Of a stretch of 64,000 nt of DNA, positions 1 to 64,000 are shown in pieces. The position numbers and the translations under genes were made by a program. Source of the stretch: Alishewanella jeotgali KCTC 22429 (GTDB lineage Bacteria; Pseudomonadota; Gammaproteobacteria; Enterobacterales; Alteromonadaceae); assembly GCF_000245735.1 (NCBI RefSeq), contig NZ_AHTH01000048.1, positions 186,001 to 250,000 on the forward strand. Reading direction: 5' to 3'. Position 1 is the first letter of the stretch; every line of letters starts with the position of its first letter. Under the pieces are notes generated by a model that did no database searches, had not been told where the DNA came from, and saw nothing but the letters and a program-made list of their open reading frames with translations.

Positions 1-5
1 CGCAT
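1..5 (-). CDS. RND efflux pump, first codons only (truncated by window edge)
   Basis: Just past the stop codon of the adaptor gene the minus strand reads AAGGATTGCAGT followed by ATG and two more bases before the window ends. The AAGGA ribosome site overlaps the adaptor stop. Adaptor genes of this family are normally followed directly by their inner-membrane RND transporter, so this ATG is probably the pump start. Only the start codon is visible; the identity is inferred from position. Confidence 0.45.
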
Positions 6-15
6 ACTGCAATCC

Positions 16-1134
16 TTACTGGTTAGCCGGCGTTGGGTTTAATTCAGCGCTGGGCGCGGCCGAACTGTTTTCCACAATATTTACCGCGGCGCCATTGCGC
101 AGCTTCAATAAGCCAGAGGTCGCTACCTGTTCACCAGGCTCCAGGCCTGCGGTCACGGCAATCAAATCACCACGGGCTTCGCCGGTGCGGATAAAGCGCT
201 GTTGCGCTACCTGTTGACCGTCCTGTTCGGTAATCACAAACACTGAGTTGCCATAAGGATTAAACTGCACTGCTGTTTGTGGGATCAGGGTAACAGTGTT
301 GGGTTCACCTGTTGTCATACTAACGCGGGCAAACATACCTGGGCGCAGTAACTGCTCTGGGTTAGCAAAGGTGGCCTGCACTTCGATACTGCGGCTTGAC
401 TCGCGAATACCTGGTGCCACCGCCGTGATTTCACCAACAAATGCCTGTTCAGCATAGGCATCCACCCGCACTGTTAACGGCTTACCGACTTCAATCAACG
501 CCAGTTGCTGCTCGGGCAAGGTAAAGTTCAGATAGATAGGATCCAGCGACTGCAAACTGACGACAGGGGTGCCGCCAGTCAGTAACTGTCCGAGACTGAC
601 CTGACGAATACCGGCCACACCATCAAAGGGCGCAACCAGCGATTTTTGCGCAATCCGTGCCTGCTGTGAGGCGACAGCAGCGCTCGCCTGAGCGGCTTCA
701 CTTTCGCGCCGACGCAGGTCCAGCTCCGAGACGCCTTTATCGCGGAACAGCCGTTCCAGACGGCTTTGCTCCAGCTTTGCCAATTGCTCAGCGGCCTTTA
801 ACCTTGCCAGCTCGGCCTGATCAACACTGTCGTCCAGTTGCACTAACAGCTCACCTTTTTTAATCAGGGCGCCATTCTCAAAGCGAATGCTGCGGATAAT
901 GCCACTGGCTTCGGTGGTAAGCTCGGTGCTGTTAACTGCAGCAAAGCTGCCGATGGCATTGACGGCAGGTTGCCAGGCATCACGGCTAACAGTGGCTGCG
1001 GTAATAGCAGCCGGTGGCATCGGCATATTGTCGAAGAATTGATTCATAAAATAATTACCGACGGCTTTAAAACCAAAGATACCGCCGAACAGCACTGTTA
1101 CCAGGACAAGCATAATAATCATACGCTTAAGCAT
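16..1134 (-). CDS. RND efflux periplasmic adaptor subunit (HlyD/AcrA family)
   Basis: Periplasmic membrane-fusion protein that would link an inner-membrane RND pump to an outer-membrane channel. The 372 residues begin with a hydrophobic anchor (about 6-23). A lipoyl-like half-motif, a helical hairpin rich in Ala, Gln, Glu and Arg (about 100-165), the second lipoyl half (APFDGVAG), a beta-barrel domain and a membrane-proximal domain follow, the standard order. There is no lipobox cysteine, so it is anchored by the N-terminal helix. The start is supported by AAGGAGA upstream. A TetR gene lies 50 bp upstream on the same strand and the pump seems to start 11 bp downstream, suggesting a repressor-adaptor-pump operon. 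The substrate cannot be read from the sequence. Confidence 0.93.
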   Translation of the reverse strand: MLKRMIIMLVLVTVLFGGIFGFKAVGNYFMNQFFDNMPMPPAAITAATVSRDAWQPAVNAIGSFAAVNSTELTTEASGIIRSIRFENGALIKKGELLVQLDDSVDQAELARLKAAEQLAKLEQSRLERLFRDKGVSELDLRRRESEAAQASAAVASQQARIAQKSLVAPFDGVAGIRQVSLGQLLTGGTPVVSLQSLDPIYLNFTLPEQQLALIEVGKPLTVRVDAYAEQAFVGEITAVAPGIRESSRSIEVQATFANPEQLLRPGMFARVSMTTGEPNTVTLIPQTAVQFNPYGNSVFVITEQDGQQVAQQRFIRTGEARGDLIAVTAGLEPGEQVATSGLLKLRNGAAVNIVENSSAAPSAELNPTPANQ

Positions 1135-1184
1135 GATGTCTCCTTACAAGGGCAGGCGCCCGATTAACTAAAACTAAAAATCTG

Positions 1185-1940
1185 TTACACATTGAGCGGG
1201 TCCACATTAAGCGGGCACAGGTGATGAAATAACTGCTCAACGCGTTGTTTTAAATCCTGAATTTGCGCGGTCAAGGTTGCTGTATCGGTAATATCCAACA
1301 AGGGTTGCCACTGCATACCATTTAATAGCAGATGCATATGGCGATAACGTTGCAACGAATCTTTGTTTAAGCCAAAGGCTTCAAACAAGCCAGCGGTTTG
1401 TTCCAGATTGTGACTGCCACAGCAGAGCGCCCAGGGCGCGATTGACAGTTCCAGTGCTGAGCACTGATGATCGGGTAGTTCACCGGCGTCAATGGCCGCG
1501 CGCACTATGCCGCTTACCAGCGCGGACAGCGGCTTGCTATTATCCAGGATCAGCTGCCGGCGACTAGCAGAGGCGTTTTCCCAGACCACTTCGGTAAAGA
1601 CATATTGTTCCAGCCTGGCATGGCTGGGGTGATACTGGCGCGCCAAATCTTCTGCGACACAAAGTGCCAGGATTTTGTTGCGGTGTGGGATCGCCAGTGC
1701 CGCTATCTGTTCAAATAACCGCAGTTGGTTGCAACCGTTGCGGGCCACTAATGCCAGCAATAAATCTTCTTTCGAACTGAAATGCTGATACAGGGTGCCG
1801 GTCGCGTATTCACAGGCTTTCGCCAGTGGCGCCATCTGCAGTTGCAAAATACCATCGCGGGCAATCAACTCAGCGGCTTTATCCAAAAACAATTGTTCAC
1901 GGGCGGCGCGCTGGCGTTCTTTACGTTCGTTTACCGTCAT
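1185..1940 (-). CDS. TetR/AcrR-family transcriptional repressor
   Basis: One-component repressor, probably of the downstream efflux operon and of itself. From the chosen ATG the protein has 251 residues. The TetR helix-turn-helix occupies about residues 10-60 (around YATGTLYQHFSSKEDLLLAL), and the rest is a variable ligand-binding domain without recognisable motifs. The frame can be extended to position 2006. That longer version would start upstream of a good promoter (TTGCTC, 17 bp, CATAAT) and of a perfect palindrome at 1962-1982, so the ATG at 1940 is preferred. The ribosome site is weak. TetR is known for this fold; the link to efflux is inferred from position. Confidence 0.88.
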   Translation of the reverse strand: MTVNERKERQRAAREQLFLDKAAELIARDGILQLQMAPLAKACEYATGTLYQHFSSKEDLLLALVARNGCNQLRLFEQIAALAIPHRNKILALCVAEDLARQYHPSHARLEQYVFTEVVWENASASRRQLILDNSKPLSALVSGIVRAAIDAGELPDHQCSALELSIAPWALCCGSHNLEQTAGLFEAFGLNKDSLQRYRHMHLLLNGMQWQPLLDITDTATLTAQIQDLKQRVEQLFHHLCPLNVDPLNV

Positions 1941-1961
1941 AGGATCTGTAGCTCTTATAAA

Positions 1962-1999
1962 CAGGTTCGAATTATGAACCTGATTCAAAAAATGAGCAA
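1962..1999 (-). promoter_or_regulatory. Promoter with overlapping palindromic operator upstream of tetR-efflux operon
   Basis: The minus strand carries TTGCTC (1994-1999), a 17 bp spacer and CATAAT (1971-1976). A perfect inverted repeat, CAGGTTC (1962-1968) and GAACCTG (1976-1982) with a 7 bp centre, covers the -10 box. TetR proteins usually bind such sites and block RNA polymerase, so autoregulation is likely. Binding is not shown. Confidence 0.6.
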
Positions 2000-2100
2000 G
2001 GCTCAAATTATCTACCGCGTAAAAAGTTGATCCAGCTTGCTACCCAGAGCTGAAAAATTCGCTATAACTATCAACAACACGTTCAAGCCAAGGAGTAGTA

Positions 2101-2532
2101 ATGACTATTAACACTGTCGCTGAATTGATGACGCCCGATCCGTTATCGGTAAAACGGGATGCCACCCTAAAAGATGCTCACGATCTGATGCGGGAGAAAA
2201 ATATTCGCCATATCCCGGTGATTGATAGCAATGGTGAATTGATTGGTATGTTGACACAAAAAGTCATGATTGCCGCAGTGATGAGTCTGCTGGCGAAGTA
2301 TGGCGCTACTGCGCTGGAGCGCAAGGAGAAGCAGCAGTTAGTAGCAGAATTAATGCTCACTGATTTTGCCACCGTTACCCCGGAGCAAAGTCTGCAACAG
2401 GTGGCTAGTTTCTTTGTGCAAAATCGGCATGGGTGTTTACCGGTGGTCAATGCCAATAACAAACTGCTCGGTATTCTGACGTCGTCGGATTTTGTGCGCC
2501 TGGCCGCAGAATTGCTGGAACAACGCACATAA
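2101..2532 (+). CDS. Two-CBS-domain protein
   Basis: A 143-residue protein made almost entirely of a tandem CBS pair (about residues 6-60 and 80-140). Both contain the usual pattern of a mutated-looking MTP/TDF start, a basic helix, and the GMLT or GILTSSDF strand at the end. CBS pairs bind adenine nucleotides such as AMP, ATP or S-adenosylmethionine and act as energy or redox sensors. No catalytic domain is attached. The ribosome site AAGGAG lies 6 bases before the ATG. It is transcribed alone, divergent from tetR, and ends in a clear terminator. No symbol is warranted because stand-alone CBS proteins have varied roles. Confidence 0.9.
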   Translation: MTINTVAELMTPDPLSVKRDATLKDAHDLMREKNIRHIPVIDSNGELIGMLTQKVMIAAVMSLLAKYGATALERKEKQQLVAELMLTDFATVTPEQSLQQVASFFVQNRHGCLPVVNANNKLLGILTSSDFVRLAAELLEQRT

Positions 2533-2533
2533 A

Positions 2534-2559
2534 AAAACCTCCGCCGCGGCAGAGGTTTT
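2534..2559. terminator. Bidirectional rho-independent terminator
   Basis: AAAACCTC (2534-2541) pairs with GAGGTTTT (2552-2559) around a GC-rich loop. The A-run and T-run let it serve both the CBS gene on the plus strand and the S46 peptidase gene on the minus strand. Confidence 0.8.
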
Positions 2560-2606
2560 ACTGTTAAGTTAGCGCAGCAGGCTTAGCCTGAGCGGTGAGT
2601 GTTTGC

Positions 2607-4763
2607 TTATAGTACACCCATTTCCTGCAGCAAATTGTCGGCTTTGTCGACGATTTGCATCTGCCACAACATAAAGCGCAGATCGACCTGGATTGAACGG
2701 GTATTTGCCGGGTTGAAATCCCAATCTGAGATAATCGAATCCAGGGTACCATCAAAGGCTAAGCCAACAAATTCACCCTTGCTATTCAGGATCGCCGAGC
2801 CGCTGTTACCACCGGTAATATCCAAAGTAGCCAGATAGTTTACCGGTACCGAGTTCAGGCTGTCTTTGCCATAAGCGCCATAGTTTTTCGCTTTGATCGC
2901 ATCCAGCTGATTTTGTGGCGCATTAAACTCGCCCTCGCCGGTGGCTTTGGCGGTAATACCACGCAAAGTGGTAAAGGCGGTCCAGGCATTACCATCTTCG
3001 TTACCATGACCACGGCCCTTAACATTACCAAAGGTCACCCGCAGGGTGCTGTTGGCATCCGGATAAACGGCTTTGCCCTGCGATTGCATAAAGGCAATTT
3101 TTGCACGCATATAGCTGGCGTATGCTTGCTGGATCTTACCGGCTAGCTCTTCCTGCTCGGCTTCACGTTTCAGATCCGCTTTATACAAGGCCACGGCAGC
3201 TTTAACAAAAGGATCCTGTTTGCCAGCAAAATCCTGTGGGCTGGCGCTTAACAGGGCCAGTCGCTCAGCCTGGTCGGTCAGCTTAGTATTGGCATACCAG
3301 CTGTCGATCAGCGCAATTAAGGCAGCTTCTGACATATTGTCCTGAATACCCATAGCTTTATCAAAGTCAGCATTACGCTGCTTTTTCGGCTGGGCGGCAT
3401 ATTTTTTCAGGTTATGCAGATCCAGGGCTTTTTCAACCTTAACGTCAAAGGTTCTGTCCATACCGGCCATAAAAGCCTGGAAGCGCGGCAGATCGCGTTG
3501 TTGGAAGCCTGCTTTACGTTCTGCGTCTGGTTTAGTGCTCTCATTAGCCAGCCGGTAAAGGCTGCGGGCTGTGCCCAGCAAACGTGGCGTGGCATTAGCC
3601 AGTAAGAAATTACTGCGGCCTTCCGTTTGCTGTTGCTCTAACAGCTTTTCGATGGCGGCTAAATCTTTGGCATAGGCTTGCTTGTTGGCACGATCACCGT
3701 TGACCCAGTTTTTTAGCGCCTGATGTTCGGCCTGCTTACGCTGTAAAAAGTCGCTTTGTGCATAGCTATCCAGCATACCCTGGCGATTTTTCAGCACGTT
3801 ATTTAAACCAGCGACCCGACTGGCATATTTTAGCGCCGCATCGCGATCATTGGCGGTTTCACGGCCGATAATCTCTAACAACTCACCCAGATACTGCACT
3901 GTAGTGGGGTAGCTCCAGTCAAAGGTGTCGGCAACTTCTGACGGTAAGCGGTGGCGGTTGGTGCGGCCGGGATAGCCCAGTGCCATCACAAAATCGCCTT
4001 CTTTTAAGCCGTCTTTAGCCAGTTTCAGGTGGAAGTCTGGGGTGTAAGGCACGTTATCTTTATGGAAGTCGGCAGACTTACCATCCGGGCTGACATAGGC
4101 GCGCAGGAAGCTGTAATCGCCGGTATGGCGTGGCCACATCCAGTTGTCGGTATCGCCACCGAATTTACCAACGCCTTCAGCCGGGGCATGCACCAGGCGG
4201 ACATCTTTAATTTCCAGCTGCTTAATCAGGTAGTATTCCAGTGAGCCATAGAATGCTGCCACGGTACAGCGGTGACCAGCATCTTGCTCACAGTCAGCAA
4301 CGATGGCTTTCTGATTTGCTTCGATAGCATCAAGACGTTTTTTGCCGGTTAATTTCGCGGTCTTAGCATCGATAACGCGCTCCGTCACGTTATCTACGGC
4401 CTTGGTAACAAAGATCCGGCTACCCGGTGCTGCTGGTACTTCTTCAGCCAGGGTTTTGGCTAAAAAGCCATTTTTAAGCAGATCATTTTCAGCGGTAGAA
4501 TTATGCGCAATGCTGTTATAGACACAGTGATGGTTAGTGGCAACCAGACCCTGTGGTGAGACAAAAGAGGCTGAGCAACCGCCCAGACTGACGATGGCAG
4601 CCATTGGGAATTCGGTTAGTTTGGTCAGGTTAGCCGGATCCAGTTCCAGACCAGCCGCTTTTAATTGGCCGGCAATTTCTGGCAATTGTTGTGGCATCCA
4701 CATGCCTTCATCAGCAAAGGCCAGGCTGCTGGTCATTGCCAGTAACAGTAAGGTTTTTTTCAT
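2607..4763 (-). CDS. S46-family dipeptidyl-peptidase (DPP7-like), periplasmic
   Basis: Serine exopeptidase that removes dipeptides from peptide N-termini. From MKKTLLLLAM the protein has 718 residues, the usual S46 length, with a signal peptide cleaved near residue 17. The catalytic histidine lies in ATNHHC (residues 75-80), the conserved DTDNWMWPRHTGDY block contains the acidic triad region, and the serine is in GGNSGSAILN. After the serine comes GLAFDG. In this family Gly at that place is typical of DPP7 (hydrophobic P1), whereas Arg marks DPP11 (acidic P1), so hydrophobic specificity is inferred. The frame extends 13 codons further upstream, but the signal peptide fixes the start at 4763. 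It is monocistronic and probably serves peptide scavenging. Confidence 0.93.
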   Translation of the reverse strand: MKKTLLLLAMTSSLAFADEGMWMPQQLPEIAGQLKAAGLELDPANLTKLTEFPMAAIVSLGGCSASFVSPQGLVATNHHCVYNSIAHNSTAENDLLKNGFLAKTLAEEVPAAPGSRIFVTKAVDNVTERVIDAKTAKLTGKKRLDAIEANQKAIVADCEQDAGHRCTVAAFYGSLEYYLIKQLEIKDVRLVHAPAEGVGKFGGDTDNWMWPRHTGDYSFLRAYVSPDGKSADFHKDNVPYTPDFHLKLAKDGLKEGDFVMALGYPGRTNRHRLPSEVADTFDWSYPTTVQYLGELLEIIGRETANDRDAALKYASRVAGLNNVLKNRQGMLDSYAQSDFLQRKQAEHQALKNWVNGDRANKQAYAKDLAAIEKLLEQQQTEGRSNFLLANATPRLLGTARSLYRLANESTKPDAERKAGFQQRDLPRFQAFMAGMDRTFDVKVEKALDLHNLKKYAAQPKKQRNADFDKAMGIQDNMSEAALIALIDSWYANTKLTDQAERLALLSASPQDFAGKQDPFVKAAVALYKADLKREAEQEELAGKIQQAYASYMRAKIAFMQSQGKAVYPDANSTLRVTFGNVKGRGHGNEDGNAWTAFTTLRGITAKATGEGEFNAPQNQLDAIKAKNYGAYGKDSLNSVPVNYLATLDITGGNSGSAILNSKGEFVGLAFDGTLDSIISDWDFNPANTRSIQVDLRFMLWQMQIVDKADNLLQEMGVL

Positions 4764-4961
4764 AGAATTATTCTTTATGGTTATGAGGAAAAAGCACGCC
4801 ATCTTCCGCTCTGCCAGCGCGCCTTGTCAAGGGACAGACATTTTCTGTTACAAAATGCCCGCTGCTAAAATAGGTGAATGTTTGAGTTTACAGTTTTCAA
4901 GGTGTGTCAGGAACTGTGAAGGTCAACACGCGCTGGTTTCTGTCAAAGCTAAATCTGAGAT

Positions 4962-6656
4962 CTAGCCACTATACCAGCAAAGCTGCTGCCCGCTTTGCTG
5001 CTTAGCCTGGTACATGGCGTTGTCGGCCCGGCGCAGGATTTCGTCAGCGAAATCCTGCTCACCATGAAACAACACCATGCCGATACTGCAGGTACACTGA
5101 TAGCAGGTATTGCTCTGGTCGGTCAGGGTGAAGGGTAATGCCAATTGCTCAGTAATTTTTTCTGCCAGTTGCTGTGCTTGTTCTCTTGCTTGTGCAAATT
5201 CAGCAAGTAATTCCGGTAATAAAACAATAAATTCATCGCCACCCAGGCGGGCCACGGTATCGGTTTGTCTAACCAGGCTTTGTAACCTTATAGCAAATGC
5301 CCGCAACAGCAGATCACCGGTTTTATGGCCGTAGAGATCGTTCACCGGTTTAAAATTATTCAAATCCAGAAACATCAGGGCGCCATAACGGTTGCTGCGT
5401 TTACTTAACGCTAACGCCTGCTGCATCCGTTCATCCAATAGCCGGCGGTTTGCCAGCCCCGTCAACTCATCATAAAACGCCATACGGCGGATCTTTTCTG
5501 CCAGCAATGAGCGGCTGATCGCCAGTTCTGCCAGATTGCTAAAGGCTTGCATCTTTTGGGTGAATTCCGCATCGGGTCTGGCGACCTGGCGTTGATAAAT
5601 ACCGAAGGTACCCAGTACCCGGCCATGGGCAGTTTTTATCGGGATTGACCAACAAGAGCGCACATCAGCCAGCGCAACCAACTGTTGGTACTGTTGCCAG
5701 TTAGGGTGAGTTAGCAGATCCTCCGCGATCAGCATTTCGCCATTATAAGCCGCGGCGCCGCATGAGCCGGCAAAGGGACCAGGCTTTAACCCGTCTACCG
5801 CCTGATTATAGGCCTCAGGTAACGAAGGTGCTGCGCCGTGGCGTAACACTCCGCTTTGTTGGTCAAGCAACAGGATCGAGCACAACAGCTGTGGATACTG
5901 CTGCTCAATTTGTAGCACTAACTCTTGCAGTACCTGGTGTAGCGGATCGCCCTGACTAATCATGCTCAGGATTTGATTCTGCATTTGTAGCTCAAGGGTA
6001 CGGCGTTTAACCTGTTGTTCAACCTGATCCAGCAGTTGCTGGCTGAGAAACTGGTTATAACTGAGCTCGGAAATTTGTTCGGCCATTGAACTGATTAAAG
6101 CCAGCATCGGTGGGATCTTGTCGGCCGGAATTATCGGCAGCTGCATAATCGCAGCCAGATAGCTGTCTTCATCAAACTGGTTTGCTTTAGCCTGTTGTCG
6201 GAAATAGGTTAGATCGGGTGCTTCCTGAAAAAACTGACCAATAAAAATATTCGCCAGATAGCGGCCATTTACCCGCACCGGTGCGGCGCAATCGGTTAGG
6301 CCGTTATGACAGCGATAAATCGCCTGTTTTTGTTCGGTTAGTAGTTGCGTCGCGAGCTGGGTATCGCTTTGTAAACAGCCTTTTAGGGTTTCAGGTTGTT
6401 GCCGGTGAAAATGCAGGCAGGCTTGCTGCCAGTTTGATGAGGCCAGTACCTTACCCTGTAAATCAATCAGCGCTATGGTCACGCCCAGCGCCTGCTGGAA
6501 ATTTTGGAACACGGTATGTAAACGATGTAAATCCAGCGTTTTTTCTAACGATAAGCCGGATACTTCTGGTTGACCAGGTAAGGAGAGGTTCCATTTTATA
6601 ATCAGCGGATCGGTAATGGGGCTATCAGAACCGCTGCTATGGTCAGCATTTGCCAT
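4962..6656 (-). CDS. Diguanylate cyclase with PocR and GAF sensor domains
   Basis: Cyclic-di-GMP synthase of 564 residues without transmembrane segments, so probably cytoplasmic. Residues about 25-190 resemble the PocR sensory domain, with conserved cysteines in the region GCLQSD to DCAAPV. A helical linker (195-225) leads to a GAF domain (about 230-385) and then a GGDEF domain (about 395-560). The active site is an intact GGDEF (472-476). An RQTD I-site (463-466) precedes it by five residues, the correct spacing for product inhibition. There is no EAL domain. The start has no strong ribosome site. An inverted repeat lies 40 bp upstream of the start codon. The ligands sensed are unknown. Confidence 0.92.
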   Translation of the reverse strand: MANADHSSGSDSPITDPLIIKWNLSLPGQPEVSGLSLEKTLDLHRLHTVFQNFQQALGVTIALIDLQGKVLASSNWQQACLHFHRQQPETLKGCLQSDTQLATQLLTEQKQAIYRCHNGLTDCAAPVRVNGRYLANIFIGQFFQEAPDLTYFRQQAKANQFDEDSYLAAIMQLPIIPADKIPPMLALISSMAEQISELSYNQFLSQQLLDQVEQQVKRRTLELQMQNQILSMISQGDPLHQVLQELVLQIEQQYPQLLCSILLLDQQSGVLRHGAAPSLPEAYNQAVDGLKPGPFAGSCGAAAYNGEMLIAEDLLTHPNWQQYQQLVALADVRSCWSIPIKTAHGRVLGTFGIYQRQVARPDAEFTQKMQAFSNLAELAISRSLLAEKIRRMAFYDELTGLANRRLLDERMQQALALSKRSNRYGALMFLDLNNFKPVNDLYGHKTGDLLLRAFAIRLQSLVRQTDTVARLGGDEFIVLLPELLAEFAQAREQAQQLAEKITEQLALPFTLTDQSNTCYQCTCSIGMVLFHGEQDFADEILRRADNAMYQAKQQSGQQLCWYSG

Positions 6657-6696
6657 TTCAGGAGTTACCTGTTGCCTAAGCTATGCTGTTGCACCT

Positions 6697-6721
6697 TGTC
6701 GGCAGCATGTAACTGCCGACA
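6697..6721. repeat. Inverted repeat upstream of the GGDEF gene
   Basis: TGTCGGCAG (6697-6705) and CTGCCGACA (6713-6721) form a perfect 9 bp inverted repeat with a 7 bp centre. It lies in the leader of the diguanylate cyclase gene and may be an operator or a leader hairpin. The same TGTCGG core recurs at 6805-6816. Confidence 0.6.
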
Positions 6722-6764
6722 TTGGACTACAGTGTTTAAGGTATAGCACAAATCAATTCTTTTG

Positions 6765-6789
6765 GCGGAAAAACAGCTGTTTTTTCCGC
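6765..6789. terminator. Hairpin after the his operon, possible terminator
   Basis: GCGGAAAAACAG (6765-6776) is followed at once by CTGTTTTTTCCGC (6777-6789), an almost perfect palindrome with one unpaired T. It lies 30 bp beyond the hisIE stop. The T-run lies inside the stem and not after it, so termination is uncertain. Confidence 0.45.
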
Positions 6790-6804
6790 TTAGCCTGAGA
6801 TTAC

Positions 6805-6816
6805 TGTCGGCCGACA
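6805..6816. repeat. Palindrome TGTCGGCCGACA beside the hisIE stop
   Basis: A perfect 12 bp palindrome ends 2 bp from the hisIE stop codon and shares its half-site with the inverted repeat at 6697-6721. Its role is unknown. Confidence 0.4.
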
Positions 6817-6818
6817 TC

Positions 6819-7433
6819 TTAACGATGCCGTTGCTTTAAAATCGCAATCACATCGGCCAGCTCCAGCTGTTGGCTGCGTAGCAGTACCAGCAGGTGGAAC
6901 AGCAGATCAGCGGCTTCGTTTTTCAGCTCTTCGCGATCACCAGCCATCGCTGCCAGTGCCGATTCGACGCCTTCTTCACCGACTTTTTGCGCGATACGTT
7001 TCACGCCTTTGGCAAATAAACTGGCGGTATAGCTGCTTTTCGGATCAGCACCCTCACGGCTTTTAATCACTTGTTCTAAGTCATATAAAAACGCCAGCTG
7101 TGGGCTATTGGTATCAGTATCATGCCAGCAGGTTTCGGTGCCAACGTGGCAGGTTGGCCCTTGCGGCAGCGCCAGTACTAACAGGCTGTCACTGTCACAA
7201 TCGCTGTCGATACTGACCAGCTGCAGGGTATGACCCGAGCTTTCGCCTTTGGTCCACAGTCGCTGCTTGCTGCGGCTAAAGAAGGTGACATTGCCGCTTT
7301 GCAGCGTATGCTGCAGCGCATCCGGATTCATATAGCCTTGCATTAGCACCTTGCCGGAGATGGCATGTTGCACTATCGCCGGTAACAGTTGGCTATCGGG
7401 CCAGCTTAGCTGGTTGATTTGCTCAGGATTCAT
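6819..7433 (-). CDS. hisI: Bifunctional phosphoribosyl-AMP cyclohydrolase / phosphoribosyl-ATP pyrophosphatase
   Basis: Catalyses histidine synthesis steps 2 and 3. The C-terminal HisE part (about residues 115-204) hydrolyses phosphoribosyl-ATP, and the N-terminal HisI part opens the ring of phosphoribosyl-AMP. The 204 residues match the enterobacterial fusion. The zinc cysteines are visible at C79, C95 and C102, with acidic magnesium ligands around D76-D82. The HisE part has the [10 protein letters not shown] and [17 protein letters not shown] helices. It is the last gene of the operon but is separated from hisF by 473 bp of repeats, unlike the overlapping genes upstream. It may therefore depend on readthrough or on a promoter inside the gap. 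The ATG is preceded only by a weak ribosome site. Confidence 0.97.
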
Positions 7434-7460
7434 TTACTTGTCTCGTATAGTTTGCTTATT

Positions 7461-7494
7461 GCTGAGCTCATAAATAGCTATTTATGAGCTCAGC
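7461..7494. repeat. 34 bp perfect palindrome in the hisF-hisIE gap
   Basis: GCTGAGCTCATAAATAG (7461-7477) is followed directly by its exact complement (7478-7494), 17 + 17 bp with no spacer. It lies 28 bp before the hisIE start codon. It could form a strong RNA hairpin in the his message just ahead of hisIE, or be the scar of a mobile element. It has no T-tract. Confidence 0.7.
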
Positions 7495-7554
7495 ATAAAT
7501 GAGTGCTAACTCGCTTTTAAAGGAGCGAAGGCTACATCCAAAGTATCAAGCGAC

Positions 7555-7649
7555 GAGACCTGACTGCTAAGCAGAGCGTCTTTGGCATGGATGCCAAAGA
7601 GGAGCCTACATGGATGTATTTACGGCGTCTCTGCGTGTAGTCAGGTCTC
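7555..7649 (+). repeat. Structured dispersed repeat, copy A
   Basis: A 95 nt element whose ends, GAGACCTGACT (7555-7565) and AGTCAGGTCTC (7639-7649), pair perfectly over 11 bp. Inside, GCAGAG (7571-7576) pairs with CTCTGC (7629-7634). CTTTGGCAT-GG-ATGCCAAAG (7580-7599) forms a 9 bp hairpin. A conserved tail runs from 7602 to 7630 and includes GTATTTACGGCGTCT. Copy B at 60624-60720 shares the tail (26 of 29 positions) and the GCATGGATGC loop but has different, still perfectly paired stems. It lies in the hisF-hisIE gap, opposite in orientation to the his genes. The short reading frame through it is not convincing as a gene. Confidence 0.75.
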
Positions 7650-7693
7650 AAAGCCACGCCAAAGCTCTGTGCTCCGTTACCCGCTAAGACTCC

Positions 7694-7850
7694 GTACATT
7701 TTTTCTGCGACACGCCATAAACCATCCTTGGGGCTCGATTGTGAATGTCATCCATGACATTCACCTTGCAGGCCAGCAAAGCTGTCCAAATTCTTTCCTG
7801 AAGAATTTGTCCGGCCATCCATAGCCTCCAACGGTCGCAGAAAAAAGTAC
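7694..7850 (-). repeat. Structured dispersed repeat, diverged longer copy C
   Basis: A 157 nt element closed by TTTTTTCTGCGAC (7699-7711) and GTCGCAGAAAAAA (7834-7846), a perfect 13 bp stem extended by GTAC on both sides. Inside are three hairpins. GTGAATGTCAT-CC-ATGACATTCAC spans 7741-7764, CAAATTCTT and AAGAATTTG span 7787-7809, and GGCCAT-CC-ATAGCC spans 7813-7826. On the minus strand two loops read ATGGAT as in copies A and B. The segment 7712-7736 reads GAGCC, then AAGGATG, then TTTATGGCGT, matching their conserved tail. It is therefore read as a third family member on the opposite strand. Confidence 0.6.
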
Positions 7851-7906
7851 ATACGCCTTAGCTTTTTACCGGTTTATGCTCGGGTTTTGCTGCTTCGTTC
7901 AAACGC

Positions 7907-8680
7907 TCAAGGCCGAATACTAATCCCATCGGCAATTAACTTCGCTTTTAGCTCGCTGATCTGAATAATGCCTTTATGAAACACACTGGCCGCCAGGGCG
8001 CCATCGACATCTGCGGTGCTAAACACCTCGGTAAAATGCTGCATAGTACCGGCGCCGCCACTGGCAATCAGCGGTACCCGGCAGATATCGCGGATACTTT
8101 TTAGCTGCGCTAAATCATAACCCTGCCGCACGCCATCCTGATTCATACAGTTCAGCACAATTTCACCGGCACCTAAGCGCTGCACCTCGGCGACCCAATC
8201 GCGGGTCAGCCACTGGGTTTTTTGGGTGCGGCTCTCATCACCGGTAAACTGATATACCTGATATTGGCCGGAGGCGACATCAAAAAAGCTGTCGATACCG
8301 ACCACAACGCATTGCTGGCCAAAGGTCGCATTCAGCTCGGCTATCAGCTGTGGGTTGGCCAGGGCTGGGCTATTAATCGACACCTTATCGGCGCCCATTT
8401 CCAGAATTTTGCCGGCATCGGCAACCGACTTAATACCGCCTGCGACGCAAAACGGGATATCAATGACCTCGGCTATGCGCCGGACCCAGCTTTTATCGAC
8501 CACCCGGCCATCACTGGAGGCGGTAATATCATAAAACACCAGCTCATCGGCACCTGCTTCGGCGTAGCGCTGCGCCAGCGGCACGATATCGCCGATAATT
8601 TCATGGTTACGAAATTGTACGCCTTTGACCACCTTGCCATCGCGCACATCTAAACAGGGAATTAACCGTTTTGCCAGCAT
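7907..8680 (-). CDS. hisF: Imidazole glycerol phosphate synthase, cyclase subunit HisF
   Basis: Cyclase half of the heterodimer that turns PRFAR and ammonia into imidazole glycerol phosphate and AICAR; HisH supplies the ammonia. The 257 residues form the usual (beta/alpha)8 barrel. The catalytic D11 is in [10 protein letters not shown], the second Asp in [10 protein letters not shown], and the phosphate-binding loops include ASGGAG. The start overlaps hisA by 19 bp, typical of translational coupling. Past its stop the operon is interrupted by structured repeats before hisIE. Confidence 0.98.
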
Positions 8681-9408
8681 GCGATCGCCTCCTGCAGTGT
8701 AAATTTACCTTCCAACAGCGAGCGGCCTAAAATCACGCCGGCCACACCGGAGCCAATCAGCGCCTGAATATCACTAAGCGCGCCAATACCGCCGGATGCC
8801 TGCCACGCCAGTTGCGGGTACTTGCTGCACAGCTCACGATACAAGGCGACATTAGAGCCACTTAAGGTACCGTCTTTGCTAATATCGGTGCACAGCACAT
8901 GTTTAGCGCCGGCCGCGATATAGCCATCTAAAACCTGTTCCAGCGTGACACCGGACTCTTCAATCCAGCCATGGCTGGGCAGGGTTTTTTCGCCTTTGGC
9001 ATTAATGGCGACATCCAGCGCCAGCACGATCCGTTCACCGCCGTAGGTTTTGATCCAGCTTTGTACCAGTGCCGGTTCACGAATGGCTAAGCTACCAATC
9101 ACGACGCGGCTGGCACCGGCGGCCAGTAAGTCTTTTACGTCCTGCTCAGTACGCACACCGCCGCCGACCTGAATTTGCAGTGGCGACTTGGTCATCAATT
9201 CAGTTAACAAGCCAAGCTGACGTTTGCTGGCATCTTTGGCACCGGATAAATCCACCACATGTAACAGCGGCGAGCCGGCTGCGGCGTAGCTGTCGCGCAG
9301 GCTAATGGGGCTAAATTCGTACTCGGTGGTTTTATCATAAGCGCCCTGATACAGGCGGACGACCTTGCCATCAATAAGATCTATTGCCGGAATAATCACA
9401 GCTGCCAC
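8662..9408 (-). CDS. hisA: ProFAR isomerase HisA
   Basis: Amadori isomerase converting ProFAR to PRFAR, step 4 of histidine synthesis. The 248 residues form a half-barrel duplication with the first catalytic Asp in [18 protein letters not shown] (D10). The second is in [13 protein letters not shown], and phosphate loops are VGGGVR and ASGGIG. It overlaps hisH by 13 bp and hisF by 19 bp, keeping the classic H-A-F order. Nothing unusual was seen. Confidence 0.98.
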
Positions 9409-9992
9409 TCCAAAAAGTTTTGTAATAAACGCGCCCCAACCTTGCCTGAGCGTTCCGGGTGAAACTGGGCACCGGCGACATTGTCTTTGCCAATTACCGC
9501 AGCAAAGTCAGAGCCATAATGACACTGCGCTAAGCTGTATTGGCTGGGTACCACCGCAAAGCTGTGCACAAAATACAGATAATCTTGCGCAGTAAAGCCC
9601 TTTAACAGCGGATGCTGGCTAATGCTATGCAAGGTATTCCAGCCCATATGCGGTAAGCGTAAACCGGCGGCGTTAAGCGGTGCAACTTCGCCGGGAATTA
9701 AACCCAAACAAGCCACATCACCTTCCATACTATGGGCGGTCAGCATTTGCATACCCAGACAAATACCCAGTACCGGCTGTTGTAAGCCTTGTAAGGTGCT
9801 GATTAAATCACGCTCAGCCAGATTATGCATCGCCGCTTTAGCGGTACCGACGCCGGGTAAAATTACCCGTTTAGCTTGTTTGATGATTGCAGCGTCAGCG
9901 CTGATCACCGGCTCTACGCCTAACCGTTTTACCGCAAAATACACCGAGCTGATATTGGCACAGCCGGTGTCGACAATAACCAGCTTGGCCAT
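9396..9992 (-). CDS. hisH: Imidazole glycerol phosphate synthase, glutaminase subunit HisH
   Basis: Class I glutamine amidotransferase that feeds ammonia to HisF. The 198 residues contain the nucleophile elbow GICLGMQ with Cys78, the oxyanion region [10 protein letters not shown], and the His-Glu pair in [10 protein letters not shown] near the C-terminus. The triad is complete. It overlaps the hisB stop by one base and hisA by 13 bp, so it is coupled to both. The length is normal. Confidence 0.98.
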
Positions 9993-11062
9993 TACAGCAC
10001 TCCTTTTGAGCTTGGCAGTGCTTCACCGCTAACGGTAATGGCTTGACGCAGGGCGCGGCCAAAGGCTTTAAATAACCCTTCGACCATATGATGCTTATTG
10101 CCCGGGGTAATGCTCAGGTGCAGCGACATCGCCATCGCATCGCTCAGTGAGCGGAAAAAGTGCGGTACCATCTCAAGGTTCAAACCACCGACACTGCCTT
10201 CGCCCAGTTCGGCGTTAAAGACAAACAGCGGCCGGCCGGATAAATCCATGACACATTCTGCCCGGCACTCGTCCATTGGCAGCACAAAGCCAAAACGGTT
10301 AATACCACGCTTATTGCCCAGCGCTTGCCTTAATGCCTGACCCAGCGCCAGGGCGGTATCTTCCACGCTGTGGTGATCATCAATATGCAAATCGCCTTTT
10401 ACCGCAACCTGCAACGAAAAGCCGCCATGGGTGGCAATTTGCTCCAGCATATGATCAAAAAAACCCACGCCGGTGTTAAAGCTGTTGTTGCCGCTATTAT
10501 CCAAATCAACCTTCACCTTGATATCGGTTTCGCGCGTCACCCGGCTGACTTCAGCTTTGCGGCCACGGCTTAACAGTTGTTTGGTGATCTCGGCCCAGCC
10601 CAGCGTGTCGCGGTTATATTGAAACGACGGTAGACCCATATTTTCGGCCAGCTGCACATCGGTCAGCCGATCGCCAATCACATAGGAATTGGTAAAGTCG
10701 ATTTTGCCTTGTTGCAGATAGTCTTTTACCAGGCCCAGTTTCGGCTTGCGGCAACTGCAGTTATCGCTGTCAAAGTGCGGACAAATCAGCACATCGTCAA
10801 ACTGGATCCCTTGCGAGGTTAAAAGCTGCATCATCTTATTGTGCGGCGCATCGAAGGTGTCACGCGGAAAGCTGCTGGTACCCAGACCATCCTGATTGGT
10901 CACCATCACCAGCCGGTAACCGGCCGCCTGCAATTTTAACAAGGCCGGCACCAGACCTGGCTCATAAGCCAGTTTTTCCAGACTATCCAGTTGCTTGTCA
11001 ATTGGCGGCTCTTCCACCATGGTGCCATCGCGGTCGATAAATAAAATAGGTTGGCCACTCAT
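9992..11062 (-). CDS. hisB: Bifunctional histidinol-phosphatase / imidazoleglycerol-phosphate dehydratase
   Basis: Fused enzyme for steps 6 and 8 of histidine synthesis, of 356 residues as in enterobacteria. The N-terminal HAD phosphatase (1-165) has the FIDRDGT nucleophile motif and a zinc site seen as [15 protein letters not shown]. The C-terminal dehydratase (about 170-356) has the manganese-binding signatures [28 protein letters not shown] and [16 protein letters not shown]. The start overlaps hisC by 4 bp. The hisH ATG overlaps its stop. Confidence 0.98.
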
Positions 11063-12186
11063 GCGCTTACTCTCTTATTCGCTGAAAAATAGTTAAGCAT
11101 TGCCTGCTTGAGGCGCTGCATCTCATCCGGGTTGCCAATAGATACCCGCACCACCTGGCTTAAACCCAGCTGCGAGGATTGATTGCGGATCAGGATATCC
11201 TCGTTAATTAATGCGGCGACGCAGGCCGCGGCATCAGCCACCTGCAACAACACATAGTTGGCATTGCTGGGCCAGACTTTTTGTACACCCTCTAAGCCTC
11301 GGGCAAACTGGCAAAACTCCTGGCGCAGCTGATTAATGGTCGCCACGCTTTGCTGCATTTGTGCAATACCCGCCGGAGCTAAAGCCTGAGCGGCGATTTG
11401 CGCAACCGGCTCGGCGATAGGATAAGGCGCAATCAGCTTTTTCAGGGCGTTAATTACCTCAGGGGCGGCCAGGGTAAAGCCACAGCGTAACCCGGCCAGG
11501 CCAAAGGCTTTGGACAGGGTACGCAGTATTACCAAATGCGGGTAACGGCTTAGCAGTGGCACCACAGAAGCACTGGGCGCAAATTCAATATAGGCTTCAT
11601 CGACGACAACCAGCGCCTTACCCTGAAACTGTTCCAGCACGGCGATAATTTGCTCGCGCGGGATCAGGTCGCCGGTCGGGTTATTCGGGCTACAGATAAA
11701 TACCAGCTTAGGCGTGGTGGCAAAGATACCGGCCAGATCCAGCTGCTCGTTATTCACCAGCAATACCTTGTTGACGGCGGTTTGATTACTCTCGGCGCTA
11801 ATCGCATACATGCCATAAGTGGGCGGACAAATGGTAATGCTATCTTGTTTGGGTTCACAAAAGCTGCGGATCAGCAGCTCAATGCCCTCATCGGCACCCC
11901 GGCTGACCAGTACCTGCTCTGGCGCGACACCGGCATAGGCGGCATAGGCATCAATGACGGCTTTGGGCTGACAGGACGGATAACGGTTAAAAGTGCCATC
12001 CAGCTGATAGGCCGGAGCCAGCGCATTTTCATTGGCATTAAGCCAAACCGCACCGCCACTCATGCTGCTACGGGCTGAGGCATAAGGCACTAAGTCCTGT
12101 ACCAGTTGCCGGGCCAGATCGCTGACGCTGTTATTTTTGCTGTCTTTGGTGTTAGTGCTATTGATCGTATTTGTTGTGCTCATCAT
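11059..12186 (-). CDS. hisC: Histidinol-phosphate aminotransferase
   Basis: PLP-dependent class II aminotransferase, step 7 of the pathway. The PLP lysine is in [11 protein letters not shown], with the N-terminal LNANENA substrate motif, SPNNPTGD and [10 protein letters not shown]. The frame is open to a TTG at 12201 that overlaps the hisD stop as TTGA. GAGG, nine bases ahead of the ATG at 12186, makes the ATG the better start (375 residues); a second ATG follows at once. The first 30 residues are Ser, Thr and Asn rich and probably disordered. The stop overlaps hisB by 4 bp. Confidence 0.96.
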
Positions 12187-12197
12187 GCTGCTCTGCC

Positions 12198-13523
12198 TCA
12201 ATTCTTGTCTTGTGCTGCGCTTTCTAAAGCCGCTAGGCGCAGCCGTACGGCATTGGCGTGCGCTTCTAAGCTCTCTGCCTCGGCCAGCGTAACAATCGCC
12301 GGGCCAATATTGCGCATGCCGGTTGCCGACAAGCGCTGCACTGTGTAGCGGCGGAAAAAATCAGTTAGCGACAAACTCGACACGGTACGGCTATAGCCAT
12401 AGGTTGGCAGCACATGGTTGGTGCCGCTGGCATAGTCACCGGCCGACTCCGGCGTCCACTGACCAACAAAGATGCTGGCGGCGCTGGTAAATTGCGCGGT
12501 TAAGGCTTCGGCATTGGCGGTTTGCACAATTAAGTGCTCCGGCGCATAGGCATTGGTCACGGCCACTGCCGTGGCCTGATCCGGCGTTAAAATAGCGCGG
12601 CTGTGCGCCAGTGCCTTGGCGGCAATCTCTTTACGTGGTAAGGCCGCCAGCTGTGCTGAGAGCTGCAACTCAACCTGATCGATCAGGCTCTGGCTATCGC
12701 TGACTAAAATGACCTGTGAATCCGGGCCATGTTCGGCTTGCGATAACAAGTCGGCGGCAATAAAGGCCGGATTGGCCAGCGCATCGGCCAGCACCAGTAC
12801 TTCAGACGGGCCGGCAGGCATATCAATCATTGCACCACGCGGATCCTGACTTACCTGCTGCTTGGCTTCTGTCACATAACGATTGCCGGGGCCATAGATT
12901 TTATCGACCTTGGCAATGGTCTCAGTGCCATAGGCCAGCGCGGCGATCGCCTGGGCGCCGCCGATAGTATAGATCTCGGTAATACCACAGAGGTTAGCGG
13001 CATAGATAATTTCTGGTGCAATATCCGTCGCGGCCGGTTTGCCCGGCGGAGTGACCAGCACCGCACGCGGACAAGCCGCTAATTGTGCCGGTACGCCAAG
13101 CATCAGTACCGTGGAAGGCAGCGGTGCGCTGCCGCCGGGAATATAGAGGCCAACACTTTGGATCGGCTGATTCTTTAGCTCGCAAATGACGCCGGCGCTG
13201 GTTTCAACTTCGATATCGCGCGGCAGCTGGGCGGCGTGAAACTTGCGGATATTGTCATAGGCCAGTTCAATTGCAGCTTTGCGCTCCGGACTCAGCTGAC
13301 TTAACAGCCGTTGTTGTGCTTCGAGGCTTAATTGCAGCGGATTATTATCCAGTTTGTCAAAGCTGGCACTGTACGCCCGTAAGGCGGCATCACCTTCGCT
13401 TTGTACCTTAGCAATAATCTCGCGCACCTGGGGTGCCAGGGCTGCGGCATCCGGCAGCGCCGGGCGGGCTAATGCCTGTTGTTGTGCAGAAGAGTCTAAC
13501 GTGGCCCAATCGATACGCTGCAT
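12198..13523 (-). CDS. hisD: Histidinol dehydrogenase
   Basis: Zinc enzyme performing the last two oxidations, histidinol to histidine, with NAD. The 441 residues include the family signature IYGPGNRYVTEAKQQV, the DMPAGPSEVLVLAD motif, the EHGPDSQVIL histidine, and the C-terminal NHVLPT and SLTDFFRRYT blocks. It starts 4 bp after hisG. The only oddity is that its stop overlaps a possible TTG start for hisC. The assignment is secure. Confidence 0.98.
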   Translation of the reverse strand: MQRIDWATLDSSAQQQALARPALPDAAALAPQVREIIAKVQSEGDAALRAYSASFDKLDNNPLQLSLEAQQRLLSQLSPERKAAIELAYDNIRKFHAAQLPRDIEVETSAGVICELKNQPIQSVGLYIPGGSAPLPSTVLMLGVPAQLAACPRAVLVTPPGKPAATDIAPEIIYAANLCGITEIYTIGGAQAIAALAYGTETIAKVDKIYGPGNRYVTEAKQQVSQDPRGAMIDMPAGPSEVLVLADALANPAFIAADLLSQAEHGPDSQVILVSDSQSLIDQVELQLSAQLAALPRKEIAAKALAHSRAILTPDQATAVAVTNAYAPEHLIVQTANAEALTAQFTSAASIFVGQWTPESAGDYASGTNHVLPTYGYSRTVSSLSLTDFFRRYTVQRLSATGMRNIGPAIVTLAEAESLEAHANAVRLRLAALESAAQDKN

Positions 13524-13527
13524 GATG

Positions 13528-14436
13528 TTACTCCATCATCTTCTCAATCGGCAGCACCAGAATAGAGCTGGCGCCAAGTGCTTTTAACTGCTCCATGGTT
13601 TCCCAGAACAGGGTTTCGCTACTGACCACGTGAATGGCGACCACATCGTTATTCCCCGCCAGCGGTAACAGTGTTGGGTTTTCGGCGCCAGGTAACAGTG
13701 CAATCACTTCATCTAAGCGGGAGCGTGGTGCGTGCAGCATAATGTACTTGCTTTCATTTGCCTGCATCACGCCCTGAATGCGTGGCATCAGTTTTCTAAT
13801 CAGTTTTAGCTGACCGGCATCTGTCAGACCTTTGCGCTGAATCAATACCGCTTTGCTGCGGTAAATCACTTCGGCCTCTTTTAAACCATTGGCTTCCAGC
13901 GTGGCGCCGGTAGAGACCAGGTCACAGATCGCATCGGCCAGGCCAGCACGCGGTGCCACTTCTACTGAGCCGGTGAGCATCACGATGCGGGCATTGACGC
14001 CTTGTTGTTTTAAAAAGCGTGCCAGTAAGCGCGGGTAAGTAGTGGCAATCGTTTTGCCATCGAGGCTTTGTACACCCTGGTAGTTTTCTTCCTGTGGTAC
14101 TGCAATCGATAAGCGGCAGCCGCCAAAATCCAGTCGTGCCAGCACTTCATAGTCGAAGTTTTCCTGATCTAACTGACGCTGCAGCGACACTTCTTCCAAG
14201 ACGTTTTCGCCGATAATACCCAGATCACAGACGCCATCCATCACTAAGCCCGGAATATCGTCATCGCGCACCCGCAGAATATCAATCGGCATATTTTCGA
14301 CATGGGCAATTAGGCGCTGTTCACGTAAGTTAATTTTTAAGCCACAGCTGCTAAACAAGGCTTGCGAGTCCACGGACAGCCGCCCGGATTTTTGCATCGC
14401 GATACGTAAACGTTTACTTTCAATGGCCGGACTCAT
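13528..14436 (-). CDS. hisG: ATP phosphoribosyltransferase, long form
   Basis: First and committed enzyme of histidine synthesis, joining ATP and PRPP; normally feedback-inhibited by histidine. The 302 residues are the long hexameric HisG_L form with its own C-terminal ACT-like regulatory domain, so no HisZ is needed. Conserved segments include [48 protein letters not shown] and the C-terminal [26 protein letters not shown] lies 6 bases before the ATG. It is preceded by an attenuator and a histidine leader peptide. Confidence 0.98.
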
Positions 14437-14474
14437 AAGTCACTCCTGATAGTCGAAAAATAAAAAACCTGAAA

Positions 14475-14510
14475 ACAAAAAACCCCGTGGCACTGGCCTG
14501 CGGGGTTTGA
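14475..14510 (-). terminator. his operon attenuator terminator
   Basis: On the minus strand AACCCCG and CGGGGTT form a stem around CAGGCCAGTGCCA and are followed by a run of T before hisG. The leader peptide gene hisL lies 55 bp upstream. Between them are complementary stretches around 14522-14562 suited to a competing antiterminator. This is the classic attenuator layout. Confidence 0.85.
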
Positions 14511-14564
14511 TATGACAGTATCCACCGGAGGCCTTAGCAATAGCCCTCCGCCTAAGCCGGAAGG

Positions 14565-14609
14565 CTAGGTGCTATGATGATGGTGCAGTGATACAGTGAA
14601 CAGTGTCAT
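14565..14609 (-). CDS. hisL: his operon leader peptide HisL
   Basis: A 14-codon frame on the minus strand reads MTLFTVSLHHHHST and then TAG. Four consecutive histidine codons precede the attenuator. In the known mechanism, ribosomes stall on His codons when charged tRNA-His is scarce. The stall favours an antiterminator over the terminator at 14475-14510. Seven His codons are used in enterobacteria; four here should give a milder but similar control. Confidence 0.88.
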   Translation of the reverse strand: MTLFTVSLHHHHST

Positions 14610-14920
14610 GGGTTAATCCTGTACGTTAGATGCTATACAAGTTACTCCTGGCAAGCCTTGGTTGCAACTATTATTTTCAGTGGCAAATACGGCAATTTTT
14701 TTTAATTTGTTTATTAATCAGTGATTTGTATTTTTTCGGCTTGTTTCGCATTAAAGTTTATCAGTGTTTAAAGTTCAAGACTGGCAACTAATTGCCTGTT
14801 TTGTGGTCAGGTTGTATAGGTAATATTGCTGATTAAAGTTTAGGCTAATGCAGTCGATAACAGTATGGTATTGCAACTTAACACTTTACGGCGGCCACCT
14901 TTTTAACACAGGCAGGAGGA
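14610..14920. other. Divergent intergenic region between hisL and a small unknown gene
   Basis: 311 bp, visibly AT-rich around 14695-14760 with several T-runs. It must carry the his promoter on the minus strand and a promoter for the gene at 14921 on the plus strand. No clear consensus -35/-10 pair was found for either. No repeat or reading frame stands out. Confidence 0.5.
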
Positions 14921-15169
14921 ATGATGGACGTTTTTATGCCCTTTATTCAACGCACCCCGGGAACCCCTGTCGAACAGGATCCACGGCAGGTGCTGCCTGT
15001 GTTTAAAGAAGCCCGGCTGGAGCCGCTAAAACGCAATGAGCAAAAGTTTTTAATTCTGCGCCGCTTTGCCAAAAAAGCGCAGTCAGATGACTTTCCGCCA
15101 GCACCCTACACCACGCCAGAGGAAGAGCAGCACGTCGATAAAGATGGCCATGTAGATATTTTTATCTGA
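14921..15169 (+). CDS. Small protein of unknown function
   Basis: An 82-residue protein that I do not recognise. A strong ribosome site (CAGGAGGA) sits just before ATGATG, so it is very likely translated. The sequence has no signal peptide or membrane segment. It has a basic middle (LKRNEQKFLILRRFAKKAQ) and an acidic end (TPEEEQHVDKDGHVDIFI). The ending resembles acidic, hydrophobic C-terminal tails seen in small bacterial proteins, but no family can be named. It is divergent from the his operon and 132 bp upstream of yoaA on the same strand. Confidence 0.7.
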   Translation: MMDVFMPFIQRTPGTPVEQDPRQVLPVFKEARLEPLKRNEQKFLILRRFAKKAQSDDFPPAPYTTPEEEQHVDKDGHVDIFI

Positions 15170-15301
15170 TTTTCGGCGCTGACAAGGCATAATAGCCGGC
15201 AATTGCTTTGTATTTTGCTTCTTTCTTCGTCTGGTTGAAGCCTTATTACTATTCTGGAGCTGCTGTGCTGCGTTATTGTGATGCCGTTACCCGAGGTACT
15301 G

Positions 15302-17227
15302 ATGTCGGCTAAGGTCAAACATGCCTTTGCCGAACAGGGCACCCTGGCAAAACAGATCCCGGGCTTTAAGCCGCGTGCGGCGCAGCTGGAGATGGCACAG
15401 GCCATAGCAGAAAGTATCTCGGCCAATGGTGTTTTGGTGGTGGAAGCGGGTACCGGTACCGGTAAAACTTACGCCTATCTGGTGCCGGCACTACTGTCCG
15501 GTAAAAAGGTGATTTTATCAACCGGCACCAAAAACCTGCAGGAGCAGCTGTACTTTCGCGATCTGCCAACGGTATTACAGGCGCTGGCCCTGCCGGTAAA
15601 GACTGCGCTGTTAAAAGGGCGCGCAAATTATTTATGTCTGTTTCGCTTAGAGCAGCATTATCAACATATCCCCAGTGCTGATCCTGAGCTGATTAATGAC
15701 CTAAGCCTGATCAAAAAATGGGCCGCGGAAACGCAAAGCGGTGATATCGGTGAGCTCAGTTATATCGCCGAAGACTCGCGGGCGCTGCCTTATGTCACCA
15801 GTACCACCGATAACTGCCTGGGTAAAGACTGCCCGGTGTATGAAGACTGCCATCTGCTAAAAGCGCGCAAAGAGGCACAGGCAGCTGATCTGGTGGTAGT
15901 CAATCATCATTTATTTTTTGCCGATCTGGCGCTGAAAGATACCGGCTTTGGTGAGCTGTTACCTGACATGGAAGTGGTGATCTTCGACGAAGCGCATCAG
16001 ATCCCGGATATCGCCAGCGATTATTTTGGTGAGCATTTCTCCAGCCGGGTGTTGCTGGATCTGTGTAAAGACTTAGAGCAAATCGGCAAAACCGAACTGA
16101 AAGATCTGATCCAGCTGAGTAAAGCCGCCGATAAACTCTCCAGCCTGACCCGCGACTGGCGGTTGCAGTTTGCTGCCGATCCGGCGCGTGGCAACTGGCG
16201 GCAGGCCTATCAGCAAACTAGCATGCAAACGGCAGTGATCCGTATTAATGATGCGCTGGAGATGCTGTATCAGATTGTAAAAAGCAGTCTTGGACGCAGT
16301 CAGGCGCTGGATAACTGCTATGAGCGGCTGGCGCAGCTGAAAAGTCAGTTACCGAAGTTGCTGCAAACCGAACAAAGCGGCGTCAGTCTGTGGTTTGAAA
16401 CCAGCCGCTTGCACGTGACGCTGCATTTAACGCCGCTGAGTATTGCCGATAAATTTCAAAAACTGGTATTTGCCGCTGAACGCAGCTGGATCTTCACCTC
16501 GGCCACGCTGTCAGTAGATGAAGGCTTTGCTCATTATCAACAGCAAATGGGCCTAGACGGTGCCCGTACGCTGTTGCTGGAAAGCCCTTTTGACTATGCG
16601 CAGCAGGCACTGCTCTGTGTGCCACGGTTTTTACCCGAGCCACATGAGCCGGCGATGGCGCATGCTTTGCTCAGTTTAGCTGTTCAGCTGATCCAGGCGA
16701 ATAACGGCCGCTGTTTCTTTCTGTTTACCAGCCATCGTATGCTGCAGTGGATGGCGGGCGCCTTGCCAGAGCAGATCCGCCAGCCGGTGCTGGTGCAGGG
16801 CAGTACCGGTAAACGTTTGCTGCTGGAGCAGTTTGTGCAGCTGGAAAATGCGGTGTTATTGGGTACCGGCAGTTTCTGGGAAGGGGTGGATGTCCGGGGC
16901 GATACCTTAAGCTGTGTCATTATCGACAAGCTGCCCTTCGCTTCGCCGGACGATCCCTTGCTGCAGGCACGCAGTGAAGACTGTACAATGCGCGGCAAAG
17001 ATCCGTTCGCCGAGGTACAGTTACCCCAGGCGGTGATTACGTTAAAGCAGGGCGTCGGGCGGCTAATTCGCGATGTCAGCGACCGCGGTGTGCTGGTGAT
17101 CTGTGATAACCGGCTGGTGACTAAGCCCTATGGCGCTACGTTTTTAAAGAGCCTGCCACCGATGCGCCGCAGCCGCGATCTGGCTGAGGCCTGTCAGTTT
17201 TTACATGCTATGCAACAGGATAAATGA
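15302..17227 (+). CDS. yoaA: ATP-dependent 5'-3' DNA helicase YoaA (XPD/DinG family)
   Basis: Iron-sulfur superfamily 2 helicase linked in E. coli to replication-fork repair. From the ATG at 15302 the protein has 641 residues. Walker A is at 49-56 (AGTGTGKT), the DEAH box at 228-231, and the four cluster cysteines at C111, C171, C176 and C182. C-terminal motifs include GTGSFWEGVD and QGVGRLIR. GAGG six bases before the ATG decides the start; the frame is open further upstream from a GTG but without a better site. The gene overlaps tsaB, the same pairing as in E. coli. Confidence 0.95.
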   Translation: MSAKVKHAFAEQGTLAKQIPGFKPRAAQLEMAQAIAESISANGVLVVEAGTGTGKTYAYLVPALLSGKKVILSTGTKNLQEQLYFRDLPTVLQALALPVKTALLKGRANYLCLFRLEQHYQHIPSADPELINDLSLIKKWAAETQSGDIGELSYIAEDSRALPYVTSTTDNCLGKDCPVYEDCHLLKARKEAQAADLVVVNHHLFFADLALKDTGFGELLPDMEVVIFDEAHQIPDIASDYFGEHFSSRVLLDLCKDLEQIGKTELKDLIQLSKAADKLSSLTRDWRLQFAADPARGNWRQAYQQTSMQTAVIRINDALEMLYQIVKSSLGRSQALDNCYERLAQLKSQLPKLLQTEQSGVSLWFETSRLHVTLHLTPLSIADKFQKLVFAAERSWIFTSATLSVDEGFAHYQQQMGLDGARTLLLESPFDYAQQALLCVPRFLPEPHEPAMAHALLSLAVQLIQANNGRCFFLFTSHRMLQWMAGALPEQIRQPVLVQGSTGKRLLLEQFVQLENAVLLGTGSFWEGVDVRGDTLSCVIIDKLPFASPDDPLLQARSEDCTMRGKDPFAEVQLPQAVITLKQGVGRLIRDVSDRGVLVICDNRLVTKPYGATFLKSLPPMRRSRDLAEACQFLHAMQQDK

Positions 17228-17925
17228 TGAAGTTTTTAGCCCTGGATACCTCTACCGAAGCCTGCTCAGTCGCTTTAGCTCTGGATGGCCAGATCTTAGC
17301 GCTGGATGAAGTTTGCCCGCAGCAACACAGCAAACGCATTTTACCGATGGTACAGCAGCTGTTAGCTGATACTGGCATCAGCCTTCATCAGTTAGACGGT
17401 ATTATCTTTGGTCGTGGCCCCGGCAGTTTTACCGGTGTCAGGATTGGCGTGTCCGTTGCCCAGGGCCTGGCTTTTGGCGCAGATTTGCCGGTATTTGGGG
17501 TGTCAACCCTGGCTGCGATGGCACAGGCGGCGGCAGTACAGCAAAACGCCACAGAGGTGATTGCCGCTATTGATGCCAGAATGGCGGAAGTGTATATCGC
17601 AGCTTATGCGTTAGATGAAGCAGGGTTAATGCAAGCTATAACGCCGGAAATCGCGGCTAAGCCGGCCGCTTTACCTGAGGTTTTGACCTCACTGTCTTTT
17701 ACCTCTCAGGTGTTGGGGGTGGGTACCGGTTGGCAAACTTATCCGCAGGCACTGCAGCAGCTGGCGCCAGCGCTAATTGCTGATTCGATTCTGTACCCGT
17801 CAGCGCAGTTTATGTTGCCCTTTGCCAGCCGAGCCTGGCAGCAACAGTTATTTGTCAGCGCCGAACAGGCCGAACCGGTCTACGTACGTGATGAAGTCAC
17901 CTGGCAAAAACTCCCCGGCCGCTAA
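17224..17925 (+). CDS. tsaB: tRNA threonylcarbamoyladenosine biosynthesis protein TsaB
   Basis: Partner of TsaD and TsaE in making the t6A modification at position 37 of ANN-decoding tRNAs; TsaB is the scaffold and has no activity of its own. The 233 residues begin ALDTSTEACSVAL, a degenerate ASKHA nucleotide-binding fold, and contain the GRGPGSFTGVRIGVSVAQGLA signature. The ATGATG start overlaps the yoaA stop. Length is typical. An inverted repeat follows the gene. Confidence 0.96.
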   Translation: MMKFLALDTSTEACSVALALDGQILALDEVCPQQHSKRILPMVQQLLADTGISLHQLDGIIFGRGPGSFTGVRIGVSVAQGLAFGADLPVFGVSTLAAMAQAAAVQQNATEVIAAIDARMAEVYIAAYALDEAGLMQAITPEIAAKPAALPEVLTSLSFTSQVLGVGTGWQTYPQALQQLAPALIADSILYPSAQFMLPFASRAWQQQLFVSAEQAEPVYVRDEVTWQKLPGR

Positions 17926-17938
17926 CTTAGCTACACGT

Positions 17939-17974
17939 CTCCGGTACCGGTAAGACCTCCTTCCGGTACCGGAG
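17939..17974. repeat. Inverted repeat between convergent genes
   Basis: CTCCGGTACCGG (17939-17950) and CCGGTACCGGAG (17963-17974) are exact complements over 12 bp with a 12 bp centre. Each arm contains the self-complementary CCGGTACCGG. It lies between tsaB and the convergent lipoprotein gene. It could be a terminator, but no T-tract follows on either strand. Confidence 0.6.
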
Positions 17975-18003
17975 TGCAGTGGATAACAATATATTTTCTG
18001 CGT

Positions 18004-19344
18004 TTACTGCGTGCTAATTTGAATACTTACTGTTGTATATTTAGCCCATTTACCCGTCATGCGTTCTTTAAAGGGCAGTTTACTGCGTTCAATTTGCTCC
18101 AATAGGAACTGTTGGTAGGATTGATTATCACCGTAGCGGATAACGGCAACATGCACTGTGCTGGGGGCATCTTCACTGAATTTACTTTCAATTCCGTAGT
18201 CGCTTGGCACGACCTCATCCGGATAGTTTCCTTGTAGCGGACCAAGAAAAGATTGAAAGTACTGAGTGCCATCAGTGAGCCTTGTCTGTGCATAAAAATA
18301 AAAGGTGTTAAAGCCCTGTACGCTACCTAAATTGTAGTTAGTGTGCGAAGCAAGCAGATCCTGACTTAAGAACTTTTCCAGCGCCTGATGAGCATCATTA
18401 AAAGGAACCGTGAGTGCTAAGGTACTTGTTTGTGGCAGTGAGAGGTTATTTCGTTGCGAAACTGAATGCCAGATAGTACCGTCACTGGTGCTTTGGAATT
18501 TATTCTCAGCAGCTCGAATTGTTACAAAGTCAATGCCGTCGAGTTGGTTAAATAAATAGACTTCGTTACCGTTAACTCGCGAGCGTGCGTTAAAGCTACC
18601 AGTTTCTGTGTAATGCAACTCCGTTAGGCTCGCGTTACCGCTGTTCAAGGTTACCGGGATAACCGCGACACCCTGATTCAGTGCTATGGCAATCTCCGTT
18701 GCAGGAGAGTATTGCCTGATGCTGCCTGCCGCTGCATTCATGCCGCCGCTATTTGCAACGGCAGTAAGTAATGGCCAGTTGCCATTCGGTGCTCGGCAAA
18801 GTCTGACTTGCTCAAAAAGTACCTCGTTAAACGCAATCTGATTTTTCCGTTGTTCTGCGCTCTGATACCCGGTTAATTGCACTGAGGCTGAATTCAGCTC
18901 ACCTATTGGCGATGACACACGCACATCAGCCAGTTGGCACTCGCAGCCTTCAGCCGTTTGTCCTGGAATATAAAACTTACCTAAGTCACGAATAGGATGC
19001 TGTGCCATTGAGCTGACATTGAAGGCTTTTGCTGCGTTATTAAAAGTGATAACACTGACGTTTGCCGTCGAGCTATTGCTAATGGTCGCCGAAATTCTCC
19101 CTGCAGAATCGGCTTTGTGACGGCTTAATACACGCCAGTTTTGGTCATGGACTAGCAATTCAGCATGAGTTGCAACCCGTTCTGTGCCGCACTCTGTTTG
19201 TTGTACCACTACTGCTTGGAAGGTTTGGGTGGTGCCTCCACTGCCGGTTGGTGGTGCTGGATTGCTGTTATCATCGCTGCCACCGCCACAAGCCGATAAG
19301 CAAGTCGCTGCTACTATGCTGCATAAAACACGGGTGTAATTCAT
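18004..19344 (-). CDS. Lipoprotein of unknown function
   Basis: A 446-residue exported lipoprotein. The signal peptide ends in LSAC with the lipidated cysteine at residue 19, followed by a Gly, Ser and Asp rich linker and a carboxypeptidase-regulatory-like start (about 40-130). The remainder is beta-rich and I do not recognise it. AAGGA lies 7 bases before the ATG. The codon choice is more AT-rich than in neighbouring housekeeping genes, which suggests a faster-evolving or acquired gene. It stands alone, with a convergent tsaB on one side. Confidence 0.8.
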   Translation of the reverse strand: MNYTRVLCSIVAATCLSACGGGSDDNSNPAPPTGSGGTTQTFQAVVVQQTECGTERVATHAELLVHDQNWRVLSRHKADSAGRISATISNSSTANVSVITFNNAAKAFNVSSMAQHPIRDLGKFYIPGQTAEGCECQLADVRVSSPIGELNSASVQLTGYQSAEQRKNQIAFNEVLFEQVRLCRAPNGNWPLLTAVANSGGMNAAAGSIRQYSPATEIAIALNQGVAVIPVTLNSGNASLTELHYTETGSFNARSRVNGNEVYLFNQLDGIDFVTIRAAENKFQSTSDGTIWHSVSQRNNLSLPQTSTLALTVPFNDAHQALEKFLSQDLLASHTNYNLGSVQGFNTFYFYAQTRLTDGTQYFQSFLGPLQGNYPDEVVPSDYGIESKFSEDAPSTVHVAVIRYGDNQSYQQFLLEQIERSKLPFKERMTGKWAKYTTVSIQISTQ

Positions 19345-19606
19345 TTGTCATCCTTATACGCTTTTGTTAATTCCAATTTTTAGAGCGATGCTCTGGCACT
19401 AATATCTAAATTAGCACATATTATCACCTAAATGACCGAACAACAGAAAGACTAATGGGGTTACTAAATGCCCCTTTAGAGGGATGCAGGGTCAGGTCTT
19501 GCTTTTTGCCGTTCGGTAATAATTTGCAACGTGAACAATAGAAAGTTGACATTAGCGCCTAATAATTGCCTATAATTAGGCCAGTTATTACTATGTAGCG
19601 GCTTAT
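19345..19606. promoter_or_regulatory. Intergenic region with a consensus promoter for the 106-residue gene
   Basis: TTGACA (19546-19551) and TATAAT (19571-19576) are both perfect sigma-70 hexamers, but the spacer is 19 bp instead of 17. They point to the gene at 19607. Upstream, 19485-19515 contains a GGGTCAGGTCTTGC string that recalls flanks of transposase genes. No other trace of an element was found. Confidence 0.55.
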
Positions 19607-19927
19607 ATGAGCATTAACGCCAGCAATAATATCAATGCCAGCAGTTTGCTGAACCCGGCGACGAATCGTCCACAGCCGGTGCGGCAAACTACGCCTGAGC
19701 GCCAAGCTACAGAGGCGCAAAGCACGCAGCAAGCGGCAGGGATCCGTGTTGAACGGGCAGTGATTGAGCGTTTGGATAATGAACGTGAGGCCGAGCGCAA
19801 TCGGCAAAACTTTCGCGATAGCAGCGAACCCCGTAATGAACGGGCGATAGCCGCCTACCAAAGCCTGCAAAATGAACAGCGCCGCAGTGAAGTACAGGCG
19901 ATGCTGGGTGTTGACCTCTACGCCTAA
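19607..19927 (+). CDS. Conserved-looking small protein of unknown function
   Basis: A 106-residue hydrophilic protein rich in Asn, Gln, Arg and Glu with no signal peptide, membrane segment or cysteine. The N-terminal third (NASNNINASSLLNP...) looks disordered and the C-terminal half looks helical, ending in EVQAMLGVDLYA. I recall similar endings in small gammaproteobacterial proteins of unknown role but cannot name a family. A perfect-hexamer promoter with a long spacer precedes it. The ribosome site is weak. It is convergent with parE, with only 14 bp between them. Confidence 0.65.
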   Translation: MSINASNNINASSLLNPATNRPQPVRQTTPERQATEAQSTQQAAGIRVERAVIERLDNEREAERNRQNFRDSSEPRNERAIAAYQSLQNEQRRSEVQAMLGVDLYA

Positions 19928-19941
19928 CTTTTGTCTTCTGA

Positions 19942-20253
19942 CTAATTTTTGAAATAGCCATCAATATCCATTTCTTGATGTGGTACGCCGATTACATCAA
20001 TACAACGGCCACTAATGAGATAAAAAATTATATGCTGACCTTGTGGAAAACTGTAAAAGCCATCAGCAATTTCCGGGCGGGCTTTACCTAGATGCGGGTT
20101 GGCCGCTAGCCAGGCAAAGCGTTGCTCAAGTTGTTTTAGATAGAGGTTACGCTGAGCACGCCCCCATGATGCTTCGGTGTAGCGGGCGATGTTAATTAAA
20201 TCTTCTTTGGCTCGTGGCGTAACCCGGTACAATGCCGACTTGGTTTGGCTCAT
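19942..20253 (-). CDS. parE: ParE-family toxin (RelE/ParE superfamily)
   Basis: A 103-residue toxin expected to inhibit DNA gyrase. Typical segments are RVTPRAKEDLINIARYTEASWG near the start, the NPHLGKARPEI turn, and the FPQGQHIIFYLI strand. Its ATG overlaps the parD stop by 4 bp, as usual for antitoxin-first pairs, and expression depends on the parD promoter. It is complete and looks functional. RelE-type ribonuclease function is less likely because the order and spacing of motifs follow ParE. Confidence 0.9.
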   Translation of the reverse strand: MSQTKSALYRVTPRAKEDLINIARYTEASWGRAQRNLYLKQLEQRFAWLAANPHLGKARPEIADGFYSFPQGQHIIFYLISGRCIDVIGVPHQEMDIDGYFKN

Positions 20254-20501
20254 CCGGCGCTGGCATCCAATTCCGCAATTAGCTGGTCGACGCTAAAGTC
20301 CTCAACAAACTGTCCCTCTCTGGCTTGCAAGGCACCCTGAGCTAAATGTGCACGTAAGGCTTCAAGTTTTGCCTTACGTTCTTCAAGCGTTCTCAATGCA
20401 TCACGCACCACTTCACTGGCCGAACCGTAGCGACCGGTTGCAATTTCCTTCCTGATAAAGGTTTCCCAATGCTCGCCCAAACTCAAACTTGTCGTTGCCA
20501 T
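20250..20501 (-). CDS. parD: ParD-family antitoxin
   Basis: An 83-residue antitoxin with a ribbon-helix-helix start (TTSLSLGEHWETFIRKEI, then YGSASEVVRDALRTLEE). A C-terminal helical tail would wrap the toxin. The frame is open to 20564, but the upstream part is AT-rich and non-conserved. ATGGCAACG at 20501 with AGAGG in front is the natural start. ParD proteins bind their own promoter; two overlapping inverted repeats lie right at the start. Confidence 0.9.
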   Translation of the reverse strand: MATTSLSLGEHWETFIRKEIATGRYGSASEVVRDALRTLEERKAKLEALRAHLAQGALQAREGQFVEDFSVDQLIAELDASAG

Positions 20502-20540
20502 ATAAGGCCTCTTATATTCATAAGTGATAATAATGAATAT
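20500..20540 (-). promoter_or_regulatory. Candidate ParD operator
   Basis: Two nested inverted repeats cover the parD start. ATATAAG (20500-20506) pairs with CTTATAT (20511-20517), and ATATTCAT (20514-20521) pairs with ATGAATAT (20533-20540) over an 11 bp centre. This fits dimeric ribbon-helix-helix binding and autoregulation. It is inferred only from symmetry and position. Confidence 0.5.
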
Positions 20541-20656
20541 AATCTTGAAGTGTGTAAATGACAAGCAGCCTGGCTATTTTCAATTGTTTTGCGTCATAGC
20601 CCCACTGAACTGTTCGCTATACTTTACGTATAAGCTCCAACTGAAATGGAGTATTT

Positions 20657-21394
20657 ATGACCTCAACGATTTTAATTACCGGTGCCAGCTCTGGCATTGG
20701 CCGCGAAACCGCACTGCATTATGCCCGTAATGGCTGGACGGTTTATGCGGTGGCGCGCTCTGCAGATAAGTTAGCAGAACTTTCAGCCGAGGCGCCGCAG
20801 CGGATTGTGCCGGTAAGTCTGGATCTGACAGACAGCTCAGCCTTAACCAGCTGGTTCGCCAAGCTGCCGACTGAGCTGCGGTTCGATGTGGTGCTGCTTA
20901 ACGCCGGTAACTGCGAATATGTAGAGGCGACTAACCTTGATATCAGCGCTTTTGAGCGGACCTTTGCGCTCAATGTGCTGGCTGTGGTGCGGGCGGTAAA
21001 AGAGGCACTGCCACGGCTTAGCGCCGGCAGTACCCTAGCCATCGTCAGTTCGATGGCGCATTTCTTCCCCTTTACCCGGGCTGAAGCTTATGGCGCCAGC
21101 AAAGCCGCAATTAGCTATTTCGCCGATAGCTTACGGGTCGATTTAGGTGAAACCGGGATTAAGATCTGCCTGATTGAACCGGGTTTTATCGATACGCCAC
21201 TTACCCAAAAAAATGACTTTGCGATGCCGTTTTTAATGCCGGTCGCTCAGGCCGCGGAGCGCATTTACGCGGGTATCGCAGCCGGCAAACCGCGGCTGCG
21301 CTTTCCAAGGCGCTTAAGCCTGATGCTCAAGCTGTTAAGCGCTTTGCCTTATGGCCTGCGGATTAAATTGGCGAACCGGATGAAACAACAATGA
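20657..21394 (+). CDS. Short-chain dehydrogenase/reductase
   Basis: A 245-residue classical SDR with the NAD(P)-binding TGASSGIG (9-16), the NAG motif, a catalytic Ser in VSSMAHF and the YGASK catalytic Tyr-Lys pair. VARS after beta-2 suggests NADPH preference. The substrate is unknown. It is the first gene of a three-gene unit in which each start overlaps the preceding gene (DUF2878 protein, then a chalcone-isomerase-like protein). In Vibrio and Shewanella similar genes sit in a larger set with a cfa-like cyclopropane synthase and a DUF1365 protein. Only this part is present here. Confidence 0.9.
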   Translation: MTSTILITGASSGIGRETALHYARNGWTVYAVARSADKLAELSAEAPQRIVPVSLDLTDSSALTSWFAKLPTELRFDVVLLNAGNCEYVEATNLDISAFERTFALNVLAVVRAVKEALPRLSAGSTLAIVSSMAHFFPFTRAEAYGASKAAISYFADSLRVDLGETGIKICLIEPGFIDTPLTQKNDFAMPFLMPVAQAAERIYAGIAAGKPRLRFPRRLSLMLKLLSALPYGLRIKLANRMKQQ

Positions 21395-21888
21395 GCGCCG
21401 CCGTGTCTAAGCTTAACTGGCGGGCTATTATCGGCTTTGAGCTGTGCTGGTTTTTGCTGGTGTATTTCCAGCAGCTGGCATTCTGGCCGGTACTGGCGTA
21501 CCTGCTTTATGGCTTGTGGCGTCTTGTTGGCACGCGGCGACGGCTGGCTGTTGTGATTATTGCGCTACTGGGTATCGCGCTTGACTCAGCGCTAATCCAG
21601 CTGGATATTTTAAGTTTTGCCCTGCGCGACAGCCTGCCACTGTGGTTCTGGTTACTGTGGGGCATCTTTGCGCTGGCGGTGGTGGAGCTGTTGGCCGATT
21701 TTTTACAAAAGCCCTGGTTAGCTTTTGTATTGGGGGCAGCCGGCGGGCCTTTATCCTATATCGGCGGCGCCGCCTTGAGTGGCGGTGTGCTTAGCTTCCC
21801 GGCAGGCTACCTTTCTTATGGAGTATTAGCGTTGATTTGGGGCGGTCTCGCCGTCCTTTATGGTCAAAGCAGGAGGTTTTATGTTTAG
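21391..21888 (+). CDS. DUF2878 integral membrane protein
   Basis: A 165-residue inner-membrane protein with about five hydrophobic segments and the family signature around ALDSALIQLDIL and the glycine-rich GAAGGPLSYIGGAALSGG. Function is unknown. ATGA overlap with the SDR stop and an 8 bp overlap with the next gene show translational coupling. Residues in DUF2878 are conserved in the loops, but no catalytic site can be assigned. Confidence 0.85.
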   Translation: MSAAVSKLNWRAIIGFELCWFLLVYFQQLAFWPVLAYLLYGLWRLVGTRRRLAVVIIALLGIALDSALIQLDILSFALRDSLPLWFWLLWGIFALAVVELLADFLQKPWLAFVLGAAGGPLSYIGGAALSGGVLSFPAGYLSYGVLALIWGGLAVLYGQSRRFYV

Positions 21889-22381
21889 AGTATCAGCATT
21901 TGCATTATTGCTGGGACTGGCAATGCCGGCTGCGGCCTTACCGGATCTCACTACAGTAGGCGAGGGTAGCTATCGCTACTTATTCTGGCAGCTATACGAT
22001 GCGCGGCTGGCGACGGTCGATGGCCGTTTTGTCGATTACCAGCAAAGTACCCCCTTGCTGTTGGAGCTCACTTATAAGCGCAAAATCAGCCGCGATCAGT
22101 TTATTAAAGCCACCGTCGATGAGTGGAAAAAATTGGGGCAAAGCAGCGCTGAGCAGCAGCAACAGTGGGCCGAGCAGTTAAAAAACTTATGGCGGGATGT
22201 AAACAAGGGAGACAGCCTTGGCGCTGTATTATTAGCGGATAATAGCGTGGAGTTCTATTTGAACGGCCAGAGCACTGGTGTGTTGGCCGATCCAGATTTT
22301 GGGCCGGCATTTTTTAATATCTGGCTCCACCAGAACACCAGCGCGCCCGAATTACGGGCGCAGCTAATTGCCGGCGAGTAA
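21881..22381 (+). CDS. Chalcone-isomerase-like exported protein
   Basis: A 166-residue protein with a cleavable signal peptide (MFRVSAFALLLGLAMPAAA) and the bacterial chalcone-isomerase-like fold. Recognisable segments are YRYLFWQLYDARLAT, LLLELTYKRKISRDQFIKATVDEWKKLG and the FNIWLHQNT ending. Bacterial members lack proven isomerase activity and may bind fatty acids. AGGAGG four bases before ATG at 21881 selects this start over one 7 codons upstream. It ends 3 bp from the convergent alkaline phosphatase gene. Confidence 0.85.
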   Translation: MFRVSAFALLLGLAMPAAALPDLTTVGEGSYRYLFWQLYDARLATVDGRFVDYQQSTPLLLELTYKRKISRDQFIKATVDEWKKLGQSSAEQQQQWAEQLKNLWRDVNKGDSLGAVLLADNSVEFYLNGQSTGVLADPDFGPAFFNIWLHQNTSAPELRAQLIAGE

Positions 22382-22384
22382 GAC

Positions 22385-23698
22385 TTACTCGCTGGCTTTA
22401 GGGGTTTGATTGGTACTGATATAGCGGATCAGCTGTTTGGCGATATCGGTATTATCCATAAAGCCGCGGAAAGCCTCGCTGTATTTACCATAGGCCATTA
22501 CCGGCACATCGGCGCCGGTGTGGCCGCCGGTGGTCCAGCCGGTATAGGAATACTTGGCAACCAGTCTGACCGCAACGTCACGTAGATCTTTTTGTTCTTT
22601 ACCACGAGCGGCCAGCAACTGCTGTTGTTCTTCATCGGTAATATTAACACCGGTCAAGGCTTGCCAACGTGCCAGCGCTGCCTGTTCGCTGTCTGCCGCA
22701 TTCATTTCATCGGCAATCCGGCGGCCGGTTGCTTTAACACCGCGCACCACCTCGGGTAACCATAGATATTTACCATCGGCACCCAGAGACATACCACCCG
22801 TCTCATGATCTGCAGTAATGACTAACAAGGTATCCGGGTTAGCATCTACGTAGGCTTTTGCCACGGCTACCGCCTTGGCAAAGTCGTGCATTTCGGCCAT
22901 AGCGCAGGCGATATCATTATCATGACCACACCAATCGATTTGGCTGCCTTCAACCATTAATACAAAGCCTTTCTCGGCCGGGCTTAATAGTTCTAACGCT
23001 TTTTGCGTCAGGGTGGCGAGTTGACTGGGATGTTCTGAATTTAATGCAGCCGGCAGACCGATTTGATCCAGCAGCGCCAGCGCTGGCTTAGTGGTCAGCT
23101 GGTTTAGATCCTGCCAGTTATCGGCATACTGATAGCCTTGCTGTTTAAATTCAGCAACCAGATTGCGGTCATCACGAATAAAGTACGAGGTGCCGCCACC
23201 TAAAATCACATCGGCCACTGGTTGGCCATTAATCCGGTAATCCAGGTACATATCAGCAATAGCTTCGTAATTACGACGATGTACGTTATGGGCAACAAAG
23301 GCCGCTGGTGTGGCATGGTTCACCTGCGAACTGGCGACGATACCATTGGCTTTGCCTAAGCGCTTGGCCAGCTGCATCATGGTGCCAATCGGAATATGCT
23401 GGCGGTTTACTGAAATCGCGCCATTAAAGCTTTTTACACCGGTCGCCAGCGCGGTGGCACCTGCTGCAGAGTCGGTAACCAGGGTGTCATCGTCAGGATA
23501 GGTACTGGAGGCGCCAACCAGTAGTTGATCAAAAATCGTCTGCTGTACCGGCCGCTCGCCTTGGTTCAGGTAATAACGATAGGCGGTTAAATAGGCCGGG
23601 CCCATGCCATCACCAATCATATAAATAATATTTTTTGGCGCAGCGACAGCGGGTAAGGCCAGGAAACAACTTACAGTTAACAGCAAACGAAAATGCAT
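22385..23698 (-). CDS. Alkaline phosphatase (PhoA family), periplasmic
   Basis: Zinc/magnesium phosphomonoesterase for phosphate scavenging. From MHFRLLLTV the protein has 437 residues with a signal peptide ending AVAA-PK. The metal ligand D30 is in YMIGDGMG. The nucleophile S77 is in VTDSAAGATALATG. Other metal ligands are in VEGSQIDWCGHDND, ITADHETGG and the C-terminal GGHTGADVPVMAYG. The frame extends 18 codons upstream but the signal peptide sets the start. No convincing Pho box was found upstream, in contrast to phoX. Confidence 0.94.
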   Translation of the reverse strand: MHFRLLLTVSCFLALPAVAAPKNIIYMIGDGMGPAYLTAYRYYLNQGERPVQQTIFDQLLVGASSTYPDDDTLVTDSAAGATALATGVKSFNGAISVNRQHIPIGTMMQLAKRLGKANGIVASSQVNHATPAAFVAHNVHRRNYEAIADMYLDYRINGQPVADVILGGGTSYFIRDDRNLVAEFKQQGYQYADNWQDLNQLTTKPALALLDQIGLPAALNSEHPSQLATLTQKALELLSPAEKGFVLMVEGSQIDWCGHDNDIACAMAEMHDFAKAVAVAKAYVDANPDTLLVITADHETGGMSLGADGKYLWLPEVVRGVKATGRRIADEMNAADSEQAALARWQALTGVNITDEEQQQLLAARGKEQKDLRDVAVRLVAKYSYTGWTTGGHTGADVPVMAYGKYSEAFRGFMDNTDIAKQLIRYISTNQTPKASE

Positions 23699-23883
23699 TA
23701 GATAACCTTTTTGCAAACAGGGAGGGAACCTGTAACAGTGTAAGAGATCCAAGCTATTGAACCAAGCGCCTTGCGGTCAAGCGGCAAAAAACCGTGTTTT
23801 GCTGGACTTTTAGGCAAAAGCAACGCTATCTTAAATTCAGCTGGTCTGCGTTGCAGACTCACTGAAGTCTCTAAAAGGTTGTA

Positions 23884-24741
23884 GTGATGAAAAAAACAAT
23901 AACAAGCATCCTCACCGCTTGCTGTCTCTTAGCCACTACTACAGTGGTCCAGGCTGAGCCATGGCGAGCCCGTTTAACTGAACTGGCAGAAGATCCGGCA
24001 CGTGGTGCGGCAAATCTGCATCGCAATCAGTATCGTAATCCGGTAGAGACGTTACTGTTTTTTGGTATTGAGCCACAGATGTCGGTACTAGAGCTTTGGC
24101 CAGTGCGCGGCTGGTATACCGAGATCCTGGCGCCCTTTGTCAAAGAGCAGGGGCAACTGACGATTGCAACCTTCCGGCAGGATCTGGGTAACAGAGCCGA
24201 TGCCAAGATGCAATTCTGGGCCAGACTCAGTAGCAGACTTGAGCAACGGATTGACGAACAAAGCGAACACTTTGGACCTGTGCGCCGCATTGTGCTCGAC
24301 CCACCGCAGCTGTTGCCTGCGCCTGCGGACGGACAATTTGATATGGTTTTAAGTTTTCGTAATGTGCATATCTGGAACCAGGAGGGGCATTTACTGGCGA
24401 CCCTGGAGCAATTATATCGGGTGTTAAAACCCGGTGGTATTTTGGGGATGGTGGAACACAGAGCCGCTAAAGTTACTGAGCTAACCAGTGTCGCCAGTGA
24501 AGGCTACACCGACGAAGCCTATTTAATAGCCGTGGCGGAGCGGGTTGGGTTTCAGCTGGTGGCTAGCAGCGAGATTAATGCCAATCCGCGCGATACTAAA
24601 AACCATCCGAAAGGGGTTTATACTCTGCCACCAACTCTGGCGCTTGGACTTGAGCAGCGCGATTACTATCTGAGTATTGGTGAAAGTGATCGCATGACTC
24701 TGAAATTTATTAAACCGGAGCAGCCAGAAGCGGGCCACTGA
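23884..24741 (+). CDS. Exported class I methyltransferase-like protein
   Basis: A 285-residue protein with a signal peptide (about 1-24, ending VVQAEP) and then a SAM-methyltransferase-like fold. Post-I and motif IV-like parts (FDMVLSFRNVHIW) and LYRVLKPGGILGMVEHR are clear. As I recall, relatives read EIWPGGGWYTEILAP at motif I; here it is ELWPVRGWYTEILAP (about 70-84), with two glycines replaced by Val and Arg. SAM binding may be weakened or lost. How a periplasmic protein would obtain SAM is unclear for the whole group. It is a single gene with AAGG upstream of the ATG pair at 23884/23887. Confidence 0.82.
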   Translation: MMKKTITSILTACCLLATTTVVQAEPWRARLTELAEDPARGAANLHRNQYRNPVETLLFFGIEPQMSVLELWPVRGWYTEILAPFVKEQGQLTIATFRQDLGNRADAKMQFWARLSSRLEQRIDEQSEHFGPVRRIVLDPPQLLPAPADGQFDMVLSFRNVHIWNQEGHLLATLEQLYRVLKPGGILGMVEHRAAKVTELTSVASEGYTDEAYLIAVAERVGFQLVASSEINANPRDTKNHPKGVYTLPPTLALGLEQRDYYLSIGESDRMTLKFIKPEQPEAGH

Positions 24742-24876
24742 TTGTGTGTTGCCGGCTTTTATGGGATGATTAAGCTAGAGTAAAAGCTCCAAAGCTGTAC
24801 AACAATAAAGTCGCCGGATGTCCCGTTCAGTCGGGCTCCAGGCAGGCACGGTATAACAATTATTAAGGAGTAGACG

Positions 24877-26532
24877 GTGGATAGAGTCTGGTTAAAGCGT
24901 TACCCCTCAGGTGTACCGGCGGAAATTAATGCCGATCATTATTCATCCTTGTTAGATATTTTTGAGCAGAGCATTGCCAAATTCGCTGACAAAGTTGCCT
25001 TTGTTAATATGGGCAAGAGCATCACCTATCGTGAATTAGATCGGCAAAGCCAGGCTTTTGCTGCCTATCTGCAACACGAGCTGGGCCTGAAAAAAGGCGA
25101 TGCCGTGGCCATTATGATGCCCAACTTGCTACAATACCCGGTAGCATTAATGGGTGTGCTGCGTGCCGGTTGCAGCGTGGTAAACGTCAATCCGCTTTAC
25201 ACACCACGTGAGCTGCAACACCAGTTAACTGATTCCAAAGCCCGCGCCATTGTTATCGTTGAAAACTTTGCCCATACCCTGATGGCCGTGGAAAAGAACA
25301 TCCAGGTTGAGCATGTTATTCTGACAAAGATGGGCGATATGCTGGGCGCTGTTAAGGGCACCCTGGTCAATCTGGTGGTAAAACACCTGAAAAAACTGAT
25401 CCCGGCCTACCAGCTGCAAAAATTTGTGCCCTTTAAGCAGGTGCTGCAACGCGGCGCTGTTTTAAGCTGGCAAAAGCCAGTAATGAGTGGTGCAGATATT
25501 GCCTTTTTGCAGTATACCGGCGGCACTACCGGTGTTTCTAAAGGCGCTATGCTTACTCACCGCAATATGGTGGCAAACCTGGAGCAGGCCAGTGGCTTTC
25601 TCGATAAATTCCTCGATGAAGGCAAAGAAAATGTGGTTACTGCCTTACCGCTGTATCATATCTTTGCGCTGACGGCGAACTTCTTTGTTTTCTTTAAGCA
25701 CGGTGGCACTAACCTGCTAATTACCAATCCGCGTGATATGCCCAACTTTGTCAAAGAACTGGCTAAGTTTCCCTTTACTGCTATTACCGGGGTAAACACT
25801 CTGTTTAATGGTCTGCTAAATACTCCGGGCTTTGCTGAGCTGGATTTTAGCCGGCTGAAGCTGTCGTTAGGCGGTGGTATGGCAGTGCAAAGACCGGTAG
25901 CAGAGCGCTGGAAAAAAGTCACCAAAACCCGACTGCTGGAAGGCTATGGCCTGACCGAGTGTTGTCCACTGGTAACCTTAAGCCCCTTTGATCTGGATGA
26001 TTTTAATGGCAGTATCGGCCTGCCGGCACCTTCAACCGATATCCGGTTGGTGGACGAAAACGGCAACGATGTACCTCAGGGTGAAGCCGGTGAGATGATT
26101 GTACAAGGGCCACAGGTGATGCTGGGCTATCTGAATCGGCCGGAAGAAACGGCCAAAACCATCAAAGACGGCTGGTTATACACAGGTGATATCGCCACTA
26201 TGGACGCCGATGGCTTCTTCTATATCGTGGATCGCAAGAAAGATATGATTCTGGTCTCGGGCTTTAACGTGTTCCCGAACGAAATTGAAGAAGTGGTTGC
26301 AATGAGTGAAAAGGTACTCGAAGTTGCAGCTGTCGGGGTACCCAACGAGACGACCGGTGAAGCGGTAAAAGTTTTTGTGGTGAAAAAAGACCCGTCATTA
26401 ACCGAGCAGGAAGTGATTGCGCACTGTAAGCAACATTTAACCGGCTATAAGGTACCAAAGCTGGTAGAATTCCGCACTGAACTGCCAAAAACCAACGTAG
26501 GTAAGATCCTACGCCGCGAACTTCGCGGATAA
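24877..26532 (+). CDS. fadD: Long-chain-fatty-acid-CoA ligase
   Basis: Acyl-activating enzyme that converts exogenous fatty acids to acyl-CoA for beta-oxidation, associated with the inner membrane. The 551 residues have the AMP-binding P-loop [11 protein letters not shown] (213-223), [22 protein letters not shown], the VDRKKDMI hinge and the C-terminal Lys in [13 protein letters not shown]. The start is a GTG with AAGGAG in front; no in-frame ATG lies upstream. It is followed by a strong terminator and then rnd, the same neighbours as in E. coli. A FadR-type operator was not clearly seen. Confidence 0.96.
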
Positions 26533-26533
26533 T

Positions 26534-26562
26534 AAAAAAAGCCGGCAGCCGCCGGCTTTTTT
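26534..26562 (+). terminator. Rho-independent terminator after fadD
   Basis: AAAAAAGCCGGC, a four-base AGCC loop, and GCCGGCTTTTTT form a textbook terminator. It lies 18 bp before the rnd start, so rnd needs its own promoter within or near this hairpin or relies on readthrough. Confidence 0.9.
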
Positions 26563-26579
26563 GTTTTAGAGAGCACAAG

Positions 26580-27725
26580 ATGTCGTTACTTAGCACCAAT
26601 CAGGCACTGGCGGAGTTTTGTCAGCAGGCCCTACAACAACCCTTGCTGGCACTGGACACCGAGTTTATCCGGCAAAGTACGCTGTATCCGAAGCTGGGGC
26701 TGATCCAGCTTTACGACGGGCAGCAGCTAGCACTGGTCGACCCACTGTGTATCACCGATTGGCAGCCATTACAGCAGTTATTAGCCGCGCCTGATGTGAC
26801 TAAGATCCTGCACTCCTGTACTGAAGATTTGGAAGCGTTGGCGACGATCGGCATTCAGAGTATTCAGCCGTTATTCGATACCCAGCTGGCGGCAGAGATC
26901 CTGGGCTGGGGCGGTAGCATGGGTTATGCGCGCTTAGTTGAGCAACTGACCGGCGCTATGCTGGATAAAAGCGAATCCCGTACCGACTGGCTAGCCAGGC
27001 CGCTGGCGCAGAAGCAGCTGGACTATGCCGCCAATGACGTCAAGTTTCTATTGCCGGTGTACCAGAAATTGCTGCAGGAGCTTGGTGCAGGGCAAAAATT
27101 GACCCTGTTACTGGCCGAAGGGCAGCAATTACTGGCCCGGCGTCAGCAGCAACTGCCTGCCGAGTTCAAATACCTGGAGATTAAAAACAGCAGTCAGCTT
27201 AACAGTCGTGAGCTGGCGATTTTGCGTGAGCTGGTTAGTTGGCGCTATCAATATGCCAGCGCAAAAGATTTGGCGCTGGGGCTGGTGGTAAAGGATGCGC
27301 AGCTATTTGAATTAGCTAAACGCAAACCTGGCTCGGTTGAAAGCCTGTTGAATATTCCGGGGATGTTGGCCAAGGATCTGCGCCGCCACGCGAAAATTTT
27401 GATCGAGCTGATTCAAACGGCAAAGCAGTTGCCCGCCGAGCAATGTCCGCAACGCTTTTATCATCTGCAAAGTTTCTCCGGTGAAAAAGTGGTGCTGGCG
27501 GAAATTGGTCAGGCAGTAAAGGATGCTGCCGCAGCCGCTGATATTCCGGCGTCTTTTCTGGCAACACGGCGTCAGTTACACGAGTATTTTAACTGGTGCT
27601 GGCGCGTTAGTGATGCCGAGCGCACCCTGCTGCCTCTGCCGGAGTTCCTTAGCAGCTGGCGTCAAGCGCTGCTGCAAAGCCATTTGCGGCTACCTGCTCA
27701 TGTTAATGGGACAGCCGCTACGTAA
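26580..27725 (+). CDS. rnd: Ribonuclease D
   Basis: 3'-5' exoribonuclease that trims tRNA and other small RNA 3' ends. The 381 residues contain the DEDDy exonuclease domain. LALDTEF gives D26 and E28, HSCTEDLEAL follows, and the third motif is LDYAANDVKFLLPVY. An HRDC domain (about 205-285) and a second C-terminal helical domain follow. AGAG precedes the ATG. Given the tRNA array elsewhere in the window, RNase D would act on its products. Confidence 0.95.
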   Translation: MSLLSTNQALAEFCQQALQQPLLALDTEFIRQSTLYPKLGLIQLYDGQQLALVDPLCITDWQPLQQLLAAPDVTKILHSCTEDLEALATIGIQSIQPLFDTQLAAEILGWGGSMGYARLVEQLTGAMLDKSESRTDWLARPLAQKQLDYAANDVKFLLPVYQKLLQELGAGQKLTLLLAEGQQLLARRQQQLPAEFKYLEIKNSSQLNSRELAILRELVSWRYQYASAKDLALGLVVKDAQLFELAKRKPGSVESLLNIPGMLAKDLRRHAKILIELIQTAKQLPAEQCPQRFYHLQSFSGEKVVLAEIGQAVKDAAAAADIPASFLATRRQLHEYFNWCWRVSDAERTLLPLPEFLSSWRQALLQSHLRLPAHVNGTAAT

Positions 27726-27778
27726 TTTTAACCTTTTTAGATCAGATTATTTTTTTCAATAAACCATTCAGTTTTTTG

Positions 27779-27815
27779 CGCCGGGCAAAGTTGATCCTGC
27801 GTTTTTTTGCCGGCG
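27779..27815. repeat. Stem-loop between rnd and the DUF4397 gene
   Basis: CGCCGG and CAAA at 27779-27789 pair with TTTG and CCGGCG at 27806-27815 around a loop containing seven T. It is probably a transcription terminator or leader hairpin. The T-run lies inside the structure, so polarity is unclear. Confidence 0.4.
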
Positions 27816-27854
27816 TAAGTTTTCCTCGCAACTATTAACTGAAGGGTTAGAACA

Positions 27855-29240
27855 ATGAAAAAAGTCATCTCACTCTCAGTCGCCGCTGCAATTCTGGCGA
27901 CTCTAAGTGCTTGTAACAGCAGCAGCGATCCAGTAGTGGTACCACCTCCGCCGCCACCACCACCACCACCGGTTGTAGTCGATGCCACCTTGCGGGTTAT
28001 CCATGCGTCATTTGATGCGCCTGATGTGAATATCCTGGTGGGCGGCGAACCCGTTGTACAGGGTTTGGCCTATGGTCAGAGTTCAGATAATTTTGAACTC
28101 GCTCCGGCAACTTACAATGTTGCGGTACAGGCTATTTTACCCGGTAACGAGACTGCAACGGTGATAGGCCCGGTAGATCTGGCTTTAGCTGAGGCAACCA
28201 ATTACAAGGTTTTTGCTGTTGGCTTGGTTGCGGATGAAACGCTGGAGCCGCTTATCGTCACCTCTGATGTGAAGGACTTAGCTGCAGGAAATGTTCGGCT
28301 GCAAGTGGTGCATGCGGCATCAGCTGCACCCACAGTTGATATTCATGTCACAGCGCCTGATGCTGCTTTATCGACGGCGTTGGCAACTCTGGATTTTAAA
28401 GACGCCACTAATGCTCTGGATGTTCCTGCCGGTAATTATCGCGTTCGTATTACGCTTCCTGGTGAAAATACAGTGGTCTTTGATTCTGGTCCACTTGAAC
28501 TGGCGGGTGGTACCGATCTGGTTGTAGCTGCAATCAATAACAGATTTTCAGGTGCCTCACCTGTATCCCTGTTGGCTGTCACACCAAATGGTGACGAAAT
28601 CGATATTAAAGATGTGGATACCACTGCTTCAGTAAGAGTGGTGCATAACGTATCAGATGCACCTGCCGTAGATATCATTGTCAACGACGAGTTGAAGCTA
28701 GTAGAAGCGCTGGCATTTCCTGATTTCACGGATTATGTCGGTGTTGCGCCTGATACTTACAATGTTAAGGTAGCTGCCGCTGCGGACAACAGTATCGTCG
28801 TAATTAACGAAGATCTGGAGTTGGAGGCAGGTGCCTTCTACAGCGTATTGGCGGTTGGTGCTTTGGGCGAGAACAGCATTGAACCTCTGGTGCTGGCGGA
28901 TACGCCGCGTCGCATTGCTACCGAAGCCCAGGTTCGGATTGTACACGGTTCAACTCTGGCGGGCGCAGTAGATATCTATGTTACTGCAACTAACGATATC
29001 TCAGAAGCGACCCCAGCATTTAGTAATGTGCCATTCAAAGCTGAAACCGGTTATGTGTCTCTGAACGCCGGTGAGTATGTCGTAACCGTAACGCCGACTG
29101 GTACTAAAACTGCAGCCATCGGTCCGATAGCGCTCAATCTTGATGCAAACAAAATCTACACCGCTATCGCCCGGGATGGTGAAGGCCTGACAGCAGATGT
29201 TGGGTTAATTTTGATGGACGACTTCGTCACTCAGGATTAA
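27855..29240 (+). CDS. DUF4397-repeat lipoprotein
   Basis: A 461-residue surface or periplasmic lipoprotein. LSAC gives the lipidated Cys20, then a linker with ten consecutive prolines (30-39). Four tandem DUF4397 units of about 100 residues follow. They begin near residues 45, 147, 259 and 358 with the pattern RVVHxxxDAPxVDIxV. Such repeats are beta-sandwiches of unknown function in secreted proteins. The composition is acidic. It stands alone between rnd and rarD and ends in a strong terminator. Confidence 0.88.
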   Translation: MKKVISLSVAAAILATLSACNSSSDPVVVPPPPPPPPPPVVVDATLRVIHASFDAPDVNILVGGEPVVQGLAYGQSSDNFELAPATYNVAVQAILPGNETATVIGPVDLALAEATNYKVFAVGLVADETLEPLIVTSDVKDLAAGNVRLQVVHAASAAPTVDIHVTAPDAALSTALATLDFKDATNALDVPAGNYRVRITLPGENTVVFDSGPLELAGGTDLVVAAINNRFSGASPVSLLAVTPNGDEIDIKDVDTTASVRVVHNVSDAPAVDIIVNDELKLVEALAFPDFTDYVGVAPDTYNVKVAAAADNSIVVINEDLELEAGAFYSVLAVGALGENSIEPLVLADTPRRIATEAQVRIVHGSTLAGAVDIYVTATNDISEATPAFSNVPFKAETGYVSLNAGEYVVTVTPTGTKTAAIGPIALNLDANKIYTAIARDGEGLTADVGLILMDDFVTQD

Positions 29241-29255
29241 CGCTGGCGCTTTGCC

Positions 29256-29288
29256 ACAACAGCTGGCTATGCCAGCTGTTGTCTTTTT
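29256..29288 (+). terminator. Rho-independent terminator after the DUF4397 lipoprotein
   Basis: ACAACAGCTGGC (29256-29267) and GCCAGCTGTTGT (29271-29282) form a perfect 12 bp stem with a TAT loop, followed by CTTTTTC. Confidence 0.9.
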
Positions 29289-29341
29289 CGCAATCAAAAA
29301 CAAAGCCGCGTATAATCCGCCATCTAACTGGCGGAGTAGCT

Positions 29342-30235
29342 ATGGCGTTAACACGAGAACAGCGATTAGGTGGCGCCTTTGCCGCCAGCGCTTATACCCT
29401 GTGGGGCATAGCCCCGCTGTATTTTAAACAAATTGATTTTATTCCGGCACCGGAAATTCTGATCCACCGTATTGTCTGGGCTTTTCTGCTATTGCTGTTG
29501 ATCCTGTTACTGTTAAAGCAGGGGCGTGACACGCTGGCAGTCTTTGCCAAGCCTAAGCTGGTGGCCTGGTTACTGCTGTCATCTGTGCTGCTTGGCGGCA
29601 ACTGGGGGCTCTTTATCTGGGCTGTCAATAACAACCATATGTTAGACGCCAGTCTCGGCTACTATATTAATCCTTTGCTGAATGTATTGCTCGGCATGCT
29701 GTTTTTAGGCGAGCGTTTACGTAAGCTGCAGTGGTTGGCGGTGGTTCTGGCATCGCTTGGTGTACTGTGGCAAATCATTGGTTATGGTGCTGTCCCCTGG
29801 ATAGCCTTGGCGCTGGCCAGCTCCTTCGCTGTTTATGGTTTACTCAGAAAGAAGCTGGCAGTGGATGCGATTAAAGGGCTCTTTGTCGAATCCTTATTAT
29901 TGTTGCCGTTAGCGCTCTGGTATTGGTGGGCTTATGCCGAGAGTCCGGCCGCTAATTTGCTGGCTAATAGTGCCGGCCTAAACCTTTATCTGGTCGCTGC
30001 CGGCCTGGTCACAACGGTGCCGCTGCTGTGCTTTATCGCTGCTGCCCGGCGCCTACAGTTATCTACTATGGGCTTTTTTCAGTATATCGGGCCAACCCTG
30101 ATGTTTGTCTTTGGTGTCTGGTTATACCGGGAGCCCTTTGCAGTGGAGCGACTATTTACCTTTGGTCTGATCTGGCTGGCACTGCTCTGCTACAGCCTGG
30201 ATGCCTGGCGGCATAATGTCAGAAAACGGGCATAA
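29342..30235 (+). CDS. rarD: RarD/EamA-family transporter
   Basis: Inner-membrane drug/metabolite-superfamily protein of 297 residues with ten hydrophobic segments and two EamA halves. Typical RarD segments are YTLWGIAPLYFKQIDFIPAPEI (start trimmed), SLGYYINPLLNVLLGMLFLGERL and MGFFQYIGPTLMF. The substrate is not established for the family despite the old chloramphenicol-related name. The frame extends 21 codons upstream into the preceding terminator. GGAG before ATG at 29342 sets the start. Confidence 0.93.
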   Translation: MALTREQRLGGAFAASAYTLWGIAPLYFKQIDFIPAPEILIHRIVWAFLLLLLILLLLKQGRDTLAVFAKPKLVAWLLLSSVLLGGNWGLFIWAVNNNHMLDASLGYYINPLLNVLLGMLFLGERLRKLQWLAVVLASLGVLWQIIGYGAVPWIALALASSFAVYGLLRKKLAVDAIKGLFVESLLLLPLALWYWWAYAESPAANLLANSAGLNLYLVAAGLVTTVPLLCFIAAARRLQLSTMGFFQYIGPTLMFVFGVWLYREPFAVERLFTFGLIWLALLCYSLDAWRHNVRKRA

Positions 30236-30237
30236 AA

Positions 30238-30260
30238 AAAGCCAGCTTAACGCTGGCTTT
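30238..30260. terminator. Bidirectional terminator between rarD and a convergent gene
   Basis: AAAGCCAGC, loop TTAAC, GCTGGCTTT, with A-rich and T-rich flanks, located between convergent genes. Confidence 0.85.
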
Positions 30261-30276
30261 ATCGGACCAGGTACGG

Positions 30277-31995
30277 TTAACGGCTGGTTTTCAGCTCGGT
30301 ATTAAATACAATACCGTGCTGTTCAATACCAAAACCAAAACCCAGCTGCATATTGCTGTCCATCATCCGCTTCAGCTCATCTGGTACCGGTTGGCCGGAC
30401 ATTGCTGCCGCATCAGACAGGGCGCTGAAAAACTGCTTATAGTCGGCGCCTACAGCCATAATGCCATTCTTGGTCAGTTTTTCGCTGGCCAGCTGAGTGG
30501 CCTGAGCCTTAGCTTTATCCCCAACATACAACATCAGATGATTGGCACTGGCTTTTAAGCGCAGATCCAAACCCAGCATAGCAGCTGGCGGGAATACCTC
30601 GCTGACGGAAATTTCTTCACCTGCAGCCGGTAACTGGATACCTGCTAACATTGGCGCCATCGCGATAGCATTCGCTGCCAGCGTTTGCGGATTATCAGCA
30701 GAAACCGTGACCAATGCATCGGCCTGATTTGGCTGACCGGTCGCCGGATCCAGACTAAAACCGTTAATAGTGACTGAGAACCCCTGTAAACCGTTGGCGG
30801 CCATCCCGGCCATCGCCAGCATCATCAGTGGGTTTTGTGCTTTCATCTGTTCCTGCACGGCAACCAGTGGCTCACAGCTGACAGATAAATCCGTCATACC
30901 TGCCCAGATCTTGCTGACGGACGGGGTTAACTGGCTGATTTCGGTTCCCAGTGCCAGATAGAACATCGAGCTGTGCACCTTGCCATTCAGAGCTGCAGGG
31001 ATAAAGCCCTGTAAGCCTTGTAAGCCTTCTAACGCGACCTTGCTGCTGGTTGGCAGCAGCATCTTGCTGCGGATATGGAACTGGCCGTTAGCCTGGGTCA
31101 CCAGCTCGCTGTCCATCACCATACCAGGCCAGGTTTGGGCGAGCATCTGCATATCTGTGCGGCAAGCCGGGGTTTGCCAGCTTTGCAAAGCTTCTGGCAT
31201 TTCACCGTTAAAGGTCAGTTGCAGATCACGCGCCAGTTGGTTACCGTCAGTAGTGGTCAGCGCCAATGCCAGCTGTTCGGTGCTCAAAAAACCCAGACCA
31301 TCGGTTTTCAGTTGATACTGCTTAACATAGTTTTCCAGTTTGCCACTGTTCGCCAGATTTTTCGCCGGCTGTTCCAGTGCCAGACTTTGCAGGCGGTGTG
31401 AGTCTGATAGCGCATGGTGGTGCAGGGCAATGGTCGCCCAGCCACGTTCTGTACTGACCAGTAATTCAAAACCCTCTGGCGCGTCGTCAGGGCGGTAACG
31501 GCGGAAGCTATGGCCGTTCAGACTGGCGTCCTGATAGCTCAGACCGCTGCGTTGCCCCAGATTATCCAAAAAGCTTAAAAAAGCCTGTTCATTGGCCAGT
31601 TCCAGCCGAACCACCGGTGCTGCACCAACCAGATAGAATAAGGAGCGCGATGCATTGGCAATACCGGTTTCGCGTTCAAACTGCTCCGGGCTGCCCAGCG
31701 CATTAATAAAGCCTTCAAACAACGCCAGCGCAAACTGACCGGCGGCCGGGGCCTGTTGTTGTAACACTGCTAAACCCTGTTGCAGGTCTTCGCCACTCAG
31801 GTAGTCCGGTGTAATGCCAACGGTAGCCAGATAACTGACCATATCCAGCGCTTTAAACTGGCCGGAAAACAGCACCGTATCAGCCGGTACATAGGCCAGC
31901 TCGGCATGAAAAGCCTGGCTGTCCTGTTTACTCAGAAAATAATAACCGGCGGCGCCGGCGGCAACCACGGCGGCGGCAATCAGGGTCTTACGCAT
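30277..31995 (-). CDS. Membrane-anchored envelope protein of unknown function
   Basis: A 572-residue protein starting with a hydrophobic segment (MRKTLIAAAVVAAGAAGYYF), either an uncleaved anchor or a signal peptide. The rest appears periplasmic, with long alternations of beta strands and Ala/Leu-rich helices and no catalytic motif that I recognise. It is overall similar in style to the large DUF3352-like envelope proteins, but I would not assign it. CAAAGGAG precedes the ATG. It lies 39 bp before minE in the same direction as min genes read, so it may be cotranscribed behind minCDE. Confidence 0.75.
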   Translation of the reverse strand: MRKTLIAAAVVAAGAAGYYFLSKQDSQAFHAELAYVPADTVLFSGQFKALDMVSYLATVGITPDYLSGEDLQQGLAVLQQQAPAAGQFALALFEGFINALGSPEQFERETGIANASRSLFYLVGAAPVVRLELANEQAFLSFLDNLGQRSGLSYQDASLNGHSFRRYRPDDAPEGFELLVSTERGWATIALHHHALSDSHRLQSLALEQPAKNLANSGKLENYVKQYQLKTDGLGFLSTEQLALALTTTDGNQLARDLQLTFNGEMPEALQSWQTPACRTDMQMLAQTWPGMVMDSELVTQANGQFHIRSKMLLPTSSKVALEGLQGLQGFIPAALNGKVHSSMFYLALGTEISQLTPSVSKIWAGMTDLSVSCEPLVAVQEQMKAQNPLMMLAMAGMAANGLQGFSVTINGFSLDPATGQPNQADALVTVSADNPQTLAANAIAMAPMLAGIQLPAAGEEISVSEVFPPAAMLGLDLRLKASANHLMLYVGDKAKAQATQLASEKLTKNGIMAVGADYKQFFSALSDAAAMSGQPVPDELKRMMDSNMQLGFGFGIEQHGIVFNTELKTSR

Positions 31996-32034
31996 TGTCT
32001 GCTCCTTTGACAGATAAAAAGTGAAAAGCGCCTG

Positions 32035-32295
32035 TTAGCGCTTTTCGTCAGGGAAGGTGATGTTTAATTCCAGTACAGATAACTCATCACCACGTTGCTC
32101 CAGTGATACCGCGACCTGGTCGGCCGGAATATCCACATATTTGCGGATCACTTCCAGAATGTCGCGCTCCAGCTGGGGCAGGTAATCCGGCCCGGAGCGT
32201 CTTTTCCGCTCATGGGCCACAATAATTTGCAGGCGCTCTTTGGCAGTGCTGGCGGTATTTTTTTTAGTTGAACGAAAATAATCCAGTAACGACAT
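32035..32295 (-). CDS. minE: Cell division topological specificity factor MinE
   Basis: An 86-residue partner that stimulates MinD ATPase and confines MinC/D to the poles. The N-terminal membrane-targeting and anti-MinCD helix ([23 protein letters not shown]) and the C-terminal dimerisation domain ([16 protein letters not shown]) are intact. The start is 3 bp after minD stop. Third gene of minCDE. Confidence 0.97.
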
Positions 32296-32298
32296 CAG

Positions 32299-33108
32299 TT
32301 AGCCTCCAAACAACCTTTTAATAAATCCTTTTTTCTCCACCGTCAGAAAACGGAATGGCACTGCTTCACCCAGCAGACGTTTTACCGTGTCCAGATAGGC
32401 CTGGCCGGCGTCACTTTCTTCATCCAGAATAACTGGCTGGCCTGAGTTCGAGGCATTTAGCACCGCTTGCGACTCTGGAATCACGCCCACCAGCTCAATA
32501 GCCAGAATTTCTTTCACGTCTTCGACACTGAGCATTTCGCCTTTTAGCACCCGCTCCGGGTTATAACGGGTCAGCAGTAAATGCTCTTTAATCCCTTCCA
32601 GGCCTTGTTCAGCGCGGCGGGATTTGCTCGACAGCATCCCCAGGATGCGGTCTGAATCACGTACTGAAGACACTTCAGGGTTGGTGACAACCACGGCTTC
32701 ATCGGCAAAATACAGTGCCATCATGGCGCCAGATTCGATACCGGCCGGTGAGTCACAGATAATAAAATCAAATTCAGCAGACAGCTCATTTAACACCCGC
32801 TCTACGCCTTCTTTGGTCAGGGCGTCTTTATCGCGGGTTTGCGAGGCCGGCAGGATAAACAGGTTGTCGACCCGCTTATCTTTAATCAGTGTTTGTTTCA
32901 AATTGGCTTCGCCATTAATCACATTAACGAAGTCGTAGACCACGCGGCGTTCACAGCCCATGATCAGGTCCAGATTCCGTAAGCCGATATCAAAATCGAC
33001 AATTACAGTTTTTTTGCCGGCTAACGCCAGGCCCGTACCAATAGCGGCACTGGAGGTGGTTTTACCGACACCACCCTTGCCAGAGGTAACCACAATAATT
33101 TTTGCCAT
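32299..33108 (-). CDS. minD: Septum site-determining ATPase MinD
   Basis: Membrane-binding ATPase that recruits MinC and oscillates with MinE. The 269 residues contain the deviant Walker A GKGGVGKTT (10-18), the switch DSPAGIESGA, and the C-terminal amphipathic membrane helix ending GFIKRLFGG. It is 11 bp downstream of minC and 3 bp upstream of minE. Confidence 0.98.
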   Translation of the reverse strand: MAKIIVVTSGKGGVGKTTSSAAIGTGLALAGKKTVIVDFDIGLRNLDLIMGCERRVVYDFVNVINGEANLKQTLIKDKRVDNLFILPASQTRDKDALTKEGVERVLNELSAEFDFIICDSPAGIESGAMMALYFADEAVVVTNPEVSSVRDSDRILGMLSSKSRRAEQGLEGIKEHLLLTRYNPERVLKGEMLSVEDVKEILAIELVGVIPESQAVLNASNSGQPVILDEESDAGQAYLDTVKRLLGEAVPFRFLTVEKKGFIKRLFGG

Positions 33109-33119
33109 AGTGACTTTCC

Positions 33120-33842
33120 TTACACTAATTCTGAAATGACTAAACTTTCGCCCTGCCAGCGGATGCAGGCCGGTTTACCCCAAAACTCGCCTTGCAGACT
33201 ATGGCTTAACCAGTAATTTCCGGCTATTGAGACCAATTCGGCCTGCATGTTGTAACAGTAAATGCGTTTGCTGCTGTCGCCACTGGCACCGGCAATGGCT
33301 TTGCCACGCAGCGAACCATAAATATGAATATTGCCATCGGCAATCACTTCTGCGCCGGCGCCAACGGCACCCTTAATAATTAAATCGGCGCCCTTGGCAT
33401 AGATTTGCTGACCGGAGCGAACATTCTGCTCGACAATCTTGCTATCCATTGCCTGGTGTTGTACCACCACCTGTGCCGGTGCTGAACGCTCTGGCGTGGT
33501 GCTCTGTGGTGCGGGCTCTACCGCTTTAGCAGTATTGCTCTTGCCGGCCTGCAATACCGCTAAACCGGCTTGCTGGGCAGCCACTTTTTGTGCGGCATTG
33601 GCACCTGTTACCCCGACCAGTACCAGCTTTAACTCGGTAAATAACTGTTTTAGTGCGATAAAGTCAGGATTGCTGTCGTTATCTTGCAGGTTAATAACAA
33701 TGGGTGCCTGGTAAAAGAATGCTGGCGCCTGCGCCAGTTTAGCCGTTAACAGGGATTGCAGACTGCTGATGCTAAGATCGGAGCAATGTAACACGGATAA
33801 AGGGAATAAACTGCCCTTTAATTCTAAGGAGTGTTCAGACAT
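33120..33842 (-). CDS. minC: Septum site-determining protein MinC
   Basis: FtsZ polymerisation inhibitor of 240 residues. The N-terminal FtsZ-binding domain (about 1-105) is followed by a Gln, Pro and Thr rich linker. The right-handed beta-helix C-terminal domain (about 130-240) carries the MinD-binding RSGQQIYA motif. AAGGAG precedes the ATG. First gene of minCDE, divergent from ycgL across a 146 bp region that must hold both promoters. Confidence 0.97.
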   Translation of the reverse strand: MSEHSLELKGSLFPLSVLHCSDLSISSLQSLLTAKLAQAPAFFYQAPIVINLQDNDSNPDFIALKQLFTELKLVLVGVTGANAAQKVAAQQAGLAVLQAGKSNTAKAVEPAPQSTTPERSAPAQVVVQHQAMDSKIVEQNVRSGQQIYAKGADLIIKGAVGAGAEVIADGNIHIYGSLRGKAIAGASGDSSKRIYCYNMQAELVSIAGNYWLSHSLQGEFWGKPACIRWQGESLVISELV

Positions 33843-33988
33843 AAAAGTTCAGCGCTTTTACTATTATTATTACTGCTGTCGCAGCGAGAATTTTTCTGCG
33901 TCCGACAAGCTCTGTCGTTACGCTTGATCTGCGGTTCATGTTATAGTCTTGCCATCTGTTAGGCAAGTTGATGAAGTAGTTTTATTCT

Positions 33989-34288
33989 ATGTTATGTGCG
34001 GTATATCGCAGCCCACGAAAAGAGGGCACCTACCTGTATATTGAAAAGCGGGACGACTTTAGCCAGGTACCCGCCCCCTTACTGGACACGTTCGGGCAAC
34101 CGCAGCTGGTGACAGTGTTAAATCTGGCCAAACGGGAACATTTAGCCCTCGCCGATATTCAAAAGGTGAAAGCGGCGCTGCAGCAGCAAGGCTTTTACCT
34201 GCAATTACCCCCACCAGTAGCTAATCTGCTGGATGAGCATCGTGCGGCTTTGCAGCAAACGACGCTCAGCAACAAGGAGTCAGAATGA
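33989..34288 (+). CDS. ycgL: YcgL family protein
   Basis: A 99-residue protein of the YcgL domain family, found almost only in gammaproteobacteria and commonly beside min genes. Conserved segments are [25 protein letters not shown] and the [13 protein letters not shown] motif. Function is not established. The stop overlaps the ATG of the next gene (ATGA), so ycgL, the transglycosylase, ycgM, ycgN and the MscS-like gene read as one operon. Confidence 0.93.
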
Positions 34289-35310
34289 AAAAGAAGCTTA
34301 TTGCCAGCCTGCTGCTGGCAGCCGGTTGGTTCAATGGTCAGAGTTTGGCCGAAGAAGCAAAACCGGATTTTCAAAGCTATACCGCAGCCCTGAAAGCCGA
34401 AGCGCAGAGCCGCGGCTATGATCAGGCGTTGCTGGAAGCCGTGTTTAGCAGCCTGCAATTTCATGAGCGGGTGGTCAGCGCTGACCGCAGCCAACCGGAA
34501 GTAGTCGAAACGCTGGATACCTATTTGCCGAAGCGGGTCAGTGAAACCCGGATCCGCATGGCGCGCGAACGTTATCAGCAATATCAGCCACAGCTGGAAG
34601 AAATTGGTAAGCGCTACGGCGTGCAACCGCGCTTTATCGTAGCGTTATGGGGCCTGGAGAGTAGCTTTGGTCGCATTCAGGGCAACTATTCGATCCCCTC
34701 GGCGCTGGCAACGCTAGCCTATGAAGGCCGGCGTGAAGCCTTTTTCCGCACTGAGTTTTTCCATGCTCTGGATATTTTAGCGCAGGGGCACATTGAACTC
34801 GATAATATGAAAGGTTCCTGGGCCGGCGCCATGGGGCAAAGCCAGTTTATGCCAAGCTCCTTTCTCGCCTATGCCCAGGATGGTGACGGTGATGGTAAAA
34901 AAGATATCTGGACTAACGAGCTGGATGTATTTGCCTCTATTGCCTATTACCTGAAACGCCAGGGCTGGAATAACAGCCTGACCTGGGGCCGCGAAGTAAC
35001 ATTGCCGGCCGGCTTTGACGCCGCTCATGCGATTCAGCGTGGTAGCCTGGCGCGTAATGAGTGGTTAAGCCGCTGGGACGCTTCAGCCCGTAGTATGGCC
35101 GACTGGCACAAGCTGGGGGTACGGCGCTTAAATGGTGAAGCGCTGCCGCAACGCGAAATCAACGCTGCTCTGGTGTTACCGGATGGCCCGAAAGGCCGTG
35201 CCTTCCTGGCGTATGATAACTATAAAAGCCTGATGCACTGGAACCGCTCTTACTATTTTGTCACCAGTGTTGGTTATCTGGCAGATCTTATTGTGGCGGA
35301 GCAAAGTTAA
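34285..35310 (+). CDS. Lytic murein transglycosylase, MltB family
   Basis: Periplasmic muramidase-like enzyme cutting between MurNAc and GlcNAc to form 1,6-anhydro ends. The 341 residues begin with a signal peptide cleaved near SLA-EE (22-23). There is no lipobox cysteine, so it is soluble, unlike E. coli MltB. The catalytic Glu125 is in [10 protein letters not shown]. Further signature segments are [27 protein letters not shown] and [14 protein letters not shown]. The start overlaps ycgL and the stop overlaps ycgM. Confidence 0.94.
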
Positions 35311-35972
35311 TGTACCAGCATCAGGATTGGCAGGGGCAGGCGCTTGAGCTGCCGCTGGGTAAGGTTGTTTGTATCGGGCAAAACTACCAGGATCATATTG
35401 CCGAAATGCAAAGTAAAACGGCGCCCGAAGCGCTGTTTTTTATCAAACCGGCCACCTCGCTGGTGCCGCTGGCGCCGGCTTTTAGCATCCCAGCCGATCG
35501 CGGTGAGGTGCATAATGAGCTGGAGCTGGCGGTATTGATCGCCAAACCGTTGAAAAATGCCGGCTTTGCTGAGGTTACTGAGGCCATCTGGGGCTATGGG
35601 CTGGCATTGGACCTGACGCTACGCGACGTGCAGGGGCGTTTAAAACAACTGGGGCGGCCCTGGGAAATTGCTAAAGGTTTTGATGGCGCCTGTCCGATGT
35701 CACCGCTGGTGCCCAAAGCACAAGTACAACATCCGCAACAGCTGGATTTTAGCTTGCTGGTGAATGGTGAGCTGCGCCAGCAGGGTAACAGTGCCAATAT
35801 GATCCGCGGTATTACCCAACTGATCAGTGAAATGAGTCAGCACTTTACCCTGCTACCCGGCGATCTGGTGCTGACTGGCACGCCGGCTGGCGTTGGTCCT
35901 TTGCAGGCTGGCGATAAGCTAAGTGTGATCCTGGCCGATCTGCTGAAAATAGATAGCCGGGTTGAGGTATAA
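35310..35972 (+). CDS. ycgM: Fumarylacetoacetate hydrolase-family protein YcgM
   Basis: A 220-residue enzyme of the FAH/FAHD1 family, members of which act as acylpyruvases or oxaloacetate decarboxylases. Conserved features are CIGQNYQDHIAE, the metal-binding EVHNELELAVLI, LTLRDVQ, KGFDGACP and DLVLTGTPAGVGP. The start shares one base with the transglycosylase stop, and the ycgN ATG follows directly after its stop. The exact substrate cannot be given. Confidence 0.92.
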   Translation: MYQHQDWQGQALELPLGKVVCIGQNYQDHIAEMQSKTAPEALFFIKPATSLVPLAPAFSIPADRGEVHNELELAVLIAKPLKNAGFAEVTEAIWGYGLALDLTLRDVQGRLKQLGRPWEIAKGFDGACPMSPLVPKAQVQHPQQLDFSLLVNGELRQQGNSANMIRGITQLISEMSQHFTLLPGDLVLTGTPAGVGPLQAGDKLSVILADLLKIDSRVEV

Positions 35973-36467
35973 ATGAGCCTGACCGAACGCTTCTGGGAGC
36001 AAAAAAGCCTAGGCGAGATGAACGACGCTGAGTGGGAAGCCTTATGTGATGGCTGCGCCAAATGCTGTCTGAACAAGTTTATTGATGATGACGAGGAAGA
36101 AGGCCCGACCGCTGAGCTAAAACAAGGTGAAGAGGTGGTTTTTACCAATATCGCCTGCCGCTATCTGAATAGCCATAAATGCGAATGTACCCAATATAGT
36201 CTTCGTACTGTGTTGGTGCCGGATTGCATTAAGCTGACCAAAGACAATCTGAAAGACATCTTCTTTATGCCCAACAGCTGTGCCTATCGGCGCTTACATG
36301 AAGGGCGTGGTTTGCCGTCCTGGCATCCGCTATTAAACGGCGGCAAGAAAAGCCTGATGCATAAAAAACAAATGTCGGTACGCAACAAAACCATCTCAGA
36401 GGATATGGTGGATCTGGATGATTTTGAAGACTATATCGTTAGTTGGCCGTTAAATGATCTGGATTAA
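35973..36467 (+). CDS. ycgN: UPF0260 / YkgJ-type cysteine-cluster protein YcgN
   Basis: A 164-residue protein with the CDGCAKCCLNKF cluster (about residues 26-37) and further cysteines in ACRYLNSHKCECTQY and NSCAYRRL. These suggest zinc or iron-sulfur binding. The biochemical role is unknown. It abuts ycgM with no gap and the following MscS-like gene starts right after its stop. Confidence 0.93.
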   Translation: MSLTERFWEQKSLGEMNDAEWEALCDGCAKCCLNKFIDDDEEEGPTAELKQGEEVVFTNIACRYLNSHKCECTQYSLRTVLVPDCIKLTKDNLKDIFFMPNSCAYRRLHEGRGLPSWHPLLNGGKKSLMHKKQMSVRNKTISEDMVDLDDFEDYIVSWPLNDLD

Positions 36468-37124
36468 ATGATGAGTGTGGAACAATCGATCATTGCTGAC
36501 AGTGAGATCCTGAAACAACTCAGCGGTTATATGAGCCCAATGATGGTGCAGTTAGGTTTGTCACTGCTAGCGGTACTGGCTTATATCATCGTCAGTCGCC
36601 GGCTGGTGCCACTGATCTATGCCTTGCTGGCCGGTGGCCGGATGCGGCCGGAGATGAATAAAAGAGCCATAGTGGTTTTCCATATCCTGCTCATGCTGTT
36701 GCTACTGGTAGTGCTAAGCATTATCTGGGGTGTGGATATCCGTGGTTTGCTGGTACTGGCCTCCTCAATTATCGCGGTAGCCGGTGTCGCCTTATTTGCG
36801 TCCTGGTCGCTGATCAGCAATGTCACTGCCTTCTTTATCCTGCTGGGGCAGAAGGACTTTGCCGAAGGCAGTAAGGTCAGGATCATTGATGGTAATAATG
36901 CACTGGAAGGCGATATTGCCGAGATCCATTTGTTTAACACCGTGCTGCGCACCAAAGAGCAGGAGCGGGTGATCTACCCGAATAACCTGATTGTATCGCG
37001 GCCGGTGGTGATTATCAGTGCGGCCCCGGCGCCGGTGCGTAAAAACATCGATGTATTGGCAAAGGCCGAACGTTGGCGTAAAAAAAATCTGCAAAGTCAG
37101 CCCGTTAATCGAATTAGCAAGTGA
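36468..37124 (+). CDS. Small MscS-family mechanosensitive channel protein
   Basis: A 218-residue inner-membrane protein with three predicted helices (about 25-45, 65-85, 88-120) and then the MscS beta domain (KDFAEGSKVRI, EGDIAEIHLFNTVLRTKEQERVIYPNN). The C-terminal alpha/beta domain of full MscS is shortened. Members of this compact type may or may not gate under tension. It is the last gene of the ycgL operon. Confidence 0.88.
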   Translation: MMSVEQSIIADSEILKQLSGYMSPMMVQLGLSLLAVLAYIIVSRRLVPLIYALLAGGRMRPEMNKRAIVVFHILLMLLLLVVLSIIWGVDIRGLLVLASSIIAVAGVALFASWSLISNVTAFFILLGQKDFAEGSKVRIIDGNNALEGDIAEIHLFNTVLRTKEQERVIYPNNLIVSRPVVIISAAPAPVRKNIDVLAKAERWRKKNLQSQPVNRISK

Positions 37125-37184
37125 CACTGGCAGACAAAGCCGGTAGATTTGTCGTTAATACTCTAATCAGCTCAGCACAGCCGG

Positions 37185-40100
37185 ATGCGCTTAAAACAGA
37201 TCAAACTGGCAGGTTTTAAATCCTTCGTTGACCCCACTACAGTGCCGTTTCCGCAAGCGATGACGGCCATAGTGGGGCCAAACGGCTGTGGCAAATCCAA
37301 TGTGATTGATGCGGTGCGCTGGGTGCTGGGCGAAAGCTCGGCGAAAAACCTGCGCGGTGATGCAATGACCGACGTGATTTTTAACGGCTCGGCGCAGCGC
37401 AAACCGGTGTCGCAGGCCTCCGTCGAGCTGGTATTTGAAAATACGCAGGGCCGGCTGGCCGGCAATCTGGCGGATCGCAGTGAAATTGCAATCAAGCGCG
37501 TCGTGACCCGTGATGCCCAGTCGTTGTACTTCTTAAATGGCAGCAAGTGCCGCCGCCGCGATATTACCGATATTTTCCTTGGCACCGGCCTGGGCCCCCG
37601 CAGCTATGCCATTATCGAACAGGGCATGATCTCGCGTCTGATCGAATCTAAACCGCAGGAGCTGAGGGTCTTTATTGAGGAGGCCGCCGGCATATCCCGC
37701 TATAAAGAGCGGCGGCGCGAAACCGAAAACCGCATTAAACATACCCGGGATAATCTGGATCGCCTGACCGACGTGCGCGAAGAGCTGGGTAAAAATATCG
37801 ACAAACTCAAGCGACAGGCGGCTACCGCACAGCGCTATAAAGAGCTGAAAGCGCAGGAGCGCACACTGCGTGCCCAGCTGACAACGATTAAATGGCTGGG
37901 TTTTAATGACACGCTAAACAAGCTGGAACAGCAGCTGCGCGAGCAGGAAACCGAGCTGCAGAAATATCAGGCGGCGCAGGCGGGCGATGAGCGGGTGCTG
38001 ACCGAATTACGTGAACAAGCCAATACTGCACGGCAACAGCAGGAGCAGTGTCAGCAGCAGTACTATCAGTTGGGTAACAGGATCAGTGCGCTGGAGCAGC
38101 AAATTGTTGGCCAGCGTCAGCAACAACAGTTACTTAGCCAGCAGATCCAGCAAAAGCAGCTGAGTCTGGCCGGTTTTCATGAGCAACAGCAGCAGGAGCA
38201 GCTGCAACGCGCCGAGCTTGAAGCGCAGTTGGAAGAGCTGATACCGGAACTGCTACTGTTGACTGAGCAGCAGGAAGAGTTACAGGCACAATTGCTGGAA
38301 GCGACGGAGCAGGCAGCCGAGACACAACTTAACTGGCAAGACTGGCAACAACAGCATTATCAGCGCCGCGAGCAACTGCAGCAGTGGCGGCTGCAGCTGC
38401 AACATTGGGCGCAGCAACAACATCAGTTGGCCGCACAGCAACATAAGTTAACTGAACAGCTGGCCCGGCTGGAGCCTGAGCAGGCAGAGCAAGAGCTGGC
38501 GCTGGCAGAAGCCCGGCACCAGGAGCTGGCAGAGCAAGTCGCCGCATTGCAGCTAGAGCAGGCTGAGCTTACTGCCGCCCTGGCGCAGCAGCAACAGCTG
38601 AGCGCGCAGGCAACCCAGCAGCGCCAACAGTGGCAAAACCAACAGCAAGTGTTGAGAATAGAGCATCAACGTCTTAGCCACAGTCAGCAACAAGCCAGCA
38701 GCAGCGGGCCTTTACTGGCAGAGCAGCTGCAAATTGCAGATGGCTGGGCGCTGGCTGTTACGCTGGCACTGGGCGCATTACAACAGGCTGAGCTGGCTGC
38801 TCATACGGCGGGCAAAGCGCTGTATGTGATCGCAACGGCTGGCGACAACGCGGCGCCGGCTAATACCCTGGCCAGCGTGGTGCGCTCAGGGGTATATCCG
38901 GATTATTTCCGGCAGATTTTATTGGCGGCGGATGAAGCGCAGGCGCTAACGATGCTGACACAGCTTAAGCCCGGACAATCGGTGATCTGTGCTAAGGGTA
39001 AATGGTTCGGCACTAACTGGGGCCAGCAAAGCCAGGCGTCGCTGACCGATAGCCGTTTGTTACGCCAGGAGCGGTTACAACAATTAGGGCAGGAGTTAGC
39101 TGTCGTTGAGCAGGAGCTCGCAGCAGCTGCGGCAGCAGAGCAACAACAGCTTGAATTGCAACAACAGGCACAGCAGCAACTTAGCCAGCTTAATGCAGCA
39201 CTCAGCAGCCAGCAACAAGCCCGGCAGCAACAGCATACGGTGGTGCAGTTAAAACAGCAGGCGCTGCAGCAATTAAGGCAACAGAGCACACAGCTGCAGC
39301 AGCAGTTAGCAGAATTACAGTTACAGCAACAGGCGCTGGCGGCAAGTGCAGAGCAAACCGAACTTAAGCTTGCAGAGGCGGAGCAAGAGTATCAGCAGGC
39401 GGTAACGCAGGAGCAGCAGTTACAGCAGCGCCAGCAACAGGCCAGGGCGCAGGAAGAGACGTTGCGCCAGCAATTGCAACAACAGCAAGGTCAGCACAGC
39501 CAGCTGCAAATGCAGCAACGGCTCTGTCAGCAGCAATTGCAAAGTGTCGAACTGAGTTTAAGCCGCGCGGCTTTGCAACAACAGCAATGGCTGGAGCAAC
39601 TGGCCGAATTGCAGCTACAGCTGGACGAACAACAGGATCCGGCACTGCAACTGCAAGAGGAGTTACAGGAAAGCTTGCTGCAGCGCAGTGACGCCGAACA
39701 GGCGCTAACCAATGCTAATCAGCAGTTGGCTGCCATCCAGCAACAGATCCGTGAGCTGGAGCAGGGACAAAGCGGCATTACCCAGCGTTTAAGCAGCCAG
39801 CAAAAAGCGCTGGAAAATCTGCGGCTGGATGCGGAAGGCTACCGGATCCGCGCCAATAATATGCTGGAATTGTTGCGTGAGCAGCAGGTGAATATGAAAG
39901 AGGTGCTGGCTGAATTGCCGGCCGATGCCGATGAAGCACAGTGGCAGCAACAGCTTGATAAAACCGTGGAGGCAGTTAGCCGGCTTGGCGCCATTAACCT
40001 GGCAGCGATTGAAGAGTATGAGCAACAGGCCGAGCGCAAAGCCTATCTGGATGCCCAGCATCAGGATCTGACTTCGGCGCTGGACACGCTGGAAACCGCG

Positions 40101-40598
40101 ATCCGTAAGATCGATCGCGAAACCCGGCAACGCTTTAAAGAGACCTTTGATCAGGTGAATGACGGCTTAAAACAGCTGTTTCCAAAGGTGTTTGGTGGCG
40201 GCAGTGCCTATCTGGATCTGACCGATGATGACCTGCTAGAAACCGGGGTCAGTATTATGGCCAGACCACCGGGTAAAAAAAACAGTACAATTCATTTATT
40301 ATCGGGTGGTGAAAAAGCCTTAACCGCTTTATCATTAGTGTTTTCAATATTTAGACTTAACCCGGCACCGTTTTGTATGCTGGATGAGGTTGACGCTCCG
40401 CTGGATGATGCCAACGTAGGGCGCTTCTGTAATCTGGTGCGGGAAATGTCGGATACCGTACAATTTATTTATATCAGCCACAATAAAATTGCCATGGAAA
40501 TGGCCGCGCAATTGATGGGGGTGACGATGCAGGAACCCGGTGTGTCCCGCGTGGTCGCAGTAGATGTGGATGATGCTGTCAAACTGGCAGTAGCCTAA
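37185..40598 (+). CDS. smc: Chromosome segregation protein SMC
   Basis: Structural-maintenance-of-chromosomes ATPase of 1137 residues that with ScpA/ScpB organises and segregates DNA. Walker A is GPNGCGKSN (31-39). Two long coiled coils (about 170-500 and 620-970) flank a hinge-like globular part (about 505-620). The C-terminal head has LSGGEKALTALSLVF and CMLDEVDAPLDDANV. The coils are exceptionally rich in Gln. Gammaproteobacteria with SMC usually lack MukB, which places this organism outside the Enterobacterales and Vibrionales line. zipA and ligA follow on the same strand. Confidence 0.95.
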   Translation: MRLKQIKLAGFKSFVDPTTVPFPQAMTAIVGPNGCGKSNVIDAVRWVLGESSAKNLRGDAMTDVIFNGSAQRKPVSQASVELVFENTQGRLAGNLADRSEIAIKRVVTRDAQSLYFLNGSKCRRRDITDIFLGTGLGPRSYAIIEQGMISRLIESKPQELRVFIEEAAGISRYKERRRETENRIKHTRDNLDRLTDVREELGKNIDKLKRQAATAQRYKELKAQERTLRAQLTTIKWLGFNDTLNKLEQQLREQETELQKYQAAQAGDERVLTELREQANTARQQQEQCQQQYYQLGNRISALEQQIVGQRQQQQLLSQQIQQKQLSLAGFHEQQQQEQLQRAELEAQLEELIPELLLLTEQQEELQAQLLEATEQAAETQLNWQDWQQQHYQRREQLQQWRLQLQHWAQQQHQLAAQQHKLTEQLARLEPEQAEQELALAEARHQELAEQVAALQLEQAELTAALAQQQQLSAQATQQRQQWQNQQQVLRIEHQRLSHSQQQASSSGPLLAEQLQIADGWALAVTLALGALQQAELAAHTAGKALYVIATAGDNAAPANTLASVVRSGVYPDYFRQILLAADEAQALTMLTQLKPGQSVICAKGKWFGTNWGQQSQASLTDSRLLRQERLQQLGQELAVVEQELAAAAAAEQQQLELQQQAQQQLSQLNAALSSQQQARQQQHTVVQLKQQALQQLRQQSTQLQQQLAELQLQQQALAASAEQTELKLAEAEQEYQQAVTQEQQLQQRQQQARAQEETLRQQLQQQQGQHSQLQMQQRLCQQQLQSVELSLSRAALQQQQWLEQLAELQLQLDEQQDPALQLQEELQESLLQRSDAEQALTNANQQLAAIQQQIRELEQGQSGITQRLSSQQKALENLRLDAEGYRIRANNMLELLREQQVNMKEVLAELPADADEAQWQQQLDKTVEAVSRLGAINLAAIEEYEQQAERKAYLDAQHQDLTSALDTLETAIRKIDRETRQRFKETFDQVNDGLKQLFPKVFGGGSAYLDLTDDDLLETGVSIMARPPGKKNSTIHLLSGGEKALTALSLVFSIFRLNPAPFCMLDEVDAPLDDANVGRFCNLVREMSDTVQFIYISHNKIAMEMAAQLMGVTMQEPGVSRVVAVDVDDAVKLAVA

Positions 40599-40618
40599 AA
40601 GAGCAAAAGGTATAACAA

Positions 40619-41506
40619 ATGGCTAGCGAGTTGCGTTTGGTATTAATTATTATCGGGGCCCTGGTGTTGGGCGGCTTGTTTTTGCATGGTCTGTGGACGG
40701 TGCGAAAAAACAGTAACAAGGTACAGCATCGCTATCATCCGGAGCAGGACAGCAAAGACGAGCGTCCGGGTGAAGGTTTTGACGAATACGGTATTGGTCA
40801 GGTTAGGGTGGTAAAGGGCGCCGGCAAAGGCAGTGCCGAGCAGCGCACCAAGCTGCACCCAAGCCGTACTGCAACCAAACCCACCAGCCGGCCAATTGAT
40901 GTTAAGCGTCCGGCTGAGCAAACCGACTTATTTGCTGAGCCGAAAGAGCCGGTGTTTAATTTCTCGGCCTTAGATGAGCCGAGTATTCCGGAGCAGGATG
41001 AACTGCTGCCGGAAGATACCGATTACGGTTACGATGAGATGGCGGCCGACGAGCCGGCAGACGACGCCGCTGCTGCCCCCTCAGAAGTGCTGATCCTCTA
41101 TGTACTACTGCCTGAACAGAAGGAAATCCGCGGTCAGGAGTTGTTATCGGTGTTAACCATGCTGGGCTTTAAATACGGCGATATGGACATCTTCCACCGA
41201 CATCAGGACAGTGCCGGTACCGGTGAGGTGCTGTTTAGTCTGGCCAATATGTTTAATCCCGGCACCTTTGATATTGAGCGCATGGACGAGCTAAGCACCC
41301 GTGGTCTGAGCCTGTTTATGACACTACCCGGACCGGGTGAACCGCTGCAAAACTTTAACCTGATGAATAACGCTGCGAAAAAGCTGGCGGAAGAGTTCGG
41401 TGGTCAGGTGTTAGACGGTCAGCGCAGTGTGCTGACGGTGCAAACCGTGCGGCATTATGTCGAGCGGATCCGCGAGTTTCAGCGGCAACAACTGATCCGC
41501 GGTTGA
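40619..41506 (+). CDS. zipA: Cell division protein ZipA
   Basis: Inner-membrane protein that tethers FtsZ to the membrane. The 295 residues show the N-out single helix (about 4-25), a charged and then Pro/Glu/Asp-rich linker (30-150), and the C-terminal FtsZ-binding domain (about 155-290). The domain contains GFKYGDMDIFHRHQDSAGTG and MTLPGPGEPL. It follows smc by 20 bp and precedes ligA, as in E. coli for zipA-ligA. A terminator follows the gene. Confidence 0.95.
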   Translation: MASELRLVLIIIGALVLGGLFLHGLWTVRKNSNKVQHRYHPEQDSKDERPGEGFDEYGIGQVRVVKGAGKGSAEQRTKLHPSRTATKPTSRPIDVKRPAEQTDLFAEPKEPVFNFSALDEPSIPEQDELLPEDTDYGYDEMAADEPADDAAAAPSEVLILYVLLPEQKEIRGQELLSVLTMLGFKYGDMDIFHRHQDSAGTGEVLFSLANMFNPGTFDIERMDELSTRGLSLFMTLPGPGEPLQNFNLMNNAAKKLAEEFGGQVLDGQRSVLTVQTVRHYVERIREFQRQQLIRG

Positions 41507-41520
41507 TTGCCAGGCTTTAA

Positions 41521-43680
<2,160 letters not shown>

Positions 43681-43684
<4 letters not shown>

Positions 43685-44148
43685 AAGACTGGCCTCTGCT
43701 GGATAAATACGGTCTGACGCCGATACCACAACGCTTTTACTGGTTGCTGGCGCTGCTGCTGCGCCCTTATTTAAGCTGGGTACTAGTCCTGACCTTGCCG
43801 CCGCAGCAAAAGGATTTACTGAAACTGTTCTATCCACAACAGCAGGACTTTTTGATCGCCTGTGTCATTGCCTTGCCGGTACTGTTGGTCGTGGCGGCAT
43901 TAAGTCAACGTAGCGATAAACGCAGCGCCGCCTGGCGCGCCATCTGGCGTGCTAGCCGCTGGTTACTCTTATTTAGCTGCGCGGCCGATTTGGCTTACAG
44001 CCTATATGATCTGCCCGCCGATGTGATTCTGGATGCGCCCTGGCGTTTGGTTTCGGTGATTGGTTTGGGGTTGGGGGTATTCTGGTTAATCCGCTCGAAA
44101 ACCTTGCCGCGGATCTTTAGCGAGTGGCCGGAGCCGGTAGAGAAGTAA
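43681..44148 (+). CDS. DUF2919 (YfeZ-like) membrane protein
   Basis: A 155-residue inner-membrane protein with about four hydrophobic segments. The N-terminal PLLDKYGLTPIPQRFYWLLALLLRPYLSWV is typical of DUF2919 (E. coli YfeZ). A basic loop (SQRSDKRSAAWRAIWRASR) lies in the middle. Function is unknown. The start overlaps the 29-codon frame by four bases. It is the last gene before a more AT-rich accessory patch. Confidence 0.8.
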
Positions 44149-44236
44149 CACCCGCCTTCAATACTTTTGATCTTGCTCTTAATGTCACACTTCGTTTACA
44201 TTGGCGCCTTGTTGGAAGTTTGCAAGGGATTGTGAT

Positions 44237-44956
44237 ATGCGGTTGCTATTTTGGGTGTTACTGGCTTATGCCTTGTATTTTCTGGTGCTTGTAGCATTTG
44301 ATCTTGTGACGACGCCGCTGACTTTTATGCTTTGGTTGTGGGTGGGGCTTGGATTAATCCCCGTTACTGTTATTGTCAGCTTTCTTAAGTACAACCTGCT
44401 GCAGGCACTAGGCTATTTAATATTAGGGCCACTGCTATTATTTACCTTTGTACGCACCATCCCGGGTTATGAGTTCTCCGGCTCTCAAGAGCCTTCAAAT
44501 TTGCCTTCTATCAAGCCGGGCGACATAGTTGTGGCAAAGATAACTAACATTGCGCCATCAAGAGGTGAAATGATTACTTTTAAGACGCGGCAACCTGCTC
44601 AGTATGAATATACGCGTAAACGTGTGCATGGCATACCAGGTGATAGTATCTTGGTGTGTGACGGCGTAACCTATGTCAATAATTTCCATTTCTCAGTGGA
44701 AAATAATTGGCAGCCAGTTGCATTTGATCCTGCTAAAAAATGTAACAGCCAGCGCAGTCGTTATTTTCTTGATGAAAATGAGTTCTTTGTATTGGGTGAT
44801 AATCAGCAAAACAGCTTTGATTCCCGAAACTTCGGCCCAATCCAACGACAGCAGATAAGACATACTGCGTTATATGCTATTCATGCGGATAGTCCTTTTT
44901 GGGGATCGCCACATGTAACTTTTTTAAAGGATAGCTTTGTTATACCTGAGCGTTAA
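44237..44956 (+). CDS. S26-family signal peptidase-like membrane protein
   Basis: A 239-residue protein with three hydrophobic segments (about 3-24, 28-50, 55-75) and a periplasmic S26 catalytic domain. Box B reads SNLPSIKPGD with the probable nucleophile Ser87. Box D is KRVHGIPGD with Lys128. Box E is LGDNQQNSFDSRNFGPI. The catalytic dyad is therefore present. The extra N-terminal helices and short length suggest a dedicated or accessory peptidase, not the housekeeping LepB. The gene is more AT-rich than its neighbours and lies beside a Fic remnant, suggesting acquisition. The ATG at 44237 is chosen over 44201 because AAGG precedes it. Confidence 0.8.
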   Translation: MRLLFWVLLAYALYFLVLVAFDLVTTPLTFMLWLWVGLGLIPVTVIVSFLKYNLLQALGYLILGPLLLFTFVRTIPGYEFSGSQEPSNLPSIKPGDIVVAKITNIAPSRGEMITFKTRQPAQYEYTRKRVHGIPGDSILVCDGVTYVNNFHFSVENNWQPVAFDPAKKCNSQRSRYFLDENEFFVLGDNQQNSFDSRNFGPIQRQQIRHTALYAIHADSPFWGSPHVTFLKDSFVIPER

Positions 44957-44975
44957 ACGAGCGAACGTCAATGTT

Positions 44976-45365
44976 GTAAAAGCAGAGGGACAGTTACCGG
45001 TTGAGAGCATGGTTTATGCACACCAGAGTGCCTATGATGCTGCACTGAATTTAAGCACGAAACAAACAGACTCCTCACCTTTTATCGAGTTTATGCTGGA
45101 TGTCATTTTAGAAACGCTTATTAGTGCAACAACGACCAGTACCCCGCAAGTTACCCCGCAAGTCAAAGCCTTGCTTGATGTACTGACCAGTGCAAATCAG
45201 CCGTTGAGCAGTGGGGAATTACAAAGACAGCTTGGGTTAAAAGATCGGGAATCTTTTCGTCTAAGTTATCTGCAGCCAGCACTCGCTGCGGGGGTAATTG
45301 AGATGACATTACCAGATAAACCGAACAGTCGGTTCCAGGCTTATCAACTTTCAACAAAAGCCTAA
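44976..45365 (+). pseudogene. C-terminal remnant of a Fic-family protein
   Basis: The frame ending at 45365 encodes LPVESMVYAHQSAYDAALN and SPFIEFMLDVILETL. VTPQVTPQVKALLDVL and a winged-helix part (SSGELQRQLGLKDRESFRLSYLQPAL, then PDKPNSRFQAYQL) follow. This is the usual C-terminal end of large Fic/DOC proteins. The catalytic Fic core (HPFxxGNGR) is absent. The open frame extends back to 44937, overlapping the S26 gene, but the upstream codons do not look homologous. The break is near 44985. It is likely non-functional as an AMP-transferase; a stand-alone DNA-binding role is possible but unsupported. Confidence 0.7.
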
Positions 45366-45524
45366 GAATCTTTACCATAGTCCCTCAGAACTAACACCTC
45401 AATACGGCAAGATTCTCCCCGCAGTAATAATACTGATTGTAATGTGATTGATTTTAAAACAGTACTGGGACGCGGAAATGAAACGTCACTCTTATTTACC
45501 CATGCTTTGCATCATATAATCTAC

Positions 45525-47156
45525 TCAGCCGTTCATTTGTAACGGCTGTTGCTTGCTTTTTAGCTGTTCATAACGACGTTGCTGCTCAGGTTTAAGGGTG
45601 GCGCCGGCGACAACCAGCTCACATTGTTGCAGCAAACGATAACGTAGATCTGGCGCGCACAGAGGTCTTGGGCTGGTTAGCAGGGTTTGCAGTAAGTTTA
45701 GTGCAATACCGGCATTTTTTGGCATCACCTTGTGTGCCAGAGTGAAGGCTTCAAACGCCTGCTCCCAATGTCCGCGTTGATAAAGCTGTACAGCACTGTT
45801 GTTAAGCTCGCGCGGGCCTTGTTGCATTTGCCGGCGTTCAGTGACTTCCTGTTGCAAATAGGCGCCCAGCAGCGGATCGGGTTGTTGCTGTTTACAGTGC
45901 TGGCTGATTTGGCTAAACAGTTGTTCGGCCGCGTCGGTAAGCCCCACCTCATGCAGCGCCTTGGCCTTATCCAGGGCGTCTTCCAGCGAGGTGATCGGCT
46001 GATCGGTTTTCAGATCGCGTAGCAGCGCCTTGGCTTTATCTTTGTGATCTTGCAGGTAAAGTAAGCGTGCCTGGAGTACCTGCTGTTGTTCTGAAAGAGC
46101 CTGTTTTGAAAACTGCTTCTGTAAGGTTTGTAAGCTCTGATTCGCTTGACGATTCAACCGGCTGTGCTGTTCTTCGCTCTCACTGGCTAGCGCAAAGTCG
46201 ATACTTGCCCGGGCAAGATTTAGATATAAGTCGGGTTGTTCGAAAACAGAGTATCGCGCATATTTGACCATATCTTTCGCAGCACGGTACTGCGTCTCAT
46301 AATCATGGTTTAAACGAGATAGCTGCAATAATTTCTGCTGACGAAAAAGATTACGCGGTGCTAAGTCTGCAGCGTCGATAAGATGTTGTTGCGCCCTCTG
46401 GTAGCGCTGCTGTTTAAATTCGAGCTCTGATAATAAATCCAGAGCGAATAGTCTGCTCTCGGTGCGCAGCAAAAGAGATTCTAATTCTTGTAAGGCGAGC
46501 TCTTCGCGTCCTTGTTGCACATAGCAACGAACTAATCCCATTTTCGCCCAGCTAAAGGGTTGAATATTTAGCATGGCCAAAAAAAAGTGCTCAGCTTCAG
46601 CAAACTGATGTTGAGTCAGCAAAATATCGCCTTTTAGCTTCAACATTAACGGAAACCATTTCCGCTGGCCTGCATCTGCTAACTGCTCATCAATAAGTTG
46701 AACCGCAGTATCGTATTGTTGTGTGTCGATTAACTGATACAGCGGGCGGAGTTGATGCTTTCGTTTAAGAACTCTCTCAATTCTTAGTTGGAGATCTTTG
46801 ATAACAAAAGGTTTTGCAAGAAATTCATCCGGTTGTAGTTCTATAACACTGTGCACCAGAGTCGGGTCAGTTTCGGCACTAATAAAAATGATTCCGGTGC
46901 TTAGCTTGTGTAATCCGGCTAACTTTAATTCCTCAAATAATTGGAAACCGTCTTTTTTGCCATCAGCCTGATTATAAGAACAAATAATTAGGTCAAACTT
47001 GTTTTCCCGGCACAGATTGAGAGCAATTTGGGGCTTGTCAGCAATAATAGTGTTTTGGTACCCCAACTGTTCGAGAGAGTAGCGCAAGTAACTTTGTGAT
47101 AAAGGTTGCTCATCAATAATCAGGATGCGTTCGTCCCGCTTGGGTACATTTTCCAT
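45525..47156 (-). CDS. Response-regulator-like protein with TPR region
   Basis: A 543-residue cytoplasmic protein: receiver domain (about 9-130), then TPR-like helical repeats through the C-terminus and no DNA-binding domain. The acidic pair D15/E16 and the conserved K115 (LAKPF) are present. At the phosphoacceptor position the strand reads DLIICSY, with Ser60 where Asp is expected. The architecture recalls the VieB-like TPR response regulators. Lacking the Asp, it may work without phosphorylation or as a decoy. It is monocistronic; element D and the tRNA array lie upstream. Confidence 0.85.
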   Translation of the reverse strand: MENVPKRDERILIIDEQPLSQSYLRYSLEQLGYQNTIIADKPQIALNLCRENKFDLIICSYNQADGKKDGFQLFEELKLAGLHKLSTGIIFISAETDPTLVHSVIELQPDEFLAKPFVIKDLQLRIERVLKRKHQLRPLYQLIDTQQYDTAVQLIDEQLADAGQRKWFPLMLKLKGDILLTQHQFAEAEHFFLAMLNIQPFSWAKMGLVRCYVQQGREELALQELESLLLRTESRLFALDLLSELEFKQQRYQRAQQHLIDAADLAPRNLFRQQKLLQLSRLNHDYETQYRAAKDMVKYARYSVFEQPDLYLNLARASIDFALASESEEQHSRLNRQANQSLQTLQKQFSKQALSEQQQVLQARLLYLQDHKDKAKALLRDLKTDQPITSLEDALDKAKALHEVGLTDAAEQLFSQISQHCKQQQPDPLLGAYLQQEVTERRQMQQGPRELNNSAVQLYQRGHWEQAFEAFTLAHKVMPKNAGIALNLLQTLLTSPRPLCAPDLRYRLLQQCELVVAGATLKPEQQRRYEQLKSKQQPLQMNG

Positions 47157-47336
47157 TACAGGCTGGATCCGAGAACTTCGTCTAAAGCTACTATAGCAAC
47201 TTTTTGCCTTGAGTTAACCGGGCAGGATCAATAAATAGGCGATTGCGCACTAAATCTGTACTCTGTATTTACCACTTTGTTCAAGATCTTGCGGCCAGAA
47301 GGATATTTTCCGTGATGCCTCACCGATATTGGTCAA

Positions 47337-47448
47337 GCCCTTAGCTGCGGTAGATTTTTCGTAACAGCAGCAGGGATGCTGCGGAGGCTGAAAGGGCACA
47401 GGGATGATCCTTGAAGCCGGTGGAGAAAATTGCTACCCAGCTAAGGGC
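47337..47448 (+). repeat. Structured element D, possible relative of the A/B/C repeats
   Basis: GCCCTTAGCTG (47337-47347) and CAGCTAAGGGC (47438-47448) pair perfectly over 11 bp and continue imperfectly through GGTAG/CTACC and ATTTTTC/GAGAAAAT. Inside is the hairpin GCAGCAGGGATGCTGC (47367-47382), then GGAGGCTGAAAGGGCACAGG and GATGATCCTTGAAGCC. The order (hairpin with GGGATG loop, GGAG-C-T, ACAGGGATG, closing GCCGGTG) parallels copies A and B. Sequence identity outside these motifs is low. The strand is given by analogy. Confidence 0.5.
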
Positions 47449-47481
47449 GCAGCACTGATCTGTGCGCTAAGTATCGGAACT

Positions 47482-47565
47482 TGGTGGATTGTACTGGGTT
47501 CGAACCAGTGGCAACCGTGTTTTTGTAAAAAGCGGGTGGTGCTCTCCCGGTTGGGATAACAATCT
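47482..47565 (-). pseudogene. Degenerate tRNA-Val copy 1 (near full length)
   Basis: On the minus strand the copy keeps the 3' part through GGTTCGAACCCAGTACAATCCACCA-like sequence (T arm, acceptor and CCA). At the 5' side it keeps AGATTGTTATCCC. Its anticodon region is replaced by TTTTTACAAAAA flanked by CCG and CGG. The first base changes the acceptor pair. It cannot fold as a normal tRNA. Confidence 0.75.
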
Positions 47566-47589
47566 ATTGGAACTTTTGCTTAAGAGTTT

Positions 47590-47655
47590 TGGTGGATTGT
47601 ACTGGGTTCGAACCAGTGACAACCGTCTCTTCGTAAAGAGAGGGCGGTGCTATCA
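47590..47655 (-). pseudogene. Degenerate tRNA-Val copy 2 (5' truncated)
   Basis: Keeps the 3' half with T arm, acceptor 3' strand and CCA, but lacks the 5' acceptor strand and most of the D arm. The anticodon stem-loop is replaced by TCTCTT-TACG-AAGAGA between CCG and CGG, a stable-looking hairpin. Confidence 0.75.
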
Positions 47656-47670
47656 ACGACTTTAAAAATT

Positions 47671-47746
47671 TGGTGGATTGTACTGGGTTCGAACCAGTGA
47701 CCCCCGCCTTGTAAGGGCGGTGCTCTCCCAGCTGAGCTAACAATCC
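47671..47746 (-). tRNA. tRNA-Val (anticodon TAC), copy 1
   Basis: A 76 nt gene with encoded CCA. The acceptor is GGATTGT/ACAATCC, the D stem GCTC/GAGC, the anticodon stem CCGCC/GGCGG with loop CTTACAA, and the T arm is closed around TTCGAAC. The anticodon TAC reads valine GUN codons. All three intact copies are identical. The neighbouring gltX reproduces the valUXY-gltX linkage of E. coli. Confidence 0.97.
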
Positions 47747-47771
47747 ATGGGAGTATCGTAAATCGGGGCTT

Positions 47772-47837
47772 TGGTGGATTGTACTGGGTTCGACCCAGTG
47801 ACAACCGTCTCTTCGTAAAGAGCGGGCGGTGCTCTCA
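47772..47837 (-). pseudogene. Degenerate tRNA-Val copy 3 (5' truncated)
   Basis: Same organisation as copy 2: intact T arm region except TTCGACCC on the plus strand, acceptor 3' strand and CCA. The hairpin CTCTT-TACG-AAGAG takes the anticodon place. The 5' acceptor strand is missing. Confidence 0.75.
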
Positions 47838-47852
47838 ACGATTTTAAAAATT

Positions 47853-47928
47853 TGGTGGATTGTACTGGGTTCGAACCAGTGACCCCCGCCTTGTAAGGGC
47901 GGTGCTCTCCCAGCTGAGCTAACAATCC
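47853..47928 (-). tRNA. tRNA-Val (anticodon TAC), copy 2
   Basis: Identical to the other two intact copies, 76 nt with CCA. The start-to-start distance to copy 1 is 182 bp, showing that a unit of intact plus truncated tRNA was duplicated in tandem. Confidence 0.97.
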
Positions 47929-47953
47929 ATGGGAGTATCGCTGTGTAGAATAT

Positions 47954-48019
47954 TGGTGGATTGTACTGGGTTTAAACCAGTGGCAACCGTCTTTTCGTAA
48001 AGAGCGGGCTGTGCTCTCA
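47954..48019 (-). pseudogene. Degenerate tRNA-Val copy 4 (5' truncated)
   Basis: Keeps GAGAGCAC, acceptor 3' strand and CCA. The anticodon region reads CTCTTTACGAAAAG with a mismatch, and the T loop has TTTAAAC for TTCGAAC. More diverged than copies 2 and 3, as expected of a non-coding spacer. Confidence 0.75.
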
Positions 48020-48035
48020 CCGATACTTCTAAATT

Positions 48036-48111
48036 TGGTGGATTGTACTGGGTTCGAACCAGTGACCCCCGCCTTGTAAGGGCGGTGCTCTCCCAGCTGA
48101 GCTAACAATCC
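48036..48111 (-). tRNA. tRNA-Val (anticodon TAC), copy 3, promoter-proximal
   Basis: Identical 76 nt copy, nearest to the promoter at 48129-48156. It lies 183 bp from copy 2. Confidence 0.97.
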
Positions 48112-48128
48112 ACGCTGCGATGGCGCAC

Positions 48129-48156
48129 ATTATAGGGAGCGTGATTTAGCTGTCAA
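48129..48156 (-). promoter_or_regulatory. Consensus promoter of the tRNA-Val array
   Basis: On the minus strand TTGACA (48151-48156), 16 bp and TATAAT (48129-48134), then a GC-rich GTGCGCC discriminator. Perfect hexamers with such a discriminator are typical of stable-RNA promoters under stringent control. Confidence 0.88.
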
Positions 48157-48309
48157 CTTTATTTTCGGGCAAAGCGCGCTGTATGCCGCAAAAGTAAACA
48201 GCATAGTGAAAAAAACCAGCTTTTGCCACTACGCCTCGGGTGCATCCGCCGGCGTGGATTGTTACAATACCGGCCTCTTAGCTTTTTGCCTGTCTGAATT
48301 GGAAAAATT

Positions 48310-49716
48310 ATGTCATTAGTGACCCGTTTTGCACCCAGCCCAACCGGCTACTTACACGTAGGTGGCGCCCGTACTGCTTTATACAGCTGGCTATATGCCA
48401 GAAAAAATGGCGGTAAATTTATTCTGCGTATCGAAGATACCGATCTGGAACGCTCAACCCAGGAATCGGTAGACGCCATTTTAGAAGGTATGCAGTGGCT
48501 GGGACTGGAGCACGACGAAGGCCCGTACTATCAAACCAAACGCTTTGACCTGTATAAAGAAGTGGTGGCGCAGCTGTTGGCAGAAGGCAAAGCCTACAAG
48601 TGCTTCTGCACGGTAGAGGAGCTGGACGCGATGCGCGAAGCGCAAATGGCCGCCGGTGAAAAGCCAAAATATAACGGTATGTGGCGCGATCGCACTGATC
48701 ATCCGGCCGACAAGCCTTATGTAATCCGCTTTAAAAACCCGCAGGATGGCGTGGTCGTGATTGATGATATGATTAAAGGCCGCATTGAAATTGCCAATGC
48801 TGAGCTGGACGATCTGGTAATTGCCCGCAGTGACGGCACCCCAACCTATAACCTGACCGTGGTCGTCGACGACTGGAAAATGGGCATTACCCATGTGATC
48901 CGTGGTGACGACCATGTTAATAACACCCCGCGGCAGATGAATATTCTGGCTGCACTGGGCGCTGAGATCCCAAAATACGCGCATGTACCGATGATTCTGG
49001 GCGACGATGGCAAGCGGTTATCAAAACGTCACGGCGCTGTCGGCGTTATGCAATATCGCGATAACGGCTTTCTGCCGCAGGCACTGATCAACTATTTAGT
49101 TCGGCTGGGGTGGTCGCATGGCGATCAGGAAATTTTTAGTCTGGACGAGCTGGTACAGCTGTTCGACCTGTCGGCTTGTAATCGTGCCCCATCGGCCTTT
49201 AATACCGACAAGCTGATCTGGTTAAATCAACACTATATGAAAACCCTGCCGGCAGAAGAAGTCGCCAGCCATTTAGCCTGGCATGTTACCGAGCAAAAAC
49301 TGGATATCAGCACCGGGCCAAGTTTAGCGCAGCTGGTGCAGGTACAGGCCGAACGGGTTAAAACCTTAAAAGAAATGGTGGAAGTCAGCCGCTATTTCTA
49401 TGAAGACTTTAGCAGCTTTGACGAAGCGGCCGCCAAGAAACATTTAACTGCGGCAGCGGCGGAACCTTTGGCATTGTTACATGCCAAACTGGCTAAGTTG
49501 ACCGACTGGCAGCCAGCGCTGATCCATCAGCAAATTACCGATACCGCCGCCGAACTGGCGCTGGGTATGGGTAAGGTGGGGATGCCGCTACGGGTGGCAG
49601 TAACAGGTGGCGGTAATTCACCGGCGCTGGATCTGACGTTACAACTGATTGGTCAGGCGCGCAGCCTGGCCCGCATCGAGCAGGCGCTGAGTTTTATTAA
49701 GCAGCACGCTGTCTGA
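48310..49716 (+). CDS. gltX: Glutamyl-tRNA synthetase
   Basis: Class I synthetase that charges tRNA-Glu and supplies Glu-tRNA for haem synthesis. The 468 residues have the HIGH-equivalent [20 protein letters not shown] and the KMSKS-equivalent KRLSKRHG. The discriminating type that requires exact tRNA-Glu cannot be told apart with certainty. The zinc-type CxC region is represented by CFCTVEEL. It is divergent from the tRNA-Val array, as in E. coli. A terminator follows. Confidence 0.97.
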
Positions 49717-49723
49717 TGCACCG

Positions 49724-49786
49724 GCTCAGACCCGGTCTGAGCGGATACCTTAAGATGTGATAACGCCTGCGAGTTCAGGCGTTTTT
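49724..49786 (+). terminator. Double hairpin terminator after gltX
   Basis: GCTCAGA/TCTGAGC (49724-49742) is followed by AACGCCTG (49762-49769) and CAGGCGTT (49776-49783) with TTTTT. The second hairpin is a standard terminator. Confidence 0.85.
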
Positions 49787-49833
49787 AATTCACTTTGCGT
49801 GTAGATTAAAAAAAACTGAATATTAGATTAAAC

Positions 49834-50625
49834 ATGCCTGTTTTTTTATTGTTAGTCGTGGCCTTGCTGGCGTTTCACGTCAGTGCCAATGAAGCGCCGG
49901 AAGAGGCCGAGCCTCTGGTGCCTGAATTACAGAACCTGGGGTTACTTGGCACCCTTACCGGCGATATTGAGCTGGGCTTTTTGTTTATCGATGGCAACAC
50001 CGATGCACGCGGCTGGCGAGTCAATACTGAAATGGTGCATGAAAATGATTATTTCCGGAACCGCTATAATGTGCAGGGCCGGATCCAAAAGAATCAGTTT
50101 ACCAACAGTGAAACCGGTGAAGTGCGCACCGAGGCCACAGTAAAACGCTATGCGTTGTCAGGGCAGAGTAACTATAAGTTTTTAAGCGGTTCTACCTCGT
50201 TCTTTGGCCGCGGTGCCTATGCCTACGATATGTTTGGTTCATTCCGGCAGGTCGGCTCGCTGGCAACAGGTTATGCCAACCGGGTGTATCAAAAGCAGGC
50301 CAACTATCTGGATCTGGAAACCGGCCCGGGTTTTGCGTATCGCGAGGGCGCTTCCGGCAGCACTTCTAAGGGTTTGATCTGGTTTTTGGCACTCAACTTT
50401 GAGCAGGAAATTTACAAAGGCAGCCGTTTTCGCCAAACCTTCGAAGGCAATGTGTCGGTCGATGGCGAAAACTCGGCTTATACCAGCCGCAGCGCTTTAA
50501 CCGCGCAAATTAATGGCAGGCTGGCAATGCGTTTAAGTTTCTCGGTGAGCCACAACTCGCGGCCTGAAGGCAATTTGCAAACTACTGATACCGAAACCTC
50601 GGCGTCGCTGGTGTATCAATTCTAA
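49834..50625 (+). CDS. DUF481 outer-membrane protein (YdiY-like)
   Basis: A 263-residue protein with a signal peptide cleaved near VSA-NEA and a beta-barrel built from alternating strands, ending in LVYQF. The terminal Phe suits BAM-dependent outer-membrane insertion. The segments GDIELGFLFIDGNTDARGWRVN and FGRGAYAYDMFG match DUF481, a family described as salt-stress induced. The molecular function is unknown. It is a single gene between gltX and phoX. Confidence 0.88.
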   Translation: MPVFLLLVVALLAFHVSANEAPEEAEPLVPELQNLGLLGTLTGDIELGFLFIDGNTDARGWRVNTEMVHENDYFRNRYNVQGRIQKNQFTNSETGEVRTEATVKRYALSGQSNYKFLSGSTSFFGRGAYAYDMFGSFRQVGSLATGYANRVYQKQANYLDLETGPGFAYREGASGSTSKGLIWFLALNFEQEIYKGSRFRQTFEGNVSVDGENSAYTSRSALTAQINGRLAMRLSFSVSHNSRPEGNLQTTDTETSASLVYQF

Positions 50626-50666
50626 GCAGTTTTTTGTAATCAATCTTTAACCAAAAAGCCACCTGG

Positions 50667-50684
50667 ATGTCATTTGGCTTTCAC
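50667..50684 (+). promoter_or_regulatory. Candidate Pho box upstream of phoX
   Basis: ATGTCAT, four bases TTGG, CTTTCAC matches the tandem CTGTCAT-4-CTGTCAY pattern bound by PhoB in 12 of 14 informative positions. It ends 55 bp before the phoX ATG, with TATTAT at 50713-50718 as a possible -10. Confidence 0.5.
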
Positions 50685-50739
50685 ATAGTCATGTTCCAAT
50701 TTCTGCGCCAATATTATAAATCACGCAGGAACCCTGACC

Positions 50740-52746
50740 ATGACACAACCTAATCTCCCTGTTCAAATAGATAACTCCGGCCTGGAGCCCATCTCTAATA
50801 CGTCTGTTAATCCGAGCTTTGGCGAGGTATTAGAACAACGGATGGCGCGGCGCAGCTTTTTAAAAGGCAGTTTGGCAGCTGCCGTGTCCGGTATTATGGG
50901 CGTTGGCTTAACCGGCTGTAATAGCAGCGATACCGCTGAGCCTTTGCCACCTGTTAGTGTGATCCCGGCACCGGCTTTTTTGGGTTTTGCTGCTATTTCG
51001 GCCAACCGGGTTGATGGCATTACCGTACCGGCGGGCTATAGCGCTAAGCCTTTCCTGGCCTGGGGTACTCCTATCACCGGCACCTATCCGAATTTTCTGG
51101 CGGACGCCAGTAACACAGCGGCCGAGCAGGCGATGCAAATGGGCATGAACCATGATGGCATGCATTTTTTCCCGATTGATGTGCGCAGCGGTGGTAACAG
51201 CTCCAGCGAAGGCTTGCTGGTGATGAACCATGAATATGTAGAGCCGAATGTGCTGCATCCGCAAGGACCGTTATTACCACGCCCGGCGGAACAGGTGGCC
51301 AAAGAGCTGGCGGCGCATGGTGTCAGTGTGGTGCATATTGAAAAAGCGGCCAATGGTGACTGGCGGGTCGTCAGTAACAGCCCTTTTAACCGCCGCATTA
51401 CCGGTGAAACCCCCATGGAGCTGGCAGGCCCGGTACGAGGCCATGCCAAGGTAGTGACCAAATACAGTCCGGATGGCAGCCGCACCCGTGGTACCTTAAA
51501 TAACTGTGCTCATGGTTACACGCCCTGGGGCACCTACCTGACGGCGGAGGAAAACTGGGCTGGCTACTTTATGAATAGCGATAGCACCCAGGTTCGCGAG
51601 CACCGCCGCTATGGCGTCGGCAGCAGTAACGGCCGTTATTTCTGGGAAACGGCTACGCCAGCTGCAGATCGCTATCAGCGTTTTAATGCATCGACATTAG
51701 CAGCCAGTGCCGCTGAGGATTACCGCAACGAACCCAATACCTTTGGCTGGATCGTTGAAATCGACCCCTTTAATCCGGACAGTGTGCCGCAAAAACGCAC
51801 CGCCCTGGGCCGTTTTGCCCATGAAGGTATCGTCTTTGCCAAGGTCACCGAAGGCGAGCCGTTAGTGGCTTATTCCGGCGATGATGCGCGGGATGAATAT
51901 ATTTACAAGTATGTGTCGAAACAGCCGTACTTCCGCAATACTGCCGGTGGGCATCTGCTGAATGACGGTACCCTGTATGTCGCCCGTTTTAATGCCGATG
52001 GCTCTGGCGACTGGCTGGCGCTGGATATTAATAATCCCGAGTTTGCTGCCAAGGCCGCTTTGGCCGGCGTAAGCTTTAGCGATCAGGCGGATGTGTTGCT
52101 TAATACCCGCCTGGCCGCCGATATCGCCGGTGCGACCAAGATGGATCGACCAGAGTGGGGCGCAGTGCATCCGGAAACCTCGGAAGTGTATTTTACCCTG
52201 ACTAACAATACTAACCGCACTGCAGCGCAGGTTGATGCAGCCAACCCGCGCGCCAACAATGCTACTGGCCATATTATCCGCTGGAAAGAGCGCGGTACCC
52301 TGGCCTCAAGCCAGTTTAACTGGGATATCTTCCTGCTGGCCGGTGACGTTGGTACCGCTACGCCGGGGACCAACCTGGTATTAACGGCGGATAACCACCA
52401 CGCCAGCCCGGACGGGCTGTGGTTTGATGATAATGGCTTACTGTGGATCCAAACGGATATGAGTGGCTCCCAGCAAAGCAGCGGCCCTTATGGTAACAAT
52501 GCCATGCTGGTTGCCGATCCGGTGAGCCGGCAGATCAAGCGTTTCCTGGTGGGGCCAACTGACTGTGAAGTGACAGGGGTGATTATGACGCCGGATCAGC
52601 GCACTATGTTTGTGAATATCCAGCATCCGGGCGATCGTTCCAGCGTAACGAACTTTACCAGTAACTGGCCGGACGGTGGCAATAGCCGGCCGCGTTCAGC
52701 GACAGTGATTATTACCAAAGATGACGGTGGTATGATTGGAACCTAA
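50740..52746 (+). CDS. phoX: PhoX-family alkaline phosphatase, Tat-exported
   Basis: Calcium/iron-dependent phosphatase of 668 residues, exported folded by the Tat system. The twin-arginine motif RRSFLKG is at 37-43, followed by a hydrophobic region and LTGC with Cys60, so it may be a Tat lipoprotein. The mature part shows the DUF839/PhoX segments GMNHDGMHFFP, MNHEYVEPN, TPWGTYLTAEENW and DNHHASPDGLWFDDNGLLWIQTD. The candidate Pho box suggests induction by phosphate starvation. It complements the PhoA-type enzyme at 22385. Confidence 0.94.
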   Translation: MTQPNLPVQIDNSGLEPISNTSVNPSFGEVLEQRMARRSFLKGSLAAAVSGIMGVGLTGCNSSDTAEPLPPVSVIPAPAFLGFAAISANRVDGITVPAGYSAKPFLAWGTPITGTYPNFLADASNTAAEQAMQMGMNHDGMHFFPIDVRSGGNSSSEGLLVMNHEYVEPNVLHPQGPLLPRPAEQVAKELAAHGVSVVHIEKAANGDWRVVSNSPFNRRITGETPMELAGPVRGHAKVVTKYSPDGSRTRGTLNNCAHGYTPWGTYLTAEENWAGYFMNSDSTQVREHRRYGVGSSNGRYFWETATPAADRYQRFNASTLAASAAEDYRNEPNTFGWIVEIDPFNPDSVPQKRTALGRFAHEGIVFAKVTEGEPLVAYSGDDARDEYIYKYVSKQPYFRNTAGGHLLNDGTLYVARFNADGSGDWLALDINNPEFAAKAALAGVSFSDQADVLLNTRLAADIAGATKMDRPEWGAVHPETSEVYFTLTNNTNRTAAQVDAANPRANNATGHIIRWKERGTLASSQFNWDIFLLAGDVGTATPGTNLVLTADNHHASPDGLWFDDNGLLWIQTDMSGSQQSSGPYGNNAMLVADPVSRQIKRFLVGPTDCEVTGVIMTPDQRTMFVNIQHPGDRSSVTNFTSNWPDGGNSRPRSATVIITKDDGGMIGT

Positions 52747-52775
52747 GGTGCCCGATTATTGACAGCACTAATAAC

Positions 52776-52805
52776 ACAGGGGGCCTTGGCCCCCTGTTCT
52801 GTTTC
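52776..52805. terminator. Terminator between convergent phoX and serA
   Basis: ACAGGGGGCC (52776-52785), loop TT, GGCCCCCTGT (52788-52797) and then TCTGTTTCT. Strong 10 bp GC-rich stem between convergent genes. Confidence 0.8.
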
Positions 52806-52825
52806 TAATATGACTCAGTAAAAAC

Positions 52826-54052
52826 TTAGTGTAATACCCGCGCTCTTAAGGTGCCCGGAATGGCTTTTAGCTCATTCAATGCCAGTTCGTGGTCGGCCGA
52901 GTCAATATCAATCACCACATAACCAATTTCCTGCACAGTTTGCAGGTACTGGCCGGAGATATTGATATTATGCCGGGCAAAGGCTTCGTTGATTTTGGTC
53001 AACATACCTGGCTGGTTTTTGTGGATATGCAGCAGGCGTGAGCGGCCTTTATGCTCAGGCAGCGACACTTCCGGGAAATTCACCGCCGACAGGGTCGAGC
53101 CGTTATCACTGTATTTCACCAGCTTACCGGCGACTTCAAAGCCAATATTCTCCTGCGCTTCCTGAGTCGAGCCACCGATATGCGGCGTTAAAATCACATT
53201 ATCGAACTGGCGCAGTGGCGAGATAAATTCTTCGTCGTTGCCTTTAGGCTCTACCGGGAATACATCGATGGCGGCGCCGGCCAGCTTTTTGCTTTGTAAC
53301 GCGCTGGTCAGAGCATCGATATCAACCACAGTGCCACGCGAGGCATTGATCAGGATAGCACCGTGCTTCATCAGCTCCAGTTCGGCTTCGCCAATCATAT
53401 TTTTGGTTTGTGGCGTTTCCGGCACATGCAGGCTGATCACATCGGAAGTCTTCAGTAAGCTGCCTAAATCTACCTGTACCGCATTGCCCAGTACCAGCTT
53501 GTTTTCAATATCGTAAAACTGCACCCGCATACCGATATTTTCGGCCATAATGCCAAGCTGGGTACCGATATGGCCATAGCCGATAATACCGAGCGTTTTA
53601 CCGCGTGCTTCAAAGGAGTTGTCGGCGGTTTTTAACCACTCGCCACGATGAGCTGCGGCGTTACGCTGCGGAATACCGCGCAGTAACATAATAATTTGTC
53701 CCAGCACCAGTTCAGCCACCGAGCGGGTATTAGAAAAGGGCGCATTAAACACCGGGATAGCGCGTCTTAAGGCCGCATCCAGATCCACCTGATTGGTACC
53801 GATACAGAAGCAGCCGATCGCCACCAGCTTAGAGGCGGCTTCTAACACCTTATCGGTAAGCTGGGTACGTGAGCGAATGCCGATAAAGTGGGCATCTTTA
53901 ATCCGCTCAATCAACTCGTCTTCCGGCAGCGAGGTTTTCAGATACTCGATATTGCTGTAGCCGTGATCTTTAAAGGTTTGTACGGCACTCTGGTGCAGGC
54001 CTTCCAGCAGCAGGATCTTAATTTTGTCTTTTGCCAGCGAAAATTTTTCCAT
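52826..54052 (-). CDS. serA: D-3-phosphoglycerate dehydrogenase
   Basis: First enzyme of serine synthesis, oxidising 3-phosphoglycerate with NAD. The 408 residues comprise the catalytic domain, the nucleotide fold with GYGHIG, and the catalytic Arg, Glu and His (NASRGTVVD, LTPHIGGST). A C-terminal ACT domain (about 335-408) mediates serine feedback. A GTG two codons upstream is in frame, but the ATG at 54052 is better spaced from AGAGAAG. serA-rpiA-fau-6S is the E. coli order. Serine made here feeds the glycine cleavage genes nearby. Confidence 0.97.
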   Translation of the reverse strand: MEKFSLAKDKIKILLLEGLHQSAVQTFKDHGYSNIEYLKTSLPEDELIERIKDAHFIGIRSRTQLTDKVLEAASKLVAIGCFCIGTNQVDLDAALRRAIPVFNAPFSNTRSVAELVLGQIIMLLRGIPQRNAAAHRGEWLKTADNSFEARGKTLGIIGYGHIGTQLGIMAENIGMRVQFYDIENKLVLGNAVQVDLGSLLKTSDVISLHVPETPQTKNMIGEAELELMKHGAILINASRGTVVDIDALTSALQSKKLAGAAIDVFPVEPKGNDEEFISPLRQFDNVILTPHIGGSTQEAQENIGFEVAGKLVKYSDNGSTLSAVNFPEVSLPEHKGRSRLLHIHKNQPGMLTKINEAFARHNINISGQYLQTVQEIGYVVIDIDSADHELALNELKAIPGTLRARVLH

Positions 54053-54157
54053 GGTCACTTCTCTTGTGCTTAATATAAATGCTGCCCGGTTGTCTTCACT
54101 GCCCCTTAAGCGGGGCTATTGTTATAAAAACAGTTCTATCAAAAGCTTTGCTTAGTA

Positions 54158-54814
54158 TTAGCGCAGTACCTGAGTACCCTCAGCGCTACCTACCAAGACC
54201 AGATCGGCGGCGCGAGCGGCAAAGATGCCATTGGTAACAACACCAACGATATTATTAATCTGCTGCTCCAGCGCTAACGGCTCGCTGATATGTAAACCGT
54301 GCACATCAATAATCAGATTACCGTTATCGGTGACCACGCCTTCGCGTACTACCGGTTTACCACCCAGTTTTGCCAGTTCGCGGCTGACATAGCTGCTGGC
54401 CATCGGGATCACTTCAACCGGCAGTGGGAACTTGCCCAATACCTCAACCTGCTTGGTGCTATCGACAATACAGATAAAGGTTTTGGCGACGGCGGCGACA
54501 ATTTTTTCGCGGGTTAAGGCGGCACCACCGCCTTTAATCATCTGCTTGGCGGCGTTAATTTCGTCGGCGCCATCAACATAGACGCCAAAGCCGCTGATGC
54601 TGTTTAAATCCAGCACCGGAATGCCCAGTGCCTTTAAGCGGGCGGTAGATTGTTCAGAGCTGGAAACGGCGCCGGCGATTTGATCTTTGATCTCGGCCAG
54701 AGCGTCAATAAAGTGGTTTACGGTAGAGCCGGTGCCGACACCGACAATGGTCTGTGGCTCGATATAGGCCACGGCGGCGCGGGCCGCGTTGCGTTTCATT
54801 TCATCTTGCGTCAT
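54158..54814 (-). CDS. rpiA: Ribose-5-phosphate isomerase A
   Basis: Pentose-phosphate enzyme interconverting ribose-5-phosphate and ribulose-5-phosphate. The 218 residues have [15 protein letters not shown], the catalytic DGADE and [12 protein letters not shown] motifs complete. It is same-strand with serA and 106 bp upstream of it, with its own ATG preceded by a weak GGAG-type site. Ordinary member. Confidence 0.97.
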
Positions 54815-54920
54815 GGAGGGTTCGCTTTATGCGTTTAGCCATAAAGATGGATAGTATATCGGCTGCCAGAAAAAAAGACAGTGTTAGTTAGTGCGGATAA
54901 TTCGCGATAAAAAGCCGTGA

Positions 54921-55499
54921 CTAGAAGCGTAGCAGCCGGCTGCCGGTCGCTACCGCATGCAGAGGCTGATCCCAGGGCTCGACTGGTAACTGCGGCACTT
55001 GTTGGCAATCATGCGCCAAACCGATTAGCCGGCAATGATGATTGGTAGCTAACTGCGACAGGGTACGGTCATAAAAACCGCCGCCCATGCCAAGGCGTTG
55101 CCCGAGATTATCGAACGCAACTAAAGGGGTAAAAATCAGATCCAACTGCTGTACCGGCAGTAGTTCAGCGCAGTTTAGTTTTGGCTCCGGAATACCAAAG
55201 CGATTGGGTAATAGCGGCGTAGTTGGCTGAAAGTGCTGAAAAATCAAATAGCCGGCACAAAACGGATGCAAAATAGGTAGGTAGAGGGTTTTGCCGGCCT
55301 GCCATAAGGCCTGGATTAACGCCGTGGTATCAATCTCGCTGTCATTACTCAGATAGAGCGCGATATGTTGCGCCGCCAATACCTCAGCACAGGGGAGCAG
55401 TTGCCGCACTAATCCGATAGCAGCGTCCTGCTGCGCCTGAGCGCTTAGCTGTTGCCGCCGGTTACGGATTTCAGTTCGTAGTTGTGCCCGATTTAGCAA
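54921..55499 (-). CDS. fau: 5-formyltetrahydrofolate cyclo-ligase
   Basis: Converts 5-formyl-THF to methenyl-THF, recycling the inhibitory folate made by serine hydroxymethyltransferase. The 192 residues include RRQQLSAQAQQ, the substrate loop LYLSNDSEID, ILHPFCAGYL and the GMGGGFYDRTL signature. The frame stays open 48 codons further upstream, but that part lies inside the 6S RNA. AAGGA seven bases before a TTG at 55497-55499 gives a normal length, so a TTG start is proposed. It is cotranscribed behind 6S RNA as in E. coli (ygfA). Confidence 0.93.
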   Translation of the reverse strand: MLNRAQLRTEIRNRRQQLSAQAQQDAAIGLVRQLLPCAEVLAAQHIALYLSNDSEIDTTALIQALWQAGKTLYLPILHPFCAGYLIFQHFQPTTPLLPNRFGIPEPKLNCAELLPVQQLDLIFTPLVAFDNLGQRLGMGGGFYDRTLSQLATNHHCRLIGLAHDCQQVPQLPVEPWDQPLHAVATGSRLLRF

Positions 55500-55533
55500 T
55501 GCAGAATCCTTGCTGTCAGGAAGAAGAGAGAGT

Positions 55534-55722
55534 GCAGAAGTGTTCTCCGAAGTTGCCGTGCCCTGTATCAGCCCTTGAACCCAAGGTTCAAGGCGGAACG
55601 CCAATGGCCACCGTAGGCTTCCCGGTACTAGCCGGGCCTGCACAAAAGCGACGCAGAAACATCCCTTAATAAAACAATTATCGGCTCAGGGACATCGACA
55701 AAACACGAACAACCCAGAGAAC
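55534..55722 (-). ncRNA. ssrS: 6S RNA
   Basis: About 189 nt RNA that mimics an open promoter and sequesters sigma-70 RNA polymerase. Recognisable from the 5' part TTCTCTGGG, TGTTCGT and CCCTGAGCCGATAA. The 3' half has CCTTGAACCTTGGGTTCAAGG and the closing strand TTCGGAGAA. These match the E. coli 6S landmarks in order and spacing. It lies immediately upstream of fau. A TATACT box (55729-55734) is 6-7 bases before the proposed 5' end. Ends are estimates. Confidence 0.9.
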
Positions 55723-55728
55723 GCCCTC

Positions 55729-55734
55729 AGTATA
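55729..55734 (-). promoter_or_regulatory. -10 box of the 6S RNA gene
   Basis: TATACT on the minus strand, seven bases before the inferred 5' end. No good -35 hexamer is seen 16-18 bp upstream, so activation or an extended element is likely. Confidence 0.6.
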
Positions 55735-55864
55735 ACACCGCTTTTATCGCGATGAGAAACAAAGCCCGGCAAAAAGCGGCCAACTGCTGCTTGTTTAGGC
55801 ACAGGTTGGCGTGGCTCTGTAGCAGTGGTAGCATAAGCAGATATAAGTAAATAAGGGGCACTGT

Positions 55865-56446
55865 ATGCCATTATCACTGGTACAAAGCTATGAGCGCTGG
55901 AGCGCAGCCCTGGATGCAGCCTATGTGATGGCTTCTGCTGCAGAATTGCATGGTTTAATCAGTGGCCTGCTGTGCGGCGGTATGCCAGCCGATGCCAGCG
56001 AGTTTTTGCCGGTGCTGCACGACTTTTTAAATGACGGTCAGGCCTTGCCTCAGGCGCTAAAAACCGACGTGCAGCAGCTGATCAGCAATACCTCACAAAG
56101 CCTGAGTGCTGCCGACTATGATTTCGCGTTGTTGCTGCCGCATGACGATGATGCACTGATCGAGCGGCTGGAAGCGATGGTGGAGTGGGCGCAAGCGTTT
56201 TTAGTCGGTTTCTCGGTACAACAAACCGATTTATCGTTATTAAGCGAAGAAGTGCGCGAGGCCGTGAATCAGCTTAGCGAAGTGACTAAGGTTGACCTTA
56301 GTACGCAAGACGATGCCAGCGCCGAAGAAAACGAAGAAGCCTATTTCCTGGTACTGGAACATATCCGGCTGATGGTGTTTAGCTGCTATAACGAAGTCGG
56401 GCAGCGGCCGGCGGTAAAGGGCCCTTTAAATAAAACACTACACTGA
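55865..56446 (+). CDS. ygfB: UPF0149 / YgfB family protein
   Basis: A 193-residue acidic protein with the family pattern AAELHGLISGLLCGG, a middle region ALIERLEAMVEWAQAFLVGF, and VREAVNQLSEVTKVD near the C-terminus. In Pseudomonas YgfB has been linked to regulation of ampDh3; no general function is set. In E. coli it is followed directly by pepP, ubiH and ubiI. Here a 407 bp insertion with a decayed zeta-toxin module intervenes. zapA, which normally lies between the 6S gene and ygfB, is absent. Confidence 0.93.
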   Translation: MPLSLVQSYERWSAALDAAYVMASAAELHGLISGLLCGGMPADASEFLPVLHDFLNDGQALPQALKTDVQQLISNTSQSLSAADYDFALLLPHDDDALIERLEAMVEWAQAFLVGFSVQQTDLSLLSEEVREAVNQLSEVTKVDLSTQDDASAEENEEAYFLVLEHIRLMVFSCYNEVGQRPAVKGPLNKTLH

Positions 56447-56502
56447 AAGCTAGTGTACTAAAATTGGGCAAGTTACTACCTGTACCCGAGGAAAGAGATT
56501 AG

Positions 56503-56683
56503 ATGCCAACTTGCTGGATCATTGCTGGCCCGAATGGTGCAGGAAAAACGACTTCATTCTCAGTGCTACTTAAATGCGAGTGATGAGCCGATATTAATTT
56601 TCGAGCAGTCGCAAAGTAGTCGAACAGTGCATGATCAAACCTTGTTCAAATTGCTGTTAGAGGAATCGTCAAATGAAAACTGA
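56503..56683 (+). pseudogene. Remnant of a zeta-toxin-family P-loop protein
   Basis: The frame from ATG at 56503 reads MPTCWIIAGPNGAGKTTSFS and stops at 56583, giving only the Walker A start of a zeta-toxin-like kinase. In another frame 56567-56683 reads YLNASDEPILIFEQSQSS and ends LLLEESSNEN, which looks like the C-terminal end of the same protein. A deletion near 56565 of several hundred bases and a frame change explain both. A normal member has about 190 residues, so the toxin is inactive. Confidence 0.7.
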
Positions 56684-56849
56684 GCAACACGTCGAAGTAC
56701 TTACCACAACAACGCACGATTCTCTGCGTCAGGCGGTAAAGAATGCATTGGACAAGAAACGAAAGCTTGGCCAATACAGTGTGCAATGGCGTAACAACAA
56801 AATTTTATTAGATGGTAAGGATTTACCATCCAGCGAACAGAGTTCTTAA
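56673..56849 (+). CDS. Small protein downstream of the zeta-toxin remnant
   Basis: An open frame of 58 residues starts inside the last codons of the toxin remnant. It reads MKTEQHVEVLTTTTHDSLRQ near the start and ends in VQWRNNKILLDGKDLPSSEQSS. It is intact and ends 4 bp before the pepP ATG. Its overlap with the remnant suggests it was the partner gene, perhaps an antitoxin. No family is recognised and its retention may be chance. Confidence 0.5.
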   Translation: MKTEQHVEVLTTTTHDSLRQAVKNALDKKRKLGQYSVQWRNNKILLDGKDLPSSEQSS

Positions 56850-56853
56850 GCTG

Positions 56854-58161
56854 ATGCAAATCGAAGTCTATGAGCAGCGGCGTCAGCAACTGCTAGCGCA
56901 ACTGCCAGAGCGCTCTGTGGTATTACTGAGTGCAGCCGCCGAGCAAACCCGCAGCCGCGATACCGAATATCCGTTTCGCCAGCACAGTGACTTTTGGTAT
57001 TACACCGGCTTTAACGAACCTGATGCCTTACTGATCTTAACTAAAACCGCCGCGGGCGAGTGTCGCAGCTTGTTGCTGTGCCGTGACAAAGACCCTTTTG
57101 CTGAAATGTGGCAGGGCCGGCGGCTGGGGCCAGCTGCCGCACTGACTACCCTGGGTTTAAATGCCGTTAGTCTGAGTGAGCGTAGCGCCAGCTTGCAGCA
57201 GGCATTAAATGGCATGCAGGCGGTGTATCTGAATTTAGGTGATGAACCGGCATTACAGCAGGAAGTGCTGACCATTATGCAGGGGCTCAGACAGCGTGAA
57301 AAACGCGGTGAGCAGGCGCCGGTGGCGCTGATGGACCTTAGGCCTTATAGCAGCGAACAACGGCTGATTAAAAGTGCCGATGAAATTATGCTAATGCGTC
57401 GCGCCGGCCAAATCAGCACTCAGGCCCATCATCGCGCCATGCGCTTTTGCCATGCCGGTGGCTGGGAATATCAGTTAGAAGCCGAGATCCTGCATGAATT
57501 TGCGCTGCATGGTGCCCGTTTCGCGGCCTATAACACCATAGTCGGCAGTGGTGAGAATGGCTGTATTTTGCACTACACCGAAAATAGCAGCCAGCTGACT
57601 GACGGCGAGCTGGTATTAATTGATGCCGGCTGTGAGTTACAGGGCTACGCCGCTGATATTAGCCGCACCTTCCCGGTAAATGGCCGTTTTACCCCGGAGC
57701 AGGCGGCACTGTATCAGCTGGTACTGGATGCGCAGTTGGCTTGCATCGAAGCCGTTAAACCCGGTTGCACCTTTGCCCAGTTAAATGCCATTGCCGAGCA
57801 GGTGCTGACCAAAGGGCTGCTGGAATTAGGTATTTTGCACGGAGATTTGACCGAGCTCATAACCAGTAAAGCCTGTAAGCAGTATTTTATGCATGGTATA
57901 GGCCATTGGCTGGGGCTGGACGTACATGATGTCGGCGCCTACAAGGTCGCTGGTGACGACCGGCCGTTTCAACCCGGCATGGTGCTGACGATTGAACCCG
58001 GCCTTTATATCGCTCCGGGTAGCGAGGCGGCCGAAAAATGGTGGGGCCTGGCAATCCGGATCGAAGATAATATTCTGGTGACCGCGGACGGCCATGACAA
58101 CCTGACTGCTGGCTGTGTCAAAGCCCTGGCGGAAGTGGAAGCCCTGATGGCCAATCGTTAG
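56854..58161 (+). CDS. pepP: Xaa-Pro aminopeptidase P
   Basis: Manganese metallopeptidase removing N-terminal residues before proline. The 435 residues comprise the N-terminal creatinase-like domain (DTEYPFRQHSDFWYYTGFNEPDA) and the pita-bread domain. Metal ligands are in LIDAGCELQGYAADISRTF, HGIGHWLGLDVHD, LTIEPGLY and IRIEDNILV. An in-frame extension to 56812 overlaps the small upstream gene; alignment with the E. coli N-terminus favours ATG at 56854. The ribosome site is weak, perhaps because the insertion replaced the native leader. Confidence 0.95.
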   Translation: MQIEVYEQRRQQLLAQLPERSVVLLSAAAEQTRSRDTEYPFRQHSDFWYYTGFNEPDALLILTKTAAGECRSLLLCRDKDPFAEMWQGRRLGPAAALTTLGLNAVSLSERSASLQQALNGMQAVYLNLGDEPALQQEVLTIMQGLRQREKRGEQAPVALMDLRPYSSEQRLIKSADEIMLMRRAGQISTQAHHRAMRFCHAGGWEYQLEAEILHEFALHGARFAAYNTIVGSGENGCILHYTENSSQLTDGELVLIDAGCELQGYAADISRTFPVNGRFTPEQAALYQLVLDAQLACIEAVKPGCTFAQLNAIAEQVLTKGLLELGILHGDLTELITSKACKQYFMHGIGHWLGLDVHDVGAYKVAGDDRPFQPGMVLTIEPGLYIAPGSEAAEKWWGLAIRIEDNILVTADGHDNLTAGCVKALAEVEALMANR

Positions 58162-58218
58162 CCTGGCGCTCTGACAGTAATCAGTAACAGCACAAATACA
58201 CAACAAATAAGGTAAGCC

Positions 58219-59427
58219 GTGCAAGTAACAAGCACTACCACAGTCGATTTTGATCTGGTGATTGCCGGTGGTGGCATGGCCGGCTCGATGCTGGCGCTGG
58301 CATTATTAAGCCAGGCGCCGGCATTAAAGGTCGCCATTATCGAGCAGGCTGAAACGCCGGTATCCAAAGCCAGTTTTGATAGCCGTAGTATTGCGCTGGC
58401 GGCGGCCAGTGTCGAATTATTACAACGCTGGCAACTCTGGCCGCAACTGGCCCAGCAGGCCTGCCCAATCAAAACCATTGCGGTATCCGATCGTGGTCAT
58501 TTTGGCAAAACCTGGCTCAGTGCCGACGAATACCGTTTGCCCGCCCTGGGGCAGGTGATCGAAGTGGAGCATATTGGCGCAGCGCTGTATCAGGCGTTAG
58601 CGGAGCATCCGAATTTAAGCAGGTTGCAGCCGCGCAGCATCGCCGCCATCGACAAACAGCAAGCTTGGCAACAGCTGACCTTAGATGACGGCAAGAGTGT
58701 GAGTACCCGCTTACTGGTGATCGCCGAAGGCGGTGCTTCCAATACCCGGCAGCTGGCCGGTTTTAGTTTAACGGAGCAGCCTTATCCGCAAGCGGCCATT
58801 ATCGCCAATCTGGCGCTTAGCAGTGCGCATCAGCATAAGGCGTTCGAGCGCTTTACCGAGCATGGCCCTATTGCCTTACTACCACTGACCCAAAACCGCT
58901 ATTCGCTGGTCTGGACGGTACCGCCGGAGCAGGTGCCGCTGTTACTGGCACTCAGTGACAGCGAATTTTTAGCGCAAATTCAACAGGCATTTGGTTATCG
59001 GGCCGGCGTCTTTACTGCAGTGGGCAGCCGCGCCGCTTACCCGCTGGTGTTAAAGCAAAGCCAGCAGGTAGTGAATCACCGCACCGCACTGTTAGGTAAC
59101 AGCTTACATAACCTGCACCCTATTGCCGGCCAGGGCTTTAATCTGGCACTGCGAGATATTGCCTGTTTAAGCCAGCTGCTGGCAGAACAAGGTTTAGCCG
59201 ATGCCGGTGGCTATGCGCTGCTGCGTGCCTATCAGCAGCAACGCCAGGCCGACATGCAGCAGGTGATTTGGCTGACCGACGCCTTAGTGCGCACCTTTTC
59301 TAACCGCTCACGCCTGGTGGCGCTGGCGCGTAATCTTGGCCTGACGGCGATGCTGCTGTGCGATCCGCTTAAGACGCCACTCGCGCGGCAAACTATGGGT
59401 TATGGAACTCGTTATGCAAAATCTTGA
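58219..59427 (+). CDS. ubiH: Ubiquinone biosynthesis FAD monooxygenase UbiH
   Basis: Flavin hydroxylase of the aerobic ubiquinone pathway (C1 hydroxylation). The 402 residues have the FAD motif VIAGGGMAGSMLALAL, the second motif LLVIAEGGASNTRQLAGF (a DG-like site altered to EGG), and GNSLHNLHPIAGQGFNLALRDI. The start is a GTG with AAGG six bases upstream. Its end overlaps ubiI. Probably the first of a ubiH-ubiI pair with pepP just upstream. Confidence 0.95.
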   Translation: MQVTSTTTVDFDLVIAGGGMAGSMLALALLSQAPALKVAIIEQAETPVSKASFDSRSIALAAASVELLQRWQLWPQLAQQACPIKTIAVSDRGHFGKTWLSADEYRLPALGQVIEVEHIGAALYQALAEHPNLSRLQPRSIAAIDKQQAWQQLTLDDGKSVSTRLLVIAEGGASNTRQLAGFSLTEQPYPQAAIIANLALSSAHQHKAFERFTEHGPIALLPLTQNRYSLVWTVPPEQVPLLLALSDSEFLAQIQQAFGYRAGVFTAVGSRAAYPLVLKQSQQVVNHRTALLGNSLHNLHPIAGQGFNLALRDIACLSQLLAEQGLADAGGYALLRAYQQQRQADMQQVIWLTDALVRTFSNRSRLVALARNLGLTAMLLCDPLKTPLARQTMGYGTRYAKS

Positions 59428-60616
59428 TGTCACCATCGTTGGCGCCGGTAGTGCCGGCTTAACCCTGGCGCTGTTATTGGCAGAGCAGGGCCTAAAGGTG
59501 GCGCTGGTGGAAAAGGGCGCTGAGCCACTGCCGGCAACCCCTGCCTATTTACGGGTAAGCGCCCTTAATCCGGCTTCACAACGGGTGCTGGCCCATTTAG
59601 GCGTGTGGGATGGTATAGCCGCGCAGGCCGCTGCTTATCAGCAGATGCAGGTGTGGGATGCCGACAGCTTTGGCCGCATTCATTTTGCCGCCGAGCCACC
59701 ACAGCCGGCAGATCTAGGCTGGATCTGCGATAACGAAGCGATTCGCCAGCAGCTGTATCAAAAAGTACAGCAACAGCCGGCGATCCACTGTTATTTCGCT
59801 GCCCAAATTCAGCAGTTAGTGCAATCGGAACGAGAGGTGCTGCTGCAACTGAGCAGTGGCGAGATCTTACTCAGCGAATTACTGGTTGGCGCCGATGGCG
59901 TAAATTCATACGTGCGCCAGCAGCTACAGTTACCCCTGACACACTGGGACTATCAGCAGGATGCGATAGTGGCGGTGATCCACTGCGACGAGCCACACCA
60001 GGCGACGGCGCGGCAGGTGTTTTTACCGACCGGGCCGCTGGCGCTGCTGCCGCTGCCGCATCCTAAGCATTGCTCTATTGTCTGGAGTGCTGAAACCAGC
60101 CGAGCCAGCGAACTGATGGCGCTGGATGATGCTGCCTTTGCCCGCGCCCTAACCGCTGCCAGCCAAAGTGTCTTGGGTTGTTTAACGCTGGCAACAGCGC
60201 GCAGTGTGCATCCGCTACGGATGCGTTATGCCAGTGACTGGGTACGTGGCCGTGTGGTGCTGGTGGCCGATGCAGCACATAGTATTCATCCGCTGGCCGG
60301 GCAGGGCATGAACCTGGGTTTAATGGATGTGACTGCCTTGGCTGAATTGTTAGGCAAACAACAGCAGGCGGGTAAACCACTATTTGCCCCCCGCGTGTTA
60401 CAGGCGTATCAGCGTTGGCGTAAGGCCGAAGCGCAAAGCATGATCGCGGCGATGGAAGCTTTCAAACGTGGTTTTAGTAATGAGCAGCCGGCATTAAAAT
60501 TTTTGCGCGGCGCAGGTTTACTGCTGGCAGATAAACTGCCTTTTGTTAAACAGCAGCTGATGGCACAGGCGCTGGGTAATAGCGGTGATTTACCGGCTTT
60601 AGCCAAACCAAATTGA
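59414..60616 (+). CDS. ubiI: Ubiquinone biosynthesis FAD monooxygenase UbiI/VisC
   Basis: Paralogue of UbiH responsible for the C5 hydroxylation. The chosen start, MQNLDVTIVGAGSAGLTLAL, aligns with E. coli UbiI; the frame also has an ATG four codons upstream at 59402. The protein has 400 residues with ADGVNSYVRQQL and VADAAHSIHPLAGQGMNLGLMD. It overlaps ubiH by 14 bp. Structured repeat copy B starts 8 bp after its stop. Confidence 0.95.
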   Translation: MQNLDVTIVGAGSAGLTLALLLAEQGLKVALVEKGAEPLPATPAYLRVSALNPASQRVLAHLGVWDGIAAQAAAYQQMQVWDADSFGRIHFAAEPPQPADLGWICDNEAIRQQLYQKVQQQPAIHCYFAAQIQQLVQSEREVLLQLSSGEILLSELLVGADGVNSYVRQQLQLPLTHWDYQQDAIVAVIHCDEPHQATARQVFLPTGPLALLPLPHPKHCSIVWSAETSRASELMALDDAAFARALTAASQSVLGCLTLATARSVHPLRMRYASDWVRGRVVLVADAAHSIHPLAGQGMNLGLMDVTALAELLGKQQQAGKPLFAPRVLQAYQRWRKAEAQSMIAAMEAFKRGFSNEQPALKFLRGAGLLLADKLPFVKQQLMAQALGNSGDLPALAKPN

Positions 60617-60623
60617 GAGCTCT

Positions 60624-60720
60624 TAACCGGATTAGTCTAAGCCAAGTCTTGAAGGCATGGATGCCTGAATGAAGCCTACAGGGAGGTATTTACGGCGTCT
60701 TGGCGTGATTAATCCGGTTA
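60624..60720 (+). repeat. Structured dispersed repeat, copy B
   Basis: A 97 nt element with TAACCGGATTA (60624-60634) and TAATCCGGTTA (60710-60720) pairing over 11 bp. GCCAAG (60641-60646) pairs with CTTGGC (60699-60704), and AGGCAT-GG-ATGCCT (60653-60666) is a hairpin. The tail at 60672-60700 differs from copy A at 3 of 29 positions. CTAAGC before the second stem is also shared. All three stems differ from copy A yet are perfectly paired, which is the pattern of compensatory change. It separates ubiI from gcvT. Confidence 0.75.
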
Positions 60721-60955
60721 CGGGCACTGAACCATATTGCTGTCATAAATTTGCCTTAGTTTTTTTGGTAACCCCGGCTGTCGCATTACAAAAAGTAATC
60801 CAAATTGGGCTGTTTGCTGGCGGGGGTATCGGGTATAATCGAGCAGTATTTTTTAGTCAGACTGGTAGCAATATTGCGTAATAGGCTGATAACAAAGGTT
60901 TATTAGCCAAGCTCAATATTAAGCTGCCGGCCCGCATAATAAACAGGAAAAAATA
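60721..60955 (+). promoter_or_regulatory. Leader and promoter region of gcvTHP
   Basis: 235 bp between repeat B and gcvT. TATAAT (60834-60839) is a good -10, with a weak TGTTTG at -35. A GcvA site could not be picked out. The leader was checked for the paired glycine riboswitch aptamers and the conserved core sequences were not found. Confidence 0.5.
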
Positions 60956-62035
60956 ATGGCTCAAAAAACCGCGTTACACGCCAGCCATCTGGCTGCTGGT
61001 GCGAAAATGGTCGATTTCTTCGGCTGGGATATGCCAATTAACTACGGCTCTCAGATTGAAGAACACCACGCCGTCCGTCAGGATGCCGGCATGTTCGATG
61101 TGTCGCATATGACCATTGTTGACTTAACCGGTGCCAATACCCGTAACTTCCTGCGTTATTTATTAGCCAACGACGTTGCCAAACTCACTACCCCCGGCAA
61201 AGCCCTGTATAGCGGCATGTTAAACAGCACCGGCGGCGTCATTGACGATTTAATCGTGTACTTCCTGCAAGAAGATTTCTTCCGTTTAGTAGTGAACTCT
61301 GCCACCCGCGAAAAAGACTTAGCCCATATCAACGCTGAAGCCAAAGCCTTTAACGTTACGGTAACCGAGCGCCCGGAATTTGCGATGATTGCCGTGCAGG
61401 GCCCGAATGCCAAAGCCAAGGTGGCAACCTTGTTAACGGCGGAGCAGCAAGCTGCTGTCGCTGGCATGAAGCCGTTTTTTGGCGTGCAGGCGGGTAACTT
61501 ATTTATCGCTACCACCGGTTATACCGGTGAAGACGGTTACGAAATTGCGCTGCCAAACGAGCAGGCGGCAGACTTCTGGCAACAGCTGGTAACTGCCGGC
61601 GTCAAACCCTGTGGTTTAGGCGCCCGCGACACCCTGCGCTTAGAAGCCGGCATGAACCTGTATGGTCAGGATATGGACGAAACGGTATCACCACTGGCCG
61701 CCAATATGGGCTGGACCATCGCCTGGGAGCCTAGCGATCGTAACTTTATCGGCCGCACCGCGCTGGAGCAGGCCAAAGTCGCCGGCACCGCTAAGCTGGT
61801 GGGTTTGGTGATGGAGCAAAAAGGTGTATTGCGCCATGGCCAGAAAGTGATTACTGCTGCCGGTGAAGGTGAAATTACCTCTGGTACTTTCTCGCCGACG
61901 CTGGGCTTTAGTATTGCGATGGCGCGGGTACCTGCCGCGACCGGCGATACAGCAGAAGTGGATATTCGCGGTAAACTGGTGCCGGTAAAAGTAGTAAAAC
62001 CGGCCTTTGTGCGCATGGGTAAAAAACTGGTCTAA
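60956..62035 (+). CDS. gcvT: Glycine cleavage system aminomethyltransferase (T protein)
   Basis: Transfers the methylene unit from aminomethyl-lipoyl-GcvH to tetrahydrofolate, releasing ammonia. The 359 residues have the folate-binding folds with [40 protein letters not shown] and the [12 protein letters not shown] site. AGGAA-type site before the ATG. First gene of gcvT-gcvH-gcvP. Codon use in this gene is strongly biased, suggesting high expression. Confidence 0.97.
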
Positions 62036-62103
62036 GCTTTATAGCTGGCCAAAAATAATACAATAACGATGCCGGCCTGCTGCCGGAAAGACCAGAGAGG
62101 CTT

Positions 62104-62139
62104 CACCTGGCCGTGCCTGTGCTAACAGGGCGGCAGGTG
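62104..62139 (+). other. Strong hairpin in the gcvT-gcvH gap
   Basis: CACCTG and CAGGTG enclose CCG/CGG and CCTGT/ACAGG pairs around a GCTA loop, giving about 14 paired bases. A smaller GCCGG/CCGG structure lies at 62072-62087. The gap is 132 bp, longer than the usual few tens of bases, and has no T-tract. It may be a processing or mRNA-stability element. Confidence 0.45.
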
Positions 62140-62167
62140 GCAAGAACACACAGCTAAGGAACTTACA

Positions 62168-62557
62168 ATGAGCAACATTCCTGCAAACTTAAAATACGCA
62201 TCCAGCCACGAATGGCTGCGCGCTGAAGGCGATGGCATCTACACCGTAGGTATCACTGAGCACGCTCAGGAATTACTGGGTGATATGGTATTCGTAGAAT
62301 TACCGGAAGTGGGCGAAACGGTAGGCCAGGGCGATGATTGCGCCGTTGCAGAATCAGTAAAAGCGGCGTCAGATATTTATGCGCCGGTTTCAGGTGAAAT
62401 TGTTGCCGTAAACGATGCCCTGAGCGACTCGCCAGAGCTGGTAAACAGCAGCCCGTACGAAGATGGCTGGATGTTTAAGATTAAAATCGCAGACGAAGCT
62501 GAGCTCGGCGCCCTGTTAGACGCCGCCGGTTATCAGAGCGCGATTGACGAAGCTTAA
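62168..62557 (+). CDS. gcvH: Glycine cleavage system H protein
   Basis: Lipoyl carrier that shuttles the aminomethyl group between GcvP and GcvT. The 129 residues are full length with the lipoylated Lys65 in AESVKAASD and the surrounding beta-barrel ([25 protein letters not shown]). AAGGA seven bases before the ATG. Between gcvT and gcvP. Confidence 0.98.
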
Positions 62558-62581
62558 TATTACGGCAGATCCTGCCACCCT

Positions 62582-62606
62582 AAAGCCCCGTAGATAACGG
62601 GGCTTT
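62582..62606 (+). terminator. Attenuating hairpin between gcvH and gcvP
   Basis: AAAGCCCCGT (62582-62591), loop AGATA, ACGGGGCTTT (62597-62606), a 10 bp stem with only three terminal T. It probably dampens transcription into gcvP or sets mRNA ends, so that GcvH is made in excess. Confidence 0.6.
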
Positions 62607-62636
62607 ATGTTAGAAAGCACTACCAGGATAATGAGC

Positions 62637-64000
62637 ATGACCCATACCGCTGTGAAAACCCTGACGCAACTTGCGAAACACGACGAATTTATCCAGCGCC
62701 ATATTGGCCCGGATGCTGCCGAAACTGCGGCTATGCTGCAGGAACTTGGCGTAGACAGCATCGAGCAGCTGATTGCGCAAACCGTGCCGCAGAGCATTCG
62801 CCTGCCAAAACCTTTGGCCATTGGCGACAGCCGCACTGAAGTAGACGCCCTGGCGTATTTAAAGGCTGCTGCGTCTAAAAATAAAATGTATAAGTCTTAC
62901 ATTGGTATGGGTTACCACCCAACACTGACCCCGCACGTGATTTTACGTAACGTGCTGGAAAACCCGGGCTGGTACACAGCGTACACGCCATACCAGCCGG
63001 AAATTGCCCAGGGCCGTTTAGAGTCGCTGTTAAACTTCCAACAGTTATCTTTAGACTTAACTGGTATGGAACTGGCCAGCGCCTCGCTGCTGGACGAAGC
63101 AACCGCCGCTGCCGAAGCCATGGCCCTGGCCAAGCGCGTGACTAAGAGCAAGTCTAACCTGTATTTTATTGCCGACGACGTGCACCCACAAACCATCGAC
63201 GTGGTAAAAACCCGCGCCGAAATGTTTGGTTTTGATATTGTGGTGGGTAAAGCCAGCGAAGCGGCTGAGCAGGACGTATTCGGTGCCTTATTACAGTACC
63301 CAACCACTAACGGTGATATCCGTAACGACAGCGCCTTAATTGCCGCGCTGCAGGCGAAAAAAGCCATTGTTGCAGTAGCAACAGACCCAATGGCGTTAAT
63401 GCTGTTAAAAGCACCGGGCGAGCTGGGCGCCGATGTCGTATTAGGCTCTATGCAGCGCTTTGGTGTGCCAATGGCCTTTGGTGGCCCACACGCTGCCTTC
63501 TTCGCGACCCGCGATGCCTATAAGCGCTCTATGCCGGGCCGCATTATCGGTGTGTCGAAAGATCGCCGTGGCAATCAGGCACTGCGTATGGCAATGCAAA
63601 CCCGCGAGCAGCATATCCGCCGCGAAAAAGCTAACTCGAACATCTGTACTGCCCAGGTATTACTGGCCAATATCGCCTCCTTCTATGCCGTGTATCATGG
63701 CCCGCAAGGCTTAAAAGATATCGCCGAGCGCATTCACCGCAGCGCCGATATCTTCGCTGCTGGCTTAAAAGCCAAAGGCGTTGCCCTGGTGAATAGCCAC
63801 TGGTTCGATACCGTTACTTTTAAAGTTGCTGATCGCGCTGCTGTTGTTGCCCGCGCCTTAGCAGCCGGTGTTAACCTGCGTACGGACGTGGCCGATAGCC
63901 TGGCGGTAAGTTTTAGCGAAGCCACTCAGGCTGGGGATATCGCACAGCTGTTTGATATCGTGTTAAGTGCCGGCCATGGTTTAGACGTTAACGCCTTGGA
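62637..64000 (+). CDS. gcvP: Glycine dehydrogenase (decarboxylating), P protein, 5' part
   Basis: PLP-dependent decarboxylase that starts glycine cleavage. The window holds the first 454 codons of about 960, so the PLP lysine lies outside. Visible N-terminal signatures are [80 protein letters not shown] and [28 protein letters not shown] eight bases before ATG at 62637 supports this start; an ATG two codons earlier is too close to it. No frameshift is seen. Confidence 0.96.

Follow-up and report, generated by a model that had tools for sequence, protein, structure and literature searches.

Two kinds of described element bear on the repeats reported here, namely mobile palindromic repeats such as YPAL (also called RU-2) and RNAs that carry GGA motifs in hairpin loops, among which CsrB, CsrC, RsmY, and RsmZ are regulated sRNA genes with many GGA sites. 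According to the part of PMC2229807 that was available, YPAL is mobile, has target duplications of 3 to 26 bp, and uses targets located at or next to dyad symmetry. Ysr224 has been reported to be expressed and to be among the most prevalent annotated sRNAs (PMC9029176, in part), and motif matching led to the prediction that the Rfam family TwoAYGGAY binds CsrA (PMC4333381, in part). For CsrA itself, the available sections of PMC7652899 give the SELEX consensus RUACARGGAUGU, presented in a hexaloop closed by AC/GU, and describe a dimer that bridges sites 10 to 63 nt apart, best when the distance exceeds 18 nt; very stable stems are possibly unfavorable to binding. In the same vein, RsmN binds ANGGAN loops (PMC3791407, in part).

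The two repeats that we analyzed, copies A and B, lie in a 64,000-nt stretch of Alishewanella jeotgali KCTC 22429, hereafter the window, and had been singled out from its letters in a first-pass annotation, whose coordinates for both copies proved correct. Copy A occupies positions 7555 to 7649 on the plus strand, which is the strand carrying GGA in the loops (the GGA strand). The genes hisF and hisI, which are 473 bp apart, flank it, and it is antisense to both. Copy B was first described as a paired element at 60624 to 60720 (plus strand). With its imperfect inverted arms of 25 nt, which are 80% complementary, the approximate inserted unit extends from 60613 to 60731 on the same strand. Copy B starts 7 nt past the stop codon of a same-strand gene with an FAD-binding monooxygenase-type domain, and gcvT is found downstream.

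The outer 11-bp stems had been described as unrelated in sequence yet paired, and indeed complementarity is perfect both in A (GAGACCTGACT/AGTCAGGTCTC) and in B (TAACCGGATTA/TAATCCGGTTA); at a fixed register, the chance of such a stem is approximately 2.4e-7 for each copy. The shared 29-nt tail is identical at 26 of 29 positions, as reported, and a 23-nt tail pattern allowing up to 3 mismatches matched only A and B in the window and nothing in 100 shuffles. RNA folding z-scores were -6.7 for A and -5.6 for B. When folded alone, copy B has a minimum-energy structure that pairs the interior unlike A, and the common structure depends on the alignment.

A and B align with nine more copies of their own genome over a core of 64 columns with zero gaps. 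In the covariance model of this core, copy A (7571 to 7634, plus strand) reached 90.0 bits (E 1.4e-21) and copy B (60641 to 60704, plus strand) 76.0 bits (E 7.6e-18). The loop, the CTAAGC motif, and the tail that had been recognized as conserved are all shared, but the extent of conservation had been understated, as the 64-nt core also includes the inner stem and both hairpins. It starts with an inner stem of 6 bp, followed by hairpin 1 (an eight-pair stem), a linker, hairpin 2, and the closing side of the inner stem. Hairpin 2 is composed of a three-pair stem, mostly GCC/GGC, a five-base bulge (TTTAC or similar), and a second three-pair stem. In copy A, hairpin 1 (7579 to 7600, plus strand) harbors the loop ATGGAT at 7587 to 7592, inside CANGGANG, and hairpin 2 (7604 to 7626, plus strand) combines the stem GCC/GGC and the TTTAC bulge with another ATGGAT loop at 7610 to 7615.

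A third, diverged core (7706 to 7770, minus strand, 32.9 bits) lies within the repeat adjoining copy A. This neighboring repeat (7690 to 7850) has the inverted ends TTTTTTCTGCGAC/GTCGCAGAAAAAA at 7699 to 7711 and 7834 to 7846 and shows several GGA-loop hairpins on the minus strand. A perfect 36-nt palindrome (7460 to 7495, arms of 18 nt, no spacer) is located immediately upstream of hisI. Elsewhere in the window are a 6S RNA gene (55540 to 55723, minus strand) and three tRNA genes in a row with identical scores (47674 to 48111, minus strand). A second repeat with twin GGA loops is located at 47312 to 47461 (plus strand). It is akin in design to the core without being a copy of it, presenting two GGA-loop hairpins on another scaffold, and has 11 matches in its own genome, counting itself. 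This repeat resembles TwoAYGGAY, for which it gives the best score of its genome (34.3 bits), below the gathering score of 43. By visual comparison, 10 of its 11 matches lie at most 77 bp from a core match, some of these core matches being weak.

Only two copies had been known from the window, and a covariance-model search of the genome and its relatives had been proposed. Run on the own genome, on relatives, and on the class, the model of the 64-nt core retrieved many more. The own genome contains 35 core matches at E<=10, 15 of which exceed 60 bits. In a search of 60 genomes comprising the own genome and relatives (E<=0.01), the core was present in 40, i.e., in all 31 genomes of the genus (11 to 64 matches each) and in 9 of the 29 genomes outside it. 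Across the class sample, 44 of 274 genomes and 39 of 222 genera were positive (E<=1e-5, strict filters, counts per genome capped), and an exact pattern search of named genomes yielded at least 119 stretches. Among the matches listed (80 loci), we found Rheinheimera, Alishewanella, Alteromonas, Idiomarina, Stenotrophomonas, Lysobacter, Luteimonas, Marinobacter, Halomonas, Ectothiorhodospira, Allochromatium, Methylotuvimicrobium, and Pantoea. Local arrangements varied. One genome (G019) has an array of six cores with a spacing of about 118 bp (L081, 2863 to 3517) and a group of four cores spaced 216, 216, and 426 bp (L078, 4586 to 5507). In Stenotrophomonas genomes, two oppositely oriented cores form a composite unit (L310, 4295 to 4816, and others), and a 1701-bp query holding this unit gave 83 to 106 whole or partial matches per genome in five Stenotrophomonas-type genomes.

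The stems of the core covary. In the 11 own copies, 93.2% of the cells pair and double changes occur in 11 of the 20 pairs; in 26 copies from other families, the alignment of which was fitted to the covariance model, 95.0% of the cells pair and 16 of the 20 pairs show double changes. The covariation score of these 26 copies was 0.714; shuffles gave 0.178, and slid registers did not exceed 0.107. A measure counting further pair types showed no excess over shuffles in either the own-copy or the other-family set. At the best offset, the outer arms of 142 copies, which lie outside the model, were paired at 11.8 of 14 positions; when arms were exchanged among copies, this figure was 6.7. Covariation is thus strong, and the stems are paired.

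We then considered the non-Watson-Crick pairs of the outer arms, read on the GGA strand. G-U was found 159 times and A-C 37 times in 145 arm sets; these sets required at least 10 of 14 Watson-Crick pairs beside the core, a filter by which copies with internal loops (nearly all from the own genus) fall out, and derive almost wholly from genera other than the own. Arm copies are not independent, and the safer figure is the tally per genome, in which 41 of 57 genomes (grouped from handles and accession prefixes) leaned to G-U, 4 to A-C, and 12 to neither. The G-U to A-C ratio was 140:23 in the true register, whereas registers shifted by 1 to 3 positions gave 207 to 273 versus 154 to 211, a ratio of 1.1 to 1.5. 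Within the genus, the cores showed 23 G-U versus 2 A-C (72 distinct cores) and the CTAA-type outer stems 10 versus 5 (n=32, not significant), both counts being based on copies fetched by a pattern similar to one demanding GGA.

Because G-U exceeds A-C on the GGA strand, and barely does so in shifted registers, the GGA-bearing strand is the one that folds as a single strand and is kept by selection. Indeed, mutation of double-stranded DNA would have no such preference unless it were strand biased, and the orientation of the copies to genes is random. Of 82 copies in the genus, 8 lie inside ORFs of at least 100 aa; the other 74 are co-oriented with (30) or antisense to (29) tandem genes or lie between convergent (8) or divergent (7) ones, as counted from simple ORF calls with orthologous loci kept in. 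This random orientation argues against a selected mRNA role; selection acting while the element spreads accounts for it at least equally well. The proposal that the structure is under selection, its loops being conserved and its stems changing freely while staying paired, is therefore borne out by the double changes, the covariation score, and the G-U excess on one strand. The same annotation had suggested either an RNA or a single-stranded DNA hairpin recognized by a transposase; the selected single-strand fold that both imply is there, and the strand signal is compatible with either, singling out neither.

To document mobility, the first-pass annotation had suggested comparing orthologous positions, and empty sites are present for copy B in both closest relatives. 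Among 30 gcvT loci from the 31 genomes of the genus, the own genome alone has a core at site B, and one further locus (L121) gave a weak match of a different kind. In the two closest relatives by gcvT (G003 and G005; L115 and L116), the site is empty, carries 13 extra bases instead, and lacks the outer stem; copy B is flanked by AACCA on both sides. As the outer stem is absent from these empty sites, copy B is an insertion, arms included: the element inserts at intergenic sites and, at site B, brings its outer arms along. No palindrome was found at the empty site of B, the one site considered. At the 30 hisI loci, a core above 60 bits was found in 14 and a weak core only in two more, in both orientations with respect to hisI, and hisF and hisI nearly abut at the four loci inspected (L100, L103, L105, and L106). 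At a further site, 5' of a mannitol-dehydrogenase-like gene, three genomes carry a copy and three others lack it. A Stenotrophomonas long-arm site was cleanly empty in none of five strains, two of which show gaps that, by coordinates, still hold 386 and 133 bases.

Among 98 distinct 64-nt cores, CANGGANG was found in loop 1 of 95, in loop 2 of 89, and in both loops of 89; these cores were found by the model at loci not chosen by loop pattern (18 of 116 distinct cores, of other length, were omitted), although the model itself had been built from GGA-bearing copies. The distance between the two GGAs is 20 nt. Thus, 89 of the 98 cores have the anatomy of a CsrA/RsmA site, i.e., ANGGA in hairpin loops and two such loops at bridging distance. 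The own genome carries csrA. On balance, we lean toward the view that A and B represent a non-autonomous YPAL-type mobile repeat, the GGA strand of which is an RNA with a predicted CsrA/RsmA dimer site. Considering its parts separately, the GGA strand likely acts as RNA, and chances are about even that both hairpins, with their ANGGAY loops at this distance, are bound by one CsrA/RsmA dimer, as predicted from the motifs. Any transcript that crosses a copy in the appropriate sense would then gain a predicted CsrA site, and arrays of copies could act as CsrA decoys. The outer and inner stems would merely hold both loops in position, and we propose that the stem sequence is free because of this.

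Co-occurrence with csrA was uninformative as a test of this CsrA reading, since 40 of 44 core-positive and 195 of 230 core-negative genomes of the class sample gave a csrA match; of the four core-positive genomes without a csrA match, three are 67 to 88% complete and one (G254) is 98% complete. The sole reported expression that we met, that of Ysr224, concerns a model of the other strand, not of the GGA strand. Very stable stems, being possibly unfavorable to CsrA, also count against this reading. Finally, the unpaired bases T49, A52, C53, and G57 vary as little as the GGAs in the 98 cores, and CsrA does not explain this.

These invariant bases would fit if the core were a transposition signal, i.e., a pair of single-stranded DNA hairpins of the GGA strand recognized by a transposase acting in trans, with the loops, the TTYAC bulge, and GCGT as contacts and the likeness to CsrA sites coincidental. 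We consider this possible, if rather unlikely. The G-T mismatch is comparatively well tolerated in DNA, and given this the strand signal is in agreement with such a role, as are the random orientation to genes, the insertions seen at empty sites (site B and the mannitol-dehydrogenase-like site), and the near identity of copies within a genome. However, a transposase usually depends on the ends, and in this element the ends are conserved least. Moreover, the search for an autonomous partner among 19 hand-chosen ORFs between neighboring cores gave no match to a Pfam transposase: 16 matched other families and 3 matched nothing.

A third explanation, which we regard as improbable, is that of a cis-acting 3'-untranslated-region (3'-UTR) hairpin that stabilizes or ends upstream mRNAs. 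This was proposed for YPAL, which is said to be co-expressed with upstream genes and perhaps to affect RNA stability (PMC2229807, in part). The position of copy B just after a same-strand stop codon is in line with it, and several copies of genome G148 also seem, on rough gene calls, to come after stop codons. In the genus, however, convergent genes flank just 8 of the 74 copies, antisense copies make up half of those in tandem contexts, and no T-run was found 3' of copy A or copy B.

Beyond the core, the shells of the element differ. The genus has an "agcga-stem-ctaa...gtg-stem-gaagc" type, with stems varying between copies, and a GTACACTTTG type. In G142 and G244, the arms of different copies show a recognizable relationship, and where they differ, the changes are paired. 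M. buryatense (G307) has mostly a single shell. MITEs as a rule conserve their ends; here, terminal inverted repeats are conserved within the copies of G307 but not within those of G148. The 18 copies sampled in G148 (loci L191 to L203) are enclosed in long palindromes differing by locus, with perfect arms of up to 37 bp, inner stem included. Pairwise, these arms share at most 15 of 22 bases (mean, 8.9), and four copies with an identical 52-nt heart share just 4 to 9 arm bases. In the family of G148, 1 of 11 relatives searched, all from other genera, has the core (G340, 2 matches). ORF calls are unreliable in these GC-rich loci, where a Pfam domain was found in 1 of 7 long ORFs overlying elements. 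No core-free inverted repeat with arms longer than 17 bp was found in 65.5 kb of G148 loci, and unfilled targets are therefore lacking there. For locus-specific palindromes to arise around a shared heart, the element would have to insert by a route that builds inverted arms out of local DNA. What the family conserves is its heart, while its ends drift, and this pattern points to the heart as the part with a function.

It is very improbable that the outer stem is instead a host terminator or palindrome with the core inserted in its loop, the outer "covariation" being the host's own: the different long stems of G148, including those around the identical heart, and the dyad symmetry that YPAL targets are said to span or adjoin (PMC2229807, in part) speak for such a capture, but we reject it for B, whose empty site is without a palindrome, it is unlikely for G148, given the 65.5 kb without core-free palindromes, and the arms of G244 and G142 are related between copies through paired changes.

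Overall, the A/B family is real, structured, mobile, widespread, and partly known. What is new is its breadth, the twin-GGA heart in many shells, the identity of the selected strand, and a testable link to CsrA; in the literature searched, mostly outside subscription journals, we found neither a link of such repeats to CsrA nor a class-wide description of the core. YPAL and Ysr224, formerly separate catalog entries, are hereby joined into one class-wide family, and the question of what such palindromic repeats do narrows to one question of CsrA binding. As a doubtful extension, the family might be a class-wide selfish repeat with a putative CsrA/RsmA-dimer-binding RNA module as its payload; shells would be swapped or rebuilt per lineage or locus, and bursts would rewire the Csr network via scattered sites and decoys.

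How, then, does the family compare with known systems? Integron attC sites conserve their ends; the A/B type conserves its center, and attC was set aside on this anatomy. REP elements of the GTAG and CGTC types are likewise short, palindromic, and dispersed, with stems of 8 to 9 bp and loops of 4 to 5 nt in the CGTC type (PMC3733652, in part). We rejected them because A and B have a branched core in long arms and not a single short stem with a terminal tag. The sponge RNAs CsrB, CsrC, RsmY, and RsmZ share the GGAs in hairpin loops and the pairing of sites, but they are regulated sRNA genes with many sites (PMC4333381, in part), whereas A and B belong to a dispersed repeat with two. TwoAYGGAY, a member of the CsrC clan according to the Rfam output, also has two hairpins with AYGGAY loops; its scaffold is different, however, and copy A scores 22.3 bits against a gathering score of 43.

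Whether the repeat was already cataloged had been left open. Neither A nor B is matched by any Rfam family at its gathering score, but the core does match YPAL/RU-2 and, below threshold, Ysr224 (RF02770; TwoAYGGAY is RF01731). Ysr224 covers the same core, copy A reaching 40.2 bits (E 6.9e-8) where the gathering score is 70, and 20 class loci gave at most 38 bits. Its model follows the complementary strand and has loops that read TCC, both at copy A and in 12 of 12 among the matches listed for these class loci. By the G-U signal, this suggests that the Ysr224 model lies on the non-selected strand, and Ysr224 counts may be counting a repeat.

The likeness to YPAL/RU-2 is closest. Core A can be aligned with a 65-nt stretch of the 168-nt repeat of Y. 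pestis, the loops of which are CAAGGATG and CATGGATG (PMC2759123, in part). Within the full 168-nt fold this stretch forms the same hairpins as the core, whereas the 65-nt piece alone folds partly otherwise. YPAL is mobile and intergenic, and the A/B type likewise shows filled and empty sites. In the literature searched, YPAL is listed for Yersinia and Erwinia, and we found no description of its breadth or of its CsrA-type loops. The dyad symmetry of YPAL targets was not seen at the empty site of B (one site). An existing family therefore covers A and B by half: the core is that of YPAL and Ysr224, but size, shell, and score differ. YPAL measures approximately 168 bp and has its own shell, whereas A is 95 bp and B about 119 bp long, with other outer arms. 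Because of these differences in size and shell, we file the A/B family as a relative, and not a member, of YPAL.
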